Part shown: piece by piece, positions 1 to 64,000 of the stretch | How the letters are laid out: the number at the start of each line of letters is the position of its first letter | Numbering within the stretch: position 1 is the first letter of the stretch | NCBI GenBank assembly: GCA_949294845.1 | Contig: CASFJH010000079.1 | Span: forward strand, 1-64,000 | Length of the DNA stretch: 64,000 nt | DNA from: an uncultured Bacillota bacterium | GTDB lineage: Bacteria; Bacillota; Clostridia; Christensenellales; Pumilibacteraceae | Direction: 5' to 3' | Made by a program: the position numbers and the translations under genes | The notes under the pieces: generated by a model | Databases searched by the model: none | Seen by the model: the letters and a program-made list of their open reading frames with translations, nothing else | What the model was told of the DNA's origin: nothing

Positions 1-1125
1 GCTCTTTATAAGTATTCCGCGCTTACTGGCGTTGCCCAGTCCTGCCGCCACGGCGGTAGGAGTAGCCAGCGCCAGCGCGCACGGGCAGAATACCACCAGC
101 ATCGTGACCGCTCTTTCCACCGACTCGCTCCAGTTCCTATCGGTAAGCAAAAAGAACGAAAGAAAAAATATTGCAACCGCCAGCACGAGCGCGGCAGGCA
201 CTATATATCCCGCCCACCTGTCGGCAAGCTTGGAAATGGGCGCCTTTTTGCCCTCCGCCTCTTCGACCAGCCGGCGCAGCTTGGCGACTGCCATTTCGTC
301 CGCCGTGCGCGTCACCCGCACTTCGAGCGCGCCCTCGCCGTTGAAAGTGCCGCCGAAAACCGCGTCGCCCTCTCTTTTGTCTACCGGCACGCTTTCTCCC
401 GTCATAATCGCCTCGTTAACGGCCGACGCGCCGGATATTATCACGCCGTCAACGCTTATAAGATCGTTGGGCAGAACCGTCACTTCGTCGCCGACTTTGA
501 CTTCGGAAAGCGGCTTTTCAATTATGCGCCCGTCCACGCGGTATTTTGCCGTGGCTGGAGTAAGATTTACCAGCCGCTTTATGCCCGATCTCGCTTTGTT
601 TACGGTAAACTGCTCCAACAGCTCGCCCAGCCGCATGAGCCACGCCACTTCTCCTGCGGCGAATATATTGCTGTGTGAATGTGCGTCTCCGGCCAGCTTT
701 CCGCTCCAGACCAGACACTCAAGCGTTATGCACGCGACTATAGACATGGATATGAGCAGATCGGAAGTCAGCCTGCCGTGCAGAATACCCTTCACGCCCG
801 CTATAAATATCGGCGGAGCGCACAGCGCGACCGCTATCCAACCGAAATCCAGGTATCCGCCGTACTTCGTATCGGAAAACGGAGCCGCGAAACTGAGTAT
901 AAGGGAGACCAGCCCCACAGCCAGAACGATAATTTCTGCCGGCTTCGTCCGCTCTTCGTCCCTCTCGCCGCCTTTGCCTGATCCGCAGCCGCAGGAAGCC
1001 CCGGCACAGCTCTTTTCCTCTGCCGTATCGCAGGAAGGCCCGGCACAGTTCTTTTCCTCTGCCGTATCGCAGGAAGCCTCCGCGCAGTTCTTTTCTTCCT
1101 CTTGCAATCCGGAAACGTCCCGCAT
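1..1125 (-). CDS. Heavy-metal P1B-type ATPase, N-terminal 375 residues (cut by left edge)
   Basis: This is a membrane cation pump of the CPx (P1B) class, which exports or imports soft metals such as Zn, Cd, Cu or Co using ATP. The gene starts at ATG 1125, just after the ArsR stop, with a GAGGAG Shine-Dalgarno inside the end of arsR, and runs off the left edge. The product opens with three Cys-bearing 13-residue repeats, then CGCG, transmembrane segments, the actuator motif TGES in MTGESVPVDK, and the intramembrane CPC motif followed by ALALATPTAVAAG. The phosphorylation motif DKTGT and the nucleotide domain lie outside the window. No HMA domain (GMTCxxC) is visible; the Cys repeats may replace it. 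The upstream ArsR suggests metal-induced expression. The metal cannot be told from what is visible. The class assignment is firm. Confidence 0.9.
   Translation of the reverse strand, partial: MRDVSGLQEEEKNCAEASCDTAEEKNCAGPSCDTAEEKSCAGASCGCGSGKGGERDEERTKPAEIIVLAVGLVSLILSFAAPFSDTKYGGYLDFGWIAVALCAPPIFIAGVKGILHGRLTSDLLISMSIVACITLECLVWSGKLAGDAHSHSNIFAAGEVAWLMRLGELLEQFTVNKARSGIKRLVNLTPATAKYRVDGRIIEKPLSEVKVGDEVTVLPNDLISVDGVIISGASAVNEAIMTGESVPVDKREGDAVFGGTFNGEGALEVRVTRTADEMAVAKLRRLVEEAEGKKAPISKLADRWAGYIVPAALVLAVAIFFLSFFLLTDRNWSESVERAVTMLVVFCPCALALATPTAVAAGLGNASKRGILIKS
992..1108 (-). repeat. Three 39-bp in-frame repeats (13 residues) in the ATPase N-terminus
   Basis: Units at 992-1030, 1031-1069 and 1070-1108 repeat with a 39-bp period. 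They encode units like DTAEEKNCAGPSC, each with two cysteines, followed by CGC. The two later-coded units are nearly identical in DNA, which points to recent expansion. A metal-binding tail is inferred from the cysteines and the ATPase context. Confidence 0.85.
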
Positions 1126-1126
1126 A

Positions 1127-1459
1127 TTACTCCTCCGAATCACGATCGCCGTCCTCGCAGTTCTCGCCGCGTATGTGCTCTACCGCTGCCTCAAGTATAT
1201 TGAGGACGTGGTGATCGCACAGTTTATAGTATACCGTCTGTCCGCACTTGCGGCCGGAAACGAGTTTATGAGTCTTAAGCTCCTTTAACTGATGGGAGAT
1301 TGCCGAAGCGTTCATTCCGATTTTTTCGCTTATCTCCCCAACGCTCTTCTCTCCGTCGGCAATCAGGCACACTATCTTCAGCCGCGTCTCGCTTCCCATT
1401 ATCTTGTATACGTCGGAAAGCTCCAGAAAATCGTCGTCGTTTAAATTGAACTTGTTCAC
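1127..1459 (-). CDS. ArsR/SmtB-family metal-sensing repressor
   Basis: A 110-residue winged-helix repressor that would leave its operator when it binds metal. It has the family core SETRLKIVCLI, the recognition helix region NASAISHQLKELK and the wing GRKCGQTVYYKL. The C-terminal helix DHHVLNILEAAVEH holds Asp, His and His at the spacing of the alpha-5 zinc site of SmtB/CzrA; the fourth ligand position is Gly, with Glu one residue later. The start is GTG at 1459 after GGAGG. The stop overlaps the ribosome-binding region of the P-type ATPase, so the two form an operon. Zn, Co or Cd sensing is inferred from the alpha-5 residues; the ArsR fold is clear. Confidence 0.88.
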   Translation of the reverse strand: MNKFNLNDDDFLELSDVYKIMGSETRLKIVCLIADGEKSVGEISEKIGMNASAISHQLKELKTHKLVSGRKCGQTVYYKLCDHHVLNILEAAVEHIRGENCEDGDRDSEE

Positions 1460-1477
1460 TGCCGTCCCTCCGTCATT

Positions 1478-1515
1478 ATTATATTCAAATATCTGAATAA
1501 CTGTTCATATAATAA
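1478..1515 (-). promoter_or_regulatory. ArsR operator overlapping the arsR promoter
   Basis: A TATAAT -10 box for the leftward operon lies at 1478-1483. Upstream, TATTCA (1482-1487) and TGAATA (1494-1499) form an inverted repeat, and TGAATA is followed by TGTTCATAT (1502-1510), which gives a second TGAA/TTCA dyad. This resembles the AT-rich imperfect dyads bound by ArsR/SmtB proteins. The -35 box is weak. Autoregulation is inferred. Confidence 0.6.
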
Positions 1516-1655
1516 CATATTGAAATACGGCTGTCAAGCGTAATTTCGTATAAAAATGAAAATTTGCCGACTTTGATTGCGGGTAAAATGAAAAAAAGCG
1601 GCGTATACTATATTCGGACGGGAAACCGGACAAATAAAAACGAGGTGAAGAAGTC

Positions 1656-1958
1656 ATGAAGGATCTCAAATGCGGACTGAAGAGCTGCGTGCACAACAAG
1701 GGCTACTGCTGCTGCGCCAAAGAAATAAGCGTAGACAGCGACACCGACTGCACCACCTACCGCTACGACGAAAACAAAGCCAACGCCAATTTTGAAGCGG
1801 GCAACGATTTTATACCGGCCAACTACACGGTTGACACCAAAGTATACTGCTCGGCAAAATGCATTTTCAATAAGGACAACAGATGCATTTCCAACGGCAT
1901 AACCGTAATGGGAGAAGGCGGCGATCAGGCCACCTGCCTGACTTTTATAAAAGAATGA
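1656..1958 (+). CDS. DUF1540 Cys-rich protein
   Basis: A 100-residue protein of unknown function with two copies of the DUF1540 pattern, one near residues 5-37 and one near 68-97. Each has spaced cysteines, an Asn after the second Cys, and a closing C-T-[TF]-[YF] (CTTYRY and CLTF). The Cys pattern suggests metal binding, but no ligand is established here. The family is common in Clostridia and some members are linked to sporulation. A Shine-Dalgarno GAGGTGA precedes ATG 1656. It is transcribed away from the ArsR operon and ends at a strong terminator, so it is probably monocistronic. Confidence 0.85.
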   Translation: MKDLKCGLKSCVHNKGYCCCAKEISVDSDTDCTTYRYDENKANANFEAGNDFIPANYTVDTKVYCSAKCIFNKDNRCISNGITVMGEGGDQATCLTFIKE

Positions 1959-1995
1959 CCGCCCGTTTACGGAGCGTTAAAGCCCCGTTACGCCG

Positions 1996-2034
1996 CGAAC
2001 CCCGACAGCCGCAAAAGCTTCGGGGTTCGTTTTC
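1996..2034 (+). terminator. Rho-independent terminator after the DUF1540 gene
   Basis: Stem CGAACCCCGA (1996-2005) pairs with TCGGGGTTCG (2020-2029), followed by a T-rich tract. Confidence 0.85.
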
Positions 2035-2068
2035 GTTTATATGCTTTTTTTGCGTTTACTCTCTGTCC

Positions 2069-2115
2069 TCTGTCCGATTAAGCTTAATCTGCCCGCTCTG
2101 TCCGATTAACTTACT
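2069..2115. repeat. Imperfect direct repeats in the intergenic region
   Basis: TCTGTCCGATTAAGCTTAA at 2069-2087 recurs as TCTGTCCGATTAACTTACT at 2097-2115. A more degenerate CTGTCCG...CTTAAGCTTA follows near 2124-2150. No gene is visible between 1959 and 2204 apart from the terminator and these repeats. Confidence 0.55.
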
Positions 2116-2204
2116 CCACGCGCGCTGTCCGTATTATCCGCTTAAGCTTACCTGTCCGTCGCCTGCACCGCTTGCTCCCGTCGGATTCAGGGCGGCACGG
2201 TCGG

Positions 2205-3668
2205 TCACATTCTGAACCAGAACGTGGAACCTTTTCCCACTTCCGAATAGATACCGAATTCGGCGTCGTGCGCCTGCAGTATGCTCTTTACGATGGAAAG
2301 CCCCAGTCCCGACCCCACAACGTTGCGCCTGGTCATGTTGGAGCGGTAATATTTATCCCAGACGTGCGGGATTTCCTCTTCGGGAATACCCTTGCCCGTG
2401 TCGGTGACGGCGAACAGCGCTTTGCCGTTTTTGTCTCTTAAAACGCGCACGGTGACCGTTTTATCCTCGCCGGTATAATTGACGGCGTTTCCGATAAGGT
2501 TATAAAGCACCTGCTCTATGCGTCTCGAATCGGCTTTTATTATCACGTTGTCGGCTATCTCGCTTTTGAAAACGTACCCGCCGCGTTCGGCCATAATGCC
2601 GAAGCGTTCTATAACTATTCTCGCAAGCGCGCCGAGGTCGACGTCTCTCTTTTCCAGTTCGGCTGTTCCGGCCTGCAGCTTGGAGAGGTTCTGAATATCC
2701 TCGACAAGCGAGGCGAGGCGGTCGGCCTCGTCGATAATTACCTGAGCGTGTTCCTCGCACTTGGCCTTGTCGCTGCCCGAGATGTCTCTTATCATTTCGG
2801 CGTAAGCTTTGACCATGGTAAGCGGCGTGCGCAGATCGTGCGAAACGTTTGCGAGAAAGTCGCGTCTTAACGCTTCCGTCTTGCCCATTTCGTCCTTGGC
2901 GTGGTTGAGCGTTTCGGCAAGCTCGTCTATTTCGGTCATGCCGTTGCCCTCGAACCTGACTTTATAGTCGCCTTTACCTAGGCGCGACGCCACCCGTGAA
3001 AAGCGCACTATGGGGCGCGAGAGATGGTTTGCGACGAAATACGTGAGGATTATGCTTAAAAAAAGACATATGACGGTGCATATGAGCAGCTGGTTCATGA
3101 GCACCACCACGGTCGCGTCGGACTCGTTTACCGGCGACAGCATGAATGCGTAAACGGTATCCGAATACACGTCGATACGCGAGCCGTATATTATAAACTC
3201 GCCGGCGTCGCCCAGCGTTCCGGCATAGCAGACGCTGCCGTCGGAGGTATTGACCATTTCCATAAGACCGCTGTCCAGCCCTTCGGAAAACAGCAGGTCG
3301 CGGAAATCACTCTCGCTCTGTTCGGAGCCGGTTACGCCGAAAGCTATGGCGCATTCGATTACGTTGAGAACGTTGTCCGACGCGCGCTGAGCTATAAGCA
3401 CCGCGCCTCCGTTAGCCGTTGCGTAGTCGTTCGCTATCTGCCTGATATTGACGGGCGCGCCGCTCCTCGAAGAGAGCTGTTCGACCATTTTGTCGCCCGA
3501 GCGCTGAACTTCCGAAACCTTCATGTTGCGGAAGCCGGCATTGAAAAAAACTATCTGGGTGGCCCAAAGCATACCCAGAACGATAAAAGAAAGCGCCATA
3601 AAACAGAGCCAAGTCTTGAACTTGATACTCTTGTAATCGAACGTCAGTCTTTTAGCTTTTTTCCTCAT
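2205..3668 (-). CDS. Membrane sensor histidine kinase (HAMP, HisKA, HATPase_c)
   Basis: A 487-residue sensor kinase that would phosphorylate the response regulator encoded just upstream. It has a membrane segment at about 18-44, an extracellular sensor region of about 145 residues, a second membrane segment at about 187-213, and a HAMP linker (about 214-262). The dimerisation helix FLANVSHDLRTPL carries His277, and the ATPase domain has NLIGNAVNYT, DTGKGIP and GSGLGLSIV. The start codon shares one base with the regulator stop (TGATG), so translation is coupled. The sensor domain is not recognised and the signal is unknown. Classic HK1-type architecture. Confidence 0.93.
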   Translation of the reverse strand: MRKKAKRLTFDYKSIKFKTWLCFMALSFIVLGMLWATQIVFFNAGFRNMKVSEVQRSGDKMVEQLSSRSGAPVNIRQIANDYATANGGAVLIAQRASDNVLNVIECAIAFGVTGSEQSESDFRDLLFSEGLDSGLMEMVNTSDGSVCYAGTLGDAGEFIIYGSRIDVYSDTVYAFMLSPVNESDATVVVLMNQLLICTVICLFLSIILTYFVANHLSRPIVRFSRVASRLGKGDYKVRFEGNGMTEIDELAETLNHAKDEMGKTEALRRDFLANVSHDLRTPLTMVKAYAEMIRDISGSDKAKCEEHAQVIIDEADRLASLVEDIQNLSKLQAGTAELEKRDVDLGALARIVIERFGIMAERGGYVFKSEIADNVIIKADSRRIEQVLYNLIGNAVNYTGEDKTVTVRVLRDKNGKALFAVTDTGKGIPEEEIPHVWDKYYRSNMTRRNVVGSGLGLSIVKSILQAHDAEFGIYSEVGKGSTFWFRM

Positions 3669-4327
3669 CAGAGCTCCAGCTTGTACCCCAGTCCGCGGAG
3701 AGTTATTATCTTGTCGCGGTAAGGCCCGAGCGAAGCGCGCAGCATTTTGATGTGGGTATCCACAGTTCTGTCGTCACCGAAAAAGTCGTAGCCCCACACG
3801 TCGGTAAGCAGCTTTTCCCTCGAAACGGCAATGCCGGCATTCTCTGCGAGATAAAAGAGCAGCTCGTACTCTTTGGGCGTCATCTCCGCCTTTTTGCCGT
3901 CGACGTAAACGTTACGGCCGGCGACGTCTATTTCCAGTCCGTCGGACACTATGCGCGACGATTTGGAGCGGCCGCGCTTAAGAATGGCGGAAATACGCGC
4001 GAGAACTTCCTTGGGCGAAAACGGCTTGGTGACGTAATCGTCCACGCCCATTTCGAACCCGAAAAGCTTGTCGTACTCTTCCACCCTCGCCGAAAGCATG
4101 ATGACGGGCACGTCGGACGTCTTTCTTATCTCTTTTACTGCCGAATACCCGTCAAGCTTGGGCATCATAACGTCCATAATTATAAGATCGTACTTGTTGG
4201 CCTTGACCTTCGCAACGGCTTCCATTCCGTCAGCCGCCTCGTCTGCGGTATGTCCGTCGAACCTGACGTATTCGCTGAGCACTTCCCTTATCTTCTGCTC
4301 GTCGTCGACGATAAGTATATTAGCCAT
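3668..4327 (-). CDS. OmpR/PhoB-family response regulator
   Basis: A 219-residue transcription factor with a receiver domain (acidic pair VDDE near residue 8, phosphoacceptor Asp52 in IIMDVMMPKLDG, Lys in YVTKPFSP) and a C-terminal winged helix with the DDRTVDTHIKMLR recognition region. Ribosome-binding sequence GGGAGGCG lies about 5-12 nt upstream of the ATG. It is the first gene of the two-component operon and has its own strong promoter, which lies inside the terminator of the preceding gene. Targets are unknown. Confidence 0.94.
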   Translation of the reverse strand: MANILIVDDEQKIREVLSEYVRFDGHTADEAADGMEAVAKVKANKYDLIIMDVMMPKLDGYSAVKEIRKTSDVPVIMLSARVEEYDKLFGFEMGVDDYVTKPFSPKEVLARISAILKRGRSKSSRIVSDGLEIDVAGRNVYVDGKKAEMTPKEYELLFYLAENAGIAVSREKLLTDVWGYDFFGDDRTVDTHIKMLRASLGPYRDKIITLRGLGYKLEL

Positions 4328-4356
4328 TGGACGCCTCCCGTACTGTTATTTAATTA

Positions 4357-4385
4357 ATTATACTATTAAAATACCCGCCGGTCAA
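4357..4385 (-). promoter_or_regulatory. Sigma-A promoter of the two-component operon, embedded in a terminator
   Basis: On the minus strand, TTGACC (4385-4380), 17 bp, TATAAT (4362-4357). The -35 box lies in the loop of the hairpin at 4366-4398 and the spacer contains its 3' arm. The predicted start is near 4350, about 23 nt before the regulator gene. Confidence 0.8.
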
Positions 4386-4398
4386 GCGGGTATTTTAA
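4366..4398 (-). terminator. Terminator of the CNNM gene, overlapping the next promoter
   Basis: A perfect 13-bp stem, TTAAAATACCCGC / GCGGGTATTTTAA, with a 7-nt loop. Leftward transcription leaves the stem into TTTTAAT. It lies between the CNNM gene and the response regulator. Confidence 0.8.
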
Positions 4399-4458
4399 AA
4401 ACAGGCGCGATTTCACCGGAATTTCACCTGTATCCCTTCCGGCCGGCATTTATCGCTT

Positions 4459-5733
4459 TTATTCCTCGTCCTCTTCTTCGTTCTTAGGCTCGTTAACTGT
4501 AACTCGCACCTCGAGCACGCGCTTAACGTTCGCCTTGGTAACGGTGATGTCGAGGTTTTCGTAGCTGAACCTTTCGCCGGCTTTGGGAATACGCTCGAGC
4601 TGCTCGGTCACCCAGCCGCCCACGGAAATCGAATCGAACTCCTCTTTCGGTTCGACGCCCAGCTCCTCGAACATATCCTCGAGATTCTCGCTGCCGCTGA
4701 CGAGGAACGTGTTGTCGTCCACGCGCTTATAAAGCACTTCGACCTCGTCGTGCTCGTCCCAGATCTCTCCGACCAGCTCCTCCAGAATGTCCTCCAGCGT
4801 AACTATGCCTGCCGTGCCGCCGAACTCGTCGACTACGAGCGCCATATGTACTCGCGCTTTCTGGATAAGGCGCAGCACTGCCGAAATCTTCATGTTTTCG
4901 GACACGCATACCGCGTTCTGAAGCAGAGGGTGAATATCCGACTTGCCCTGTCTTAAAAGATTGAAAAGATCCTTTTCGTGCAGAACTCCGATTATGGTGT
5001 CGATCGTCTCGCGGTAAACGGGCAGACGCGAAAAGCCGTGTTCGGCAAAGACGTCCGCTATCTTGTCTATCGGCTCGTCCTCCGCAACGGCCACAACGTT
5101 TACGCGCGGCACCATGATGTCGGAGGCTTCCATGTCCTCGAACTCGATGGCGGAGCGTATAAGCTGAGATTCATGCTCGTCAATACCGCCCTCGGTATGC
5201 GCCGTCTCTACCAGCGTAATCAGCTCGTCCTCGGTCACGCCGCCCGATTTTTTTATCTTGAAAATGCGTATGAGCAGTTTCTTCCACCATGAAAACAGCA
5301 CGTTGAGCGGCATCAGCACCGTCATGAGGAAAGACAGAATGGGGCGCGCGAAAAACGCGAACCCTTCGGGCCGCTCTTTTGCCAGCGTCTTGGGCGTGAT
5401 TTCTCCGAAAATCAGAGTTACCACGGTCATCACGGCGGTGGATACCGTAGTAGCCACGTCGGCGCTGGTTATTATCCCCATGAACAGCAGCGTACCTATC
5501 GACGCTGCCGCGATATTCACAATATTGTTTCCGATAAGCAGCGTCGTAAGCAGCTTATCGTAATTATCGAGAATCCTGAGTACTTTTCTGGCGCGCTTGT
5601 CGCCGGCGGCCTCCATGCTTTTCATGCGGATACGGTTGAGACTCGTAAACGCGGTTTCGCTCGCCGAAAAGAATCCGGACAAGAGCATAAGTAACGCCAG
5701 CACTAAAATCATCGTCCATTGACTTGGGTCCAC
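4459..5733 (-). CDS. CNNM/CorC (HlyC-CorC) family membrane transporter
   Basis: A 424-residue protein of the UPF0053/CNNM family, linked to Mg2+ or Co2+ transport and formerly named hemolysin C-like. An N-terminal DUF21 domain (about 1-190) has the family start LLSGFFSASETAFTSLNR and several membrane helices. A CBS pair (about 205-330, with IMVPRVNVVAV and LVVDEFGGTAGIVTLEDILE) binds nucleotide in relatives. The C-terminal CorC_HlyC domain ends in an acidic tail. The start is GTG 5733 with GGGAG upstream. Probably monocistronic, with its own promoter and terminator. True substrate unknown. Confidence 0.9.
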   Translation of the reverse strand: MDPSQWTMILVLALLMLLSGFFSASETAFTSLNRIRMKSMEAAGDKRARKVLRILDNYDKLLTTLLIGNNIVNIAAASIGTLLFMGIITSADVATTVSTAVMTVVTLIFGEITPKTLAKERPEGFAFFARPILSFLMTVLMPLNVLFSWWKKLLIRIFKIKKSGGVTEDELITLVETAHTEGGIDEHESQLIRSAIEFEDMEASDIMVPRVNVVAVAEDEPIDKIADVFAEHGFSRLPVYRETIDTIIGVLHEKDLFNLLRQGKSDIHPLLQNAVCVSENMKISAVLRLIQKARVHMALVVDEFGGTAGIVTLEDILEELVGEIWDEHDEVEVLYKRVDDNTFLVSGSENLEDMFEELGVEPKEEFDSISVGGWVTEQLERIPKAGERFSYENLDITVTKANVKRVLEVRVTVNEPKNEEEDEE

Positions 5734-5791
5734 GGATCAGCTCCCGAGCCGCGTACAAATATAGTTATCTCCGCGACTCTTTAGGTTATTT

Positions 5792-5820
5792 ATTATACCA
5801 TACCGGCAACATATTTGCAA
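5792..5820 (-). promoter_or_regulatory. Sigma-A promoter of the CNNM gene
   Basis: Minus strand TTGCAA (5820-5815), 17 bp, TATAAT (5797-5792). It leaves a leader of about 50 nt with GGGAG before the GTG start. Confidence 0.7.
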
Positions 5821-5826
5821 GCATTT

Positions 5827-6717
5827 TCAGCAGAAAAACTCTCCGGCAAGATTCTCCGTCATCATTTTTTCCGCTTTTTCGCGCGGAAAACCGCCGAAAA
5901 GCAGCGTTGCTTTTATATATGCCGCAGGCCATGCGATGTTGTCTAAAAACTTTATTTTTCCTTTAAGAGCCGCCTTGCTCGCGTAAACGAGACCGCCCGT
6001 GCCGCCGCACAGCCAGACCGAACCGCACCTTTCGGACAGCTCGTACAGCTGCCGCTCCGAGGCCGTTCCCGAATGGGAGCCCATTATCAGCACCGGTCCG
6101 CAGCTTACCGGACAGATCATTTCCGGCATGAAACGGTACGCCGCAACGGGCGCAAACACCGGCGGCAGCGGTTTGCCGGCAAGCGGTTTGCCGTATACCG
6201 TCCGCCCTCCGTCCGAGGCGTACAGCGAGCCGGCCGGCGCGGAATACTCTCCGTCGAAATCGCGCGCTTCGTTCATGCGCACGCCATAGTAAACGTCCGC
6301 CTCGCAGCCGCGTCGGGCATACGCGACGTACACTCCTCCCGCTCCGCTGCCGGCTACGCGCGCCGACGCTTCGAGGTTGGCGTAAGCGTTGGACGACGGG
6401 TCTCCCAACGGCTTGTCCGCCGCCGTTATCACCACCGTTTTATCGGTGCCGGCAAGGCAGAACCCGAGCGCCGCGGCCGTGTAAGGCAGCGTGTCCGAGC
6501 CGTGGGTTACTATCACGCTGCGGCTCTTCAGTGCGCAGATTATCTTCGCCAGCTTTATATAATGGACAAATCCGGCGTTCTCGCTGAGTATGGTAAAGGG
6601 ACGTATAAGCTCGTGCCGTCCCAAATACGGCGTAAGATCGCTGGTCGCAGGGCGCAGAACGCCGTCCTCGTCAACGCAGTCGATGGTTCCTCCTGTTGCT
6701 ATAACCGTCAGATCCAT
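5827..6717 (-). CDS. Asparaginase-family amidohydrolase
   Basis: A 296-residue member of the bacterial asparaginase/glutaminase family, which hydrolyses Asn to Asp and ammonia. The N-terminal nucleophile motif ATGGTID (Thr8) is intact. The second motif reads THGSDTL (71-77), with Ser where most relatives have the second catalytic Thr, followed by the conserved Asp. Length is near the lower end for the family. No signal peptide, so cytoplasmic. It is the last gene of the amylase - membrane protein - NUDIX - asparaginase operon and overlaps the NUDIX gene by 10 bp. The substrate could be another amide. Confidence 0.85.
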   Translation of the reverse strand: MDLTVIATGGTIDCVDEDGVLRPATSDLTPYLGRHELIRPFTILSENAGFVHYIKLAKIICALKSRSVIVTHGSDTLPYTAAALGFCLAGTDKTVVITAADKPLGDPSSNAYANLEASARVAGSGAGGVYVAYARRGCEADVYYGVRMNEARDFDGEYSAPAGSLYASDGGRTVYGKPLAGKPLPPVFAPVAAYRFMPEMICPVSCGPVLIMGSHSGTASERQLYELSERCGSVWLCGGTGGLVYASKAALKGKIKFLDNIAWPAAYIKATLLFGGFPREKAEKMMTENLAGEFFC

Positions 6718-7295
6718 TTAAGCTCCTCCATTGCGTACGCGATTGCCGCCGCATGATCAAACGCCAGATCGCCGCCGCAGACAGAGCGGTCGGGATCTAT
6801 CTTGCCGTCGCGGCGCGCGCAGTCGACGAACGCGGTAAGCCGTTCAGGCCCGTCAAGCCGCAAAATCACTCTTTCGCCCTCACGCGCTGCCGACGCATGA
6901 AACCAGCCTGCGTCACCGGCGTCGTCGCCTGCCGCAGGCGGTATTTGTCCGGTCAGAGCGAGGTACGCCATCGACACGACTCGGGTGCGCGGATCGCGCT
7001 CCGGCGCAGACAGCAGCACCAGAGGTCTTACGACCAGACTCAGCCCAGTTTCCTCCTTCAACTCCCTTTCGGCGGCGGCAGAACAGCTTTCTTTCTCGCC
7101 CACGAACCCGCCGGGGAGCGCCCAGCAATCGATATACGGATGATTCGCACGCTTTATCAGCAGCAACTGCCTGTCATGCGTAAACACTATCGCGTCGGCC
7201 GTAAGCGACGGCCGGGGGTAGTCGCCGGGGCGGTATGCGGCGAGAAATTCTTCCAGCGTTCTTCCCTTATCGTCTCTCTGTCTTTTCATAATCAT
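6708..7295 (-). CDS. NUDIX hydrolase
   Basis: A 195-residue cytoplasmic pyrophosphohydrolase of nucleoside-diphosphate derivatives. A complete NUDIX box (GX5EX7REUXEEXGU) begins at GFVGEKE, runs through the REL element and ends in KEETGL, preceded by CWALPGG. The C-terminal third, with VDCARRDGKIDP, is not specific enough to name a substrate; ADP-ribose- and NrtR-like NUDIX proteins share this general form. It overlaps the upstream small gene by ATGA and the downstream asparaginase by 10 bp, so translation is likely coupled. An in-frame ATG two codons later is an alternative start. Confidence 0.9.
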   Translation of the reverse strand: MIMKRQRDDKGRTLEEFLAAYRPGDYPRPSLTADAIVFTHDRQLLLIKRANHPYIDCWALPGGFVGEKESCSAAAERELKEETGLSLVVRPLVLLSAPERDPRTRVVSMAYLALTGQIPPAAGDDAGDAGWFHASAAREGERVILRLDGPERLTAFVDCARRDGKIDPDRSVCGGDLAFDHAAAIAYAMEELKWI

Positions 7296-7573
7296 AACGT
7301 CCAGAAAAAGAATACCGCGGCGACGGCGAGAATTATAACGAATATCACGAACAGAAACACGTTGCGTTTAAGCGCGAAGCTGAGTCCGGCGAGCCCCACC
7401 ACCGTGAGCACGCCTATTTCGCGCCATTTTTCCAGCCATGCGAGATCGCCAGCGTCAGTCAGCAGGCCGAATCTGTCGTTGATGTACGAAAACGCCAGCA
7501 CGCCCACCATAACGAACGCCAGCACGCCCGTCACTATGTCGATTATCTTGGCGAAGGGTTTTCCGATAAGCAT
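7292..7573 (-). CDS. Small membrane protein, three predicted helices
   Basis: A 93-residue hydrophobic protein that I do not recognise. It has helices near residues 9-28, 53-67 and 70-93, and a soluble loop containing LAWLEKWREIG. A good Shine-Dalgarno GGGAGGT lies 7 nt before the ATG. It sits 19 bp after the amylase gene and overlaps the NUDIX start by 4 bp (ATGA), so it belongs to the same operon. The tight coupling makes it a real gene. No function is proposed. Confidence 0.75.
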   Translation of the reverse strand: MLIGKPFAKIIDIVTGVLAFVMVGVLAFSYINDRFGLLTDAGDLAWLEKWREIGVLTVVGLAGLSFALKRNVFLFVIFVIILAVAAVFFFWTL

Positions 7574-7592
7574 TTGTTTTACCTCCCGATTG

Positions 7593-8852
7593 TCAAAGCC
7601 GTCTGAATACGTCGCAGCTTTTGCCGGGCATTACGCCTTTATACTCTCTCCCGTCGATGAGACTGACGCAATTTTCCAATGGCATTGCAACCGGCTGCTC
7701 GCCGATGTTGACCGCCGCCGTAATTTCGCCGCGGCCGAACGCCAGCGCGGTATTTGTCAGGAATATCTTTCGGTAATCGGTGCCGATCAGCCCCGCCTGA
7801 GTGCGCTTCAGCTCGGCCAGACGGGAAATGTAGCCGAACAGCCTGCCGTCCGATTTGTCCACGTCGCGCCAGCACGGTCTGAGCGCCGCGTCGCCGTTTC
7901 TCTTATCGCCTTCGCACGCGTACTCCGACCCGTAGTAAACGCACGGCGTGCCGGGCATTGCGAACAGTATGGTATACGCCGCATAAACGTCTCTCTTGTC
8001 ATTCAGTATCGTATATATGCGCGATACGTCGTGATTATCCGTAAAATTGAGCAAGTCCCTGCCGCGGCACAGCGCCCACGGCTCGTTGCCGAAAAGTCTG
8101 GTCATCGAATGTTCTATTTCAAACAGATTGCGGCTGTTGAGCGCCGAGTAAATTCCCTTGTAACATTCGTAATCGGTGACGGAATCGATACCGGTCTCGT
8201 CGATAAACCGGCCGTAATCGCCGTGTATCATTTCGCCTACGAAATAAAACCCGTCTCCCGCCGCCTGCCTTAGCATCTTTATAAACCATTTGGGAAGCAT
8301 ATACGCGACGTCGAGACGCACGCCGTCTATACCGAACTCGCTTATCCAGAATTTCAGCGCGCCGAGAAGGTGCTCCTGTACGGCCGGATTGTCGAGATTA
8401 AGCCTTACCAGTTCAAAATGCCCCTCCCAAGGCTCGTAGTAAAAGCCGTCGCCGTAAGGGGTGTTGCCGTCGCGCACGATGAACCAGTCGCGGTATTCCC
8501 TGCCGCCCGAAGCGCGCAGCCTGACAAACGGCCCGAAATTTCTGCCCACATGGTCGAAAACCGAATCGAGAATTACGCTTATTCCCTCTTTGTGAAATGC
8601 CGCTACCAGCGCGCGCAGATCGTCGGCCGTTCCCAGCCGCCTGTCTACGGCGAACAGGTCCTCCGTATCGTATCCGTGCGAAGTGCTGCTTAAAACGGGA
8701 TTGAGAAGCACGGCGTCCGCTCCCAGCCTTTTGATGTCGGGAATTATGTCGGCTATGGCGCCGAGCCGGCTGTGCGCCTCCTCGGACGCCGTTTTCTCCG
8801 CGCCGCAGAACCCGAGCGGATATATCTGATAAACTACGCTGAATTTTTTCAT
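7593..8852 (-). CDS. GH13 alpha-amylase-family glycosidase
   Basis: A 419-residue enzyme acting on alpha-glucosidic bonds, without a signal peptide, so probably intracellular processing of maltodextrin-like sugars. The four GH13 regions are visible: ILDSVFDH (region I, with Asp where Asn usually precedes His), GVRLDVAY (nucleophile Asp), FVGEM (acid/base Glu) and FTDNHD (stabiliser). A short C-terminal beta domain follows. The start chosen is ATG 8852, not the upstream ATG 8870, because the -10 box TATACT lies between them, only 6 nt before ATG 8852, and no Shine-Dalgarno is present. It is the first gene of a four-gene operon. Confidence 0.9.
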   Translation of the reverse strand: MKKFSVVYQIYPLGFCGAEKTASEEAHSRLGAIADIIPDIKRLGADAVLLNPVLSSTSHGYDTEDLFAVDRRLGTADDLRALVAAFHKEGISVILDSVFDHVGRNFGPFVRLRASGGREYRDWFIVRDGNTPYGDGFYYEPWEGHFELVRLNLDNPAVQEHLLGALKFWISEFGIDGVRLDVAYMLPKWFIKMLRQAAGDGFYFVGEMIHGDYGRFIDETGIDSVTDYECYKGIYSALNSRNLFEIEHSMTRLFGNEPWALCRGRDLLNFTDNHDVSRIYTILNDKRDVYAAYTILFAMPGTPCVYYGSEYACEGDKRNGDAALRPCWRDVDKSDGRLFGYISRLAELKRTQAGLIGTDYRKIFLTNTALAFGRGEITAAVNIGEQPVAMPLENCVSLIDGREYKGVMPGKSCDVFRRL

Positions 8853-8858
8853 ACGCAA

Positions 8859-8887
8859 AGTATAACACATTGTCGGTTCCGTGTCAA
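8859..8887 (-). promoter_or_regulatory. Near-consensus sigma-A promoter giving a leaderless amylase mRNA
   Basis: Minus strand TTGACA (8887-8882), 17 bp, TATACT (8864-8859), then 6 nt and ATG 8852. The expected transcript start is at or next to the A of the start codon. Confidence 0.8.
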
Positions 8888-8950
8888 TTTGGAGGACGAA
8901 CCTCGCCGCATTTTCATAAAGCCGCCCCCGCCGCGTTGTAATTCACATGT

Positions 8951-9043
8951 GCGCCGTTTGCCGCGCTGATGCTTTGCGCCGTTACTTCCGCGCCGTTTGC
9001 CGCGCTGATACTTCGCACCGTTTACCATGCTGATGCTTCGCGC
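8951..9043. repeat. Three degenerate direct repeats, intergenic
   Basis: Units of about 28-30 bp begin GCGCCGTTTGCCGCGCTGAT at 8951 and 8990; a third, more diverged copy runs 9015-9043. They lie between the M23 gene and the amylase promoter. No coding capacity or T-tract is seen. Confidence 0.65.
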
Positions 9044-9080
9044 CGCCGTTTCGGCGGTTTTCCGGCTGCAACGTAACGGG

Positions 9081-10046
9081 CTATAATATCTGACGGTCGG
9101 GAAGGCCTGAAGGCACTTTGACTCTTTTCGCCGATAAAAATCCGGTGATACCGTAAAGATCCACCCAGATTTCCTTGCTGCCCTTTTCCTGCGAGGGGTG
9201 AAAGATAAGCTGCAGTCCGATATGAAGATGAGTCGCGCCCGTTTTAAGATCGGTATTTTCGGTGGCCGAATAGCCCGTGCGGCCGAGATACCCTATATGC
9301 TGACCGGCCGTCACTCTTGCTCCCTTGTCTATGCCGCGCGCATACGGATTGTCGCGCCTTAAGTGCGCATAATACCAGTACCTCAGTCCGTCGTCCGAAC
9401 GTATTCCTATCCGCCAGCCGCCGTACCTGTTCCAGCCTATCTCGGTAACGGTGCCGCCCTCCACGGCGACGACCGGAGTGCCTGCCGAACCCATGATGTC
9501 GTGTCCCAGATGTCTGCGCTTATAGCCGTAGCTGCGCGAATTGCCGAAATCGTCGTAATGACTGTACCAATATCCTGCAGCAAGAGGGAATCTGCCCTTT
9601 ATTTCCACCGAGCTGCCGGTTCTGCCCTCTTCTACGCCTACCATAGGCCCGAACACGGCGGCGTAAGCCTCCTTGTGATAAAGATAATATTTATTGTTTC
9701 CCGCCGCCTCGTCAACCGTCATTCCCCGGGACAGCTTTTCCGAAAGCGATCTGAAATGAGCCGCGTCCTTTTTGCCGAATCGGTTGCCGTTTTTATAGGC
9801 GACGTATGCTATTATGTCCGAAAACGCGACGTCGGCGCCGCGCCCGTGACAGTCGCGGCATAAAGCGAGCGCCGACCTCATCGAGGCGGCGTCTGCGGCG
9901 CAGTCAACCCACCTGATATAATTTTCACTTTCCGTCACTGACGTTACCGCCCCGTCGGCGCAGTCAAATCGTCCGATACCGTTTTTCTCTCCCGTTACGG
10001 GCGCAGTCATGCATACTGCCAGCAATGCGCATAATAATCTCATCAT
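9081..10046 (-). CDS. Exported M23-family (LytM-like) metallopeptidase
   Basis: A 321-residue protein with a short hydrophobic N-terminal signal (LLCALLAVCMTAPVTG). The M23 domain is at about 185-295, with zinc ligands in RHLGHDIMG (His and Asp) and HLHIG (HxH). These enzymes cut peptidoglycan peptides; the LGHDIMG and AGTPVVAVEGGTV segments are typical. The N-terminal region before residue 150 is not recognised. It starts with two consecutive ATGs at 10046 and I see no convincing Shine-Dalgarno. A cell-wall or sporulation role is possible but nothing in the sequence decides it. Confidence 0.88.
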   Translation of the reverse strand: MMRLLCALLAVCMTAPVTGEKNGIGRFDCADGAVTSVTESENYIRWVDCAADAASMRSALALCRDCHGRGADVAFSDIIAYVAYKNGNRFGKKDAAHFRSLSEKLSRGMTVDEAAGNNKYYLYHKEAYAAVFGPMVGVEEGRTGSSVEIKGRFPLAAGYWYSHYDDFGNSRSYGYKRRHLGHDIMGSAGTPVVAVEGGTVTEIGWNRYGGWRIGIRSDDGLRYWYYAHLRRDNPYARGIDKGARVTAGQHIGYLGRTGYSATENTDLKTGATHLHIGLQLIFHPSQEKGSKEIWVDLYGITGFLSAKRVKVPSGLPDRQIL

Positions 10047-10083
10047 ATAAATTTATTTTGTCTTTTTATGCGCTTTTTTATTT

Positions 10084-10115
10084 TAAAAACCGGAGCGGCT
10101 TTCAGACCGCTCCGG
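10084..10115 (-). terminator. Terminator after the PH-domain gene
   Basis: Leftward stem CCGGAGCGG / CCGCTCCGG (10115-10107 and 10098-10090) followed by TTTTTAAAAT. Confidence 0.85.
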
Positions 10116-10145
10116 CGGAGCTTATGATAATTCGGATTTCCGACC

Positions 10146-10796
10146 TCAGTCCTTGTCCTTGGTATAGGCGGTCGTATAGCCCTTGTTGGTCTTAGGCCGC
10201 AAATCGTTGGGGAAAGCGGCGTCCAGCTTGAGATCGCGCGTTATCTCCTGCAGCTTGTTGGTAATGAAGTAGCAGTTTTCTATATCGTAAAGCACGACCG
10301 CGCCGGACACGCTGTTTATGTATATGTCTCCCACCTTGCATATCTTGTCGAAAAGACCGACTTTGAGGTTTACGGAAATTATATCGGCGTAATACACGTT
10401 TTTGAAATCTATGCCTATAACGCCAGAGCGGACTATTATACGCTTGTCAGTGAACGCATACTCCAGATTCTTATGCTGCCGGTTTGCCGTAATTATGTGC
10501 GAAATCCAGATCCACACGGGCAGCAGGTGAAACGCAAAAAACACGCACAGCCCGATGATCAGCGGCAAGGGCATTTGCGGCCCCAGACGGCAGAGCATAT
10601 AAATAAAACCGCCGTCGATCGCCAGCCACAGCAAAGCTATGGGCGTCATAGAGAGTATCTTGAAAAGAATAAAAGCCGACTTTTTAGGCTTGCCTCTCCA
10701 CAGTATCTGCTCGTCCTGCGAAACGAGCGAATCAATATCGACATATTTTTTGTCATCGTCGCTTCCTCTGAAATAATTTTCGTTAAGTCCGGACAT
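10146..10796 (-). CDS. Membrane protein with bacterial PH (bPH2) domain
   Basis: A 216-residue protein with the pattern EQILWRGKPKKSAF, two hydrophobic segments (about 50-70 and 78-104), then a PH-like domain with YAFTDKRIIVRSGVIG and IISVNLKVGLFDKI. This arrangement is typical of YdbS-like bPH2 membrane proteins. The start is placed at ATG 10796, seven nt after a perfect AGGAGG, rather than at ATG 10817. It stands alone with its own terminator. The family has no settled function. Confidence 0.8.
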   Translation of the reverse strand: MSGLNENYFRGSDDDKKYVDIDSLVSQDEQILWRGKPKKSAFILFKILSMTPIALLWLAIDGGFIYMLCRLGPQMPLPLIIGLCVFFAFHLLPVWIWISHIITANRQHKNLEYAFTDKRIIVRSGVIGIDFKNVYYADIISVNLKVGLFDKICKVGDIYINSVSGAVVLYDIENCYFITNKLQEITRDLKLDAAFPNDLRPKTNKGYTTAYTKDKD

Positions 10797-10935
10797 TTTT
10801 TCCGCCTCCTGTTCCATTATCCTTTTATTTTATCCGGCTTACGCGCGACTGCCGCCGCACGCGCCGTTTTTAAAACTTTTTTACCGAAAAACGCCGTTAA
10901 AATGTAAAATTAGCGCTTAAAAGCAAAAAAAACTA

Positions 10936-10964
10936 TTGATTTATTCATAATTTTATGCTATGCT
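10936..10964 (+). promoter_or_regulatory. Sigma-A promoter of the flavin reductase-like gene
   Basis: TTGATT (10936-10941), 17 bp, TATGCT (10959-10964). It leaves a leader of about 30 nt containing AGGGG before ATG 11002. Confidence 0.7.
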
Positions 10965-11001
10965 GATTATATTGAAAATAATATCCTTCAGGGGTTGTAA
11001 A

Positions 11002-11490
11002 ATGAACGAAAAACAGCGTATCGCCCTTATGAACGCCTTGCGCGCAACAGGCGTTTTCGTCACTTGCGGAATAAGAAGATCCAACGTTATGACCACGCAC
11101 TGGGGCTGTATGGGAACACTCTGGAACAGAGACGTGTTCGTGCTTCCCGTCCGCAAGTCCAAGCTGAGCTATGAGATTATAAAGGAAAACGGCTCTTTCG
11201 CCATAAGCGTGCCAGTAAAGGATATGCGCAACGAAATAGCGCTGTGCGATCATATTTCGGGACATTTCGTCAACAAGTTCGAGGAGCTCCACCTCCACCC
11301 CAAACGCGCGCGCAAAATCGACGCATATGTGCTGGGCGAGTGCGGACTGATCGTCGAATGTCGAGTCGCCGCCGAGACCGAGCTGTCCAAGGACGCCATG
11401 CTTCCCGACCTCCACGCCGAAATGTACGACCGCAAGGATTATCACTCGCTGTTTATAGGCGAAGTGGTCGAAACGTACAACCTGCGCTGA
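11002..11490 (+). CDS. Flavin reductase-like (FMN-binding split barrel) protein
   Basis: A 162-residue protein of the flavin reductase-like/flavoredoxin family, which binds FMN and passes electrons or reduces flavin. The core has VTCGIRRSNVMTTHWGC, VLPVRKSKLSYEIIKENGSFAISVP and GECGLIVECRV. The start is ATG 11002, seven nt after AGGGG, rather than the upstream ATG 10960, which overlaps the -10 box. It is monocistronic between its own promoter and a shared terminator. The physiological partner is unknown. Confidence 0.82.
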   Translation: MNEKQRIALMNALRATGVFVTCGIRRSNVMTTHWGCMGTLWNRDVFVLPVRKSKLSYEIIKENGSFAISVPVKDMRNEIALCDHISGHFVNKFEELHLHPKRARKIDAYVLGECGLIVECRVAAETELSKDAMLPDLHAEMYDRKDYHSLFIGEVVETYNLR

Positions 11491-11565
11491 ACGAACGCGC
11501 CGCCGAGAACGCAGTCTCAGCCTAACAGCGCCGCGAGAACGCAACCTCAACCGAACAATCGTTTT

Positions 11566-11595
11566 ACCGCCGTATATATGGCGGTATTTTATTTT
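11566..11595. terminator. Bidirectional terminator
   Basis: Stem ACCGCC (11566-11571) / GGCGGT (11580-11585) around an 8-nt AT loop, with T-rich sequence on both exits. It separates the convergent flavin reductase-like and cyclophilin genes. A decayed repeat of CGAGAACGCA lies just upstream, at about 11502 and 11534. Confidence 0.75.
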
Positions 11596-12104
11596 GAAAT
11601 AATGCGCACGGTACGGATAACCGCCGGCACGTCGGGTATGTCGTCGAAACCGTTTTCCGAATGAGTGGATACTTTGGAAAGCGCTATCGCCGTATTGAGG
11701 CTCGCCTCGTCGGAAACGCGGCCGAAAGCTGCGTATTCGCCGTCGAGAAAGCGGCAGTCCGCCACGCAAATAAAAAACTGGCTGGAAGCGGAATCCTTTA
11801 CCGCGGTGCGCGCCATCGAGACGACGCCCGGCTCGTGGGATATGGCGTTGGCTATGCCGTTGGACAGAAACTCGCCCTTTATGGACGCAGTCTTGCGTGC
11901 CGGAATCAGTCCTTTATCGTAGCTGAAGCCGCCGCCCTGAACCATAAATCCGGCTATGACCCTGTGAAATACGAGCCCGTCGTAATACCCTTCCTCTGCC
12001 AGCTTGACAAAATTGGCCACCGATATGGGCGCGAGCTCGGGATAAAGGTCGAGTCTTATCGTCCTGCCGGCTTCGAACTCGATTTCAGCTTTAATTATCT
12101 GCAT
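11589..12104 (-). CDS. Cyclophilin-type peptidyl-prolyl isomerase
   Basis: A 171-residue cytoplasmic cyclophilin that catalyses cis-trans isomerisation at proline. It has the family motifs [31 protein letters not shown] (catalytic Arg in FHR, Phe and Gln in the pocket), SQFFI and a final domain with AFGRV. No export signal. A Shine-Dalgarno AGGAGG lies 7 nt before ATG 12104, with a consensus promoter upstream. Monocistronic. Confidence 0.94.
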
Positions 12105-12122
12105 AAAAGAACCTCCTGTTAT

Positions 12123-12151
12123 ATTATAGATTATCCGGCCGAGATTGTCAA
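12123..12151 (-). promoter_or_regulatory. Sigma-A promoter of the cyclophilin gene
   Basis: Minus strand TTGACA (12151-12146), 17 bp, TATAAT (12128-12123): full consensus at both boxes. Confidence 0.85.
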
Positions 12152-12161
12152 GTAATGCGCG

Positions 12162-12938
12162 TCACGACCGTTTAATATGCGGCGCCGCGCCGTAAAGGCG
12201 CTTATAGGCGCGGTAAAAAGTAGTATAGTTGTCAAAGCCCGTCCTGTCGGCCGCCTTTCCGGGGCGTATACCGGCGTCTATCATCAGCCTAGCCTCTTCG
12301 AGCTTGCGGTGTCTGGCGTACTCCATCACGCCCTCGCCTATGCATTTCGTAAACGTATGGCATAAATAGTGTCTGTTGACGCCGGCGGCGGCGGCAACGT
12401 CGCTCAGCGAAAACTCTTCGGTCAGCCTGTCGTTTATAAAAGCCACCGCGCGGCGCACCGGCTCGGGCATATCCGAAACCGACTGCGCGCCGGCTGTCCT
12501 AAGAGGCGAAGCGTGGTTGAGCAGAATCATCAGCTCGCCGGGGTACGCCGAGGCGATGTAATCGAGCTCCGTCCTGTCCAGACGGTCGGCATACGATATG
12601 AGTCGGTCGAAAAGCGCGCGTATCTCTTCGTTGACGCGGTATAACAGCGGCCTGTCGCCGCAAGCGGCCGGCGGCGAAAACATCATTACCGTGCGCCTGT
12701 AAGGCCCTCCCGAGTCAGACGGGCGTGCGCAATGAAACACGCACGGCGGTATAAGCAGCAGACAGCCGCTTTTAAGGCTGAACCTTTCCCCTGCCACTAT
12801 GTAGTCCGTCTCCCCCTCCATGAGATAATACGCCTCGTAAAGAAAATGGCAGTGCTTTACATAAGTCCGTCCTGTAGGACGGTCCTCGCCGTAGTGAAAG
12901 GAAAAGTCCCTGCTGTGAATTTCTTTTAGTACGCTCAT
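12162..12938 (-). CDS. AraC-family regulator (cupin + HTH_18)
   Basis: A 258-residue regulator with an N-terminal cupin-like sensing domain (FLYEAYYLMEGETDYIVAGE, then LLLIPPCVFHCARP) and a C-terminal double helix-turn-helix (FSLSDVAAAAGVNRHYLCHTF and TGFDNYTTFYRAYKRLYGAAP). It is transcribed away from the SIS/RpiB-like operon and probably controls it in response to a sugar-related ligand. ATG 12938 lies 7 nt after a TATAAT box with no Shine-Dalgarno, so the mRNA is predicted to be leaderless. Confidence 0.9.
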   Translation of the reverse strand: MSVLKEIHSRDFSFHYGEDRPTGRTYVKHCHFLYEAYYLMEGETDYIVAGERFSLKSGCLLLIPPCVFHCARPSDSGGPYRRTVMMFSPPAACGDRPLLYRVNEEIRALFDRLISYADRLDRTELDYIASAYPGELMILLNHASPLRTAGAQSVSDMPEPVRRAVAFINDRLTEEFSLSDVAAAAGVNRHYLCHTFTKCIGEGVMEYARHRKLEEARLMIDAGIRPGKAADRTGFDNYTTFYRAYKRLYGAAPHIKRS

Positions 12939-12945
12939 ACTCTAA

Positions 12946-12973
12946 ATTATACATAAAAAGCAATAAATGTAAA
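12946..12973 (-). promoter_or_regulatory. araC-type gene promoter, leaderless geometry
   Basis: Minus strand TTTACA (12973-12968), 16 bp, TATAAT (12951-12946), then 7 nt to ATG 12938. Confidence 0.7.
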
Positions 12974-13023
12974 GTATTTGCGCATAAAAAGGTCTTTTAT
13001 TGTCTCATAAAAAGATTTATAAT
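12952..13023 (+). promoter_or_regulatory. Candidate AraC operator repeats and promoter of the SIS operon
   Basis: CATAAAAAG occurs three times in the same orientation, at 12952-12960, 12983-12991 and 13006-13014. The last lies just before a TATAAT -10 box (13018-13023) that has no recognisable -35 box, as expected for an activator-dependent promoter. Binding by the neighbouring AraC protein is inferred. Confidence 0.5.
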
Positions 13024-13059
13024 AGTATTGAACAAACTAAAACGGAGGATAAAAGAACA

Positions 13060-14088
13060 ATGACCAACATGGAACTTGAAATCATGTCGCAGCCGGCGGC
13101 TGTCAGGCACGCCGCCGAGGTAAACGCCGGAGTAATAGCCGGCTTTGCCGAAGCGATAAAGGCGCGCGGCGTAAAGCAGATAGTCGTTGCGGCGCGCGGC
13201 AGCAGCGACAACGCCTGCAATTATTTCAAATATCTCTGCGAGATATACGCCGGCATACCGGTATCTTCAGCGGCGCCCAGCGTCATAACCCTGTACGACG
13301 GCGCGCTCGATCTGTCGCAGACGGCGGTAATAGGCGTATCGCAGTCGGGCGCCGCCGCGGACGTAATCGCGGTAGTCGAGCGCGCGCGCTCGCAGGGCGG
13401 CATTACGGCGGCGATTACCAACAACAAGGACTCCGCTCTGGCTAAAGCCGCCGAATATTCGGTATTCATGGACGTAGGCGAGGAAAAGAGCGTCGCCGCG
13501 ACCAAGACCTTTACCGCTCAGATGTATATGCTCGCAAAAATCGCCGACGCCCTTTCGGGAGGAAAGATTAAAGACCTGGACAAAGTTCCCGAAGTCATCG
13601 ACGGCACGATAAACTCCGCCGGGGCGGCGATAAAAGCGGCGGCAGCGCGTCTTAAAGAAGTCAGGAGCTGTTACGTCCTCGCTCGCGGCATCATGTACGC
13701 CGCCGCACAGGAAAGCGCGCTCAAAATTCAGGAAACCACTTACACCCATGCGCGCGCTTACGCCGTAAGCGACTTTTATCATGGACCCTTCGCCGTAGTG
13801 GACGGCAATACGAGCGTTATCCTGCTGGCGGCCGAGGGAAAAGCGTCGCGCGACAATACCGAAATGCTCGGACGTCTGTCCGCCGCCGGCGCCGACGTCA
13901 CGCTCATTTCTTCGGACAAGTCGGTTTCGGGAGGAAACGCGCGCGTGGATATTCCCGTTTGCGCCGAAGCGATAGCTCCGTTCGCTTTCGTGACCGCGGC
14001 ACAGCTGCTCGCGCTTAACGTCAGCCTGTCGCGCGGACTCAACCCCGACGCGCCGCGCGGACTTAAAAAAGTAACCGTAACGAAATAG
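13060..14088 (+). CDS. SIS-domain sugar-phosphate isomerase/deaminase (GlmS/FrlB/AgaS-like)
   Basis: A 342-residue protein with two SIS domains and no glutamine amidotransferase domain. Features are VVAARGSSDNACNYFKYL, VIGVSQSGAAADVIAV, SVAATKTFTAQM and the C-terminal YAVSDFYHGPFAVV. Such proteins isomerise or deglycate amino-sugar phosphates or fructosamine phosphates. The start is ATG 13060 behind GGAGG with a long 11-nt spacer; ATG 13069 is an alternative. It is followed after 44 bp by the RpiB-like gene, and an AraC regulator faces it. A sugar catabolic pair is likely; the substrate is unknown. Confidence 0.82.
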   Translation: MTNMELEIMSQPAAVRHAAEVNAGVIAGFAEAIKARGVKQIVVAARGSSDNACNYFKYLCEIYAGIPVSSAAPSVITLYDGALDLSQTAVIGVSQSGAAADVIAVVERARSQGGITAAITNNKDSALAKAAEYSVFMDVGEEKSVAATKTFTAQMYMLAKIADALSGGKIKDLDKVPEVIDGTINSAGAAIKAAAARLKEVRSCYVLARGIMYAAAQESALKIQETTYTHARAYAVSDFYHGPFAVVDGNTSVILLAAEGKASRDNTEMLGRLSAAGADVTLISSDKSVSGGNARVDIPVCAEAIAPFAFVTAAQLLALNVSLSRGLNPDAPRGLKKVTVTK

Positions 14089-14132
14089 CCCCTGTATTAA
14101 TCCGCCGACGGACGCGAAACAAGGAGAATTTT

Positions 14133-14705
14133 ATGAAAACGATAAAAGACAAGCAGCTGCTGGTCGGCGCGGATTTCGCCGGCTTCCCTCTTAAGGAAGC
14201 CGTGGTCGCCCACCTTAAAGCGAAGGGCTGGACCATAACCGACGTGGGAGTCAAATCTCCGGACGACAACGATACCGACCTGATGTTCCACCGCATCGGG
14301 CTGAGAGTCGGCTCGCTCATCGCCGAAGGCGAGTTCGAGCGCGCTCTCGTGTTCTGCGGAACCGGAATGGGCATACACATAGCCGCTTCCAAATGCCCTC
14401 ACGTCCATGCCGGAGTGGTGGAAAGCGTTCCGGCGGCGCTGCGCGCCATCACGGGCAACGGAGTAAACGTGCTCGCTATGGGAGCGTTCTACGTCGCGCC
14501 GCAGATGGGCTGCGACATCGCAGACGCTTACCTCGGCGCACAGCTCGGAAGCGGATACGAGTGGTGGCATAATTTTTACGAATTCCACAAGCTGGCGATA
14601 GACGAGCTGGAGGCCTTCGATTACGAAACCTACAAAAAGAACGGTTTCAAGCTCAGGCATCTGGGCGATTACGACCTCAAGCTGGAGACCAAACCGGAGG
14701 ACTGA
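14133..14705 (+). CDS. RpiB/LacA/LacB-family protein with altered active site
   Basis: A 190-residue member of the RpiB/LacAB sugar-phosphate isomerase family. The catalytic Cys motif FCGTGMGI is intact. The usual DH of the N-terminal motif is DF here (GADFAGF), and the segment that carries the ring-opening His in RpiB reads TGNGVNVLAMG, with no His. A C-terminal extension of about 40 residues, rich in aromatic and charged residues, follows the normal end. A clear Shine-Dalgarno (AAGGAG) precedes the ATG. It is the second gene of the SIS operon. It probably acts on a different substrate from ribose-5-phosphate. Confidence 0.85.
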   Translation: MKTIKDKQLLVGADFAGFPLKEAVVAHLKAKGWTITDVGVKSPDDNDTDLMFHRIGLRVGSLIAEGEFERALVFCGTGMGIHIAASKCPHVHAGVVESVPAALRAITGNGVNVLAMGAFYVAPQMGCDIADAYLGAQLGSGYEWWHNFYEFHKLAIDELEAFDYETYKKNGFKLRHLGDYDLKLETKPED

Positions 14706-14776
14706 CCGCCTTTATCCCGTATAGACGGGCGGCAACGGAGACTTTTCGCATATTTCCGTCAGGTGCCCGTCCATTT

Positions 14777-14811
14777 AAAAATCCGCGCGTTTTCTACGCG
14801 CGGATTTTTTT
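14777..14811. terminator. Strong terminator after the SIS/RpiB-like operon
   Basis: Stem AAAAATCCGCGCG (14777-14789) / CGCGCGGATTTTT (14797-14809), loop TTTTCTA. Usable from both sides; the leftward long gene run ends at 14955. Confidence 0.88.
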
Positions 14812-14954
14812 CACGCGGCAACACCGCCGTGCATATAAATCTGCTCTGCCGTGTGTTATTATTTTTCAGCCGCGCTCTTTACCTGCCCGACGCGGAAATT
14901 TGACTCCGCGCGCTTTGTGAAGCTTTTACGCCGCGCCCGAAAATTCGTCATTGT

Positions 14955-15668
14955 TCAACGTTTATCGGCAAGAAAGCCGTCAAGGTATTCGGCTATGCGC
15001 GAGATCGTCGCGGGATCGGCGCCGTCGGGTACGAAACGGCTCGGCGCGACTCCGAAAAATTTCGTCCATACGAACGCACCGGCATATCTTCCGCAGACAT
15101 TAAGATGGAATCCGTCGCGGCAGAGATCGCCGAAAAGTTCGGTCTCTCTTAAAAACGCAACGGCTTCGCCCGTCCGTATCATTCGGAGATTATGGTCTGT
15201 CGCCGCTTTTTCCGACGCCGCAACGATACGTTCGGTCATAAATGCGGTATCGCCGCGGTAACTGTCGTAAAACTCGGGCGACGGCGAGCCTTTAACGTGC
15301 GCCCACGTCTGGTGAAAGATTATTTCGGCCGACGGACACGCGGCGCGCACCGCGGCTATAACCTGTCCGAGATACGGCTCATAGGTGTCCTGCATACCCG
15401 AAAGCACGCTGCATTGCTGCACGGTCACCGCGTCCCAGCCCTCGCCGAGAACCGAATTTATGCTGACGCGCGTTTCTTTTTCCGGCACGCCGTCCTTCTG
15501 AAACTCGTACTCGGCGAGATTGCCGGCAATATTGCGCGCGTGGCGCTCCAGCGAGCAGCCGCCTATGTAAAGATTGCGCGCATACAGTCCGCTCAGCCGG
15601 TGCAGATATACGGTGCAGTCCTGCGAAAAGCTGTTGCCTATCGCCAATATCTTAAAATCGCGCTTCAT
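14955..15668 (-). CDS. DUF4886-type SGNH hydrolase
   Basis: A 237-residue protein of the DUF4886/SGNH lipase-esterase superfamily. Block I is ILAIGNSFSQD with the nucleophile Ser, a middle block reads VTVQQCSV, and the C-terminal DGFHLN supplies the Asp and His. Relatives are often encoded next to glycan-degrading genes and may remove acyl groups from sugars; here it closes the murB-manA gene run, 4 bp after manA. No signal peptide. The substrate is unknown. Confidence 0.8.
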   Translation of the reverse strand: MKRDFKILAIGNSFSQDCTVYLHRLSGLYARNLYIGGCSLERHARNIAGNLAEYEFQKDGVPEKETRVSINSVLGEGWDAVTVQQCSVLSGMQDTYEPYLGQVIAAVRAACPSAEIIFHQTWAHVKGSPSPEFYDSYRGDTAFMTERIVAASEKAATDHNLRMIRTGEAVAFLRETELFGDLCRDGFHLNVCGRYAGAFVWTKFFGVAPSRFVPDGADPATISRIAEYLDGFLADKR

Positions 15669-15672
15669 GGGA

Positions 15673-16551
15673 TTACTTAAGTCCTCCCCGGGCGTCGGGC
15701 ACGGCGGTAAGAAGCGCCTTGCCTTTTACCTGCGCGCGCCGGCCTGCCGGAATAAACCAGCTGTCGCCCTTTGCCGCCGCCATGCCGTCTACAGAGCCGT
15801 TGCCAAGGAACAGCACCGAAGTAAAGCTGCCGTCGTACCCGACCGTACCCTCCGCCGACCATGTACGGAAATAATCGCATTGAGCGAGAATACCGTCGGG
15901 AAACTGTGCGGGACGGTATTCCGACAGATCGGCGACCTCCAGCGCTTTGTCGATATGCAGCTGTCTGGGCTTGCCGTCCGCGCCGACGCGTCCGTAATCG
16001 TAAACGCGGTACGTCAGATTGCTGTTCTGCTGAACCTCCGCTATAAGACAGCCTTTGCCTATCGCGTGCACAGTGCCGGAAGGTATGAAAAAGCAGTCGC
16101 CGCTATGCACGGGAAAGAAATTGAGCGCCTCTAAAAGTCTGTTTTCCTCGATAAGACTGCGCAGGCGGCTTTTATCCGTCCTGCGTGAAAATCCCACATA
16201 AAGGCCTGCGCTCTCCTGCGCGTCGACGACATACCACATTTCGGTCTTGCCGTACTGCCCTTCGCGGGCAAGCGCGTATTCGTCGCTCGGATGAACCTGC
16301 ACCGAAAGGTTATCCTTGGCGTCGATGAGCTTTATCAGGACGGGAAACTCGTCGAAGCGAGCGCAGTTAGCGCCCCACATACTGCGCGGAATGACCTCGT
16401 TTACAGGCCGTCCGCCCGTTTCGGCCATGCCGTCGCGGTGAAACGAAAGCACCCACGCCTCCGCCACTCTGTCTCCGGGATAGCCGTACTCCGCCAGTCT
16501 GTTGCCGCCCCAGATGTAATCCTTTACCGCTCCTCTTATCTTGAATACCAT
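15673..16551 (-). CDS. manA: Mannose-6-phosphate isomerase, class I
   Basis: A 292-residue cupin isomerase interconverting mannose-6-phosphate and fructose-6-phosphate. Zinc-site motifs are VQVHPSDEYA (Gln and His), GKTEMWYV (Glu) and IPSGTVHAIG (His). The start is ATG 16551 with AGAGGCGGAG upstream; an in-frame start at 16644 would overlap the previous gene and has no ribosome-binding site. Its length fits the short bacterial form. It lies 76 bp after the alkD-like gene in the long leftward run. Confidence 0.9.
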   Translation of the reverse strand: MVFKIRGAVKDYIWGGNRLAEYGYPGDRVAEAWVLSFHRDGMAETGGRPVNEVIPRSMWGANCARFDEFPVLIKLIDAKDNLSVQVHPSDEYALAREGQYGKTEMWYVVDAQESAGLYVGFSRRTDKSRLRSLIEENRLLEALNFFPVHSGDCFFIPSGTVHAIGKGCLIAEVQQNSNLTYRVYDYGRVGADGKPRQLHIDKALEVADLSEYRPAQFPDGILAQCDYFRTWSAEGTVGYDGSFTSVLFLGNGSVDGMAAAKGDSWFIPAGRRAQVKGKALLTAVPDARGGLK

Positions 16552-16627
16552 GATTCTCCGCCTCTTTCGGATTTTTTTATATCGCGTTCCTGCCGGCCGT
16601 TTACGTCGTGACGTTCTCCGGCCGTCG

Positions 16628-17350
16628 TCAACGCGTATTTTCATTTAACCGGCGCAGGTTGCGCGCTTTCAGCTGTCTCGGCTGCAGCCGTTCTCTCAGC
16701 TCCGCCAGCATCGCTTTGCGCTCGTCCGATATGCGCAGACTGTCGCGCGCCTTGGACACCGTTTTAGCCGTAACCGAAGCGGAATATTCGCCGTCGGAAA
16801 GCCGCGCACAGGTCTTATCGTAATGATCGACGAGCGCGGTCGCAAGTCCCCACGCCACCGCCATATCGACATAATATTCGCCCTGCTTCATATCGCGGTA
16901 CACATCCAGCGCCCTGTCTGTAAGCGGCTCTTCCAGACAGTAGTCCATAATCATCACCGCCAGAAACCGTCTCTCCCACTCGCCGCCGTCTTTAAGCCGC
17001 ACGAACCTGTCGAAAACGCGCTCGGGCGCCTTTGAAAACGGCTTAAGTGAAGCCGCGAAGCTGTCGCATACCGCCCAGTTGTCGATAAGCGGAAGAAAGC
17101 TTTCCGCGCTGTCCTCGTACTCGTTTAACGGCAGCTTGCGCCGCGCGACGGCGAATCCGCGCACCATGACTTTTTCAAAGCTGTCGGGAGTGATAAGCCA
17201 CGGCTCGGGCGCGCTTGCCGCAAGCCTGCGCAGAACGGGAATTCTCACCCCGAGTATAGGGTAAGCCGTAGGAGTCAGCCTGCGGCTGAATTCGCGGTAC
17301 TCAGCCTGCGCTGCGGCCGCGAGCGCGGCGTCAAGTTCTCTTTCGGTCAT
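16628..17350 (-). CDS. AlkD-like DNA alkylation repair protein (HEAT-like repeats)
   Basis: A 240-residue helical protein of the DNA alkylation repair (AlkD/AlkC-like) family, which removes alkylated bases. Supporting features are LTPTAYPILGVRIPVLRRLA, the conserved helix IDNWAVCDSF and VDMAVAWGLATALV. The start is ATG 17350 with GGAAGG upstream, 15 bp after dnaE. Grouping with the replicative polymerase may be incidental to the operon but fits a DNA maintenance role. Confidence 0.85.
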   Translation of the reverse strand: MTERELDAALAAAAQAEYREFSRRLTPTAYPILGVRIPVLRRLAASAPEPWLITPDSFEKVMVRGFAVARRKLPLNEYEDSAESFLPLIDNWAVCDSFAASLKPFSKAPERVFDRFVRLKDGGEWERRFLAVMIMDYCLEEPLTDRALDVYRDMKQGEYYVDMAVAWGLATALVDHYDKTCARLSDGEYSASVTAKTVSKARDSLRISDERKAMLAELRERLQPRQLKARNLRRLNENTR

Positions 17351-17365
17351 AACGTTTCCTTCCGC

Positions 17366-20300
17366 TCAGACTATCCTGATACGGTCGGGCGGAATGACCC
17401 CGTGCAGCTCGTTTATAAGAGCCGGGGTTATTTCCACGCCGATATTCATGGCGTAAGTCTGATTGTCGTCGGTGTTTTTGACATACGTCTTGTCGCTGCC
17501 GGGATAAACTCCGAGTATCGCACTGATTCTGTCGACCAAAGACTCGTCGTCGTTTTTGAACGATATATAGAAGCACATCTTGCGCGAAGGCGCGCTTGCG
17601 ATTTCCTCTTTCTTCCACGGCTCCACCGAATCTACCCATATCGAACAGCCCATATCGTTTACGCGCAGTCTGCCGCTTACGGTTACGAGCGTGTCCTTTT
17701 CCCAATGCTTCTTTATCGCCGCCAGCTTGTACCCGAATACGACGAGATCGACAGTGCCGTAAAGGTCCTCCAGCTTGCCCACGCCCAGCTCTTTGTTCTG
17801 CTTGGTGAATTTGCGCCCTGCTTCTATCAGCATACCGCCGACAGTGACCTGCGCTCCGTCCTTTAATCCGCGGTCCTCCGTCTGCTCTTCCTGATCGTCT
17901 TTTACTCCGTCGTCCTTGTCGGAGTCGTCCTTGGAGTCGTCCTCCTCCGACCTGAACATCGACGTATTCACCTCGTAGGTCTTAAGCCGCGCCGTGTACT
18001 CGTCGAGCGGATGCCCGGTTAGATAAACGCCCGAAACTTCCTTTTCCATGCGAAGCTTTTCCGCAAGCGGATATTCGCGCACGTCGGGATACACGAATTC
18101 GTCCCTGACTTCCATACCTGGCGCGTCGAAGAACGAGAACTGCCCGCTCTCCTTAACTTTCCTGTCCGCCGCCGTCCTGTCGAGAACCTGTTCGTAAACC
18201 TGCATAAGCTGCGCTCGCGGATGGCCGAAACAGTCGAACGTTCCGGCGTATATGAGACTCTCCAGCATCTTTTTGTTGAGCGTAACGTGCGACATGCGCT
18301 GAACGAACTCGTGAAATTCCCTGAAAGGTCCGTTCTTTTCGCGTTCGGCAACGATCTCGCCTATTATGGCGGCGCCCACGTTCTTAATGGCGGCCATGCC
18401 TATTCGCACAGCTCCGTCCTCGACGGTAAATTCAGTAAAGCTCTTGTTTATGTTAGGCGGCAGCACCGCGATTCCGCGCTCCTTAAGATAGGAAAGGTAG
18501 TTCCGTATTTCGTCTATCTTGGTTATGCGGTTGTTGAGAACTGCGGCTATGAATTCAACCGTATAATAACGTTTGAGATACGCCGTCTGGTAAGAAAGAT
18601 AAGCATACGCCGCCGCGTGCGATTTGTTGAACGCATACGACGCAAAGCTGATCATGTCGTCGTATATCTTGTTGGCGACGTCCTCGGGAACGCCGCGCTT
18701 AATGCATCCGTCGACCGTCACGCCCTTGTTGTCTACCGTGCCGTGAAGGAAAACCTCGCGCTCCTTCTCCATCGCTTCGTGCTTCTTCTTCGCCATCATG
18801 CGGCGCACGTTGTCGGCTCGGCCGAGGCTGTAGCCGGCCAGCTCCTGAACGATCTGCATAACCTGTTCCTGATAAACCATTATACCGTATGTGACCTTGA
18901 GGATAGGCTCGAGCAGAGGATGCGCGTACTTTATGCTTTCGGGGTGCTTCTTGTTATGCACATATTCGCCTATCTTGTCCATAGGCCCCGGGCGGTAAAG
19001 CGAAATTCCGGCTATGACGTCCTCGAGATTGCCCGGTCTCAGGTCGCGCATAAATTTCTTGATGCCTTCGCTTTCGAGCTGGAACACGGCGTGGGTATCG
19101 CCTTCGGAAATAAGCTGGAAAACTCCCGGATCGTCGTACTTCATCGAATAGAAATCCAGCTCGATGCCGCGCGTCTTTTTTATGATGTCAACCGCTTTCT
19201 TTATGTCGGTAAGCGTGGTCAGCCCGAGAAAATCCATCTTGAGCAGACCGAGTTCTTCGCACTCGATCATATTGAACTGGGTGGTTATATAGCCGTCGCC
19301 GTTTTTCGCCATGGGAACGTGGTCGGAAATGGGATCGCGGCATATGATGACTCCGGCGGCGTGCATACCCGTCTGGCGCGGCATACCCTCAATCTCCATC
19401 GCCATGTCCATGATGTGACGGAGCATATCGTGGCCGTTGTAAAGGTCTTTCAGCTCCTGTATCGAAACGTCCGTGCCGTCCTTCATCGGCTTGCCGAGAA
19501 GGTTTTCGATATGCTTTTTGCCCATCATTGCCGGAAAAAGCTTGGTAATCTTGTTGACCTCGGAAAACGGATGATTATACACGCGCGCAACGTCCTTGAC
19601 GGCTGCCTTGGCCGCCATGGTGCCGAAAGTCACTATCTGCGAAACGTTATCCTTGCCGTACTTGCGCGTAACGTACTGTATGACTTCCTCGCGCCTGTCC
19701 ACGCAGAAGTCTATATCGAAGTCGGGATTGGACACGCGCTCGGGATTGAGAAAGCGCTCGAATATGAGCGAATACTGCAGCGGTTCCACCTTGGTTATGC
19801 CTATCGCGTAGGCGACTATAGATCCTACGCCGCTGCCGCGCCCCGGTCCTACCGGTATGCCATGCGTCTCCGACCAGTGAATGAAGTCCCACACTATCAG
19901 AAAGTAGTCGACGAACCCCAACCGCGAAATTATGCCCAGCTCGTATTCCGCGCGCTCTCTTATCTCGGGTGTTATCTCCCCGTACTTTCGCTCGAGTCCT
20001 TCAAAACACATTCTGCGGAGATAGTCGTATGGCTTGCTGCCGTCCTCGGGAACGTAGCTCGGCATAAGCGGTTCCTTGCGGAAAAAGTCGCAGCGGCATT
20101 TGGCGGCAACTTCGAGCGTGTTGGTAAGCGCTTCCTCCAGCCCGGGAAACACTTCCTGCATCTGCGCGTAGCTTTTGAGATAAAACTCTTTGGTGGGAAA
20201 ATATCCGTCGTCGGTTATCCCCTCGCCCTGAACGTCGACCGCGTCGTCGTCGGCAGGCTCCTCGTATACCATTGTATTGCGGAACGATATGCATTGAAGC

Positions 20301-21010
20301 ACCTTCTGCATCGCGGCGTCTTTCTTGCGCAGGTAATGCACGTCGTTGGTAGCGACCAGCTTGACGCCGTTCTCGCGGGCAAGGCGCACCAAGCCGGGCA
20401 GAACGGCCTTCTGATCGCGTATATTGTGGTCCTGTATTTCTATATAAAAATCCTCGCCGAACAGTCCGACAAAACGCTTGACCAGTCCGTCCGCCTTGGC
20501 GTAGTCGCCGGCAAGCAGCGCCTGCGGTATCGCTCCGGCAAGACAGGCGGAAAGACATATCAGCCCTTCGGTATGAAGCTTAAGAAGCTCGAAGTCGATG
20601 CGCGGCTTGTAGTAAAGTCCCTCGGTATATGCGAGCGAAACCATTTTTATCAGGTTTTTGTACCCCGTCTCATTCTTGCACAGCAGTATGAGATGGTTGA
20701 ATTTGGGCATACGTCCGCCGCCGTCGCCGCGCTGGTGCATATCGTCGCACATATACACTTCGCAGCCGATTATCGGCTTGACCTTGAACTCGCGCCCCTC
20801 TTTGAGAAAATCGAATACCTCGGCTTTTTCGTCGGTGAATCTGACCGCGGCCTTAACGAACTCGAACGCGCCGAACATATTGCCGTGGTCGGTTATCGCA
20901 ACCGCCGGTATGCCCAGCTCGTAGCAAAGCGGAAAAAGCTTGCCGATGCGCGCGGCGCCGTCAAGCAGAGAGTACTCGGTATGCAGATGAAGATGTGCGA
21001 AAGGTTCCAA
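17366..21010 (-). CDS. dnaE: DNA polymerase III alpha subunit, DnaE type
   Basis: A 1214-residue polymerase. It opens with a PHP domain (FAHLHLHTEYSLLDGAARIGKL), then the catalytic palm with PDFDIDF near 427-433 (paired Asp), GRADNVRRMMAKKK, a helix-hairpin-helix region, and a C-terminal OB-fold with VTVGGMLIEAGR and DLVVFGYKL. An acidic stretch near 1008-1035, rich in D, E and K, lies just before the OB domain and looks like a disordered insertion. The start codon is TTG at 21010, after AGGGG. It follows the HPr-like gene by 6 bp. The synteny with whiA is a clostridial hallmark. Confidence 0.97.
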   Translation of the reverse strand: MEPFAHLHLHTEYSLLDGAARIGKLFPLCYELGIPAVAITDHGNMFGAFEFVKAAVRFTDEKAEVFDFLKEGREFKVKPIIGCEVYMCDDMHQRGDGGGRMPKFNHLILLCKNETGYKNLIKMVSLAYTEGLYYKPRIDFELLKLHTEGLICLSACLAGAIPQALLAGDYAKADGLVKRFVGLFGEDFYIEIQDHNIRDQKAVLPGLVRLARENGVKLVATNDVHYLRKKDAAMQKVLQCISFRNTMVYEEPADDDAVDVQGEGITDDGYFPTKEFYLKSYAQMQEVFPGLEEALTNTLEVAAKCRCDFFRKEPLMPSYVPEDGSKPYDYLRRMCFEGLERKYGEITPEIRERAEYELGIISRLGFVDYFLIVWDFIHWSETHGIPVGPGRGSGVGSIVAYAIGITKVEPLQYSLIFERFLNPERVSNPDFDIDFCVDRREEVIQYVTRKYGKDNVSQIVTFGTMAAKAAVKDVARVYNHPFSEVNKITKLFPAMMGKKHIENLLGKPMKDGTDVSIQELKDLYNGHDMLRHIMDMAMEIEGMPRQTGMHAAGVIICRDPISDHVPMAKNGDGYITTQFNMIECEELGLLKMDFLGLTTLTDIKKAVDIIKKTRGIELDFYSMKYDDPGVFQLISEGDTHAVFQLESEGIKKFMRDLRPGNLEDVIAGISLYRPGPMDKIGEYVHNKKHPESIKYAHPLLEPILKVTYGIMVYQEQVMQIVQELAGYSLGRADNVRRMMAKKKHEAMEKEREVFLHGTVDNKGVTVDGCIKRGVPEDVANKIYDDMISFASYAFNKSHAAAYAYLSYQTAYLKRYYTVEFIAAVLNNRITKIDEIRNYLSYLKERGIAVLPPNINKSFTEFTVEDGAVRIGMAAIKNVGAAIIGEIVAEREKNGPFREFHEFVQRMSHVTLNKKMLESLIYAGTFDCFGHPRAQLMQVYEQVLDRTAADRKVKESGQFSFFDAPGMEVRDEFVYPDVREYPLAEKLRMEKEVSGVYLTGHPLDEYTARLKTYEVNTSMFRSEEDDSKDDSDKDDGVKDDQEEQTEDRGLKDGAQVTVGGMLIEAGRKFTKQNKELGVGKLEDLYGTVDLVVFGYKLAAIKKHWEKDTLVTVSGRLRVNDMGCSIWVDSVEPWKKEEIASAPSRKMCFYISFKNDDESLVDRISAILGVYPGSDKTYVKNTDDNQTYAMNIGVEITPALINELHGVIPPDRIRIV

Positions 21011-21016
21011 TATAGT

Positions 21017-21268
21017 CTAGCCCCTGTTAAGATAGTCTGCGATATCGTCAAGCGCGCGCTTTTCGTCGTCGCCGTTTGTTATAACCGTAATCCTGCCGCC
21101 TTTTCTGAGTCCCGCGGCCACCACGCCCATAAGCGATTTGCCGTTGATCTTTTTTAGTCCCGTTTCGAGAGTAACGTCGCTGTCGTAACGCATGGCTCTC
21201 TGCACCAGTCCGGCGGCTTTCTCCGCGTCCAGCTTTTCGCCGCCGAAAACGACCTCTTTGAATATCAT
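21017..21268 (-). CDS. HPr-like (Crh-like) protein lacking the active-site histidine
   Basis: An 83-residue HPr fold. Aligned by eye to B. subtilis HPr, the segment KLDAEKAAGLVQRAMRYDSDV covers the site normally reading GIHARPA: His15 is Asp14, Arg17 is Glu16 and Pro18 is Lys17. The regulatory serine in NGKSLMGV (Ser45) is kept. It therefore cannot carry phosphate for PTS transport, but could be a substrate of HPr kinase, like Crh. The start is ATG 21268 with GGGAGG upstream. It lies between whiA and dnaE. No hprK is present in the window. Confidence 0.88.
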   Translation of the reverse strand: MIFKEVVFGGEKLDAEKAAGLVQRAMRYDSDVTLETGLKKINGKSLMGVVAAGLRKGGRITVITNGDDEKRALDDIADYLNRG

Positions 21269-21317
21269 TATTTCCTCCCGCCGCAAGCGCGGCTTTATCT
21301 TTTGTTCTTTGTTCGCG

Positions 21318-22190
21318 CTACTCGTCTTTGCCGAGCTCTACCAGCTTTTTAAGCCGGTATTTCACGCTGCCCTTGCTCACGCCCAGTCTTGAAGCCATAT
21401 CGTCGTAAGTGTAAAACTCCGATTCCAGCCGTATGAGCGCGGTCTCCTTAAGCCGCGGTTCTAGCGAATCCAGCCCGTCGCGTGCGGCTATGCGTCTGAC
21501 CGCTTCTATCTGCCGCATACTCGCAGAAACCGTTTTACCTATGTTGGCTACTTCTATGTTGTTTACGCGGTTTAGATCGGCGCGCACTTCGCTAAGCGCC
21601 GAGTCCGAGCTGAACTGCAGCATGGCTTTATGCGCGCCCATTATCACCAGACAGTCGCCTATCGACTGCGTGCGCTTTACGCATACTTCGTACTTATCCT
21701 TGTGCTCTGAAATGAACGAAGCGACTCCCACCTTTCCCAGCACCGACGACAGATCCTCCGCAAGCTCGGGATAATTTACCGAAAACCTGAGGCGGTTGTT
21801 GCCGGGCGCCACCGTTATGCTGCCCGAACCGAGATAAGCGCCCTTGACGAACGCCGCCCGACAGCAGTCGTCCATAACGAGATGCCTGTCCGCGCCGCGC
21901 TCTATCCTTATGAGCCCTTCGTCCGACGCGCTGAGTATGCCAAGCTCAGCCAGCAGCTTCATGACGTCGCCCCTTATGCCGCTTTCGTCGGCGTGCATTC
22001 CGAACATGGCGTAAAGCGGTTCGTCCAGCTTGCCGCTAAGTCCGTGACGCTGAAAAGTCAGTTTCCGCTCCCCGCCCGTTATTTCGAGAGTGGCGGCGGT
22101 ATGTATGGCTGCCGAGAGAAATGCCAGTCTGCAGCAGTCGTTTTCGGGCGGCGTGATTTCTTCGAACACCGCGCGCGTATAGTCTTTCAT
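21318..22190 (-). CDS. whiA: WhiA, DNA-binding protein of sporulation and cell division
   Basis: A 290-residue WhiA. The N-terminal degenerate LAGLIDADG homing-endonuclease domain has AFVKGAYLGSGSI and LRFSVNYPELAEDL; the C-terminal helix-turn-helix has RRIAARDGLDSLEPRL followed by YDDMASRLGVSKGSVKYRLKKL. In other Gram-positives it affects chromosome segregation and cell division. It overlaps the PHP gene stop by ATGA. The usual neighbours rapZ and yvcK are absent here. Confidence 0.95.
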   Translation of the reverse strand: MKDYTRAVFEEITPPENDCCRLAFLSAAIHTAATLEITGGERKLTFQRHGLSGKLDEPLYAMFGMHADESGIRGDVMKLLAELGILSASDEGLIRIERGADRHLVMDDCCRAAFVKGAYLGSGSITVAPGNNRLRFSVNYPELAEDLSSVLGKVGVASFISEHKDKYEVCVKRTQSIGDCLVIMGAHKAMLQFSSDSALSEVRADLNRVNNIEVANIGKTVSASMRQIEAVRRIAARDGLDSLEPRLKETALIRLESEFYTYDDMASRLGVSKGSVKYRLKKLVELGKDE

Positions 22191-22963
22191 ACTTTGCTCA
22201 ACCGGCTGCGGAAATCGGGCAGCCGCTCCCAGTTCGCTATGCGCCCGCGCGGTATGCCGACCCTGTTTATGATCTCCTCCGCCTTGTCGAACACGCCTAT
22301 TTTGTCGGGCGAATGGGCGTCCGAGTCGACTATGAACATGGCGTCGGTCTTAAGCACCGCTTCCAGCTCGGCGTCGGTCATAGACGCTTGTCCGCCGTGC
22401 ATATTCTTACAGTTGAGCTCGATATACGTCCCGTAAGCCGCGGCGGCCTGCGCAACGGCCGGCGCGTCCACTCTGCAGCCGTGGTTTATATGCGAAATAA
22501 TGTCTATATCGTACTTTTCCAGCGCTTTTATATATGCGTCGGTGTTGCGCGCGGTCTGCTTTGCGCTGCTTTTGCCGAAAGAGTTGAGAAAAAAATTGGG
22601 CGCGTAAAGCCGGAAAATATCGTGCGGCCGGCGCGGAAAAACGAGCTTGTGATAGCCGCATACGAGTATATCGAGATATCGCATATCCGAAGGCTCGATG
22701 TCTATATAGCCTTCGGTGGAATTGAAATTGGTTTCCAGCCCGAGCAGAATATCTATCTGGGGATACGCCGCGCGCGCCGCCGCCACGTCGTCCATGATAT
22801 GCGGCCAGTCGCTCCGCCTTACGTTGTATGTGAGGTGGCGGAATCCGTGATCGGTTATCGCGATCTGCTTAAGTCCGGCCGAAACCGCGGCGCGGACGTT
22901 GTCTGAGACCGTACCTTTACCGTGGCTGTAAACCGTATGCGTATGATAATCGCCTAAAAACAA
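22187..22963 (-). CDS. PHP-domain phosphoesterase (YcdX/HisK-like)
   Basis: A 258-residue PHP metal-dependent phosphatase. Metal-binding motifs are DYHTHTVYSHG (HxH), AITDHG, the Glu in GLETNFN, HINHG and the terminal DSDAH. The family includes histidinol phosphatases and a clostridial PHP protein always found beside whiA. The start is TTG 22963, adjacent to the murB stop, and the stop overlaps whiA by 4 bp, so murB-PHP-whiA are coupled. The substrate is unknown. Confidence 0.9.
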   Translation of the reverse strand: MFLGDYHTHTVYSHGKGTVSDNVRAAVSAGLKQIAITDHGFRHLTYNVRRSDWPHIMDDVAAARAAYPQIDILLGLETNFNSTEGYIDIEPSDMRYLDILVCGYHKLVFPRRPHDIFRLYAPNFFLNSFGKSSAKQTARNTDAYIKALEKYDIDIISHINHGCRVDAPAVAQAAAAYGTYIELNCKNMHGGQASMTDAELEAVLKTDAMFIVDSDAHSPDKIGVFDKAEEIINRVGIPRGRIANWERLPDFRSRLSKV

Positions 22964-23770
22964 TCAGAACTCTCCGATATAAACAATTTCCTCTTCCAGC
23001 TCCACGCCGAACGCGTCGTATACGCGCGCTTTCATCAGGCGTATCAGCGAAACCGCGTCGTCGGAAGAAGCCGTTCCGTCATTGATAATGAAATTGGCGT
23101 GCAGTTCGCTCACCGACGCGCCGCCCACTTTCGCGCCTTTGAGTCCGGCGCGGTCGAGATACCAGCCTGCCGGTCTGTCCGCCGCCTTGAAGGTGGAGCC
23201 GGCCGTCATGCCGCGCGGCTGAGTTGCGCGCCTGAACGCGGAATACTTGCCGACAGTGGCGTATATACCTTCGCGGTCGCCGGTTTTCACTCTGAAGCAC
23301 GCGCCGGTAACCACGCCGGCAATAGCGCTGCTTCTCTCTCCGAAGCCGCATTGCGACGGCTCGAGCCGTTTAAGCCGGCCGTCGTTGACCTGACAGTAAA
23401 CGATAGACTCGCCCGTCGAAACTCCGAAAGCTCCGGCGTTGCCTTTTACCGCGCCGCCCACGCTGCCGGGAATGCCCGACGCCCATTCCAGCCCCGTAAG
23501 ACCGAGACCGGCCGCAAACGCCGCGACTGAAGCGATAGGCTCTCCCGAGCCGGCGTATAATCCGTCGCCCGTAAGCTTTATGCCGCGCACCGCCGGCATG
23601 AGCGCCGTTTTCAGTCCGGCGTCAGACGCGAGCACGTTCGTTCCGCGCCCGACGACCGTATCCGCCGGTTCCGCCTCCTCCGGCTTCTCGGCGACCGTAA
23701 GCGTTTCGATCCTGCCGCCGATGCCGAGCGACGTCAGCTTTTTTAAGTCCGCGCCGTATATCCGGTACAT
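22964..23770 (-). CDS. murB: UDP-N-acetylenolpyruvoylglucosamine reductase
   Basis: A 268-residue FAD enzyme that reduces the enolpyruvyl group in peptidoglycan precursor synthesis. FAD-site motifs are TSLGIGG, VVGRGTNVLASD and GIPGSVGGAVKGNAGAFG. The proton-donor Ser lies in AGSTFK, and the C-terminal Glu in VELEEEIVYIG. It is shorter than the usual 290-300 residues because the N-terminal 25 or so residues are missing. ATG 23770 lies 5 nt after a -10 box; a GGAG 11 nt upstream could also serve. It heads the run down to the SGNH hydrolase. Confidence 0.92.
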   Translation of the reverse strand: MYRIYGADLKKLTSLGIGGRIETLTVAEKPEEAEPADTVVGRGTNVLASDAGLKTALMPAVRGIKLTGDGLYAGSGEPIASVAAFAAGLGLTGLEWASGIPGSVGGAVKGNAGAFGVSTGESIVYCQVNDGRLKRLEPSQCGFGERSSAIAGVVTGACFRVKTGDREGIYATVGKYSAFRRATQPRGMTAGSTFKAADRPAGWYLDRAGLKGAKVGGASVSELHANFIINDGTASSDDAVSLIRLMKARVYDAFGVELEEEIVYIGEF

Positions 23771-23775
23771 TACTT

Positions 23776-23804
23776 ATTCTACTCCAATTCAGTTTTTTTT
23801 TCAA
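23776..23804 (-). promoter_or_regulatory. murB-operon promoter, leaderless geometry
   Basis: Minus strand TTGAAA (23804-23799), 17 bp, TAGAAT (23781-23776), then 5 nt to ATG 23770. The -35 lies at the edge of a 9-A tract. Confidence 0.65.
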
Positions 23805-23979
23805 GTCTTTTACGGCATATTGAAAAAAAACCGCCGCCTTCTATTATATTCGCGCGCGGCGTGCTCAGTTACCCGATTATACTGTTATTTTGCGTTATTG
23901 CCGCCGTAAACGCGCCCGAAACGCCTTCGGGAGCGGCGTACCGTTGCGCCTTAACGCGACAGGAGACTGCGGCGCGGCT

Positions 23980-24369
23980 TCAGTACGAGCCTTTTATAAG
24001 CGGACTTCCCACCACGAGACTGCCGTCGTCTCTTACCGCGATCATTACGTTCACGCGGCCGTACTTAAGCGTTTCGCAGGCTGAAATATAAGGCGAAAAA
24101 GCGTAAACCACTACCATATCGTCCACAGCTTCGCGCGCGATCTCTTTTGCGCCGAGAAGTCCGAGCACCTCGTCGCAGTCTCCGTACATATCCGCACGCA
24201 CATATTTTCCGCGAGTGGAAGGCACTCTGTCGCCGTCGCCGTATACGGTCGGCGTCCCGTCGGCATAAACCGTCAGAGAATCGTAATCGAGCGCGCGGAA
24301 AGTATCGCCCAAAGTGATCCCGACCAGCAGAAGGCACAGCCCTATAAACAGCGGAAAATAACGTTTCAT
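23980..24369 (-). CDS. Hypothetical membrane-anchored or exported protein
   Basis: A 129-residue protein with one N-terminal hydrophobic segment (residues 4-22, YFPLFIGLCLLLVGITLG) and a soluble C-terminal domain with the conserved-looking stretch YGDCDEVLGLLGAKEIA and YAFSPYISA. No known family is recognised. Codon use matches the neighbours and the topology is sensible, so it is likely real. It diverges from the antiporter gene. No strong Shine-Dalgarno is seen before ATG 24369. The 209 bp to murB hold only the murB promoter. Confidence 0.6.
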   Translation of the reverse strand: MKRYFPLFIGLCLLLVGITLGDTFRALDYDSLTVYADGTPTVYGDGDRVPSTRGKYVRADMYGDCDEVLGLLGAKEIAREAVDDMVVVYAFSPYISACETLKYGRVNVMIAVRDDGSLVVGSPLIKGSY

Positions 24370-24413
24370 ACTTTCCGATTATTGACTTTTTTAATAAATG
24401 TAAACATAGCGGC

Positions 24414-24442
24414 TTGCTTTTTTGCGCGCAAAGCTTTATACT
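24414..24442 (+). promoter_or_regulatory. Antiporter promoter with a palindrome in the spacer
   Basis: TTGCTT (24414-24419), 17 bp, TATACT (24437-24442). The spacer holds the perfect 12-bp palindrome TTTGCGCGCAAA (24421-24432), a candidate repressor site. Confidence 0.65.
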
Positions 24443-24491
24443 TTTATAGGTTTTATTTAAGGACGGAATTTTTTACTCACCGAGGGATCGC

Positions 24492-25838
24492 ATGGCATAC
24501 GGTTTTTTATTGGATCTGGCGCTTATTCTTCTCAGCACTAAGCTGATGGGACTGCTTTTCCGCCGCATCGGACTGCCGCAGGTGGTAGGTGCGCTCGTGG
24601 CCGGCCTGCTTATAGGCCCGGCGGTATGGGGGCCGATGACCGGCGGAAAATTCGTGCCGGTTACCGGCAGCGCCACTCTCGACGTGCTGGCAGAGCTGGG
24701 CGTAATCATGATAATGTTCTCGGCCGGTCTCGAGACCGATCTCAAAGAACTCAAAAAGAACGGCCTTAAAGCGGGCCTTATCGCTCTCGCCGGCGTTGCC
24801 GTCCCTCTCGGACTGGGCTTTCTTATCGCCATGCCCTTCTTCGGCACGGCAAGCCGCGACCAGATACTCTCATGCGTGTTCGTAGGCGTTATCATTACGG
24901 CCACAAGCGTGTCGATAACCGTCGAAACGCTTAAAGAGCTGGGCAGGCTCAACGGCGCCGTAGGCACGACCATACTTTCCGCGGCAATAATAGACGACGT
25001 TATAGGCATAGTTATCCTTACCATAGTTACCGGCATGAAAAATCCTGCCGCGGATACGGAAATTTATATGGTTTTCGTAAACACCGTGCTGTTCTTCATC
25101 GCCGCCATAGCGGTGGGCATAGGACTCAATTTCCTTTTCCGCTATCTCGAAAAACGCTGGCCGCATAAGCGCCGCGTGCCCATTTTCGGACTGGTGATAT
25201 GCCTTGTGTACGCATACTGCGCCGAAAAAATATTCGGCATCGCCGATATTACGGGAGCTTATCTCGCCGGCATAGTTCTTTCCAACACCAAAGAAACGGG
25301 ATACATAGACCGCAAGATAGACGTAAGCTCTTATATGCTGTTCTCCCCCATCTTCTTTGCCGGCATAGGCATAGACACCTCTTTCGAAGGGTTTTCGACG
25401 GATATACTGTGGTTTGCGCTGCTGTTCGTGGCTGCCGGCATCGCCGGTAAGATAATAGGCTGCGGCGGCGCCGCCAAACTGTGCGGCTTCTCCTGCCGCG
25501 ACTCGCTGAAAATAGGCGCGGGAATGATCGCGCGCGGCGAGGTGGCGCTGGTAGTCACCCAGAAAGGTCTTTCGGAGGGCATTATCGACTCCCGATACCT
25601 GACCGCCACCGTTCTGCTCGTGATCGTAACGAGCTTCCTTACTCCCGTTCTGCTTAAACTGCTCTTCGGCTCCTCCTCGCGGTCAGCCGACAGCGGAGCC
25701 GGCGGAAACGCCTCGGACGACCGCCCGTCGCCCGACGGCTCGGCCGAATCCCCGCAGCTGCAGCCCGAATCGCTGCCCGACTCGCAGCCGCAGTCCGCGC
25801 CCGTAACGCAAGACGTTTCCGCGCCCGATGCGCCTTAA
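24492..25838 (+). CDS. Cation:proton antiporter, CPA2/Kef type (Na_H_Exchanger)
   Basis: A 448-residue integral membrane antiporter with about 11-12 helices. It has LLFRRIGLPQVVGALVAGLL and MFSAGLETDLKELKK, both typical of CPA2, the helix ITATSVSITVETLKELG, and AAIIDDVIGIVIL with the paired Asp of the ion site. There is no RCK/TrkA domain. The last 55 residues are a low-complexity tail rich in S, P, Q and D. A Shine-Dalgarno CGAGGG precedes the ATG. It probably exchanges Na+ or K+ for H+. Monocistronic. Confidence 0.92.
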   Translation: MAYGFLLDLALILLSTKLMGLLFRRIGLPQVVGALVAGLLIGPAVWGPMTGGKFVPVTGSATLDVLAELGVIMIMFSAGLETDLKELKKNGLKAGLIALAGVAVPLGLGFLIAMPFFGTASRDQILSCVFVGVIITATSVSITVETLKELGRLNGAVGTTILSAAIIDDVIGIVILTIVTGMKNPAADTEIYMVFVNTVLFFIAAIAVGIGLNFLFRYLEKRWPHKRRVPIFGLVICLVYAYCAEKIFGIADITGAYLAGIVLSNTKETGYIDRKIDVSSYMLFSPIFFAGIGIDTSFEGFSTDILWFALLFVAAGIAGKIIGCGGAAKLCGFSCRDSLKIGAGMIARGEVALVVTQKGLSEGIIDSRYLTATVLLVIVTSFLTPVLLKLLFGSSSRSADSGAGGNASDDRPSPDGSAESPQLQPESLPDSQPQSAPVTQDVSAPDAP

Positions 25839-25994
25839 GCCCTCGGATTTCCGCGTCGAACTGCATTAAAGTCTCGTATTCGCCCGATATGCCGCGTATT
25901 TACCGTTTAAAATCGGTTTGCGGCCGCTTATGATCCCGACCGCCTCGTTTGCCGTCTGCGGTTCGGGCGGCGTATAAATTTTTGCGTTTAAGTC

Positions 25995-26031
25995 AATAAT
26001 CTCTCCCGTATCAATTGTGGGAGAGATTATT
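25995..26031 (+). promoter_or_regulatory. 13-bp hairpin that sequesters the next gene's Shine-Dalgarno
   Basis: AATAATCTCTCCC (25995-26007) pairs perfectly with GGGAGAGATTATT (26019-26031) around an 11-nt loop. GGGAGAG in the 3' arm is the only Shine-Dalgarno for ATG 26033. No T-tract follows on either strand, so it is not a terminator. Translational control is inferred. The rest of 25839-25994 holds nothing recognisable. Confidence 0.6.
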
Positions 26032-26032
26032 T

Positions 26033-26683
26033 ATGGGAGTTACTTTTTGTCTCGGTAATATCGGCGTCAAAAGACGCTCTTTCAAAAAGACGGCTGAAGG
26101 CGAAATGTGCGTGGACAACGACGACGTTCTGCTCAGCTTCAGGCTGGGCGGCAAACTGTACTGCGCCGTCGGCTCGCTGCCTTTTGCCGACATGAGCGTA
26201 AGGGAATATATGGCGTACTCGCGCTCGCTCAGGCTGTCCAAACCTCTTTGCGACTCGGAAATACGTTTTCTGCTGCGTTCGGTGGGATTCAGGCGCAGAC
26301 TGTATACGCGGGTGGGCGCGCTGTCCAGAGTGGAATACCGGCATCTGTGTCTTGCCGCTCAGATGGAAATAGACGTAAAAACAGTCAAAATCAATTTCGA
26401 CGGTCTGCCCTATTCGCACCGTAACCGCAGGCAGATGCTGAAGCTGCTCAAAAATCTCGAGCCTCGTTACGAAACGCTTGTCGCAGTGACCGACACGCGC
26501 TTTATACCGCCCTTCGCGCAGACGGTATGCTATTCGGAACAAGGCGTGACGCAGATAAGCCGCAGAAAACAGCTGTCCCGACCGGCGCGGAAAAACCGGC
26601 TGATCAGAAAATTCCGCGGCGTTCTGCCGTTGAACGGTCTTAAGATTAAAAAGCTGCTCGTTCTTACCCCCGATCCGGTCTGA
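26033..26683 (+). CDS. Unknown protein resembling a degenerate ABC-transporter ATPase
   Basis: A 216-residue protein. The order of features recalls an ABC ATPase: VGSLPFADMSVREYMAYSRS at the Q-loop position, GALSRVEYRHLCLAAQ in place of the LSGGQ signature, KINFDGLPYSHRNRRQMLKLL where Walker B and the D-loop would be, and LVAVTDTRFIPPFA where the His loop would be. There is no Walker A lysine motif, no Walker B Glu and no His, so ATP hydrolysis is not expected. The C-terminus is strongly basic. ATG 26033 sits next to a hairpin that covers its Shine-Dalgarno. The resemblance is by eye and tentative. Confidence 0.5.
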   Translation: MGVTFCLGNIGVKRRSFKKTAEGEMCVDNDDVLLSFRLGGKLYCAVGSLPFADMSVREYMAYSRSLRLSKPLCDSEIRFLLRSVGFRRRLYTRVGALSRVEYRHLCLAAQMEIDVKTVKINFDGLPYSHRNRRQMLKLLKNLEPRYETLVAVTDTRFIPPFAQTVCYSEQGVTQISRRKQLSRPARKNRLIRKFRGVLPLNGLKIKKLLVLTPDPV

Positions 26684-26726
26684 TCAGCCGATCTGCACAG
26701 CCGCATAAACGGCATTCCTCTTTTAA

Positions 26727-26960
26727 TCAGTCGATCCACAGCACCCGACCGGTAAATACAAGGCATAAAAGGTCGAACAGCCACATAAACGGCAATCCGA
26801 TTATAATCAGAAGTACGCCGATAATCACGCCTATGCCGTTGCCGTGCGCCGCGCTGCGGCATATGCGGTATATAATCCAGATAATGCTGAGCACGGGTAT
26901 GCAGAACAGATATTTGACAATTGTGGGCAGTCCGTCCACCGCGTCTACAAATTCCTGCAT
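26727..26960 (-). CDS. Small membrane protein, 77 residues
   Basis: Two hydrophobic helices (about 18-34 and 43-71) with a glycine-rich turn (GNGIGV) between them, ending in LVFTGRVLWID. A perfect AGGAGG lies before ATG 26960, which supports this start over the longer in-frame one at 27029. Not assigned to a family. It lies 26 bp after the deoxyinosine glycosylase gene and may share its transcript. Confidence 0.7.
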   Translation of the reverse strand: MQEFVDAVDGLPTIVKYLFCIPVLSIIWIIYRICRSAAHGNGIGVIIGVLLIIIGLPFMWLFDLLCLVFTGRVLWID

Positions 26961-26986
26961 ATTGCTTTTCCTCCTGCGATAATATG

Positions 26987-27457
26987 CTATATGAAATTTT
27001 TCAGCTCGGCGTGCCACGGCTCCGCGCAAAAAGCCGTATTAGCCGGACTGGTCGAAGGGAGAGCGACCGAAATATCCGTAAGCGACTGAAAGTTTTCGGC
27101 GAAAAGCTTTGCGGCGGTCCGTCCGTTAAGCAGAATTCTTTCTATGCGGCAATTCCGCGTAAGAAAATAAATATCGGACGTCTTAACGCTCGAAATGCTG
27201 CTGTCTGCAGATCCCTTTATTTCGCACTCGTCCACTACGTCCCAAAGCGCTATGCGACACTCCGTCAGCAGGCGCTTTTTCTCTTCCGTATCCGTCGGAA
27301 CGGGCAGTCCGGCCGCGTCGGCGACCGTTTTCCAGAAACGGTTGCGCGGATTGCCGTAATAAAAATTTTCCCGTCTCGACATCACGCTGGGGAAGCTCCC
27401 CAATACAAGCACTCTGCTGTCGGAGCGAAAGAACGGTTCAAGTCCCCGGCAGCGCAT
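26987..27457 (-). CDS. DNA-deoxyinosine glycosylase (UDG superfamily)
   Basis: A 156-residue member of the hypoxanthine-DNA glycosylase group of the uracil-DNA glycosylase superfamily, which excises deaminated adenine. Diagnostic segments are LVLGSFPSVMSRRENFYYGN, PRNRFWKTVADA, ALWDVVDECEIKGSAD and the C-terminal LPSTSPAN. Its start shares one base with the stop of the sugar kinase (TGATG). Confidence 0.88.
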   Translation of the reverse strand: MRCRGLEPFFRSDSRVLVLGSFPSVMSRRENFYYGNPRNRFWKTVADAAGLPVPTDTEEKKRLLTECRIALWDVVDECEIKGSADSSISSVKTSDIYFLTRNCRIERILLNGRTAAKLFAENFQSLTDISVALPSTSPANTAFCAEPWHAELKNFI

Positions 27458-28341
27458 CAGACGTACCTCTCCACGTCCTGCCGGCTGGGCAGCGCGTCGA
27501 TTGCACCTCTTGCGGTAGCGGTAAGAGCGCCGCAGACGTTAGCGTATCTGAACGACCGCCGCAGCAGTCCGTCGGTATACCTCGTCTCTTTGCCGAGCGC
27601 GGTCAGCAGTCCTGCCATGAAAGCGTCGCCCGCGCCTGTCGTGTCCGCTATTCTGACGTCGATGGAAGGAACGGTTTCAAAACCGCCGTCAAGACAAAAG
27701 GCGCTGCCCTTCGCTCCCATCGTAAGCGCAAGCAGTCTGCCGCGGGACAGCCGTCGGGCAACCTCCTCCGGTTTGCCGAACATGGCGGCTTCCTCCTCGC
27801 TCAGCTTGACTATATCGGCGCGGTGCATATACGGCAATACGTCCTCCGCCGCAAACAGCCCCTCGCGGTAATTCATATCGAACGACGACCGTTTGCCTGC
27901 GCGCTCAGCGGCAGCAAACAGCCTGTCGGCATACTCTCTGCCGCGCTTTAGCGAAAGCATGAGCGAGCCGACGTGCAGAATATCCGCTTTTGCCGCCAGC
28001 CCGTCGGGATCGGCGTCCACATAAGCGTCCGCGGTATTCTTGCGGTAGAACGAAAACGATCTCTCCCCCTTCTCCGACAGCTCCACAAACGCGAGCGTGG
28101 TATTCCTGTCCGCATCGCATACTATGTCGAGATAACCGATGCCGCGCTCTTCCGCGTACTCTTTCAGCCAGCGCCCGACGGCGTCGTCGCCCGTTCTGCC
28201 GGCAAAACCGGCCTCGCCGCCCAACCGCGCCACGCCGCACGCCACGTTAAAAGGCGCGCCGCCTGCGCGGCGCTCGTAACAGACGACTCCGTTGTTTTGA
28301 GCGATCATATCGGCAAGAATCTCGCCTACGCAAACTATCAT
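27457..28341 (-). CDS. PfkB-family carbohydrate kinase (fructokinase-like)
   Basis: A 294-residue ribokinase/PfkB sugar kinase. The N-terminal RRAGGAPFNVACGVARLG and the C-terminal DTTGAGDAFMAGLL (anion hole and catalytic Asp) are intact. Overall it is closest in style to bacterial fructokinases, but the sugar is not certain. The Shine-Dalgarno AGGAG lies close before ATG 28341. It is followed without a gap by the deoxyinosine glycosylase. Confidence 0.9.
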   Translation of the reverse strand: MIVCVGEILADMIAQNNGVVCYERRAGGAPFNVACGVARLGGEAGFAGRTGDDAVGRWLKEYAEERGIGYLDIVCDADRNTTLAFVELSEKGERSFSFYRKNTADAYVDADPDGLAAKADILHVGSLMLSLKRGREYADRLFAAAERAGKRSSFDMNYREGLFAAEDVLPYMHRADIVKLSEEEAAMFGKPEEVARRLSRGRLLALTMGAKGSAFCLDGGFETVPSIDVRIADTTGAGDAFMAGLLTALGKETRYTDGLLRRSFRYANVCGALTATARGAIDALPSRQDVERYV

Positions 28342-28503
28342 ATAATGCTCCTTTTTTATGCTTCCGCCCGGACGTCAAGCGTTTAAAACTTACACGCTGC
28401 CGCCTTACCGAATATACGCGCAGACCGGATTTTAACAAAGCCGGCGCGCGGATATATTATATCGGACTCGATACTGAAAAGAAATTCCGAAGCCGACGGC
28501 GCT

Positions 28504-28605
28504 GATTTTTACGCGCGTTCGGGTGAGTCGGCGCCTTGATGGCAAAGCTGAGGCAACCCGTTATTGCGTCGGATTTTTAAGCGCGCGTTCGGGCGAGCCG
28601 GCGCC
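28504..28605. repeat. 33-bp direct repeat spanning the HD-gene stop codon
   Basis: GATTTTTACGCGCGTTCGGG at 28504 and onward to 28535 recurs with few changes at 28572-28605. The second copy encodes the last residues and stop of the HD protein; the first lies 40 bp beyond the gene end. Confidence 0.75.
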
Positions 28606-29188
28606 AGCGACATTCGATGCCGCTTGACGAAAGATACTTTTCGATAATCTCGTTGAGCGCGCACGCTTTGTCGACCGCCGCCACTATCCACGCCTCGCGC
28701 GACAGCGGCGGCAGAAAGGTAAGCGGCCACATATGCCTTAGGATGATGCCCTTTTCCGTAGCCGTAAGATCATATTTTGCCGAAGCGCGTCTTAACGCGC
28801 GCCGCGGGTGAAGGAATCCGTGCAGACGGTGGCCTCCGCCCTTTTCGTGCCAGTCGTACCCGAAATAGTCGTGCAGCAAGGCTCCGCGCACCAGTTCTTT
28901 AAGCCGCACAGGACGGCGCAGCTTAGCGCCTACGCAAAACGCCGCGAAAGCTACCTGAATGCTGTGGTCGTAAACGCTCGTGCACCCATGCTGCACCCAA
29001 TTGCGACTCGCCGCAAAATCGGGATCGGCAAGAATCTCTGCCGCATACGAGAAAAATTCCTCGGCGAGTGCGTCATCCGGCATATACTTGCGCTTGAGCG
29101 CGCGCATACTGCCGTCTATTAATCCGCCCAAAGCTGAAAATCTGTTGCCGCCGTAAAAAAGCGGCGTTAAGTCGATAAGATTATCCAT
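28577..29188 (-). CDS. HD-domain phosphohydrolase
   Basis: A 203-residue HD-superfamily protein. The metal motif is spread over HGCTSVYDHSIQVAFAAF (His), ALLHDYFGYDWH (HD) and KACAL with the preceding Asp (AAVDKA). Similar proteins are frequent in Clostridia and have no proven substrate. The last residues RRLARTRA come from a short duplicated segment. ATG 29188 lies 7 nt after TATAAT with no Shine-Dalgarno, so a leaderless mRNA is predicted. Confidence 0.82.
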   Translation of the reverse strand: MDNLIDLTPLFYGGNRFSALGGLIDGSMRALKRKYMPDDALAEEFFSYAAEILADPDFAASRNWVQHGCTSVYDHSIQVAFAAFCVGAKLRRPVRLKELVRGALLHDYFGYDWHEKGGGHRLHGFLHPRRALRRASAKYDLTATEKGIILRHMWPLTFLPPLSREAWIVAAVDKACALNEIIEKYLSSSGIECRWRRLARTRA

Positions 29189-29195
29189 CAGCGTT

Positions 29196-29224
29196 ATTAT
29201 ATCACACCGTTTTAAAATAGGCAA
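29196..29224 (-). promoter_or_regulatory. HD-gene promoter, leaderless geometry
   Basis: Minus strand TTGCCT (29224-29219), 17 bp, TATAAT (29201-29196), then 7 nt to ATG 29188. Confidence 0.75.
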
Positions 29225-29323
29225 TAAACTTTCAGCAACTGGTCGATTTTATGCGCGGGCTGCATAACCGATATATATTCGCGATCCGCCGCGTGTGTTA
29301 CAAGAATTCCCTATGAGTTTTCC

Positions 29324-29353
29324 TTGCCGTCGGCGCGGAAAATGTTGTAAAAT
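29324..29353 (+). promoter_or_regulatory. Probable promoter of the Spo0A-C-like gene pair
   Basis: TTGCCG (29324-29329), 18 bp, TAAAAT (29348-29353), giving a leader of about 40 nt that contains GAGGAG. Confidence 0.5.
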
Positions 29354-29398
29354 AACAGTCGAAGTCGGAAACAGACGAAACCATATGAGGAGTGTTCA

Positions 29399-29896
29399 AT
29401 GAGCGCTGACGATACATACGTCCCGGACGACGGCGTCGTAATGCCGTCTATCCCGCCGCACATCCGCGGCACAGTAAACGATTTTGTGCGCAGAGGCGGA
29501 GTTTACTCAATGCTGGCGCCGTTCATGCCGGGCAAAACGTGCGGACTTTTTCTCTACTGCGCGGCGGTCGAGGCTCTGCTTGCCTCCGACAGCCGGCCGG
29601 GAATACGCAAGCTGTATTCCGTCGTGGGAAAAGTGTTCGGCAAAACGCCCGAAGCGGCGCGGAGATGTATGTCTTACGTCAAACCGTTTATTGCTTACGA
29701 AGAATGTAACGCCGCGCTTTTCAAAAGCGGGCTGTCGCGCAAAGCCTTTTCCTATGTGACGGTACCCGAGCTGATCTCCGCCGCCGCGGCCGCCGCAATC
29801 GAAAAGATATGCTCTGCGGCCGTATGCGAACAGGCGGACGGCACGGAGAGCGCCTTGCCTTGCGGTGACACGGTACGGAGGGGACAGGCGGTATGA
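29399..29896 (+). CDS. Spo0A C-terminal-domain-like protein, diverged copy
   Basis: A 165-residue protein without a receiver domain. Residues about 38-105 (APFMPGKTCGLFLYCAAVEA, then IRKLYSVVGKVFGKTPEAARR) follow the helix pattern of the Spo0A effector domain: a G-rich turn, a paired hydrophobic helix, LY..VA..F..T and a basic recognition helix. The C-terminal part is Ala-rich. It overlaps the next gene by ATGA and has a good Shine-Dalgarno. It is more diverged than its partner. A DNA-binding role is inferred only from this resemblance. Confidence 0.6.
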   Translation: MSADDTYVPDDGVVMPSIPPHIRGTVNDFVRRGGVYSMLAPFMPGKTCGLFLYCAAVEALLASDSRPGIRKLYSVVGKVFGKTPEAARRCMSYVKPFIAYEECNAALFKSGLSRKAFSYVTVPELISAAAAAAIEKICSAAVCEQADGTESALPCGDTVRRGQAV

Positions 29897-30381
29897 AAAA
29901 GGAGCAATGCGAAGGCGCGCGCTTCCGCCGCGCCCAACCGGCCGCCGCGGACACTCTTGCCGAAAGGCTGACGGCGCGTTACCGCAGAGTATTTTCAAGA
30001 GCCGCCGCAATAGCCCGTTCGCAGGCGCTCGAACGGATATTCGACGAACTCGGCTTTCAGCGCAGTCTGGGAGGATACAAAACTCTGCTTTACGCGGTGC
30101 GGCTTTACTGCTCCGCCGATCCGCGCTCGCTTAGCGACACAAGCTTCAAACAGATTATCGAGGCGTGCGCCGAAGAATTCGACGGCGCGCCGCGGTGGAT
30201 AGAAAAACAGATGCGGCTGGTCATCTTAAAAGCGTATAAAACCGGCTCGATACTTAACTTCGACAAATACGCCGTAGCCAATCCCGTCGACTTAAGGTAT
30301 CCGATGACGGCGGCGGAATTCGCAGCCGAGCTGCGCAGCCGATTTATACTCGAAGCGATGAAGGAAGAAACGGAATTCTGA
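29893..30381 (+). CDS. Stand-alone Spo0A C-terminal (effector) domain protein
   Basis: A 162-residue protein matching the whole Spo0A DNA-binding domain by eye. LERIFDELGFQRSLGGYKTL corresponds to the IIHEIGVPAHIKGYLYL segment, EEFDGAPRWIEKQMRLVI to the recognition helix region KFNTTASRVERAIRHAI, and YPMTAAEFAAELRSRF to the end KPTNSEFIAMVADKLR. There is no receiver domain and no phosphorylation site. The 40-residue N-terminus is basic. It is coupled to the upstream Spo0A-C-like gene (4-bp overlap). It could bind 0A-box-like DNA or pair with its partner; this is inference. Confidence 0.72.
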   Translation: MKKEQCEGARFRRAQPAAADTLAERLTARYRRVFSRAAAIARSQALERIFDELGFQRSLGGYKTLLYAVRLYCSADPRSLSDTSFKQIIEACAEEFDGAPRWIEKQMRLVILKAYKTGSILNFDKYAVANPVDLRYPMTAAEFAAELRSRFILEAMKEETEF

Positions 30382-30382
30382 T

Positions 30383-31216
30383 TCAGAATATCCCCTCGGC
30401 TCTGCGGTAAGCGCCCGGGCGCATACCCGTTTTTCTGAGGAACAGCGCCGAAAAATAATGCTCGTCCGATACGCATACCCTCGCGGCGATGTCGCTTACC
30501 GTCATGCGCGAGTTTTTCAGCAGTAATTTTGCCGCTTCTATCTTCTGATCGAGCAGAAACTCGTACGGCGTTATTCCGTAATCGCGCTTGAAAACCCGTA
30601 TCATATTGGATTTGGACATGTGCACTTCGTCGGCAATGTCGTCAAGAGTGCATTTTTCGTATACTGCCGACGCGAGCGCCTCCCTTATGCCGGAGGCGTC
30701 TTTACCGCCGCCGTGGCGGGCGGCGACTGCGGCGCTTGCGATCACGCGGTGAATACAGTCCGCCACAGTGAAGCATATCTCGCCGAAAGGCCGCCCCGAC
30801 CGCGACAGCGACAGCGCGGTCTCAAACAGCGCGTGCGTGTCGGCGCGGTATACGCCTGTGCGCACTCCGTAAGCTCTGAAAAACTCGGCTATGTAATCGC
30901 AACGGAAGTTGATCCAGAATTTTTTCCACGGATTGACGGGATCGGCGTAATACTCGTGCCGCTCTCCCGCGCACAGTATGTATGTGTCCCCCGCCGTCGC
31001 ATGCACTTTCTCCCCGCCTATGACAAGCACGCCCTCGCCCGCCGCGACGTACTCCACAACGTTTATATCGGCTTCGGGCCCGCGGGAAATCCGATAATCG
31101 GCAAAAGGATATGTAACGCCTATGACGACGCTTCTGAGCGGCAGTCCGCTTTCGTCGCGGAATGCCCGCGCTTCCTCGCGCTGCTGATTGGGTTTTAATA
31201 CTTCGGAATTCTGCAT
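30383..31216 (-). CDS. AraC-family regulator divergent from the GH2 gene
   Basis: A 277-residue regulator with an N-terminal cupin-like sensor (EYVAAGEGVLVIGGEKVHAT, then ILCAGERHEYYAD) and two C-terminal helix-turn-helix units (TLDDIADEVHMSKSNMIRVF and MTVSDIAARVCVSDEHYFSA). It is divergent from the GH2 enzyme, which it probably controls, and its 3' end is one base from the convergent Spo0A-C-like gene. No Shine-Dalgarno; a TTTATC-17-TATTAT promoter ends 4 nt before ATG 31216, so the true start could be slightly downstream. Confidence 0.88.
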   Translation of the reverse strand: MQNSEVLKPNQQREEARAFRDESGLPLRSVVIGVTYPFADYRISRGPEADINVVEYVAAGEGVLVIGGEKVHATAGDTYILCAGERHEYYADPVNPWKKFWINFRCDYIAEFFRAYGVRTGVYRADTHALFETALSLSRSGRPFGEICFTVADCIHRVIASAAVAARHGGGKDASGIREALASAVYEKCTLDDIADEVHMSKSNMIRVFKRDYGITPYEFLLDQKIEAAKLLLKNSRMTVSDIAARVCVSDEHYFSALFLRKTGMRPGAYRRAEGIF

Positions 31217-31254
31217 TTTGATAATATCTCACACTTTTTTGGCGATAAAACAGA

Positions 31255-31287
31255 TTGATAAAGCTAATATATTGTATTATAATACAA
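31255..31287 (+). promoter_or_regulatory. GH2 promoter with a 16-bp palindrome over the -10 box
   Basis: TTGATA (31255-31260), 17 bp, TATAAT (31278-31283). The -10 box sits inside the perfect palindrome TTGTATTATAATACAA (31272-31287), a likely repressor operator. Confidence 0.75.
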
Positions 31288-31349
31288 GCATAGCGCTGAA
31301 ATCAAGCATTATGCGCGCTTAAATATCAAATCGAGAGGATCAAAATTTT

Positions 31350-33101
31350 ATGAACAGACAGATTCCGCGTCCCGAGCATCCGCGTCCCGCGTTCATGCGC
31401 GACAGCTGGCTCAACCTTAACGGCGAATGGGAATTTTTCAACGACCTGAGCGCGTCGGGCGTCGACCGCAGACTGTACGAGGCCGACCGCTTCGACGGCA
31501 AAATAACCGTGCCGTTCTGTCCCGAAAGCAAACTTTCCGGCGTAGGCTTCACCGACTTTATGCCGTCGGTATGGTACGCGCGCAATATCGACGTCGACGA
31601 GAAGGTGTTAAAAGGCCGCGTTCTGCTCCATTTCGGCGCGTGCGATTACATAACTACCGTTTATGTTAACGGTGTAGCGGCAGGCTCGCATACGGGCGGT
31701 TACACTTCGTTTGTTTTCGATATTACCGACAGGCTGAAAGCGGGCTCTAACCGTCTGGTCGTCCACGCGAGCGACGAGCTGCGCAGCTCCAGACAGCCGT
31801 GCGGCAAACAGAGCCGCCTTTACTATTCGCACAACTGCGACTATACGCGCACGACCGGCATATGGCAGACGGTATGGCTGGAGTTCGTATCCGCAAACTA
31901 TATTGAGAAAGTACGCATCAACGCCAACGATACCGCCGGAAAAGTGCGCGTGGAGGCATATCTCAACGCATATCTGAAAGACGCCGTTCTGCGCGCGGAA
32001 GTCACTTACCGCGGCGCCAAAGCTTTCGAGGGAGAGTTCCCTGTCCAGGGCGTGCGCAACGACATATGCTTTGCTGTCTCGCCCGTCATGCTGTGGAACG
32101 TAGGCGAGCCCAATCTATACGACGTTAAATTCACTCTGCTGGTAAAAGGCGCTCCCGTCGATTCGGTAAACAGCTATTTCGGCATACGCCGCATCGACAT
32201 AGACGGCAAAAAGGTGCGCATCAACGGCAAGTCCGTTTTTCAGCGACTGGTGCTCGATCAGGGCTTCTATCCCGACGGCATATATACGGCTCCCGACGAC
32301 GCCGCCCTCAAACGCGACATCGAGCTGTCCATGGCTTTGGGCTTCAACGGCGCGCGTCTGCACCAGAAAGTATTCGAAGAGCGTTACCTTTACCACGCCG
32401 ACAAGCTCGGCTACATTGTGTGGGGCGAGTTCGCAAGCTGGGGCATCGACATATTTGACCCCTATACCCTGCACACCATGCTCCCCCAGTGGCTTGAAAG
32501 CATGGACCGCGACTACAACCGTCCGTGCATAATCGGCTGGTGCCCGCACAACGAAACGTGGGACTGCGCCGGCAAGCAGCAGCTTGACACCAATATTTCG
32601 CTCCTGTATCAGGCAACCAAAGCCGCCGATCCCACCCGCCCCGTTATCGACACCTCCGGCAACTACCATACGGCCGACACCGATATTTACGACGTGCACG
32701 ACTATGTGCAGGAGCCGGACGAGTTCCGTAAAAGATACCTCGGCGAAGAAAAGTTCGAAAAGTGGCCCACGCGCCAGCACTATGACGGAAAGAGTCCGTT
32801 CTTCATGAGCGAATACGGCGGCATCAAGTGGCAGGAATCGGCTTCCGTCGAAAGCAAAACCCAGTCGTGGGGATACGGCAACACGCCCAAAAGCAGAGAC
32901 GAATACTGCTCGCGCTTCTGCGGCCTGGCCGAAGCGCTGCTCGACTCGGAAACCGTCATGGGACTTTGCTATACCCAGCTTACCGACGTCGAACAGGAGC
33001 AGAACGGCCTGTACTTCTACGACCGCTCGCCCAAGTTCACCGACAGCGAGTACGCGCGTCTGCGCGCTTCGCTGACGAAAAAAGCGGCCATAGAAGACTG
33101 A
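31350..33101 (+). CDS. GH2-family glycoside hydrolase (beta-galactosidase/glucuronidase-like)
   Basis: A 583-residue enzyme with the GH2 order: sugar-binding jelly roll (from SWLNLNGEWEFFNDL), Ig-like domain and TIM barrel starting near FGIRRIDIDGKKVRINGKSV. The acid/base Glu is in GWCPHNETW (about 401) and the nucleophile Glu in FMSEYGG (about 488). There is no signal peptide, so a cytoplasmic enzyme acting on imported oligosaccharide. It lacks the extra C-terminal domains of LacZ. A Shine-Dalgarno GAGAGG lies 5' at a long spacing. Specificity is not predictable by eye. Confidence 0.93.
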   Translation: MNRQIPRPEHPRPAFMRDSWLNLNGEWEFFNDLSASGVDRRLYEADRFDGKITVPFCPESKLSGVGFTDFMPSVWYARNIDVDEKVLKGRVLLHFGACDYITTVYVNGVAAGSHTGGYTSFVFDITDRLKAGSNRLVVHASDELRSSRQPCGKQSRLYYSHNCDYTRTTGIWQTVWLEFVSANYIEKVRINANDTAGKVRVEAYLNAYLKDAVLRAEVTYRGAKAFEGEFPVQGVRNDICFAVSPVMLWNVGEPNLYDVKFTLLVKGAPVDSVNSYFGIRRIDIDGKKVRINGKSVFQRLVLDQGFYPDGIYTAPDDAALKRDIELSMALGFNGARLHQKVFEERYLYHADKLGYIVWGEFASWGIDIFDPYTLHTMLPQWLESMDRDYNRPCIIGWCPHNETWDCAGKQQLDTNISLLYQATKAADPTRPVIDTSGNYHTADTDIYDVHDYVQEPDEFRKRYLGEEKFEKWPTRQHYDGKSPFFMSEYGGIKWQESASVESKTQSWGYGNTPKSRDEYCSRFCGLAEALLDSETVMGLCYTQLTDVEQEQNGLYFYDRSPKFTDSEYARLRASLTKKAAIED

Positions 33102-33167
33102 CCGCCTGCGCCCGTAAGCCCGGGCGTCCGCCCGAATTACCGGGCAGAAATAACTCTATTAAACAAT

Positions 33168-33217
33168 ATGCCGGTCCGCCGGCTAAAGATTCAAAGATTC
33201 GCCGGTTCGCCGGCCGC
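33168..33217. repeat. Mirrored short repeats around the stop codon at 33191
   Basis: GCCGG-rich 14-mers (GCCGGTCCGCCGGC at about 33169 and GCCGGTTCGCCGGC at about 33200) flank a doubled AAAGATTC. The repeat spans the last codons and stop of the multipass membrane protein. Each GC block can form a short hairpin; no T-tract is present. Confidence 0.6.
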
Positions 33218-34423
33218 TGTCCCGTCTTTTTTCAAGGCGGGATAGTTTTTAGGTTTGCCGAAAAGATTGTAAAAGAAAACCGACAGATTGAAAATAATCA
33301 TGCCGACCGAAGCGAGCGCGGTAATGGCGTTGTAACTGGAATTCGCGACCATCATCGTCACCGCAATGAGCACGAGCGAATACACCCGTACCGACGAACG
33401 TATTATCTTGAGCTTTCTCAGCCGCTGGTTCATAGTGCCGCGGCGGTACATGAGATACTCGTATATATACAGCGCCGAGGTAAGCGCAAAGCCTGCCGCA
33501 AGACAGCCTATAACGGCGTATCCCGGTCCGCCGAGACGGAAAAAGCCTATCGACACATATGCGACGTAGCATCCATAGATTGCAAGATAAAAGATTCTGC
33601 CTAGAAAAAATCCGGCTTTTGCGCGGCGGTATATCCTGCGGTAATCGGTGTCGTCTCCCGTTATATTGTCCACGACGGTTAAAAAAGAACGGTTGCCGCT
33701 TCCTCGGGCAAGGCTTTTGGCCTTATCGGCCTCGCGGAAGCTGCGGATACGATACGACTCGCCGCCTTTTACACGCATACTTATGCCGCCCAGCAGACAG
33801 AAGCAGAACACACCGCCCTCATACGAGCCCGTCTGCACCATCAGCTCCTTAAAATGCAGCGCCGGCGTGTTTAAAAACGCCACCGACAGCCCGTAAACGG
33901 TAACGTTAAGCAGCGTTATCACCAGCGTGGCGGCAATAAAGGAAGTTGCCGTAACCATCAGACAGGACGCCTTTTTGCCGCGTTTTTCCTTGAATGCCAC
34001 CGTTACCGACAGCACCGCCGAAAACACCGCCATCGCTATAAAAAACCCTCCTATCGCCGGAGTGAAAGACATTACGAATATATCGTCCGCGTCGGGCCGG
34101 ACGACGTTATCGAGAAGGTACATTACCGAATAAAGGCACATTCCGCCCTCTACCGCCGGCGGAATGTATATCCTGAACAGCTTTTGCGCGGCTAGCGGCA
34201 GCGTTATCAGCACGAACGCGAAGATCACGAAAACCGAATAGCCTATCAGTGCGAGCGGCGTCATGGCGCTTTTAAACACATACGACGCGACGAACGCTCC
34301 TAGCATGAGCAAAAGCGCGCATACGCTTAATATATAAAGTATGCCGGTGGAATTTTTGCCGAATATTTTTTCCAGTATGCCGATTTTTTTCTGTTCGGCG
34401 CCGTCAATCTTCTCCGTGCTCAT
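33191..34423 (-). CDS. Multipass membrane protein of unknown function
   Basis: A 410-residue protein with about 10 hydrophobic segments, in two groups separated by a soluble loop (about 215-265, with SFREADKAKSLARGSGNRSF). The C-terminus is polar. No family is recognised and no catalytic motif stands out. AAAGGG precedes the ATG. It lies between the GH2 enzyme (convergent) and the macrodomain gene (72 bp upstream, same strand). Long open frame and clear topology make it a real gene. Confidence 0.8.
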   Translation of the reverse strand: MSTEKIDGAEQKKIGILEKIFGKNSTGILYILSVCALLLMLGAFVASYVFKSAMTPLALIGYSVFVIFAFVLITLPLAAQKLFRIYIPPAVEGGMCLYSVMYLLDNVVRPDADDIFVMSFTPAIGGFFIAMAVFSAVLSVTVAFKEKRGKKASCLMVTATSFIAATLVITLLNVTVYGLSVAFLNTPALHFKELMVQTGSYEGGVFCFCLLGGISMRVKGGESYRIRSFREADKAKSLARGSGNRSFLTVVDNITGDDTDYRRIYRRAKAGFFLGRIFYLAIYGCYVAYVSIGFFRLGGPGYAVIGCLAAGFALTSALYIYEYLMYRRGTMNQRLRKLKIIRSSVRVYSLVLIAVTMMVANSSYNAITALASVGMIIFNLSVFFYNLFGKPKNYPALKKDGTAAGEPANL

Positions 34424-34495
34424 GCCCTTTGCCCTTTCGCCGCGTACGCAACCGTCCGCAAAAAACTTTACCGAAACTCCGGCGCTCAGACCGTA

Positions 34496-35278
34496 TCAGA
34501 CGCCCGACGCGCGCAGCCGCTCCTCGTAAAGGAGTCTGTCTCTGTCCAGCCATACGTCGAATATAACTTTCAGCCGCGCTCCCGTCTCCTTAAGCGTCTT
34601 TTCTACCGTGTCGGTTGCGATTCTGCACGCCTCCGCCGCGTCGAACCCGTATGCGCCTGTGGATATGCAGCAGAACGCTATGCTAGAAAGCTCTCTTTTT
34701 ACGGCTTCTTCCATGCACGACCGGTAACAGCTTTCAAGCTCCGTCCGGCACCTGTCGTTGACGTGTCCGCCGTATGCCACCGGCCCCACCGTATGAAAAA
34801 CATACTTCGCCGGCAGATTGTACCCGTCGGTGACTTCAACGCAGCCGTTCGGCTCGCGCCCTCCGCGCATGATCCTGTCGCACGCCAGTCTCAGCTGCAC
34901 TCCGGCGGCCGTGTGTATGGCGTTATCGATACAGTCGTGAAGAGGCTGAAAACACCCCAGAAGCGTGGGATTGCACGCATTGACTATTGCGTCGGCGTTA
35001 AGTCTTGTTATGTCGCCCTGCCATACCGTCACCGCGCCGCGGAACTCCGGTCCGCCGACGTCCACTATTCCGCGTCTCTCTGCATAATCGCGTAAATATG
35101 TATCCTGCAGCTTAATAAACTCTTCCGAAGCCGGCTGCGGCGGTCTGACGTTGCACAGCGCGCGAAAACAGTCGTGTTTGTTCTGCGCGCGTAATCGCGG
35201 CGGCTGTATGTTACGCTCCGCGCACAAAAGCGCTATCAGTCTGTCGAGAATTCCGTTAACTTCTTTTTCGCCAAGCAT
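34496..35278 (-). CDS. Zinc-type macrodomain protein-ADP-ribose hydrolase
   Basis: A 260-residue macrodomain protein of the Staphylococcus/Streptococcus zinc-macro class, which removes ADP-ribose from proteins. The macro core is GDITRLNADAIVNACNPTLL. The class-specific zinc motif GCFQPLHDCIDNAIH (Cys, His, Cys) follows, then CISTGAYGFD. The N-terminal 90 residues match the helical extension of this class. Characterised relatives sit beside a sirtuin (SirTM) and a lipoyl carrier; neither is here. ATG 35278 lies 7 nt after TATAAT without a Shine-Dalgarno. Confidence 0.9.
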   Translation of the reverse strand: MLGEKEVNGILDRLIALLCAERNIQPPRLRAQNKHDCFRALCNVRPPQPASEEFIKLQDTYLRDYAERRGIVDVGGPEFRGAVTVWQGDITRLNADAIVNACNPTLLGCFQPLHDCIDNAIHTAAGVQLRLACDRIMRGGREPNGCVEVTDGYNLPAKYVFHTVGPVAYGGHVNDRCRTELESCYRSCMEEAVKRELSSIAFCCISTGAYGFDAAEACRIATDTVEKTLKETGARLKVIFDVWLDRDRLLYEERLRASGV

Positions 35279-35285
35279 ACGTTAT

Positions 35286-35338
35286 ATTATACATCTTTTG
35301 CGCGGCAAAGTCAACTTATAGGTTTAGCCGCGCAAAAG
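35286..35338 (-). promoter_or_regulatory. Macrodomain promoter built into a 12-bp inverted repeat; leaderless
   Basis: Minus strand TTGACT (35314-35309), 17 bp, TATAAT (35291-35286), 7 nt, ATG. Inverted repeat CTTTTGCGCGGC (35338-35327) / GCCGCGCAAAAG (35306-35295): the -35 lies in the loop and the second arm in the spacer. No T-tract follows the repeat. Confidence 0.75.
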
Positions 35339-35365
35339 CTCGTGCCGCGTTTTTATTAAGTCCTT

Positions 35366-36640
35366 CTATGATCCGCGCGCCGGACCGCCGCCGTTTCCAG
35401 TGCGGTTGCGGCCGAAAAAATTGACGGGATGCACGGTATGCTCATTCTTTATGTCCGTCGAGTAGAGCTTTTTGTCTCTGAGCACCGCCGCGCGCTGAAC
35501 TATATTATTGCCGTACTTTTTCCTCAGTCCGTCCACGGCGCGCTCGATTCTCTCGGCCTTCCGCGCGTCTTCGGTAAAAAATCCGCACTGCTCCGCTTTG
35601 CCCGAGAACCCCGAAACGGATATGCCCAATGCGCGGACGGCGTTTTTCCACGGGTAGATTCTGAGGAACACCCCGAAAGCGCAGTCGGCGATATCCTTGG
35701 ACACGCACGAGTATTCAGACATGGTTTTCTGCCCCGAATAGCGTTCGAGCGCGCTGTCGGTAACGCTCAGACTGACCGTGCGCGCTTTGCCCAGACCGCT
35801 TTCACGCAGTCTCGACGCCACAGAATCCGCCAGCAGAAGCATAAGCGTATAAACGTCCTCTCCGCATCGCAAATCGCGGTAATTGGTCAGACTGTTTCCT
35901 ATGCTGGCTATATACGACGGATCGTCTGCGCGCATAACGGGCGACAGATCGGCGCCGTTGGCAAAAGCGCGGAGATATTCGCCCCATTTGCCCAGCAGCA
36001 TACGCAGCCTGTCCTCGTCGGCGGCGGCCAGCTCGCCTACGGTGAATATGTTGTACTTGTTAAGCTTGGCGGCGGTGGCTTTGCCGACGTACAGCAGCGC
36101 GTTTACCGGCAGAGGCCATACGGCCGTCTTATAGTTTTCGCGACTGACGGAGAATACCGAGTCGGGAGCGGCGACGTCCGATCCCAGTTTTGCGAACACC
36201 TTGTTCCAGCTGACCCCCACGCTGACCGTAACGCCTATTTCGTTCTTTACGGCCGCGCGTATTTTTTCGGCGATCTGCTCGCCCGTGCCGAACAGGCTCT
36301 GGCTCTCAGTCACGTCGAGCCAGCACTCGTCGATACCGAACGACTCCACCCTGTCGGTAAACCGTCCGTATATCCTGCGCACCTCCTCGGATACTGCCGT
36401 ATAAGAATCGAAATCGGCAGTAATCTCAACGAGCGACGGGCATTTCTTTCTGGCTTGAAAGCATACGTCCCCCGTCCTTACGCCGTACTCCGCGGCGACG
36501 GCGTTCTTCGCCAGCACTACTCCGTGCCGTTCAGCCTTGTTACCGGTAACTGCCACCGGCACATTTTTGAGCGAAGGATTTTTAAGAATTTCCACCGACG
36601 CGTAAAAGCCGTTAAGGTCGCTGTGCAATATCGTTCTCAT
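35366..36640 (-). CDS. dinB: Y-family DNA polymerase IV
   Basis: A 424-residue translesion polymerase. The palm has HSDLNGFYASVE (metal Asp), ESFGIDECWLDVT (catalytic D-E) and VSVGVSWNKVFAKLGSD; a little-finger domain follows. The C-terminal INFFGRN might be a clamp-binding motif. The start is ATG 36640 behind AAAGGGAAG, rather than 36664; it overlaps the stop of the small upstream gene by ATGA, so the two are coupled. Repair and mutagenesis under DNA damage are known for the family. No LexA box was found. Confidence 0.93.
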   Translation of the reverse strand: MRTILHSDLNGFYASVEILKNPSLKNVPVAVTGNKAERHGVVLAKNAVAAEYGVRTGDVCFQARKKCPSLVEITADFDSYTAVSEEVRRIYGRFTDRVESFGIDECWLDVTESQSLFGTGEQIAEKIRAAVKNEIGVTVSVGVSWNKVFAKLGSDVAAPDSVFSVSRENYKTAVWPLPVNALLYVGKATAAKLNKYNIFTVGELAAADEDRLRMLLGKWGEYLRAFANGADLSPVMRADDPSYIASIGNSLTNYRDLRCGEDVYTLMLLLADSVASRLRESGLGKARTVSLSVTDSALERYSGQKTMSEYSCVSKDIADCAFGVFLRIYPWKNAVRALGISVSGFSGKAEQCGFFTEDARKAERIERAVDGLRKKYGNNIVQRAAVLRDKKLYSTDIKNEHTVHPVNFFGRNRTGNGGGPARGS

Positions 36641-36888
36641 TGCACTTCCCTTTCGACAAACCACCGCTCGCCGTCACGCTCAAAATAAAGATATCTCTCC
36701 CGTCCTCCTATCATGCAGGTATATCTTACCGGCATCACCGATCCCACCCGCGAGGGCGCGCGCTCTATAAAACGCACCTTGTCTATGTCAAAGCGCGCGC
36801 CGTCCTCCCACACGATGCAGACAGGCCTCATTCCGCCGCCGGCAGCAAATTTAGCCAGCGTTTCGACATAAATTTTTTCGTACCGCAT
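36637..36888 (-). CDS. Small protein co-translated with DNA polymerase IV
   Basis: An 83-residue soluble protein with beta-rich features (IVWEDGARFDIDKVRFIE, then MPVRYTCMIGGRERYLYFER and WFVEREV). I recall similar small proteins encoded directly upstream of Y-family polymerases in Clostridia, but cannot verify a family name here. The ATGA overlap with dinB suggests a functional partner. A TAAAAT box ends 8 nt before the start, with only a poor -35 box. Confidence 0.65.
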   Translation of the reverse strand: MRYEKIYVETLAKFAAGGGMRPVCIVWEDGARFDIDKVRFIERAPSRVGSVMPVRYTCMIGGRERYLYFERDGERWFVEREVQ

Positions 36889-37284
36889 ACGGTATTATTT
36901 TACCGTCGTCGGCGCGTTTATATTCCGGCCGCGCGCCTTTACTTTATCCCTCGTATGACAGCGCAATCAATTCGACCGATACGTCCGCCCGTCTGCGCCG
37001 CCGCTCGCCGCCGACATTACCGCGCTTGCCGCGCCGTACCTACCGCCTTTTCGGCCATGCTCGCAGGCGGAATACATATCGCACATTCTCCCGTCTTCAT
37101 GAGCGCGGAAAAAGAATAGTTATATGCTCCTGTAGCTATAACGATATGCTGCGCAAAGTCGACAGCCATGCTCCATGAAACGGTCATGACGTTGCAAATA
37201 TTATATTCTATAAATGTATCGTCCGCAACGCATTTATATTTTTACGACGCAAATCCGCACCAAACGCGCTAAGGAGAAACCCTG
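36889..37284. other. Intergenic region with no recognised gene
   Basis: About 400 bp between the dinB operon and the end of the ABC uptake operon. Short frames in it lack ribosome-binding sites and recognisable motifs. No tRNA, riboswitch or terminator with a T-tract was seen. Confidence 0.5.
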
Positions 37285-37357
37285 TCGCCGTCAATCCCTC
37301 GGGCGAAAACCGTCATGCGGTCGCCGTTAATCCTTCGGACGGAAAATCGTCATACGG
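37285..37357. repeat. 36/37-bp tandem duplication across the ATPase stop codon
   Basis: Unit 37285-37320 is an abutting copy of unit 37321-37357, which encodes the last residues (MTIFRPKD) and stop. Differences are transitions plus one base, so the outer copy is a decayed former gene end. Confidence 0.8.
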
Positions 37358-38133
37358 TTGCCGTCGCCGTCGGTGACGACGACCGGCTTAAGCGAGAAAA
37401 CGTCGCAGGATACGCCGCTTTTCAGAAACTCGTCTCGCGTGCCGGCAAACAGCGTCTTACCCTCGTGCAGAACGATTATACGGTCGGCTATGGCCGCCGC
37501 CTCGTCCAGGTTATGGACGGTAGCGATAAAGGTCTTGTCGCCGCGCAGTTTTTTTATCGTGGCGAACACCTTCAGCCTGTACTCCGAGTCCAGGCTGGAA
37601 GTGGGTTCGTCGAGAAGAACGAGCGGGGTATCCTGCGCGAGCGCCATTGCGAGAAAAGCGAGCTGTCTCTCGCCGCCCGAAAGCGTGCCGACCGAGCGGT
37701 CGGAATACCGCGCCGAATCGGTTTCCGAGGCGGCGAACTGCACTATTCTCTTGTCGGCGGCCGTCAGTCTGCCGCTCAGACCGTGGTAAGGGCTTCTGCC
37801 CATGGCGATAAGCTCGCCTACCGTCATGCGCAGCTGCGGAAGATACTGCGGCATGACTGCGACTTTTTTCGCTCTCTCGTTATTGCTTAAAGCGTCTACC
37901 GGAATACCGCCGAGATAAATTCTCCCTCCGTCCGGCTTGGCTATGCCGCTTATGCACCTGAAAAGAGTCGATTTACCGCTGCCGTTTTTGCCCAACAGTA
38001 CGGTTATTTCGCCTTTATTCGCTGCAAACGTCACGCCGCCGAGTATCTGTCTTTTGCCGAGCGACAGCGTTACGCCGTCGCAGAACACCGCGCTGTCGGG
38101 CACAGTCATGTTTTCCGCCGGAAATTTTTTCAT
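37327..38133 (-). CDS. ABC transporter ATPase, FecE/BtuD type
   Basis: A 268-residue ATPase of iron-chelate or cobalamin uptake systems. Walker A GKNGSGKST, the FecE-like Q-loop MPQYLPQLRMTVGELIAMG, signature LSGGERQ, Walker B LVLLDEPTSSLD, and His in TVHNLD. The start is ATG 38133, overlapping the permease stop by ATGA. It is the third gene of the uptake operon. The C-terminal tail is slightly extended. Confidence 0.92.
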   Translation of the reverse strand: MKKFPAENMTVPDSAVFCDGVTLSLGKRQILGGVTFAANKGEITVLLGKNGSGKSTLFRCISGIAKPDGGRIYLGGIPVDALSNNERAKKVAVMPQYLPQLRMTVGELIAMGRSPYHGLSGRLTAADKRIVQFAASETDSARYSDRSVGTLSGGERQLAFLAMALAQDTPLVLLDEPTSSLDSEYRLKVFATIKKLRGDKTFIATVHNLDEAAAIADRIIVLHEGKTLFAGTRDEFLKSGVSCDVFSLKPVVVTDGDGNRMTIFRPKD

Positions 38134-39116
38134 ACAGTGCGCTTCCCCCTGAACAGAAGATACAGAAAGAACGGAGCGCCCAGCGCCGCCATAAGTATTC
38201 CGGCAGGCAGCTCCGCCGGAGAAAACAGCGTTCTTGCGGCAAGATCGGACAGTATAACCAGCGACGCGCCGCAAAGCACGCATACGGGGACGAGCACCCG
38301 GAGGTCGTGACCGGCTATGCGTCTTGCCATATGCGGCACGATAAGCCCGGCAAAGCCGAGCAATCCGGCGAACGACACAACCGCGCCGCAAAGCATACTC
38401 GCAAGCAGCAAAGTGAAAAATCTCAGCGGTTTTACGGCCGTTCCCAGTCCGGCGGCTATGTCGTCGCCCAGCACGAGAAGATTTATTCTGCGCGAAAGCA
38501 CCGACGCAACCGCCACGCCGCCCGCTATCATAATTGCCGGAACGATAAGATCATCGGCATATATATCGCTGAAGCCGCCCGCCGAAAAAGAGGCGTAGGA
38601 AGCGAGCACGTCGGGATAGAGCTGAGAGAAAAAGCTTATGCCGGCGTTAAGCAGCGCCGCCACCGCCACGCCGGCGAGTACGACTTTGGTCCTCACGGCG
38701 CGGCCGACCGAAAAGGAAATCCCCAGCACGGTCAGAGTGGCCGCCGCAGCTCCCGCAAACGCCGCGAAAGGCAGCAGCCTGTACGCCGCCGGAAAAATGC
38801 ACATGACGGCGATAACGGCAAAGCCTGCGCCCGCATTGACGCCTATAACGCTCGGACTGCACAGATCGTTATCGGTAACGGTCTGAAGGAGCAGTCCGGC
38901 CACGGAAAGGCCTGCTCCGGCAAGCGCCGCCGCAGCTATACGCGGCAGTCGCAGGCTGAGAAGAATAAATCTGACCGTTTCGTCGCCGCCGTTAAAGAGC
39001 GCCGCGAACATTTCCTTTAACGTAAACCGCGCGCTGCCTACGGTAAACGCAAGCAGCACGGTTACCGCAAGTACGGCCGTCAGTACGGAAAATACCGCAA
39101 CGAGCCTTCTTTTCAT
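38130..39116 (-). CDS. ABC transporter permease, FecCD/BtuC family
   Basis: A 328-residue permease with about nine or ten helices. The family landmarks are RLPRIAAAALAGAGLSVAGLLLQ, DLCSPSVIGVNAGAGFAV and the coupling region GLLGFAGLIVPHMARRIAGHD. It starts at ATG 39116, overlapping the binding-protein stop by 4 bp. It forms an uptake system with the lipoprotein and ATPase; iron-siderophore, haem or cobalamin are the usual substrates. Confidence 0.93.
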   Translation of the reverse strand: MKRRLVAVFSVLTAVLAVTVLLAFTVGSARFTLKEMFAALFNGGDETVRFILLSLRLPRIAAAALAGAGLSVAGLLLQTVTDNDLCSPSVIGVNAGAGFAVIAVMCIFPAAYRLLPFAAFAGAAAATLTVLGISFSVGRAVRTKVVLAGVAVAALLNAGISFFSQLYPDVLASYASFSAGGFSDIYADDLIVPAIMIAGGVAVASVLSRRINLLVLGDDIAAGLGTAVKPLRFFTLLLASMLCGAVVSFAGLLGFAGLIVPHMARRIAGHDLRVLVPVCVLCGASLVILSDLAARTLFSPAELPAGILMAALGAPFFLYLLFRGKRTV

Positions 39117-40057
39117 GCAACGCCCTCCCCGTAAAGCAGGTCGTACAGATACGCGTAAGCGTCTCCCCACAGCGCGTTGGGCTTATAATGAAACATATTT
39201 TTGGGCAGAAAATGCACTTTGCCGTACTTTACCGCGCGCAATTCGCGCCAGCCGGGCTCGGACAGCACGTCGGTCATATAGCTGACTGCGGCCTGTTCGT
39301 CGCCCTGCGTGGAAATAAGTATTACGTCCGGCTGTTTTATAAGAACGTGCTCGAGCGACAGCGCTTCGGAAAGCTGTTTCGCCTCGTCGGCTATATTGAA
39401 AGTTCCCAGCTCTTTGAGCATAACACCGACAAAATGGTTCTCGGCGGTCTTTGCCCTCGTCGAGCTTCCCCCCGAACCGGCTCTTATAAACAGCACCGAT
39501 ACTTCGTCTGCAGCCGCGTTCTCCTCGGCTTCAGACAGAATATCGGCTATTTTAACGCCCACCGCCTGACCGTACTCGTAATAGGCGTCGGCGCTGCCGT
39601 TTATATCGGCAAATATTTTGAGCATATAAAGATAATCGCCGAAAGTCTCTTCCTTAAAAAGCGCGCAGGGAATACCCGTCGCCCCTAATCGCTCGCACGC
39701 GGCGACCTGCGCCGGCATATCTGCGGAACCTATAACGAAATCAGGCCGCAGAGCTGCAAGCTTTTCGACGTCTATGTTCATTCCGGCGCCGCCGTCGACC
39801 AGCTCGGCGGTCCCGTCGGCAAAGCCTCTTTCCACGCTGTCACCCACGGTCACGGCGATTTCGCCGCCGGATATCTTCCATATCTCGGCGTATGAGGCGA
39901 GCAAGACGGCTACGCGCCGCGGCGCCTCGTATATATTTACCTGTTTGCCGGCGGAATCGGTAAAAACGTATATCGGCTGTCTGTCGCCGGCCGGTTTTGA
40001 GCAAGCGGCCGCAAGCAACGCTATGCAGGCAAGAAGGTATGCCAGCTTTCTTTTCAT
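39113..40057 (-). CDS. Periplasmic-binding-type lipoprotein of the ABC uptake system
   Basis: A 314-residue TroA/FepB-like binding protein. The signal peptide ends in the lipobox LLAAACSK. After that come APRRVAVLLASYAEIW, VEKLAALRPDFVIGS and a long central helix. The start is ATG 40057, eight nt after GAGGAG. It is the first gene of a three-gene operon with 4-bp overlaps throughout. It would bind the substrate outside the membrane. Substrate not decided by sequence. Confidence 0.92.
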   Translation of the reverse strand: MKRKLAYLLACIALLAAACSKPAGDRQPIYVFTDSAGKQVNIYEAPRRVAVLLASYAEIWKISGGEIAVTVGDSVERGFADGTAELVDGGAGMNIDVEKLAALRPDFVIGSADMPAQVAACERLGATGIPCALFKEETFGDYLYMLKIFADINGSADAYYEYGQAVGVKIADILSEAEENAAADEVSVLFIRAGSGGSSTRAKTAENHFVGVMLKELGTFNIADEAKQLSEALSLEHVLIKQPDVILISTQGDEQAAVSYMTDVLSEPGWRELRAVKYGKVHFLPKNMFHYKPNALWGDAYAYLYDLLYGEGVA

Positions 40058-40160
40058 AAAAATATCTCCTCGAAACAACGTAAACGGCGCCCGTTTGTCG
40101 CGTGCGTATTCACATAAAGATGCTTTTAACGCCCTTTCCCGCGTTGCGGTATGGCAGATA

Positions 40161-40195
40161 CTTTTATGTATTTATCGCTTTTTATGTATTTATCG
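40161..40195 (-). repeat. Tandem 17/18-bp repeat upstream of the uptake operon
   Basis: CTTTTATGTATTTATCG (40161-40177) is repeated with one extra T at 40178-40195. It lies about 105-140 bp upstream of the binding-protein gene and could be a pair of regulator sites. No Fur-like 19-bp palindrome or B12 riboswitch core was recognised. Confidence 0.6.
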
Positions 40196-40251
40196 CTTAA
40201 GGCGCGCCCGAAAGCTTCAGCCTTAAGATAATTGTGTTAAGTTTTATCCGC

Positions 40252-42517
40252 TCAGCAGGTCGCTCCGCCCGTGACCGTTTTCCTGATTATCCTCTCTTTG
40301 TCGGCCTTGCCGTTAAGCAGCTTGTCCTCCACATATTCGAAGCCCAGCCGCGCTATCGTATCGGAAAAACGCTCGCCGGTTATGCCCTCGTCGCGGAAGA
40401 ACAGTATCGCACGTTCGACAAGGTCGATTATCTCCTGCTCGGTGCGGAATATCTTAGACAGCGGTCTGCCCTCCGCAATGCGTTTGCACCACCTGCCGCC
40501 GATATATACTTTATAGCCGTATGACGAATCCTCGTTTGCCTTGAAAGGACAACGTGAGACGCATCTTCCGCAGTTATTGCAGATAGTCTTGTCAATGACG
40601 AGCTTTCCGTCTACGACTTTAGCGGCTTTTACGGGGCAGGCCTTTTCGACCTGGCAGACCTTACACCCCTTGCATTTGGAAATATCGGGCTCGGGAACGC
40701 GCTGACCTATTATACCCAGATCGTTGAGATTGGGCTTAACGCAGTTGTTGGGACAGCCGCCTACGGCAATTTTGAACTTATGCGGCAGAGTAACGTTGTG
40801 ATAGCCGACGTAAAACAGCTCGTGAAGCTTTTCGCTCAGGGCGAACGTGTCGCACAGCCCGTATTGGCAGGTAGTGCCTTTGCACGATACGACAGGTCTT
40901 ACCTTTGAACCGGTGCCTCCCGTTTCCAGCCCGTTTTCGGAAAGGAACGCGAACAGCTCTTCCAGCCGCGAGTAAGGAACGCATTGAATCTCCAGCGTCA
41001 GGCGCGTAGTCATCGTAACTTCGCCCGAGCCGAATTTTTCCGCCGCGGCCGCGACAGCTTTCTGCTCGGCGGCGGACAGCTTGCCGTTGCGCGTTATAAC
41101 GCGCACATTGAACCGGTCGGGATATCTCTTGTCCTGGAGACAGCCGAGCGCTTTAACCCGTTTTATCTCTTCGGCGGGCAGCGCGCCGCCCGTCTCTACG
41201 CGTACTTTATTGAAGGTTATGCCGCCCTCCAGAACTCTGGTGCAGGTATATCCGTAAGCTTTAAGACGGTTCTGCAGAAAATACCCTCTCTTTCCTCTCG
41301 CGCATACCAGCAGCAGCTTCTCGTCTTTTCCGAGGCCTTCGACCGGCCCGTTGACCGAAGCGAGATCGATCCACTTCGCGCCGGGAATACCGGCCTGAGG
41401 CAGCACGTCTATGACCTTGTATCCCTTGGCCTTGCCGGCGGCGTATTCGGCCGGAGTGAACGTCTCCAGCTCGCCGCAGAGCTTGTTTTCGAGTATATAG
41501 CACGCCTGAACGAAAGGATGTATCGCCGTAGAAAAAGGCGGCGCGTAGGCAAAGTCAAGCGTGTCGAAGTCCTCAATTTTCATGCCGGCGGCAATTCCCG
41601 TTACGGCTATATCCGTCATCTTGTCCACGCTGCCCGCGCCCATGACCTGAATACCAAGCAGCCTGTGAGTGCCGCGGTCGGCGATCAGCTTTGTCGCAAA
41701 GAACGACGCGCCGGGATAATAATGCGCCTTGTCGTCCGTTATGCAGACCACGGATACGGGATCGTATCCCTCTTCGACCGCAGCGGCCTCGGTCAGTCCC
41801 GTGCGGCCGGCGGACAGCTCGGGCAGAATTCTGACGACGCCCGTCCCCATGGCTCCGCCGTAAGAGCAGGCTTTGCCGTTAATCGATCTCGCAAGCACGC
41901 GCGCGGCTATATTGGCCGTCGAGCCCATAGCCGACCACATGGGTTTGCCGGTAATCATGTTTTTGACCATGGCGCAGTCGCCTGCGGCGTAAACGTCGGG
42001 AACGTTGGTCTTCATGTGCTGGTCGGTAACTATCGCGCCCTTTACAGTTTGTATTCCGCTCCCCTCGAGAAACGCGGTAGCCGGCCGTATCCCTATGGCG
42101 AGAACGGTCACGTCGGCGCTGACGGCGCCGTTATCGGTCACTATGCCGTCGGCCCTGCCGTTGCCCGATACCGAAAGGAACGGCGCCGGTCGCTATGACG
42201 AGCTTGTCGTATGTCTCGTAGAAAGCTTTGCCGTCCTTTACCGCCTTAACCTTTTTTGCTTTGACGTCGACCGAAACGGCTTCGCAGCCGGTAACGACCT
42301 GGGCGCCGGTCAGACCGGAGTATTTCTGCGGAGTGTTTACTATCAGCTCCTCGCGCGACGGTATCAGCCCTCCGACGTAATAAGGCAGTCCGCATCCGGC
42401 ATAAGATATGTCCTCTGATTTCGTAAGTATCTTTACCTCGGCAGACCTGTCCTCCCTCTTCAGCTTTGCCGCCGCTTTCGTGCCGGCCGCAACGCCGCCT
42501 ATAACCAAATATTTCAT
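40252..42517 (-). pseudogene. Broken multidomain FAD oxidoreductase - rhodanese - sulfite-reductase-like - ferredoxin fusion
   Basis: Two frames make up one gene. The 5' part (42517-42131) is the FAD half of a CoA-disulfide-reductase-like enzyme, with VIGGVAAGTKAAAKLKRE and the active Cys in YAGCGLPYYVGG; it ends in IATGAVP and a frameshift. The 3' frame resumes at VTVLAIGIRPATAFL and AAGDCA. About 110 residues with the central NAD-binding Rossmann fold (GGGFIGLE-type motif) are missing at the junction near 42165-42185. The rest is open: dimerisation domain, rhodanese loop LVCARGKRGY, a siroheme/Fe-S half-domain (CKGTTCQYGLC and GGCPNNC) and two 4Fe-4S clusters (CKGCKVC, CNNCGRC). This could be genuine decay or an assembly collapse. 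If intact it would handle persulfides, sulfite or nitrite. Confidence 0.8.
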
Positions 42518-42541
42518 AAGTTCCTCCGCTGACGGATTTAC

Positions 42542-42588
42542 CGGAACGGCTGTTTTTGCTTTTTACGTTCCGACCGAGTATAATTATA
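42542..42588 (-). promoter_or_regulatory. Extended -10 promoter and leader hairpin of the oxidoreductase
   Basis: TGCTATAAT (-10 at 42588-42583) with no good -35. The leader has an inverted repeat CGGAACG / CGTTCCG (42542-42548, 42566-42572), then GGAGG before ATG 42517. Confidence 0.45.
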
Positions 42589-42819
42589 GCATATCCGTTG
42601 CAGTTCAACGCTTTTAGTGCGTAATAATATTTTTTGCGCATTTTTTGCTCCTGTTAAAAATCCGCGCTTTTCGCTTCTGTTAAAAATTGTTTTACTCCTG
42701 AAATTAAAACGCGGCCATTTCCGCCGCTCTGCGGCGCTGCCGAATCGGCAGTCGAACCGGATAACGGCGGCGGTTTTAGCGAGGCGGCGGCGCAGAAAGG
42801 GCGATCTGCGAAAACGGTG

Positions 42820-44349
42820 TCAGATTGCTGCAGTAGTTTTTCTGAATAGGAATGTCGAAACGGCGCCGACCAGCATAATGCCGCTCCATACTACTATCAG
42901 CCACAGCCAGCCTATGCTCTCGATTGCGTCGGAAAACAGCAGACTGCCGAACGCGGAAAAGACATAGCTGACAAAATCGAGAAAGCCCACGACAAAAGCC
43001 ACTCTTCCCACGCTCTTATAGCTGCGGCAATAGAATGTCCATATCATTGTTCCCGCCCAACTGTACCCGCTTTTAGCAATAAGCAGCAGTATGAGATTGA
43101 GCCACACGTTATCGACCGCTATGAGCAGCAGAAAGCACACCGTAGACAGGAGAAACGAAAATCTGATCACCCTTATGGCTTTGTTTTTCATCATGTGATA
43201 TAAAGCAATGGCAATAATCTGATTGAGCGCGGCGAGCAGAGTCATAACCGAAAAAATAATCGAGGCGATCTGCGGAGTAAAATCAAGGTACTGCGATATG
43301 TATGTAGGGATCCAGAACGTTATCGAATTTTTAGCTATACCCTGTATGCACGAAACCAGTATGAATACTATCCCGCCGGTACTGAGCCAGTACTTCAGAA
43401 ACGGCCTGAAAGGCATTACTCCCGCCGCGTTCAAGGCAACGCCCTGCTTGCCGTCCGTATTTGAATCGTCTTTTACGTCGGTTCGGACAACAGCTTCTAC
43501 GGTATCCGTACAGCAGGCTCCGTCTGCCGAACGGTCGTCCGCGGCGATGACGACGCCCGTTCCGGCCGTCTGATCCGAACATGCCGCGGCTTCAGCCGCC
43601 GGATAATTTTCCGCCATTCCGTCTTTGACGGCCGTTTCGTCAGCCGCCGGACTCACTTCCGCGCTTTTCTCGCCGGACGGCGCCTCTGTCCGGCTTTCGC
43701 GGTTATCTTCAGCGAAATGCCGGTTTACGCCGGACGGAACGGCCGCATCTTCCGCCACACAGATAACGGGATATTTCTTATCCAAAACAAGATTGGTTAT
43801 AAGAGAAGCCACTGCGATCAGTCCCAGCATCGCCGCAAAAACCGACGTAGCCGTCTTCCAGTTGCCGAACGCTCCGAAAACGCCGGCCGCCGTAGCGCCC
43901 ATAACTGACGCCAGGTTCAACACCACCATGCATATCTCCGCCTGTCTGTTCTTCAGTCTGTCCGATACGCTTCTTACCAGCGGCGCGTAAAGGAAGGAAA
44001 GCCCGAAGCCGCAGGCTCCCCATGCGACGGTTTTTATTGCAACGTTGTCGAACAAAACGAACGCCGTACAGCATCCCGCAGCAATCATAAGGCCGGCCAG
44101 AAGCATATACTTCATTTTTACTCTGTCGCCGATAAGACCGGTAAACAGCTGCCCCGCTCCGTACAATAAAAAATACACAGACGACATCGTGCCGATCTGC
44201 GCACTCGTATATCCGTTTTCGATCATCTGCGGGGAGTTGACGCTCAGCAAACTTTTTGTGGCGTAGCATGCCAGATATGTGACGAAGCACAAAACGGCAA
44301 TGGTCATAAACTTTCCCGTTTGTCGGTCTGCCTTACCCTTGCTCCCCAT
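42820..44349 (-). CDS. MFS transporter, organophosphate:phosphate antiporter-like
   Basis: A 509-residue 12-helix transporter. The N-terminal half (YLACYATKSLLSVNSPQMIE, then LLYGAGQLFTGLIGDRVKMK) is typical of the GlpT/UhpT branch. Between helices 6 and 7 is a soluble loop of about 115 residues (about 205-320), rich in Ala, Asp, Glu, Thr and Cys, far longer than usual. The C-terminal half begins FLKYWLSTGGIVFILVS. AAGGAG precedes the ATG. The gene lies about 200 nt downstream of a promoter, beyond a terminator-like hairpin. The substrate is probably a phosphorylated small molecule, by family only. Confidence 0.85.
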   Translation of the reverse strand: MGSKGKADRQTGKFMTIAVLCFVTYLACYATKSLLSVNSPQMIENGYTSAQIGTMSSVYFLLYGAGQLFTGLIGDRVKMKYMLLAGLMIAAGCCTAFVLFDNVAIKTVAWGACGFGLSFLYAPLVRSVSDRLKNRQAEICMVVLNLASVMGATAAGVFGAFGNWKTATSVFAAMLGLIAVASLITNLVLDKKYPVICVAEDAAVPSGVNRHFAEDNRESRTEAPSGEKSAEVSPAADETAVKDGMAENYPAAEAAACSDQTAGTGVVIAADDRSADGACCTDTVEAVVRTDVKDDSNTDGKQGVALNAAGVMPFRPFLKYWLSTGGIVFILVSCIQGIAKNSITFWIPTYISQYLDFTPQIASIIFSVMTLLAALNQIIAIALYHMMKNKAIRVIRFSFLLSTVCFLLLIAVDNVWLNLILLLIAKSGYSWAGTMIWTFYCRSYKSVGRVAFVVGFLDFVSYVFSAFGSLLFSDAIESIGWLWLIVVWSGIMLVGAVSTFLFRKTTAAI

Positions 44350-44415
44350 CTTTTTCTCCTTGTCGGGCTAAAGTTTGTCGGCGCATAACGCGTTTTTGAG
44401 CACAAAGCATTGCCT

Positions 44416-44451
44416 GCAAAAAGCCGCTTCCGTATTATCGCGGGAGCGGCT
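44416..44451 (-). terminator. Terminator-like hairpin in the MFS gene leader (possible attenuator)
   Basis: Leftward stem AGCCGCTCCC (44451-44442) / GGAAGCGGCT (44431-44422), one mismatch, followed by TTTTTG. It lies 67 bp before the MFS start and about 94 nt downstream of the predicted transcript start. Confidence 0.65.
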
Positions 44452-44551
44452 GAAATATGCGGTAAAATTTGATCAGTATTTAGTATCCGAAAATACCGGC
44501 CATGGTTTAAGATTTTTATCTCCCGAACGACAGCCGTCCCCGATACGGGTT

Positions 44552-44580
44552 ATTATAGCACTCAGTCCGATTGTTTGCAA
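44552..44580 (-). promoter_or_regulatory. Promoter of the MFS transcript
   Basis: Minus strand TTGCAA (44580-44575), 17 bp, TATAAT (44557-44552). The leader to ATG 44349 is about 196 nt. The stretch 44581-44823 contains only a 13-bp direct repeat (TTGGCACAAGAAC at 44606 and 44627). Confidence 0.7.
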
Positions 44581-44823
44581 TACTTTGTCGCAGCTTAAAC
44601 GATAATTGGCACAAGAACAATGTTTTTTGGCACAAGAACGGCCTTTTTGCCGGTTTATTTGAGTTGCGTTGATTCCCTCCGGAAACAGCCCCGCGTCAAA
44701 AAAGACGAAGGATGCCTTTCCCTTCCCCATATCCGATATAAGCCGCGCAACGGCTGAACTCTGTTTAATCGCCGCGCCGCAACAGTCCGTTTTCTGCCGT
44801 ACTTTCTTAAGCTCCTGCGAAGC

Positions 44824-45741
44824 TTAAGGGACGAGCGCTTCTATCAGCTTCCACAGGCTTATAAGCGCGCCGACGGCGGCTATGACGATTATAGGACGCA
44901 CGACATACCTGAAGATGAAATCGGATCTTGAGCGGGCCTTGCCGTAAATCGCGCGGCATCTCTCGGCTATTACGGGCGCTATATTTTCGGGCGCGCCGTA
45001 ATAGTCCGTCTCCCCTCCGGTAAGATTAATCCTCGCGTCGGGGCAGGCGCTCAGCCGCTTAAGGTCGTCGGTCGGATCGTATTTTTCGTCGGTAAGGCAT
45101 TTCGCTTGGGCAAACAGCTCCCATGCCTTCGCTCTGAAAGGATGTGCGGTAACGGCGTTTCGCGCATACTCCAGTCCCTCTTCATACAACCCGACAGCCA
45201 GCATTTCCTTGCCTTTGGCGATTTCTTTTTCGATAAGCGCGTTTTTCAGGCACATGTCGGCTATACTGCGATAGGTAGCGCGCGTAGCTTCGTCGCCCGC
45301 CGACTCCAGCGCCGAATAATACCGCGATCGGGTAACGTCTCCGGCATACAGCGAAAGCTCAGACTCGTTTTTCGCGCCGAACTCCGCAAGAAATTTAAGC
45401 CTGACTGCGGCGAAACAGGTGTCGGGAACGTCTTTAAGCGTCTCGAAAACCATGTAGGACTTACCTTCGCTCAGCGACTGCTCGGCTTTTTTCAGCCTGC
45501 CCGAAAGCACGGTTCTGTCCACGTCGGAAGCGCTCGGATCGTCAAGTTTGACCGTAAAAACCTTGCCGTTTTCCTCGACCTTACCTATAAAATCCTCTAC
45601 TGACAGTGAGAGCGCGTCGGGCAGCTCGGCGTCAGAAGTAAGGCGGAAATACAGCGAGCCGCAGTATTCGCATTTATAATGTCCGCCGCTCTGAGTGAGC
45701 GCCGCCCCGCAGTTAACGCATTTCATGTTTACCATCTTCAT
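44824..45741 (-). CDS. Zinc-ribbon protein with helical repeats and C-terminal membrane anchor
   Basis: A 305-residue protein. Residues 6-32 form a zinc ribbon (MKCVNCGAAL ... YKCEYCGSLYF). The middle (about 80-230) is helical and TPR-like, with KGKEMLAVGLYEEGLEYARN and AHPFRAKAWELFAQAK. A single hydrophobic helix at the very end (PIIVIAAVGALISLWKLI) suggests a tail anchor facing the cytoplasm. The start is ATG 45741, nine nt after AGGAG. No function is assigned; similar clostridial proteins are uncharacterised. Confidence 0.75.
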   Translation of the reverse strand: MKMVNMKCVNCGAALTQSGGHYKCEYCGSLYFRLTSDAELPDALSLSVEDFIGKVEENGKVFTVKLDDPSASDVDRTVLSGRLKKAEQSLSEGKSYMVFETLKDVPDTCFAAVRLKFLAEFGAKNESELSLYAGDVTRSRYYSALESAGDEATRATYRSIADMCLKNALIEKEIAKGKEMLAVGLYEEGLEYARNAVTAHPFRAKAWELFAQAKCLTDEKYDPTDDLKRLSACPDARINLTGGETDYYGAPENIAPVIAERCRAIYGKARSRSDFIFRYVVRPIIVIAAVGALISLWKLIEALVP

Positions 45742-45768
45742 AAAATCAGACTCCTGTGACATCGGATT

Positions 45769-46551
45769 TCAGCGATCGTTCATATGGGTGCGGAAAAAGC
45801 TGTTGCGGTAATCTGTAGGCGTGGTTCCCGTATGATACTTGAAAAATTTAAAAAACGCGTTTACGTCCTCGAATCCGCATTCGGCGGCGATCTCGAAAAC
45901 CCGAAGATCGCTGTTTATAAGCACGGACTTGATGTAATTGACGCGCTGTTCGTTTATGCCCGTTTTAAGGTCTTTGCCGAATTCGCGCTTGTATATCCTC
46001 GACAGATAATCGCCGTTATAGCCGAAAAAGGCCGAAAGATCTTTTACCGAAAGCTTTTTTCTGCCGTTGACGCGAATATATTCGGCGATCTCGTAAGCGA
46101 ATCTGTCCCTCTGCTCGCGCCGTCTGAACATTGTAAACAGAAACATACAGACGGTAAGCTCCGCAAGCGTGCGGTCTTTCTCCTGCAAATGCAGAATTTG
46201 TTTGAAAGTCCTCTCCGCCTCCGTCCTGTCGGGAGCGCTTACTTTGGGAACGGCAAAGAACGCTATGTCGTCGCAGTAAAAATGCAGCCAGAAAAAAGAC
46301 GTGTGTCCCAAGCTGTACCGCGTTCCGCCGTGCTCGGCGCCCGGACAAAGAAGTATCATATCGCCCTCGCCGAGATCGTATGAGCTGTTTCCCTCGCGGA
46401 TATGCACTTCGCCGTCGACGACGTATATCAGCTCGTAAGTGTCGATGGTAACGGTCGGATGTATCCATGCCGACCGTATATCGAACAGCCCCATATTGGA
46501 AAATGTCAGCGATGTCTTCCCGTCAAAAGAAATCATGTCGGATTTTCTCAC
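45769..46551 (-). CDS. AraC-family regulator divergent from the GH127 gene
   Basis: A 260-residue regulator: cupin-type sensor with VTIDTYELIYVVDGEVHIRE and MILLCPGAEHGGTRY, followed by the two helix-turn-helix units (LSVKDLSAFFGYNGDYLSRI and LRVFEIAAECGFEDVNAFFK). It probably controls the facing GH127 gene in response to a plant-derived sugar. The start is GTG 46551 or the in-frame ATG 46536; neither has a strong Shine-Dalgarno. Confidence 0.88.
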   Translation of the reverse strand: MRKSDMISFDGKTSLTFSNMGLFDIRSAWIHPTVTIDTYELIYVVDGEVHIREGNSSYDLGEGDMILLCPGAEHGGTRYSLGHTSFFWLHFYCDDIAFFAVPKVSAPDRTEAERTFKQILHLQEKDRTLAELTVCMFLFTMFRRREQRDRFAYEIAEYIRVNGRKKLSVKDLSAFFGYNGDYLSRIYKREFGKDLKTGINEQRVNYIKSVLINSDLRVFEIAAECGFEDVNAFFKFFKYHTGTTPTDYRNSFFRTHMNDR

Positions 46552-46570
46552 TTTTTACTGCTTTTTCGCA

Positions 46571-46616
46571 TTGAATCGGACATTATCATTATAGTATAAT
46601 TCGGATATAAAATCAA
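46571..46616. promoter_or_regulatory. Back-to-back divergent promoters sharing a 13-bp dyad
   Basis: Rightward: TTGAAT (46571-46576), 18 bp, TATAAT (46595-46600). Leftward: TTGATT (46616-46611), 17 bp, TATAAT (46593-46588). The two -10 boxes are one base apart and form ATTATAGTATAAT, so both cannot be occupied by polymerase at once. Confidence 0.8.
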
Positions 46617-46633
46617 TAAAAGAGGGCGAAATA

Positions 46634-48481
46634 ATGAAAAATTATACTAACGTGCCGTTTACCGACGTAACACTGAAAGACGGGTTCTGGAAGAGCGTTT
46701 ACGACAGAAACAAGAACGTTTCCGTAGAGAGCGTAAAAAAAGTATTCGAATACACCGGACGTTTTGACGCAATGCGCTTCAATTTTATCAAGACGGCTAA
46801 GACTCCGCACATATTTTACGATTCCGACGTCGCAAAGTGGATAGAGGCGGTTGCGTACATTATGCTCAAAGACCGCGACAGCATGAAGGAGAACGAGGTG
46901 CTTATCGACGATATGGTCGACTGCATGGAAAAAGCTCAGCGCGACGACGGCTACTTGAATTCGACGACGCAGCAGATAGCTCCGCAATTGAAATTCAAGG
47001 ATCGCAGCCGCCACGAGCTGTATTGCGCGGGGCATTTCATAGAGGCGGCAATAGCCTATCATCAGGCGACCGGAAAGGAAAAATTGCTGAACATAATGGA
47101 ACGTTACTGCGATTTGATATACCGAGTGTTCGCGGAGGAAAAATCGGCGGCGTTCTTCACACCCGGTCATGAGGAAATAGAACTCGCGCTTTATAAGCTT
47201 TACCGCTACCGCAACAACGAAAAATACCGCAAGCTGGCCGAATTCTTTCTCGAAAACCGTGGCAAACACAAGGAAGCGTATCTGCTGGACAATCCTTACA
47301 CCTCGCAGGACAACGCGGATATATATCATCTGAAATCGGCTGACGGACACTCGGTACGCGCGCTGTATCTGTACTGCGGAATGGCCGATTACGCGCTGGA
47401 CAAAAAGGACAGCCGCCTTGAAGAAGTGCTGCGCGGGCTTTTTGCAGACATAACCGAGCGGAAGATGTACATTACCGGCGGAGTAGGCTCCGCATATCAG
47501 TACGAAGGCTTCACCGTGCCTTACGACCTGCCCAACGCTGCGGCGTATTCGGAAAGCTGCTGCGCCATAGCTTTTATTCTCTTCGCGCTCAGAATGAGAA
47601 AAATGCGCGCCGACGCAAAATACGGCGCTCTCGTCGAAAGAGTCATGTATAACGCTCTGCTCTCCCCCGTAAGCGCCGACGGCAAAAAGTTTTTTTACGA
47701 GAATCCGCTCGAAATCCGGCTTGCCGACAAGCGCAGACTGGTCGGCGTAAAGCCCGAGGACGACGAGCATCATCCGCTCTACGAGAGAAAGGAAGCTTTT
47801 TCGTGCTCGTGCTGTCCGCCCAACATCAACCGGTTTTTCGCGGAAATAGGGGACGTTGTAGCCTTCGCCGACGACGACCGGCTGACGATAGAACAGTATG
47901 TAAGCTCTCAGATTAAAACGCCGTTCGGCAATGTGGAAATAAGCGAGGAGTACGCGACAAAAGGACGCGCGGAAATTTCGTCGGACGACTACTCGGCTCA
48001 GTCGTTCGCGGTGCGTATCCCCGAATGGTGCTCGCACTTAAAAGCGACTCTCGATTCACGGCCCGTTCATCCGGAGATCGAAAACGGTTACGCTGTGTTC
48101 AGAACGGGCAAAAAGTTCAGGCTGAGTCTCGACTTTGACATTCGTCCGGTATTCGTCTGCGCCAATCCGCTGGTATCGGACAACGCCGGCAAAACCGCTC
48201 TGACCTACGGCCCCGTCGTATACTGTCTCGAAGGCAAGGACAACGGCAGCCGGCTGAGCAGAATATCCGTCGATACAGACGCGGCGGACAAAGCGACCGT
48301 GTGCGAAAAGGACGGCCTGACGGCGATAATCGCTTACGGATACAGGGATAACGACGACGACCGCCTGTACTTCCCCGCCGCTCAATGCGGCAAACGCCGT
48401 AAACGCCTTACTTTTATCCCCTATTACGCGTTTGCCAACCGCGGCGAAAGCGATATGGCGGTATGGATAAGAAAAGCCTGA
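46634..48481 (+). CDS. GH127-family (DUF1680) beta-L-arabinofuranosidase-like enzyme
   Basis: A 615-residue (alpha/alpha)6-barrel hydrolase of the family that cleaves beta-L-arabinofuranosides from plant glycoproteins. The substrate-side stretch DDGYLNSTTQ and the zinc-cysteine site are visible: ESCC in the middle and FSCSCCPPNINR near 388-398, matching the Glu and Cys ligands of HypBA1-like enzymes. No signal peptide. AGAGGG lies 7 nt before ATG 46634. It pairs with the divergent AraC regulator. Confidence 0.93.
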   Translation: MKNYTNVPFTDVTLKDGFWKSVYDRNKNVSVESVKKVFEYTGRFDAMRFNFIKTAKTPHIFYDSDVAKWIEAVAYIMLKDRDSMKENEVLIDDMVDCMEKAQRDDGYLNSTTQQIAPQLKFKDRSRHELYCAGHFIEAAIAYHQATGKEKLLNIMERYCDLIYRVFAEEKSAAFFTPGHEEIELALYKLYRYRNNEKYRKLAEFFLENRGKHKEAYLLDNPYTSQDNADIYHLKSADGHSVRALYLYCGMADYALDKKDSRLEEVLRGLFADITERKMYITGGVGSAYQYEGFTVPYDLPNAAAYSESCCAIAFILFALRMRKMRADAKYGALVERVMYNALLSPVSADGKKFFYENPLEIRLADKRRLVGVKPEDDEHHPLYERKEAFSCSCCPPNINRFFAEIGDVVAFADDDRLTIEQYVSSQIKTPFGNVEISEEYATKGRAEISSDDYSAQSFAVRIPEWCSHLKATLDSRPVHPEIENGYAVFRTGKKFRLSLDFDIRPVFVCANPLVSDNAGKTALTYGPVVYCLEGKDNGSRLSRISVDTDAADKATVCEKDGLTAIIAYGYRDNDDDRLYFPAAQCGKRRKRLTFIPYYAFANRGESDMAVWIRKA

Positions 48482-48507
48482 ACGACCTGAACGATTAAAT
48501 CCGGATA

Positions 48508-48796
48508 TTGTCTTTTTTTGATTATATAACGGTAAGTATAGAAGAAATAACAGTTAAAGAGTTGCCTAGTAGATTATTAGTCCATGAGTATGGTAATACA
48601 ATTCAATCTTTAATTTTAGGACCGCTATATCTTATCATAATAGGGATACCATCAACTTTATGGGGATATTTGCCATCATTGTCTGCAAAGCGAAAAAAAA
48701 CACCGCGTTTCGTATTTTATGTTCTATACTGAAGGTGAGCTAACTTATTGGGCTAAAGAGTTACAAAACAAAAGTCAATGGAACAATTGGTTATAG
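48508..48796 (+). pseudogene. AT-rich remnant of a small membrane protein gene, frameshifted
   Basis: This stretch is about 35% GC, far below its neighbours. The first frame reads ELPSRLLVHEYGNTIQSLIL then GPLYLIIIGIPSTLWGYLP and stops early. An 8-A run near 48692-48699 breaks the frame: with one A fewer, translation continues as KKHRVSYFMFYTEGELTYWA to a stop at 48794-48796. The motif recalls HExGH-containing membrane proteins, but the second His is Asn here. No proper start or Shine-Dalgarno is present. It lies just 3' of the tRNA-Pro genes, as expected for an integration scar. Confidence 0.7.
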
Positions 48797-48815
48797 AGTA
48801 AATCTTCAATTTTAC

Positions 48816-48856
48816 AAAAAAACGCAAGTCAAACACTCGGTTCAACTTACGTTTTT
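48816..48856 (-). terminator. Terminator of the tRNA-Pro transcript
   Basis: Leftward stem AAAAACGTAAGT / ACTTGCGTTTTT (48856-48845 and 48829-48818, one mismatch) ending in a T-tract, just after the tRNA 3' end. Confidence 0.75.
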
Positions 48857-48858
48857 GC

Positions 48859-48935
48859 TGGTCGAGGTAGCGAGATTCGAACTCACGACCTCTGCGTCCC
48901 GAACGCAGCGCTCTACCAAACTGAGCCATACCTCG
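48859..48935 (-). tRNA. tRNA-Pro (anticodon CGG)
   Basis: A 77-nt cloverleaf with encoded CCA. The acceptor stem CGAGGTA / TACCTCG pairs fully, the anticodon loop reads TTCGGGA (anticodon CGG, G37), and the T-loop is TTCGAAT. C1-G72 and A73 fit proline identity. Confidence 0.95.
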
Positions 48936-48955
48936 AATATTTTGACTGAATGTGA

Positions 48956-48980
48956 GCGTCCGCCTTAATAAGGCGGACGC
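48956..48980 (-). other. Hairpin between the two tRNA-Pro genes
   Basis: GCGTCCGCCTT / AAGGCGGACGC, 11 bp with a 3-nt loop. No T-tract follows, so it may be a processing signal rather than a terminator. Confidence 0.6.
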
Positions 48981-48990
48981 ACGCGACCGA

Positions 48991-49067
48991 TGGTCGAGGT
49001 AGCGAGATTTGAACTCACGACCTCTGCGTCCCTAACGCAGCGCTCTACCAAACTGAGCCATACCTCG
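48991..49067 (-). tRNA. tRNA-Pro (anticodon AGG)
   Basis: A 77-nt cloverleaf with encoded CCA, nearly identical to the neighbouring tRNA-Pro. The anticodon loop is TTAGGGA (anticodon AGG), and the T-loop has A instead of G at position 57. A34 would need deamination to inosine. Confidence 0.93.
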
Positions 49068-49083
49068 ATTTATCAGCTATAAA

Positions 49084-49112
49084 ATTATACAATATACGTC
49101 GGGCGTTGTCAA
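49084..49112 (-). promoter_or_regulatory. Full-consensus promoter of the tRNA-Pro pair
   Basis: Minus strand TTGACA (49112-49107), 17 bp, TATAAT (49089-49084). Confidence 0.9.
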
Positions 49113-49126
49113 CTGATTTAACGCGT

Positions 49127-50722
49127 TTACCGTGACGGAAAATTACACATTTCGCCAGAAAATATTTTCCGCACTTTTTCATCGAGATCTTTGTCCGGTT
49201 TGCCGGCGATAACGAGATCGACTTCGGCAGCTATTTCGCGCTGGATTTGTTCATCGGCAAGCGGTATTGGCAACGTCTTGAGATTGCTTTTAAGCACCTT
49301 TTCGGTGCGGAATCTGCTACGGTAAATTTTTTCCGTAACGCTCGAATTGAGCACGGCGAGAACGTATTTTATGTTCATACCGCGCGGCACTAAAAAATTA
49401 GCGTTGTTCAAAGTAAGCCGTCCCTCTCCGTCGTATGCGAACACCGGCCTGTGCGATATGAATTTATATACCAGTTTCTCCTGCCTGAAGCATTTTTCAG
49501 GCACAGACTGCTGAAAGTTTTCTCTGTCGTAGCGGATATAGTAACGCGGTTTTTTTATCACATACCGCTCTATATCCTTGCCCGTAATAACCGGCTCGCC
49601 GCCCTCGAACGGCGCCTCGCGCAGCGTGCCGGCATTGTCTCCGGTAACGATTCCCATGGCAAAATCGGCGTCAAGCAGCACATGGGGCACGCGGTAATAG
49701 CTCTCTATCTCCTCCAGATCCGCCTCGTCGCAGAACGTCCACTCGCTGCCGAAATTGCGACGCGGCAAGAGCCGTTCCTTACCGTCGCTTACCAGACTGA
49801 CGTATTCGCCCGGGGCGTCCGATAAAAATATTCCCATCGCTTTAGACAGCACCTGATCGAACACTCTCCCGAACGTCACTATCTTATACAGCCTGTCCTT
49901 GAGGTAATTCCTCAGTTTAGCGTACCCCACTGCGGATATGAGCGACTCGGGCAGCAGCAGCCTTACTTCCGAAGCCACCGAAAGCGCTTTGACCGCAAAC
50001 AGCGCGTAGCTCTCCGTCGTCCCGGCGATACGGGCAAGCCCGGCGTTTTCCGTCCGGCCGCCCCACGGCGGATTGGTTGCGACAGTGTCCGCGCGATAGG
50101 AGCCTTCGAGAAAATCCTCGCACCTTATATCCGGCTCAAAATCGTAGCCGGCAAACTTCTTGAACATATTCGTCTTGGCTATTCTGACAGCCAGCGGATC
50201 TTTGTCCACCCCTATCAGCCTTTCGGGCGGCAGTCCGCTGCTCAGCAGAAAGCTGCCCGAACCGCACGCCGGATCGAGCAGCACGCCTTTTACGTCTTTG
50301 AGCAGCTCGGCTGCCACGGCTTCGGAAGTGTAATAAGAGCCCAGCTCGGACTTTGCCCCCTCGGCCAGAACCGACTGATAGATCAGTCCGGCGGCGTCGG
50401 ACTCGGCAGGCAAAACGGCGTTACGAAGCTCTTCATCGAAAGCGCTTTCCGCTTCCTCCGTAAGTCTGCGCACTCCGGCAGTCTGCGGCAAGCGGTCGAG
50501 TTCGTTAAGACAGACCGAGTTGACGGCAATCTCGGCGGACAGTCCCTTATCGCGTATATACGCGCATATGCTTTCCGTCTGCGCCAGACTCTCTTTTTTC
50601 AAGAGATTCCTGGGTATAAAAAGCCTGGGCGAACACGACTTGTTTGCCCGCTTGGTAAGTCTCCCGTTCCCGTCCCTTTTCAGCCTTTTCCAGTTGTCCA
50701 GAGTGTTGTTCGATACGCTCAT
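49127..50722 (-). CDS. Orphan N6-adenine DNA methyltransferase (TaqI/Eco57I-like)
   Basis: A 531-residue class I methyltransferase. The N-terminus has a helix-turn-helix-like stretch (LDNWKRLKRDGNGRL). SAM motif I is LDPACGSGSFLL (Asp at about 150) and the catalytic NPPW is at about 217, with GSYYTSEAVA before motif I. The C-terminal 250 residues resemble the target-recognition domain of TaqI-type enzymes (PVITGKDIERYV, then LAVLNSSVTEKIY). No nuclease motif is visible and no restriction gene is next to it. The start is ATG 50722, directly after a -10 box, with no Shine-Dalgarno. It lies between two tRNA loci, a frequent site of acquired genes. Confidence 0.87.
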   Translation of the reverse strand: MSVSNNTLDNWKRLKRDGNGRLTKRANKSCSPRLFIPRNLLKKESLAQTESICAYIRDKGLSAEIAVNSVCLNELDRLPQTAGVRRLTEEAESAFDEELRNAVLPAESDAAGLIYQSVLAEGAKSELGSYYTSEAVAAELLKDVKGVLLDPACGSGSFLLSSGLPPERLIGVDKDPLAVRIAKTNMFKKFAGYDFEPDIRCEDFLEGSYRADTVATNPPWGGRTENAGLARIAGTTESYALFAVKALSVASEVRLLLPESLISAVGYAKLRNYLKDRLYKIVTFGRVFDQVLSKAMGIFLSDAPGEYVSLVSDGKERLLPRRNFGSEWTFCDEADLEEIESYYRVPHVLLDADFAMGIVTGDNAGTLREAPFEGGEPVITGKDIERYVIKKPRYYIRYDRENFQQSVPEKCFRQEKLVYKFISHRPVFAYDGEGRLTLNNANFLVPRGMNIKYVLAVLNSSVTEKIYRSRFRTEKVLKSNLKTLPIPLADEQIQREIAAEVDLVIAGKPDKDLDEKVRKIFSGEMCNFPSR

Positions 50723-50729
50723 AATAAAA

Positions 50730-50761
50730 TTATAGTAGCACAAGTATTCCCAATTGTCAAC
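50730..50761 (-). promoter_or_regulatory. Methyltransferase promoter, leaderless geometry
   Basis: Minus strand TTGACA (50761-50756), then TACTAT at 17 bp (50738-50733) or the overlapping TATAAT at 20 bp (50735-50730). The latter ends 6 nt before ATG 50722; either gives a leader of 0-5 nt. Confidence 0.7.
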
Positions 50762-51209
50762 TTACAATGCGCCCGCTTCGCTTCAAGTTTTTCCGGCATA
50801 AGTTTTTACTCTTAAAACTTTTCCGCGGTATTTTAAATATCCTGCATCCATGCCGTAAAGCTTCTCCGTGCATGAAAATTGCGTTGATAAGATAAGCCGG
50901 CCGGAGAAAAATCTTGTCGGCCGGCCGTGAAACTTAAGTCGCTTTCCGTACCGTATGAAAAGGGTATATCAGTTAATCAACGCTTACGGAAAAACGTTAT
51001 CAAACAAAGATCAGGGCAAAAACTTAACGCATAAACTGCTTTTAGAGAACAGATTGAAAATTGCGGAAATTCATTTAATAAAATAGAAAACAACGAAAAA
51101 AGAGAGAACAACGAAAAAAATCGTTGCTCTCTGCCGCTGTGTATTTGGCACAACCCGCAACCCTGCCTCCGATGTACTCAGATTTGCGGCGTGCGGCCTT
51201 TAACAATAT
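50762..51209. other. Low-GC intergenic stretch with hairpins and a tRNA-like fragment
   Basis: About 450 bp without a credible gene. It contains GCCGGCCG / CGGCCGGC (50896-50903, 50918-50925), the tRNA-Arg terminator, and AACCCGCAACC at 51152-51162, identical to 11 nt of the tRNA-Arg T-arm at 51231-51241. The last could be a decayed tRNA or attachment-site remnant. Confidence 0.5.
51095..51132 (-). terminator. Terminator of tRNA-Arg
   Basis: Leftward stem AGAGAGCAACGA / TCGTTGTTCTCT (51132-51121, 51114-51103; one G-T pair) followed by CTTTTTTC. Confidence 0.75.
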
Positions 51210-51286
51210 TGGTGTGCCCGGCGGGGGTCGAACCCGCAACCTTCAGCGTCGGAGGCTGATACTCTATCCAATTGCGCTACGGGCAC
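51210..51286 (-). tRNA. tRNA-Arg (anticodon CCG)
   Basis: A 77-nt cloverleaf with encoded CCA. Acceptor GTGCCCG / CGGGCAC, anticodon stem TCAGC / GCTGA, loop CTCCGAC (anticodon CCG), T-arm GCGGG TTCGACC CCCGC. Confidence 0.95.
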
Positions 51287-51298
51287 ACGATCGGATAT

Positions 51299-51327
51299 AT
51301 AATACCACACCGGCAGGAAAATTGCAA
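51299..51327 (-). promoter_or_regulatory. tRNA-Arg promoter
   Basis: Minus strand TTGCAA (51327-51322), 17 bp, TATTAT (51304-51299), about 13 nt before the tRNA. Confidence 0.75.
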
Positions 51328-51399
51328 GAATTTAAAAGCGTTTTTTAAGCGGCAGCGCAAAGTTGCCCGCTTTTTACGAACTGATTCTTAATTAAAGTA

Positions 51400-51435
51400 T
51401 AAAAGCCGCCGCTCTTTCTCAAAAAAAGCGGCGGC
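51400..51435 (-). terminator. Terminator of nagA
   Basis: Leftward stem GCCGCCGCT / AGCGGCGGC (51435-51427, 51413-51405) followed by TTTTATAC. Confidence 0.85.
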
Positions 51436-51465
51436 CGTTACGCTATGTCGCATGGCTATTAAAGC

Positions 51466-52623
51466 TCACTCGTAAAATTCCGCTTCGCCGTCCACAAAGC
51501 TTGCCGTTACGTTAACGTCGTCGTCAAACAGGATTATGTCCGCGTCCTTGCCGGCTTCAAGACTGCCCTTTTTATAGGATATGCCCATAATACGCGCGGT
51601 ATTGAGCGTCAGCATACGCACTATCTCGTGCAGCGGCACGTCGGCCTTCTTCATGGTGCGCACAAGTCTGTCGGCAGTCGCTATGCTACCTGCCAGCGTA
51701 TGATTGGGCAGCTTTGCGACGTCGTCCTCTATTATCACCGCCTGGCCGTGCTTGCGGCTGCCCAGCTTGCCTTCGGTAACGTTAAGACCGGCAATGCTCA
51801 TTGCGTCGGTGGTAAGCGCTATTCTGTCAGGACCTTTGACTTTATACACAAGTCTGAGCATTCCGATCGGCAGATGCACGCCGTCGGCTATCAGCTCTAC
51901 CGTCATGTCGTCGTAATACAGTCCGGCTTCAAACGCGCCGGCGGCGCGCAGTCCGTTTACCTTGGGCAGCGCGGTCATGGCAGACACGAAATGCGTGAAG
52001 TGCGAAAAGCCGTGGTTTCTAGCCTCGCCTATCGTATCCATAAGCGCTTTGGTATGCCCTACGGACGCAAGAATTCCTCTTTCGGCAAGGAAATCGCCGA
52101 GCTGAAAAGCGCCGGGCATTTCGGGCGCGATAGTCACGCGACGAATATAAGAAGACGCTTCGTAAAGCCCCTTGAAATGCTCTACCGACGGCGCGATTAT
52201 AAAAGCGGGATCCTGCGCGCCGGCCATTTCGGGATTGAGATACGGCGCCTCGAGATGAATACCCTCGAAAAACTTGTCACCCGCGGCCTTGTAATCGTTG
52301 AACGCTGCGAGAAACTCGTACAGCTCCGCGTCGCTGCTGGCGGCCGTAGTCGCGTAAACGCACGTCATACCGTGTCTGCGGTGCGCCTTTTTGATAGCGT
52401 CGAAAGCCTCCGCCGAAGCGTCCAGAAAATCATAGCCGCCTCCGCCGTGAATGTGCATTTCTATAAAGCCCGGGCTGACGTAACGTCCGCGCGCGTCTAT
52501 GCGCTCGTATCCCTTGATTTCGTTGCCGACATATGTTATCTTGCCGTTTTCCACTCTTACCGCGGCTTCGCGTATGCCGTCGGGGAAAATCACCCTGCCG
52601 CCGGTTATTTCAAAACGTTCCAT
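51466..52623 (-). CDS. nagA: N-acetylglucosamine-6-phosphate deacetylase
   Basis: A 385-residue amidohydrolase converting GlcNAc-6-P to glucosamine-6-P and acetate. Metal and substrate motifs are PGFIEMHIHGGGGYDF, the Glu in IHLEAPYLNPEMAGAQ, SVGHTKA, HFTHFVSAM, DGVHLP and the catalytic Asp in LTTDAM. A Shine-Dalgarno GGGGAG lies 5 nt before ATG 52623. nagB is not in the window. It follows the XRE gene by 43 bp and may share its transcript. Confidence 0.95.
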   Translation of the reverse strand: MERFEITGGRVIFPDGIREAAVRVENGKITYVGNEIKGYERIDARGRYVSPGFIEMHIHGGGGYDFLDASAEAFDAIKKAHRRHGMTCVYATTAASSDAELYEFLAAFNDYKAAGDKFFEGIHLEAPYLNPEMAGAQDPAFIIAPSVEHFKGLYEASSYIRRVTIAPEMPGAFQLGDFLAERGILASVGHTKALMDTIGEARNHGFSHFTHFVSAMTALPKVNGLRAAGAFEAGLYYDDMTVELIADGVHLPIGMLRLVYKVKGPDRIALTTDAMSIAGLNVTEGKLGSRKHGQAVIIEDDVAKLPNHTLAGSIATADRLVRTMKKADVPLHEIVRMLTLNTARIMGISYKKGSLEAGKDADIILFDDDVNVTASFVDGEAEFYE

Positions 52624-52666
52624 ATTAACTCCCCTTTATATCTAGAGTACATGACCGCGCGCATAT

Positions 52667-53242
52667 TTATTCGCCGCGGCTCTTTCTCCTGAAAATATAC
52701 CAGAGCACCGCCAGCACCTGAAGAGGTATGGGAAGCAGAAATATAAATTCCTTGCCTCCGTAAACGGGCATGGTAAGAAACACCGCCAGCGCAAGCGTCC
52801 ATATTAGCGCCGTTTCCGATAACAGCTCGTAAACGCGCGCGTGCCACACGCACGAAAACACCAGACATATGACGGCGCTGACCGGCAGAGCGTACACAAA
52901 CGCCAGCCACAGCCGTGACGCGTCCGGCAAAAACATTCTGACGGAAACGTAAATAAGCGTCGCCACCACCCAAACAAGCGCCGAGGACAGAAGCGGCACG
53001 AGTATACGCCGGCGCGAAGTTTTTTTCTTTTTGCGGTCTGAAATAAGCGCGTCGACGGTAACGCCGAAAAGAGCGGCCAGCGCGCGCAGCGTCTCTATAT
53101 CGGGTATAGCCTCGCCGCGCTCCCACTTGGAAACCGCTTTGTCGGAATAACTGAGCTTATCCGCAAGCTCGGCCTGAGTCAGCCCTGCCTGCTTGCGGTG
53201 ATACACGATATTCCTGCCTATTATTGTCCGCAATTCGTCCAC
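52667..53242 (-). CDS. XRE-family regulator with C-terminal membrane domain
   Basis: A 191-residue protein. Residues 1-70 form an XRE helix-turn-helix (NIVYHRKQAGLTQAELADKL, then SDKAVSKWERGEAIPDIETL). Four to five hydrophobic helices follow a basic linker (KKKKTSRRR). This membrane-tethered regulator layout is common in Clostridia. The start is GTG at 53242, 6 nt after a TATAAT box with no Shine-Dalgarno, so the mRNA should begin at the start codon. Confidence 0.88.
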   Translation of the reverse strand: MDELRTIIGRNIVYHRKQAGLTQAELADKLSYSDKAVSKWERGEAIPDIETLRALAALFGVTVDALISDRKKKKTSRRRILVPLLSSALVWVVATLIYVSVRMFLPDASRLWLAFVYALPVSAVICLVFSCVWHARVYELLSETALIWTLALAVFLTMPVYGGKEFIFLLPIPLQVLAVLWYIFRRKSRGE

Positions 53243-53248
53243 GGTACA

Positions 53249-53277
53249 ATTATACCATATCGCACGACAAAAAACAA
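53249..53277 (-). promoter_or_regulatory. XRE-gene promoter, leaderless geometry with GTG start
   Basis: Minus strand TTGTTT (53277-53272), 17 bp, TATAAT (53254-53249), then 6 nt to GTG 53242. Confidence 0.75.
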
Positions 53278-53370
53278 GCGATTTTCGGCCACTCTACCCG
53301 TAGTAGAGAGACGGAAACGGTCGGTTTATCGGGATTGACGGAAAAGAGAGGCGTTTTTTGTAAAAGTGGA

Positions 53371-53399
53371 TTGATTTTTTACTCCCGCTCGGATAAAAT
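53371..53399 (+). promoter_or_regulatory. degV-type gene promoter
   Basis: TTGATT (53371-53376), 17 bp, TAAAAT (53394-53399), about 35 nt before ATG 53434. Confidence 0.7.
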
Positions 53400-53433
53400 A
53401 AAATTAATGTTTCCAGAAAAAGGAGATACCGAT

Positions 53434-54303
53434 ATGGGTAAAATAATCGTTTCCGTCGAGGCTACCGCGGACATACGCGAGGATATCCGTGAAAAATACG
53501 ATATCGCCGTCGTTCCGATGGAGTTTATCGTAGACGGGAAAGTGGAAAAGACCGACGATCCCGATTGCATGACTCTCAAGACCTTCTACGACGAAATGCG
53601 CGCCGGCAAGCCGACTCAGACGTCGCAGGTAAACCGCGAAGCTGCGTTCAGCCATCTGGAGAATATTCTCAAAAACGGAGACGAAGTTATACAGGTAAGC
53701 TTTTCGAGCGCGCTTTCGGGCACCTGCGCCAACTTCCTCTCCGCCGCGGAAGAACTCGACCGCCGATATCCCGGCAAAGTCAAAGTGGTCGACTCGCTTT
53801 GCGCGTGCAGCGGTCAGGCGCTGCTCGCGGTGCTCACCGCCAAATACGCGCAGACCGGCAAGACGCTGGACGAAGTCTACCGCTTCTGCTCGGACACCGT
53901 TCCCAAGATCAATCATATCTTCACCGTCGAAAACCTCAAATATCTCGCGCGCGGCGGCCGTATTTCCAAAGCCACGGCGCTCCTCGGCAACGCGATGCAG
54001 TTAAAACCCGTCATGCGCTGTAACGAAGAGGGCAAGCTCGTCCCCTTTAAAAAGGTTCTTGCGCGCAACCGTTCGCTTACCGTGCAGGTCGAAGAAGTAT
54101 GCGCCAAATTCAGCGGCGAATTCGAGGAAATGTATATCAGTCACGCCGACTGTCTCGAAGAAGCTCAGTCCGTGCGCGACCGCATCGCCGAAAGGCTCAA
54201 TATAAAACCCGAAATCATGGATCTCGGACCGGTCATCGGTTCGCACAGCGGACCGGGCACGATAGCTATTTTCTTCGTAGGCAAGGACAGAGCGGTCGTT
54301 TAA
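53434..54303 (+). CDS. DegV-family fatty-acid-binding protein
   Basis: A 289-residue DegV protein. Family landmarks are VEATADI at the N-terminus, TSQVNREAAFSHLENIL, VSFSSALSGTCANFLSAAEE, FTVENLKYLARGGRISKATAL and SHSGPGTIAIFFVG. FakB-type members bind a fatty acid and present it to the kinase FakA; no fakA is present here. The start is ATG 53434, eight nt after AAGGAG; upstream in-frame starts lie within the promoter. Confidence 0.92.
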   Translation: MGKIIVSVEATADIREDIREKYDIAVVPMEFIVDGKVEKTDDPDCMTLKTFYDEMRAGKPTQTSQVNREAAFSHLENILKNGDEVIQVSFSSALSGTCANFLSAAEELDRRYPGKVKVVDSLCACSGQALLAVLTAKYAQTGKTLDEVYRFCSDTVPKINHIFTVENLKYLARGGRISKATALLGNAMQLKPVMRCNEEGKLVPFKKVLARNRSLTVQVEEVCAKFSGEFEEMYISHADCLEEAQSVRDRIAERLNIKPEIMDLGPVIGSHSGPGTIAIFFVGKDRAVV

Positions 54304-54314
54304 CGCCGCGCTAT

Positions 54315-54345
54315 AAAAAATACCGCCGTCGGGCGGTATTTTTTT
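54315..54345. terminator. Bidirectional terminator between degV-type gene and lipoprotein gene
   Basis: AAAAATACCGCC / GGCGGTATTTTT around a 4-nt loop, with T-tracts on both exits. The two genes converge on it. Confidence 0.85.
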
Positions 54346-54439
54346 ATGCTTTTTCCTGCTAGGCCGTCTGTTAAATATACTTCTTATCGCGATTGCGGCA
54401 TATCCGAACCACTCTTAAAAGCCGGCCTTCAGTCTTTCG

Positions 54440-55399
54440 TCAGACCTCGACGTATTCGTAATATACGTTGCCTTCGGCGTCAGTCATGGGGCGCACTCTG
54501 TATTCGCGCCGGCCGTTACCGTCGCCCGTTACAAGTCTGATCGTCTCTCTGCCGTGCTCGGCTTGGCGCTCGAAACCGAATTCGTACTTCTGTCCGTTCC
54601 TGTAGGACGTGAGCTTAAGCTCGGTCTCGTCGCGTTCCTGCTCGTATTTGAATGTACTGCGCTCGCACAGCTTTCCGTTTTCATATATCGAGTAGCTGAA
54701 CTCCCTTTCGGTCTCGTCTCCGTCCTGCTCGCTGCTCTGCTCGACTATCAGGAATCTTCCCTGCCCGAGCGTCACGCGCAATTCGGTCTCGGTCTCGTTT
54801 TCTCTGCCTTCGCTCTCGCTCTGCTTTTCGCCGTGAACGGGATATTCCTCGCCGTCGATTATCATAATTCCGTCAATAACGTATTCTTCCTCCGTCTCGT
54901 CGTCATCGTCGTAGTCATCGTCATAGTCGTCGTCGGGGATGAGCGTCTCGTTGTAATACAGAACATAGCTGAACGTATTGCCCTGCATATCGTCGTATTT
55001 AAAGGACAGCTTATACGCGTAATCTTTCCTGTCCGAAGCCTCCTCGCTCACGCTGAACGCGCCGTCGCTCAACAGACTCTCCACCAAGGTCATGTACTTG
55101 TCAAGTCCTTCGGGTACGCCGCCCTGACCGTTGCCGGCGCCGCCCTGACCGTTACCGGGCGTTACTTCGCCGCTCTCGCCGCCGGGCGTTACTTCGCCGC
55201 TCTCGACGGAAGCGTTCTCGTCGCTCATTGCCGATATGAGCATACCTGCCGAGGCGGCGCTGAAGCCGTAAACCGATTCGGTCGAGGTGAGGGCGTCGAA
55301 CTTGTTGCTCACCTTGCCGGCGAACGAGCCGCAGCCTGTCAGCGCAAGCGCCGCCGCGAGCGCAAAAGCCGGTATCCATAATTTAAAAAGCTTTTTCAT
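54440..55399 (-). CDS. Lipoprotein paralogous to the anti-sigma ectodomain
   Basis: A 319-residue lipoprotein with signal peptide and lipobox LALTGC. After the Cys, NKFDALTSTESVYGFSAASAG and YMTLVESLLSDGAFS match the anti-sigma ectodomain (NKFEAINDAGSFYVYGAASV and YMPLVESLLSEDNFS) encoded divergently, and similarity continues along the acidic C-terminal part (EEEYVIDGIMIIDGEEYPV). It has a Gly-rich repeat linker (GEVTPG twice) and a D/E run. The start is ATG 55399, eight nt after GGAGG. It shares a promoter element with the sigma operon. No known domain is recognised. Confidence 0.85.
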   Translation of the reverse strand: MKKLFKLWIPAFALAAALALTGCGSFAGKVSNKFDALTSTESVYGFSAASAGMLISAMSDENASVESGEVTPGGESGEVTPGNGQGGAGNGQGGVPEGLDKYMTLVESLLSDGAFSVSEEASDRKDYAYKLSFKYDDMQGNTFSYVLYYNETLIPDDDYDDDYDDDDETEEEYVIDGIMIIDGEEYPVHGEKQSESEGRENETETELRVTLGQGRFLIVEQSSEQDGDETEREFSYSIYENGKLCERSTFKYEQERDETELKLTSYRNGQKYEFGFERQAEHGRETIRLVTGDGNGRREYRVRPMTDAEGNVYYEYVEV

Positions 55400-55447
55400 T
55401 GTCGTTTCCTCCGAATTTTTTATCGGACTTTTGCCGTCCGCACTTAT

Positions 55448-55476
55448 ATAACAACGCGCCACGGGCGTTTTGTTGG
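55448..55476 (-). promoter_or_regulatory. Probable ECF-type promoter of the lipoprotein gene
   Basis: Minus strand CCAACAA (55476-55470), 15 bp, TTGTTAT (55454-55448), about 40 nt upstream of the predicted leader and start 55399. The same element with the same spacing precedes the sigma gene. Confidence 0.65.
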
Positions 55477-55533
55477 AAATTTATGAAAAATTTTTTAAGT
55501 TTTTATCCGTTTGCCGCCAAGCTCGTACCTCGC

Positions 55534-55562
55534 TTGACTAAAACCGGATTTTCTGATATTAT
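55534..55562 (+). promoter_or_regulatory. Sigma-A-type promoter of the sigma/anti-sigma operon
   Basis: TTGACT (55534-55539), 17 bp, TATTAT (55557-55562). A second, ECF-like element lies downstream. Confidence 0.6.
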
Positions 55563-55584
55563 TTTTAAAGAAATATTATTTTTA

Positions 55585-55613
55585 CCAACAATCCGACTGT
55601 CGAGGATTGTTAT
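55585..55613 (+). promoter_or_regulatory. Probable ECF-type autoregulatory promoter
   Basis: CCAACAA (55585-55591), 15 bp, TTGTTAT (55607-55613), placing the transcript start near 55620, eleven nt before ATG 55631 with AGGGA in between. The AACAA/TTGTT halves are also inverted, so an operator is the alternative. Confidence 0.65.
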
Positions 55614-55630
55614 TAATACAGGGACATGAA

Positions 55631-56158
55631 ATGAGCAGAGATAAACTGGAGAAAAAAGTCGCCGAGCTTAAAAACGGAGACCGCAGCGCGTTCGACTACG
55701 TCTACGACCACACCCACCGTTCGGTATACTTCGCGGCGCTCTATATTTTAAAGGACAGGATGCACGCCGAAGATATTCTGCAGGAGACTTATATGCGCGC
55801 CATTAATTCTCTCGGCCAGTACGCCGCCGGAACAAATTTCACGGCGTGGCTCGTGAGCATAGGCAGATCTCTCGCTCTTAACCGTCTCAAAAAGTACCGC
55901 AGAGAAGTGACGACCGACTTTCAGGACGACGCTTACAAGTACGGCAGCCGCGAAACCGAAATGCCTTACATATTCGACGTCGCGGCAAAGCTGCTGGCCG
56001 AAGACGAATATCAGATACTGATGCTGTGTCAGGTCGCCGGATACAAGCGGCGGGAAGTGGCCGCCATGCTCGATATGCCCATCGGTACGGTCACATGGAA
56101 AAACAACGAAGCTCTCAAAAAGCTGAAAACTCATCTCGTAAAGGAGGGCGCAGTATGA
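55631..56158 (+). CDS. ECF-family RNA polymerase sigma factor
   Basis: A 175-residue sigma-70 ECF factor. The sigma-2 domain has DRSAFDYVYDHTHRSVYFAA and DRMHAEDILQETYMRAINSL; the sigma-4 helix-turn-helix has YKRREVAAMLDMPIGTVTWK. The start is ATG 55631, seven nt after AGGGA. The stop overlaps the anti-sigma start (ATGA). It would direct polymerase to a small regulon, probably including its own operon and the lipoprotein. Confidence 0.93.
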   Translation: MSRDKLEKKVAELKNGDRSAFDYVYDHTHRSVYFAALYILKDRMHAEDILQETYMRAINSLGQYAAGTNFTAWLVSIGRSLALNRLKKYRREVTTDFQDDAYKYGSRETEMPYIFDVAAKLLAEDEYQILMLCQVAGYKRREVAAMLDMPIGTVTWKNNEALKKLKTHLVKEGAV

Positions 56159-57276
56159 AAAACGTAAAAAAACTGCTGTCGGCGCACTCGCAGGAAATTC
56201 TACCGGACGAGCAGGTCAAAGCGCGCATAAAGAGCGATCTGGGCTTTAACAGACCGACAGTTCCCGCGCGCAGCCGCAGACGCGCCGTTTTCGCCTCCGT
56301 CTGCGCCGTCTGCGCGTGCGCGCTCGCGCTGTGCATAATCCTGCCCGTCGCTTTCATGAAGGGCAAGGCTCCCTCCCTGCCCGGCACGACAGACAACAAA
56401 TTCGAGGCGATAAACGACGCCGGCTCGTTCTATGTCTACGGCGCCGCGTCGGTAGGCACTCTGCTTTCGGCGCAGTCCGCGTCGTCCGGCGTTCTGCTTT
56501 CGGCGCAGTCCGCGTCGGAAATAACGCTAAGCTACGGGATAAAAACGGCTCAGGCGCAAAACGGCGAGCCGCAGCTCGGCTGGGTGCAGAAATATATGCC
56601 CCTTGTAGAGAGCCTGCTGAGCGAGGACAATTTCAGCGGCTCCGCTACCGACGGGTACGGCGAATATCAATTCGGCGTGATAATCGAATGTCCCGATATG
56701 CTGGGCGGAAAGACTTCCTATACGATGTACTATAACAAAACTTTTCTGGAAAGCGAAACGGACGACGACGAAACCGAGGAGACGTACTCTATCGACGGAA
56801 TACTGTGCGTCGGCGGCGCGGAATATCCGGTCGAGGGCAGCTACGAAACCGAAACCTCGTCGGACGAGTCGGAATCCGAGCTGTACTTTAAGGCTTACAC
56901 GGGCGAGGACAGAAGCTCGTTTATCGAAGTGACTCAGGAATTTGAAACCGAATCGGAGGACGGAAAAGACGAAACCGAAAAGGAGTACGTTTACTCCATA
57001 TTCGATAACGGCGAGCTGACAGAAAAGACGGTCGTCGAATACGAAAAGGAAGACGACGAGCTCGAGCTTAAAATGACCGTCGAAAAGAACGGAGCCACGG
57101 ACGAGCTGATTTTCCGCGAAACCGCGGAACAGGGCGAACGCGTCCTCCAGGTCAGCGGAAAGGTTAACGGTCGTGACATGAGGTTCCGCATATACGTCCG
57201 TCAGGGACAGTATCATTATGTGTTCGAGGACGGCTCGTCGTCCGATTACGACCGCCACGAACACGGCAGAAACTGA
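56155..57276 (+). CDS. Anti-sigma factor with large acidic ectodomain
   Basis: A 373-residue single-pass membrane protein, directly coupled to the ECF sigma gene. The N-terminal 40 residues are cytoplasmic, the membrane helix is about 43-65 (after RSRRR), and the rest is extracellular. The ectodomain matches the divergent lipoprotein throughout and has an 11-residue repeat (LLSAQSAS twice) near the membrane. It is rich in Asp, Glu and Thr. GGAGG lies 8 nt before ATG 56155. The role as anti-sigma is inferred from position and topology; no ZAS or RsgI domain was recognised. Confidence 0.8.
   Translation: MKNVKKLLSAHSQEILPDEQVKARIKSDLGFNRPTVPARSRRRAVFASVCAVCACALALCIILPVAFMKGKAPSLPGTTDNKFEAINDAGSFYVYGAASVGTLLSAQSASSGVLLSAQSASEITLSYGIKTAQAQNGEPQLGWVQKYMPLVESLLSEDNFSGSATDGYGEYQFGVIIECPDMLGGKTSYTMYYNKTFLESETDDDETEETYSIDGILCVGGAEYPVEGSYETETSSDESESELYFKAYTGEDRSSFIEVTQEFETESEDGKDETEKEYVYSIFDNGELTEKTVVEYEKEDDELELKMTVEKNGATDELIFRETAEQGERVLQVSGKVNGRDMRFRIYVRQGQYHYVFEDGSSSDYDRHEHGRN
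56461..56517 (+). repeat. 33-bp in-frame repeat in the anti-sigma gene
   Basis: A 24-bp block starting CTGCTTTCGGCGCAGTCCGC is identical at 56461-56484 and 56494-56517, encoding LLSAQSAS twice. Confidence 0.9.
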
Positions 57277-57315
57277 CCGCAGCGAATATTGCAGAAACTG
57301 ACCGCAGCGAATATT
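57266..57315 (+). repeat. Perfect 25-bp tandem duplication across the anti-sigma stop codon
   Basis: 57266-57290 and 57291-57315 are identical (starting GCAGAAACTGACCGCAGCGA). The first copy contains the last codons and TGA stop. Confidence 0.92.
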
Positions 57316-57327
57316 GCAGTTACGGAT

Positions 57328-57365
57328 AAAAAAGGAGACGGATCCGCACGATCCGTCTCCTTTTT
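57328..57365. terminator. Strong bidirectional terminator
   Basis: AAAAAGGAGACGGATC / GATCCGTCTCCTTTTT with a 5-nt loop. It ends the sigma operon and can also stop the leftward alcohol dehydrogenase transcript. Confidence 0.9.
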
Positions 57366-57492
57366 CCGTGATGCCGTCGTTACATACGCACGCTACCGTC
57401 CGCTGTTTTGCGGCAGAAGGCGGCTACAGCGGACGGCAAAGCTTACGGCTGCGGCAGCGCCGAAAGGGCGCAGCGCAAATGCTTTTTCCGCT

Positions 57493-58680
57493 TTAAACAC
57501 CGCTTACATAAGGCTCGAAGCAGTCGTAAAGTATTTTCTCTATATCCTTCTGCCCGAGCGATCTGAATCCATCTATCCTTCCGCCGCCGCAGGCTTTTTT
57601 CGCCATAACGGGCACATCCTCGCGCTTTATTTTAAGCTCCGTGAAATTATCTTTAAGTCCGACGGTGCGGTATAAGAACTCCGCCAGCGCGTCTATGCCG
57701 GCGCGGGCGGTTTTCATCGCGTCGGGCGCCGCCTTAATGCCGAAAACGTTTACGGCAAACTCGGCAAACTTGGGCGCGGAATCCTCGTCGAGGCAGTATT
57801 TCATCCAGCGCGGCGTTATTATCGCCAGTCCCAGCCCGTGCGTTATGTCGTATATTGCCGAAACTTCGTGCTCTATGGGGTGGCAGGTCCATTCATGGCT
57901 CTTGCCGCCGTTTACGAACCCGTTTATCGCCCACGTCGACGTCCACATCAGATTGGCGCGCGCTTCGTAGTCGTCGGGCTTGGCTATTGCCGTCGGAGTG
58001 AATCTGATAACCGTTTTCATGAGACCTTCCATAAAGCGGTCGAGCATATACAGATCGGGACGGGGCGCAAAATACTCCTCGAAAATATGCGACAGTATAT
58101 CTGCTGCGCCGCACGCTGTCTGGTAAGCGCTTACGGTATAAGTGTTTTCAGGATCGAGGAACGACACTGCCGGCAGCATATGCCTGTCCAGCCGTCCCAG
58201 CTTGTCCTTGGTGTCGGGATTGGAAATAACGCCTCCCGTATCCATTTCGGAGCCGGTCGCTGAAAGCGTCAGAACCGTTACTATGGGCAGGCATTTGTTT
58301 ATCTCGCCCTTGCCCGTGGAGAGATCCCACGCGTCGCCGTCGTAAAACGTCGCCGCGCCTATGAACTTGGCGGCGTCTATAACCGATCCGCCGCCCACGG
58401 CGAGCAAGACGTCGATTTTCTCTTTCCTGCATATCTCCGCACCGTCCCTTACCGACTGAACGCGCGGATTGGGCGCGATGCCGCCCAGCTCGAAAAGCTC
58501 CAGTCCGGCTTTATCCGTTTCTGCTTTTACCTTGTCGTAAAGACCGGTCTTTTTGATCGAACCGCCGCCGTAGCACAACAGCACGCGGCGACCGAACTTC
58601 TCAAGCTCCTCGCCCAGATGCCCCAGCTGGTTACTGCCGAAGTAAACCTTGGTGGGAATGTCGTAAATAAACGGATTCAT
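57493..58680 (-). CDS. Iron-containing alcohol dehydrogenase (BdhA-like)
   Basis: A 395-residue group III alcohol dehydrogenase reducing aldehydes with NAD(P)H. Motifs are LCYGGGSIKKTGLYD, VGGGSVIDAAKFI (nucleotide binding), LSATGSEMDTGGVI and the iron ligands around CGAADILSHIFEEYF, EHEVSAIYDITHG. It is closest in style to butanol dehydrogenases. The start is ATG 58680, seven nt after GGAGG. It lies 228 bp after the ABC exporter and probably has its own promoter. Confidence 0.93.
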   Translation of the reverse strand: MNPFIYDIPTKVYFGSNQLGHLGEELEKFGRRVLLCYGGGSIKKTGLYDKVKAETDKAGLELFELGGIAPNPRVQSVRDGAEICRKEKIDVLLAVGGGSVIDAAKFIGAATFYDGDAWDLSTGKGEINKCLPIVTVLTLSATGSEMDTGGVISNPDTKDKLGRLDRHMLPAVSFLDPENTYTVSAYQTACGAADILSHIFEEYFAPRPDLYMLDRFMEGLMKTVIRFTPTAIAKPDDYEARANLMWTSTWAINGFVNGGKSHEWTCHPIEHEVSAIYDITHGLGLAIITPRWMKYCLDEDSAPKFAEFAVNVFGIKAAPDAMKTARAGIDALAEFLYRTVGLKDNFTELKIKREDVPVMAKKACGGGRIDGFRSLGQKDIEKILYDCFEPYVSGV

Positions 58681-58824
58681 AATTTTCCTCCTTTCCGCCC
58701 GAGCGGATATCCGTATTCTGTTTTTCCCGAACGCCGTTATGCGGCATCGGCTTAAGCGCCTGACGTTCTGACCGCAATAAAAGCGGCTTATAAATTTGCG
58801 TCCACTCCGCACGAGTTCTCCTGT

Positions 58825-58873
58825 CAAGATCGCAGTACAGGCAACTGCCGCGGCAAGATCGCCGTGCAGGCAA
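58825..58873. repeat. 20-bp direct repeat upstream of the alcohol dehydrogenase
   Basis: CAAGATCGCAGTACAGGCAA (58825-58844) recurs with 18/20 identity at 58854-58873. It lies about 36 bp after the exporter gene end. Confidence 0.75.
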
Positions 58874-58908
58874 AACGTATTATCGGCCGTCGTATCGATA
58901 GGCGCGCG

Positions 58909-60804
58909 TCACTCCAGCTCGAACGCGCCAGTGTACAACATATAATACTGACCGCCCTTTGCGATTAGCTCTTCGTGCGTACCCTGCTCTATTATGCGGC
59001 CGTGGTCGAGCACCATAATGAGATCCGCGCCTTTTACCGTGGAGAGCCGATGCGCTATGATAAACACGGTGCGGCCGGCCATAAGTCTGTCCGTGCCCTT
59101 CTGCACCAGCGCCTCGGTACGCGTGTCTATGGACGACGTGGCCTCGTCCATGATCATTACGGGTGCGTCGGCGACTGCCGCCCGCGCTATGGCGAGCAGC
59201 TGCCTCTGTCCCTGCGAGAGGCTGCCGTCGGGCGTAAGCACCGTATTGTAGCCGTCCGGCAGACGGGTGATGAAATCGTGCGCGTTTGCCAGCTTGGCTG
59301 CGGCGACGCACTCCTCGTCGGTGGCGTCCAGCCTGCCGTAACGGATGTTGTCCATAACGGTGCCGGTAAAAAGGCAGGTATCCTGCAGAACGATGCCGAG
59401 CGAACGTCTTAAATCGGCCTTTTTAATCTTGTTGATATTTATGCCGTCGTAGCGTATCTTTCCGTCGGCCAGATCGTAAAACCTGTTTATAAGGTTGGTT
59501 ATCGTGGTTTTTCCGGCGCCCGTCGCGCCCACGAAAGCGATTTTTTTACCCGGCGTGGCGTCTATGGTGACGTCGTGCAGCACTATCTTGTCCGGAACGT
59601 ATCCGAAATCGACGTCGAAGAACTGTATATGTCCTGTCAGTCGGGTATAAGTAGTCGTTCCGTCGCCGTGAGGATGTTTCCAAGCCCACACGCCGGTACG
59701 CTCGTCCGTTTCGCACAGGTCGCCGTTTTCGTCGACGCGCGCTCTGACAAGCCTGACGTATCCGTTATCGTCCTCGGGTTTTTCGTCGATGAGCGAGAAT
59801 ATTCTGTCCGCGCCGGCCATTGCCATTACGACCGCGTTTGTCTGCTGCGCCATCTGATTGAACGACATGGAGAACGAGCGGCTCATTCCCAGAAAGGACA
59901 CCACTATGCCCACCGTAAGCGGCTGAACTCCGGTCAGCGTAACGTTGACCGCGTTAAGCATTATGAGCGCCGCGCCCAGAAACGCCAGCAGAACGTAGGT
60001 TATGTTGCCGATGTTCGCCATTATCGGCATCATCATATTGGCAAAGCTGTTCGCCTTTTCCGCTTCGCGGTACCAGTTTTCGTTAATGCCGTCAAAACCG
60101 GCGGTCGCTCTTTCCTCGTAGCAGAAAACTTTAACGACCTTCTGCCCGTGCATCATTTCCTCGACATATCCTTCCGTGCGTGCGAGAGCGCGCTGCTGCG
60201 AAAGAAAGTGACGGGCGCTGCGGCCGCCGACCGTTTTGGCAACCCACAGCGAGGCGACGGAGCACGCTATCACCACAAGCGTCAGCCAGACGCTGAACCA
60301 CAGCATGAGCGCGATCATCGTCACTATGGTGGCGACAGACGACACTATCTGCGGCAGACTGGCGTAAACGAGGTTGATGAGAGTGTCCACATCGTTGGTG
60401 TAAAAACTCATAATATCGCCGTGGGTATGCGTGTCGAAATAGCGCACGGGCAGACTTTCCATTTTTTCAAACATGGCGTTTCTGACGCGCGCTAAAAAAT
60501 TCATCGTTATTTTCGCCATCAGCCGCGACATAAAGAACGCCGAAAGCACTCCGACCGCGTATACTGCGCCGAAAAGCGCGAGATACGCCGCCATTCTGCC
60601 GGCGACGGAGCTCAGTCCGTCGCTCAGCCCGGGCGTTATGCAGTCGTCGATAAGCATCTGCACGAACAGCGACGAGCAAAGTCCCACCGCGGCGCCGGTC
60701 ACTACGCATACGAGGCATACCGCAAGCTTTATCTTATCGCGCCTGAAAAGCTCTCTTATCACTCTTTTCAGCACGCCTTTTCTTACCGTAGGTCTGTTAT
60801 TCAT
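58909..60804 (-). CDS. ABC exporter half-transporter, second subunit
   Basis: A 631-residue exporter subunit with six helices (about 15-300) and a nucleotide-binding domain: Walker A GATGAGKTT, signature LSQGQRQ, Walker B VMIMDEATSSID, His in IAHRLS. Between them is an insert with the subfamily landmark WAWKHPHGDGTTTYTRLTG. It probably forms a heterodimer with the upstream subunit. The start is ATG 60804, or GTG 60810, overlapping the upstream stop. Confidence 0.92.
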   Translation of the reverse strand: MNNRPTVRKGVLKRVIRELFRRDKIKLAVCLVCVVTGAAVGLCSSLFVQMLIDDCITPGLSDGLSSVAGRMAAYLALFGAVYAVGVLSAFFMSRLMAKITMNFLARVRNAMFEKMESLPVRYFDTHTHGDIMSFYTNDVDTLINLVYASLPQIVSSVATIVTMIALMLWFSVWLTLVVIACSVASLWVAKTVGGRSARHFLSQQRALARTEGYVEEMMHGQKVVKVFCYEERATAGFDGINENWYREAEKANSFANMMMPIMANIGNITYVLLAFLGAALIMLNAVNVTLTGVQPLTVGIVVSFLGMSRSFSMSFNQMAQQTNAVVMAMAGADRIFSLIDEKPEDDNGYVRLVRARVDENGDLCETDERTGVWAWKHPHGDGTTTYTRLTGHIQFFDVDFGYVPDKIVLHDVTIDATPGKKIAFVGATGAGKTTITNLINRFYDLADGKIRYDGININKIKKADLRRSLGIVLQDTCLFTGTVMDNIRYGRLDATDEECVAAAKLANAHDFITRLPDGYNTVLTPDGSLSQGQRQLLAIARAAVADAPVMIMDEATSSIDTRTEALVQKGTDRLMAGRTVFIIAHRLSTVKGADLIMVLDHGRIIEQGTHEELIAKGGQYYMLYTGAFELE

Positions 60805-62563
60805 TTTCACCCGCCTTGGTCTGCGTCTCGTAAACTTCGCGGTATATTTCGCACTCGCGCAGAAGCTGTTCGTGCGTTCCGACAGCAGCGACGGTGCCGC
60901 CGTCCATAACCACTATCTTATCCGCGTCCATTACCGACGCCACGCGCTGAGCTATTATTATCTTGGTCGTGCCGGGAATGACGTTTTTTAAAGCGGTCCG
61001 TATTCTGTAATCGGTAGCGGTGTCGACCGCGCTCGTGCTGTCGTCGAAAATTAGCACTTTGGGCTTTTTGAGCAGCGCTCTCGCAATGCACAGCCGCTGT
61101 TTCTGTCCTCCCGAAACGTTGACTCCGCCCTGCTCTATGCGGCTGTCGTAGCCGAACGGCATGGCCGAAACGAATTCGTGCGCCTGCGCGGCCTTAGCCG
61201 CCTCGACTATCTCCTCGTCGGTGGCGTTCTCGTTGCCCCAGCGCAGATTTTCCTTAACGGTGCCGCCGAAAAGCTCGTTTTTCTGCAGCACGACCGAAAC
61301 CGAGTCCCGCAGCGTCTTGAGATCGTAGTTTCTGACGTCGACGCCCGCCACGCGCACGCTCCCCGATGTAACGTCATATAGCCGCGGTATAAGCTGTATA
61401 AGCGAGCTCTTGCCGCTGCCGGTGCCGCCGAGTATGCCTACCGTTTCTCCCGACGCTATATGAAGATCTATGCCGTACAGCGCAAGCTTTTCGGCCGACG
61501 CCGAATATTTGAAGCTGACTCCGTCGAAATCCACTCTGCCGTCGGCCACCTCGGTAACGGGATTGTCGGGATTGACTATTTCGCTTTGCTCGCTGAGCAC
61601 TTCGACGATACGCTCTGCGGAAGCGCGCGACATGGCGATATTGACGAGTATCATAGACAGCATCATCAGGCTGGACAGTATCTGAATCGCGTATGTCATC
61701 ATGCTCGAAAGATCGCCCGTCGAGAGCTGTCCCCATACGGGCAGTCCCGACGCGTCGTAGCCGCCGAACGTCTTAACTATTATGTATGCGCCCCAGCCGG
61801 CGATAACAAGCGATGCCGCGTACATACAGAACGTCATTATCGGGTTAGCTAAAGCTATCGTCGTCTCCGCTCTGGTAAAATCCTTGCGCAGCTCTTCGGT
61901 TTTGGAAAAAAACTTGTTTTTCTCGTATTCTTCGCGCACATACGCTTTTACGACGCGTATGCCCTTGACGTTTTCCTGCACCGAATCGTTAAGATTGTCG
62001 TACCTGTCGAAAACGCTCTTGAACATGGGGTATACGCGGCGTATGAGCAGAAACATCGAAAATCCCAGCAGCGGCAGCAGCACGGCGAAAATGAGCGCCA
62101 TTTCGGCGTTTACCACCAGCGCCATAACGAGCGAAAACACCAGCATAAGCGGACTACGCACGGCTATGCGGATTATCATCATGTAAGCGTTCTGCACGTT
62201 GGTTACGTCGGTCGTAAGCCTTGTAACAAGACTCGCCGATGAAAATTTGTCTATATTGGCGAAGGAAAATGTCTGCACCTTGGCATACATATCGCGTCTG
62301 AGATTCTTTGCGAACCCCACCGCCGCTTTGGCGCAGTACTTGCCGGCGAGCGCTCCGCAGGCAAGCGACAGGAAAGCCATACCCAACAGTATGAACCCGT
62401 AGGTAAGAATGTTTTTCATGTCGTTTCCGTAAATTTCGTTGATGAGCCGCGACATTATGTACGGAATGATACATTCGAGCACCACTTCCATAGACACATA
62501 TACGGGAGAAAGTATTGAAGGCGTCCTGTATTCCCGAACGCTTCGCATAAGCACTTTAATCAT
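60797..62563 (-). CDS. ABC exporter half-transporter, first subunit
   Basis: A 588-residue exporter subunit: six helices, then Walker A GGTGSGKSS, signature VSGGQKQR, Walker B VLIFDDSTSAVD, and Gln in place of the usual His (IIAQRVAS). The Asp for the catalytic Glu (DDST) and the Gln mark a degenerate ATP site, typical of heterodimeric exporters. The start is ATG 62563 after CAGGTG. Such pairs often follow a MarR regulator; none is here, but the promoter carries a matching palindrome. Confidence 0.92.
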   Translation of the reverse strand: MIKVLMRSVREYRTPSILSPVYVSMEVVLECIIPYIMSRLINEIYGNDMKNILTYGFILLGMAFLSLACGALAGKYCAKAAVGFAKNLRRDMYAKVQTFSFANIDKFSSASLVTRLTTDVTNVQNAYMMIIRIAVRSPLMLVFSLVMALVVNAEMALIFAVLLPLLGFSMFLLIRRVYPMFKSVFDRYDNLNDSVQENVKGIRVVKAYVREEYEKNKFFSKTEELRKDFTRAETTIALANPIMTFCMYAASLVIAGWGAYIIVKTFGGYDASGLPVWGQLSTGDLSSMMTYAIQILSSLMMLSMILVNIAMSRASAERIVEVLSEQSEIVNPDNPVTEVADGRVDFDGVSFKYSASAEKLALYGIDLHIASGETVGILGGTGSGKSSLIQLIPRLYDVTSGSVRVAGVDVRNYDLKTLRDSVSVVLQKNELFGGTVKENLRWGNENATDEEIVEAAKAAQAHEFVSAMPFGYDSRIEQGGVNVSGGQKQRLCIARALLKKPKVLIFDDSTSAVDTATDYRIRTALKNVIPGTTKIIIAQRVASVMDADKIVVMDGGTVAAVGTHEQLLRECEIYREVYETQTKAGENE

Positions 62564-62592
62564 CTGCACACCTGCGTTTATTTGTCACTGAA

Positions 62593-62621
62593 AATATACT
62601 TAAAAACAAATTATTTGTCAA
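62593..62621 (-). promoter_or_regulatory. Exporter promoter with 13-bp palindrome at the -35 box
   Basis: Minus strand TTGACA (62621-62616), 17 bp, TATATT (62598-62593). ACAAATAATTTGT, a perfect dyad around one base, spans 62618-62606. TGACAAATAA recurs 33 bp downstream. Confidence 0.75.
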
Positions 62622-62718
62622 GCAATTTGACAGCGCCGACCGATCGCTCTCGCTGACATTTTTATAGCGGCGCTTCGCAGCCGCAACGCCCGCCGTCAGA
62701 CGCGCAGCGGCGCAACGA

Positions 62719-62747
62719 TTGACTAAAAGCCGATTTTCGGCTATAAT
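62719..62747 (+). promoter_or_regulatory. CPBP-gene promoter, leaderless, with dyad in spacer
   Basis: TTGACT (62719-62724), 17 bp, TATAAT (62742-62747), then 6 nt to ATG 62754. The spacer contains AGCCGA-TTT-TCGGCT, a perfect 6-bp inverted repeat. Confidence 0.8.
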
Positions 62748-62753
62748 CTATAT

Positions 62754-63572
62754 ATGCGCGACACTTTCAGACTGAGAAATGCGCCGGTATACGGCATAAT
62801 CCTCGTAATACTGTTCTCTTTGGGAATAGTTTTTTTGCCCGCGGATATTGTCGGAAAAGTATTCTCTTCGGACGAGCTTATCTCGCGGCTTTCGGGTATC
62901 ACGGCTATACGCTTAATCGGCGCCGCTTTTCTCATATTTCTGTCGGCCGACGTCGGATTCGGACTATTCCGGTTTTCGCGCAAGCTGCCGTTCGCGCTGC
63001 CGCTGTTCGCAGTAGCGGTGAACAATCTCCCGATCATAGCGCTCGCCACGGGCGCGGCCGAGGTAACGCGCGCGCAGCTCATACCCCTGCTGCTTGCCGA
63101 ATGTATGGCGGTGGCTATGTTTGAAGAGTTCGCTTTCCGCGGTCTCGTATTCCCCTTTGCCCTCAAAGCTTTCGGCAGCCGCCGTCACGCGCCTTTCATG
63201 GCCGTCATTACGTCAGGCTGTCTGTTCGGCCTGCTCCACCTGGTCAATATTCCGTCCGCCGGTGCGGCGGCGCTGCTGCAAGTGGGCTATTCCGCTCTCA
63301 TAGGCGCGGCGTGCGCCGTCATCGTGCTGTATACGGCAAACATTATTCCCGCCGTGCTGTTCCACGGCATTTACAATTTCTGCGGCTACCTCGTCCCCGA
63401 GCTTGGCGCGGGAACGCTGTGGGACGCGCCCACTGTAGCCGTTACCGCGGTAATCGCAGTCGCGGCTGCCGTCTGGGCGGTCTTTTTGCTTAAAACCTGC
63501 GCCCCGATCAACGTAAGCCTTATCCTGGGCGACGATTCGTTGCCCGTACCGTCCGACCGCCGCGATTCCTGA
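62754..63572 (+). CDS. CPBP-family intramembrane protease (Abi/CAAX)
   Basis: A 272-residue protein with about eight helices and the CPBP motifs EEFAFRG (EExxxR), FGLLH (FxxxH) and FHGIYN. These glutamate-type intramembrane proteases act in CAAX processing in eukaryotes and in bacteriocin immunity or signalling in bacteria. The last 25 residues are a polar tail. No Shine-Dalgarno; the -10 box ends 6 nt before the ATG. It diverges from the ABC exporter. Partner unknown. Confidence 0.9.
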   Translation: MRDTFRLRNAPVYGIILVILFSLGIVFLPADIVGKVFSSDELISRLSGITAIRLIGAAFLIFLSADVGFGLFRFSRKLPFALPLFAVAVNNLPIIALATGAAEVTRAQLIPLLLAECMAVAMFEEFAFRGLVFPFALKAFGSRRHAPFMAVITSGCLFGLLHLVNIPSAGAAALLQVGYSALIGAACAVIVLYTANIIPAVLFHGIYNFCGYLVPELGAGTLWDAPTVAVTAVIAVAAAVWAVFLLKTCAPINVSLILGDDSLPVPSDRRDS

Positions 63573-63573
63573 G

Positions 63574-63635
63574 CGTAACTTCCGCATAATTATCCCTTTA
63601 AAGAGGCTGATAGCCGTAACTTCCGCATAATTGTC
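63574..63635 (+). repeat. 21-bp direct repeat just after the CPBP stop codon
   Basis: CGTAACTTCCGCATAATTATC (63574-63594, shown less its last base: CGTAACTTCCGCATAATTAT) recurs with one change at 63615-63635, starting 1 bp after the stop. Confidence 0.85.
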
Positions 63636-63719
63636 TCGTCAAAACCCGTCTCCGGCCGCCTCGAACACGGAAGCGGGCGGGCGGAAACCGGCTGTTTTTT
63701 TATTTTTGCGCATATAAAT

Positions 63720-63748
63720 TTGACTTAAACGGATTTCTTTGTTATATT
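63720..63748 (+). promoter_or_regulatory. Promoter of the last gene, leaderless geometry
   Basis: TTGACT (63720-63725), 17 bp, TATATT (63743-63748), then 7 nt to ATG 63756. Confidence 0.7.
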
Positions 63749-63755
63749 ATATTTT

Positions 63756-64000
63756 ATGGAAACAAAATCAAGCGTTTTTGACTTTTTTACCCGTAACGGC
63801 GTTAAGGCTGAAGCTGTCGGACTTACGGACGCTATGGCGCGCTTTCCTTCGGAAGCGCAGTATTATGACCGCGAGCTGTGGAAAAAATGCGTCGCTCAGT
63901 TCGGTTCGGCAAATCTTCAGAACTGCGCCGACGAATTCGACGGCGGCTGGCGCGGAGAATTCTGGGGAAAGATGATGCGCGGCGCGGCGCTTACTTACGA
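63756..64000 (+). CDS. N-terminal part of an unidentified gene (cut by right edge)
   Basis: The first 81 residues are visible, starting METKSSVFDFF, with DRELWKKCVAQFG and EFDGGWRGEFWGKMMRGAAL. The last stretch, with Trp-Gly and Met-Arg-Gly, recalls the start of (alpha/alpha)6-barrel enzymes such as GH127 proteins, but that is a weak impression. No Shine-Dalgarno; the start is supported by the promoter just upstream. The frame is open to the window end. Confidence 0.6.
   Translation, partial: METKSSVFDFFTRNGVKAEAVGLTDAMARFPSEAQYYDRELWKKCVAQFGSANLQNCADEFDGGWRGEFWGKMMRGAALTY

Follow-up and report, generated by a model that had tools for sequence, protein, structure and literature searches.

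What most ECF anti-sigma factors sense is unknown, and a locus in which the ectodomain of such a protein recurs as a separate, divergently encoded lipoprotein raises the question of what the free copy does for the circuit. Here the candidate target gene is itself a copy of the sensor and so would name the effector; the ligand of one should therefore give the function of both. In this study, we have explored this three-gene system in a stretch of 64,000 nucleotides (hereafter the window) and in related genomes, using sequence and profile comparisons, structure prediction, motif scans and trees. The preliminary description of the window had read an ECF sigma/anti-sigma pair beside a divergent lipoprotein gene, and all three genes were found where it had placed them (Table 1).

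Table 1. Features of the sigma operon and the divergent lipoprotein gene, in window positions
Feature	Position	Strand	Details
Lipoprotein gene	54440..55399	-	ATG at 55399; 319 aa
Signal peptide and lipobox of the lipoprotein	Cys23		LTGC
Lipoprotein after the lipobox			Conserved hydrophobic helix (YGFSAASAGMLISAM), then G/E/T/N-rich linker, then acidic beta-rich domain
Inferred ECF promoter of the lipoprotein gene	55449..55476	-	CCAACAAAACGCCCGTGGCGCGTTGTTA(TA)
Housekeeping (sigma-A) type promoter-like site of the sigma operon	55534..55562	+	TTGACT-N17-TATTAT, extended -10 TG
Inferred autoregulatory ECF promoter of the sigma/anti-sigma operon	55585..55612	+	CCAACAATCCGACTGTCGAGGATTGTTA
ECF sigma gene	55631..56158	+	ATG start; 175 aa; regions 2 and 4
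Gene of the membrane protein in anti-sigma position	56155..57276	+	ATG start; 373 aa

Three genes and a shared domain

The sigma factor matches PF04542 (E 6.3e-13) and TIGR02937 (66.9 bits, cut-off 42.9), with the region 4 models scoring just below cut-off; having sigma-70 regions 2 and 4 only and matching the ECF superfamily model, it belongs to the ECF group. The start of the following gene overlaps the sigma stop codon (ATGA), an arrangement of translational coupling, and its product consists of a short cytoplasmic part, a single predicted transmembrane stretch and an ectodomain homologous to the lipoprotein. Pfam matched its sequence to no known anti-sigma family, and we read it as a membrane anti-sigma factor from its adjacency to the sigma gene, the coupling, the one hydrophobic stretch and the cytoplasmic N-terminal domain. 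For the lipoprotein, a GTG further upstream, at 55462, is dispensable as a start, and the ATG is preferred.

The preliminary description had further proposed that the lipoprotein is the ectodomain minus its cytoplasmic and membrane parts, and that the domain itself is not recognised. Both points stand: a signal peptide and a lipobox take the place of the missing parts, and the match between the two proteins is real. By tblastn, they share 42% identity over nearly their full length (E 1.9e-45) and are the only copies in the genome, with no third, and a profile-profile comparison aligned 275 columns with a probability of 100% (E 4.4e-56), the hydrophobic helix included. The shared domains are acidic (mean pI 4.2, 22% D+E; pI 4.15 and 22.9% D+E in the acidic domain of the lipoprotein), and with more than 20% D+E on both sides a convergence from acidic low-complexity composition might be suspected, but the local alignment score of 441 lies so far above that of 300 shuffles of equal composition (49 +/- 9, maximum 75) that the common acidity is not the cause of the likeness, and together with the full-length profile match, which takes in the hydrophobic helix, this leaves chance or compositional similarity with a negligible probability.

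The domain belongs to no described family. Pfam gave no family for the lipoprotein or for the protein in anti-sigma position, and across 44 members of the domain it gave scattered weak single matches only, with no consistent family. In NCBIfam, neither protein had a match above cut-off, the sole match of the lipoprotein being its signal peptide, below cut-off. A sequence profile search of the PDB returned nothing usable, the DUF4163 and DUF3298 ectodomain of the RsiV type was matched by Pfam neither in the protein nor in the 44 members, and Rfam matched no RNA element.

For the lipoprotein domain, AlphaFold2 predicts (pLDDT 81, pTM 0.78) a helix formed by the conserved YGFSAASAGMLISAM at residues 18-43, together with about 14 antiparallel strands in succession; the anti-sigma ectodomain is predicted with the same order of elements, a helix and a meander of about 14 strands (pLDDT 74). 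Neither model was matched by Foldseek at E <= 0.001, and the best VIA-align hits (TOC complex, Osh4/ORP8, TamA, porins, OspA) reached a Z of about 8, inside the chance range stated for the tool. Fold searches of both models, with an RseB/LolA-like fold included in the question, gave no significant relative, which does not prove a new fold. It is conceivable, as a speculation, that domains of such acidity receive a cationic ligand.

Putative promoters of the sigma operon and of the lipoprotein gene

A feature missed in the preliminary description lies between the divergent genes, where CCAACAA-N15-TTGTTA occurs on both strands, facing the sigma operon and the lipoprotein gene; the motif common to both putative promoters is CCAACAA-N14/15-TTGTTATA. 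It was first spotted by eye and tested afterwards. The exact motif has a chance expectation of 0 in the window, and its two matches in the 1.69 Mb genome are both at this locus, with 0 for the reversed control. When two mismatches were allowed, further sites appeared in the genome only at the level of the reversed control, and a larger regulon was rejected on the same ground; the best other site (C55:23910), which has one mismatch, lies over the end of a methyltransferase-like frame and makes no obvious promoter. As the scan, made with patterns and not with a weight matrix, covered about 90% of the draft genome and near-consensus sites, it may have overlooked weaker targets.

In 80 related loci, a loose form of the motif gave 134 matches, of which 128 lie upstream of sigma or lipoprotein genes and 6 elsewhere. 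It is present at both genes in 54 of these loci, and in relatives it precedes most sigma starts by about 30-65 bp and lipoprotein starts by about 55-180 bp. The motif also shifts in step at both genes. In one clade whose anti-sigma factors carry an RsgI_M domain instead (L040, L185, L186, L188, L192, L193, L221, L222), the variant TTGGYAAAA-N11-TTGTTNTA is found at the sigma and the lipoprotein gene in all eight loci, with no matches elsewhere in them; L052 has the variant GGAATTT-N-TCGTATATA, and further lineage variants exist.

The fate of the promoter where the genes are separated points the same way. It is kept in three loci in which the lipoprotein gene lies apart from the sigma gene (L060, L080, L089), in genomes that encode the sigma factor and a shared-domain anti-sigma factor elsewhere. 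Family lipoproteins also occur in five loci of genomes in which a search with the window sigma factor detected no orthologue: in four of them (L090, L131, L049, L050) the lipoprotein is without the promoter, and the fifth (L041, genome G026) is an exception, with a promoter-like site present. Taken together, these comparisons speak strongly for the motif as the promoter of the sigma factor and for the lipoprotein as its direct target, the assignment to this particular sigma factor being drawn from the co-variation; a conserved, lineage-specific motif upstream of the sigma operon would also be consistent with autoregulation. The sole detected targets, the operon itself and the lipoprotein, point to a self-contained sense-and-respond loop.

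The sigma operon has a second candidate promoter, of the housekeeping type (Table 1). Of the regions upstream of sigma genes, 49 of 57 have such a site (0.9 in shuffles), against 0 of 64 upstream of lipoprotein genes (0.6 in shuffles). Because it has no housekeeping-like promoter, the lipoprotein looks strictly dependent on the activated sigma factor, and its gene looks like the dedicated inducible output of the latter, presumably absent at rest.

Distribution of the system and exchange of ectodomains

The three-gene set is widespread in one order of Clostridia, and none was seen outside it among the sampled genomes. With a profile of 44 sequences, the domain was detected in 85 of 396 genomes of this order (37 of 142 genera), and in a sample of the phylum the source genome alone matched, with 0 of the 397 others. 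The relatives that carry a name are gut MAGs, among them Candidatus Borkfalkia, Protoclostridium, Scatosoma, Gallimonas, Coproplasma and Ornithoclostridium. Presence is patchy, since the domain is missing from the second genome sampled in the genus of the window. A mobile or phage origin was also considered and rejected, a close search of IMG/VR having given no viral contig with a close relative.

Of the anti-sigma factors at 99 distinct sigma loci, 80 bear the shared domain and 19 are of the RsgI_M type. The neighbourhood is kept in these relatives: the lipoprotein gene adjoins 78 of the 80 shared-domain loci (divergent in 39, downstream in 32, upstream in 6, otherwise in 1), and in the 19 RsgI_M-type loci a family lipoprotein is still found beside the operon or within about 3 kb. 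The RsgI_M domain (PF23750) was confirmed in five anti-sigma factors encoded in the same position (L040, L048, L052-L054; E 1e-14 to 1e-21), and Pfam did not find it in the anti-sigma factor of the window. As the loci were collected through the shared domain itself, RsgI_M systems without a lipoprotein would be missed in these counts. Two tandem copies of the lipoprotein stand beside one RsgI_M-type sigma system in L040 (5597-7803) and in L221 (3711-6160), and the second copy is strongly diverged in L040.

In the trees, the anti-sigma ectodomains do not form one clade (AU test, p 2.1e-5), at least five changes of label are forced by well-supported branches, and a single ancient duplication of the ectodomain across the whole order was rejected by the same test. 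The clade of the window contains an old pair, nine ectodomains and nine lipoproteins in two groups with similar branching; in L043 and L042, the copies within a genome are mutual closest relatives (77% and 50% identical), and these sister pairs therefore argue for repeated capture or gene conversion. In the sigma tree, a quick tree with long branches, RsgI_M and shared-domain types are interleaved, with at least three changes on starred branches. Since the cytoplasmic N-terminal parts of some RsgI_M types of the same order match a profile of those of the shared-domain types (E 1.9e-6 for L040, E 9e-4 for L048), the ectodomain has been exchanged on a related cytoplasmic part. Judged from these comparisons, the lipoprotein appears as the constant part and the anti-sigma ectodomain as the swapped one, a point that the first reading of the window did not contain. 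With its common promoter, its motifs matched by lineage and its swapped ectodomains, where related cytoplasmic parts bear either the shared domain or RsgI_M, the system offers a natural experiment on how sensors are recruited from effectors, in largely uncultured gut Clostridia.

Possible workings of the circuit and its genomic surroundings

With the homology of the two domains, the conserved triple, the common co-varying promoter and the one-sided housekeeping-like promoter in hand, our best explanation, to which we give a probability of slightly under one half (about 0.48), is an ECF sigma circuit closed on itself, with one kind of domain underlying both sensor and effector and with the lipoprotein sequestering the inducer. 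At rest, the housekeeping promoter would keep a little sigma and anti-sigma factor in the cell, and the sigma factor would be held at the membrane by the anti-sigma factor, as the position and coupling of the latter suggest. Once the ectodomain meets a ligand or envelope damage, the anti-sigma factor would presumably be degraded by regulated intramembrane proteolysis, and the freed sigma factor would transcribe its own operon and the lipoprotein gene through the common motif, a step to which the comparative genomics points. The lipoprotein, as a tethered free copy of the sensing domain, may then bind and neutralise, on the surface of the cell, the ligand or envelope component that the sensor detects; the signal would drop and the circuit would reset, having sensed and sequestered. 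In evolution, the lipoprotein domain would have been put on the anti-sigma factor, repeatedly or with gene conversion, letting the cell sense the target of its effector, and the lipoprotein as a constant, ancestral-looking output is a part of this whole explanation, held with the same reserve. In this reading, which we favour, the lipoprotein is an effector made on induction, in the simplest case a sink for the inducer, and the anti-sigma factor senses through a copy of the effector domain that it has captured. On the other side, some lipoproteins have no sigma gene in their vicinity and can therefore act outside such a circuit. Of the three roles offered in the preliminary description (competing for a ligand, capping the sensor, setting the threshold of signalling), competition for the ligand is the most likely.

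Both domains could instead bind the same endogenous envelope component (a lipid, a glycan, a misfolded protein or a cation), the lipoprotein being protective or chaperone-like and the ectodomain reporting the amount left uncovered. The promoter and domain evidence would be the same, and that the lipoprotein persists beside RsgI_M sensors, and also as an orphan, suggests a general task in the envelope. This reading would also draw on a weak structural resemblance to Osh4 and ORP8, which are half-open barrels with hydrophobic tunnels (Z 7.5-7.9, in the chance range), but the fold comparison is not significant, and we hold it to be rather unlikely.

We regard it as improbable that the lipoprotein acts on the receptor itself, pairing sheet to sheet with the anti-sigma ectodomain after activation, shielding it from the first protease and switching the circuit off in the manner of an inducible RseB. 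The two domains are homologous, with many exposed strands in the prediction, and induction of the lipoprotein by the sigma factor itself would give feedback, but the lipoprotein is kept in the 19 loci whose RsgI_M ectodomain offers no such partner, and also in genomes without the sigma factor. A cap acting at rest is unlikely as well, because the lipoprotein is without a housekeeping-like promoter and persists beside unrelated ectodomains, which weakens the earlier idea of a capped sensor.

An extra envelope protein that tunes a membrane anti-sigma factor or sensor, as proposed here, is familiar from RseA/RseB and from CseA-type accessory proteins. RseB, in contrast, does not duplicate the RseA ectodomain, and it is there at rest, when the lipoprotein is probably absent. 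In BlaR1/MecR1, the sensor domain belongs to the same superfamily as the ligand-destroying effector, but these are not sigma/anti-sigma systems, and their effector is an enzyme.

Two further parallels come from sigma systems. The ectodomain of RsiV, the lysozyme receptor of sigma-V, binds its inducer lysozyme and also inhibits it (PMC5014341, PMC4183432), so that sensing and neutralising are united in one domain, there on a membrane anti-sigma factor. There are differences: RsiV has DUF4163/DUF3298, unmatched here, the anti-sigma factor itself is the inhibitor and its regulon modifies the wall, whereas our system has a separate lipoprotein copy and no wall enzyme among its detected targets. 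In sigI/RsgI of Clostridium thermocellum, carbohydrate-binding modules of the anti-sigma factor, which also has an autoproteolytic domain, sense the substrate of the cellulosome that is controlled (PMC10575876). This is again an ectodomain that binds what the target products handle, and some relatives of our system carry RsgI_M, but sigma-I is not an ECF sigma factor with region 4, its targets are enzymes, and the window protein is without RsgI_M.

The principle of a sensor sharing function or domain with its output is therefore already known from RsiV (PMC5014341) and RsgI (PMC10575876), which tempers the earlier statement that no such ECF system has been described. In the open-access papers searched, we found no ECF system with a paralogous lipoprotein, no ECF factor whose sole detectable target is an entire, free copy of its sensor domain, and no RsgI_M swapping. 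We would tentatively suggest a kind of ECF circuit that has not been described before: apart from its own operon, it would put out nothing but a free copy of the sensor domain on the surface, as a sense-and-sequester decoy loop with a new fold and a sensor repeatedly re-made from its effector.

In the surroundings of the locus, a sequence of about 27 bp (AGAAACTGACCGCAGCGAATATTGCAG) stands in tandem duplicate across the anti-sigma stop codon (57270-57325), and a strong hairpin with a T run just after this duplication (about 57330-57365) looks like the operon terminator. An N6 adenine DNA methylase with a TaqI-like specificity domain (49127-50743, minus strand; PF12950, E 3e-24) is flanked by tRNA genes, two for tRNA-Pro at 48859-49067 and one for tRNA-Arg at 51210-51286, and may either stand alone as a type II methylase or belong to a restriction system. 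Near the system, the window also holds an iron-containing alcohol dehydrogenase gene (PF00465; 57493-58827, minus strand). Alcohol dehydrogenases with similar N-termini lie near the system in L034 (8132-9301), L035 (4440-5606) and L039 (11719-12942), and this recurring neighbour is probably a remnant of synteny.
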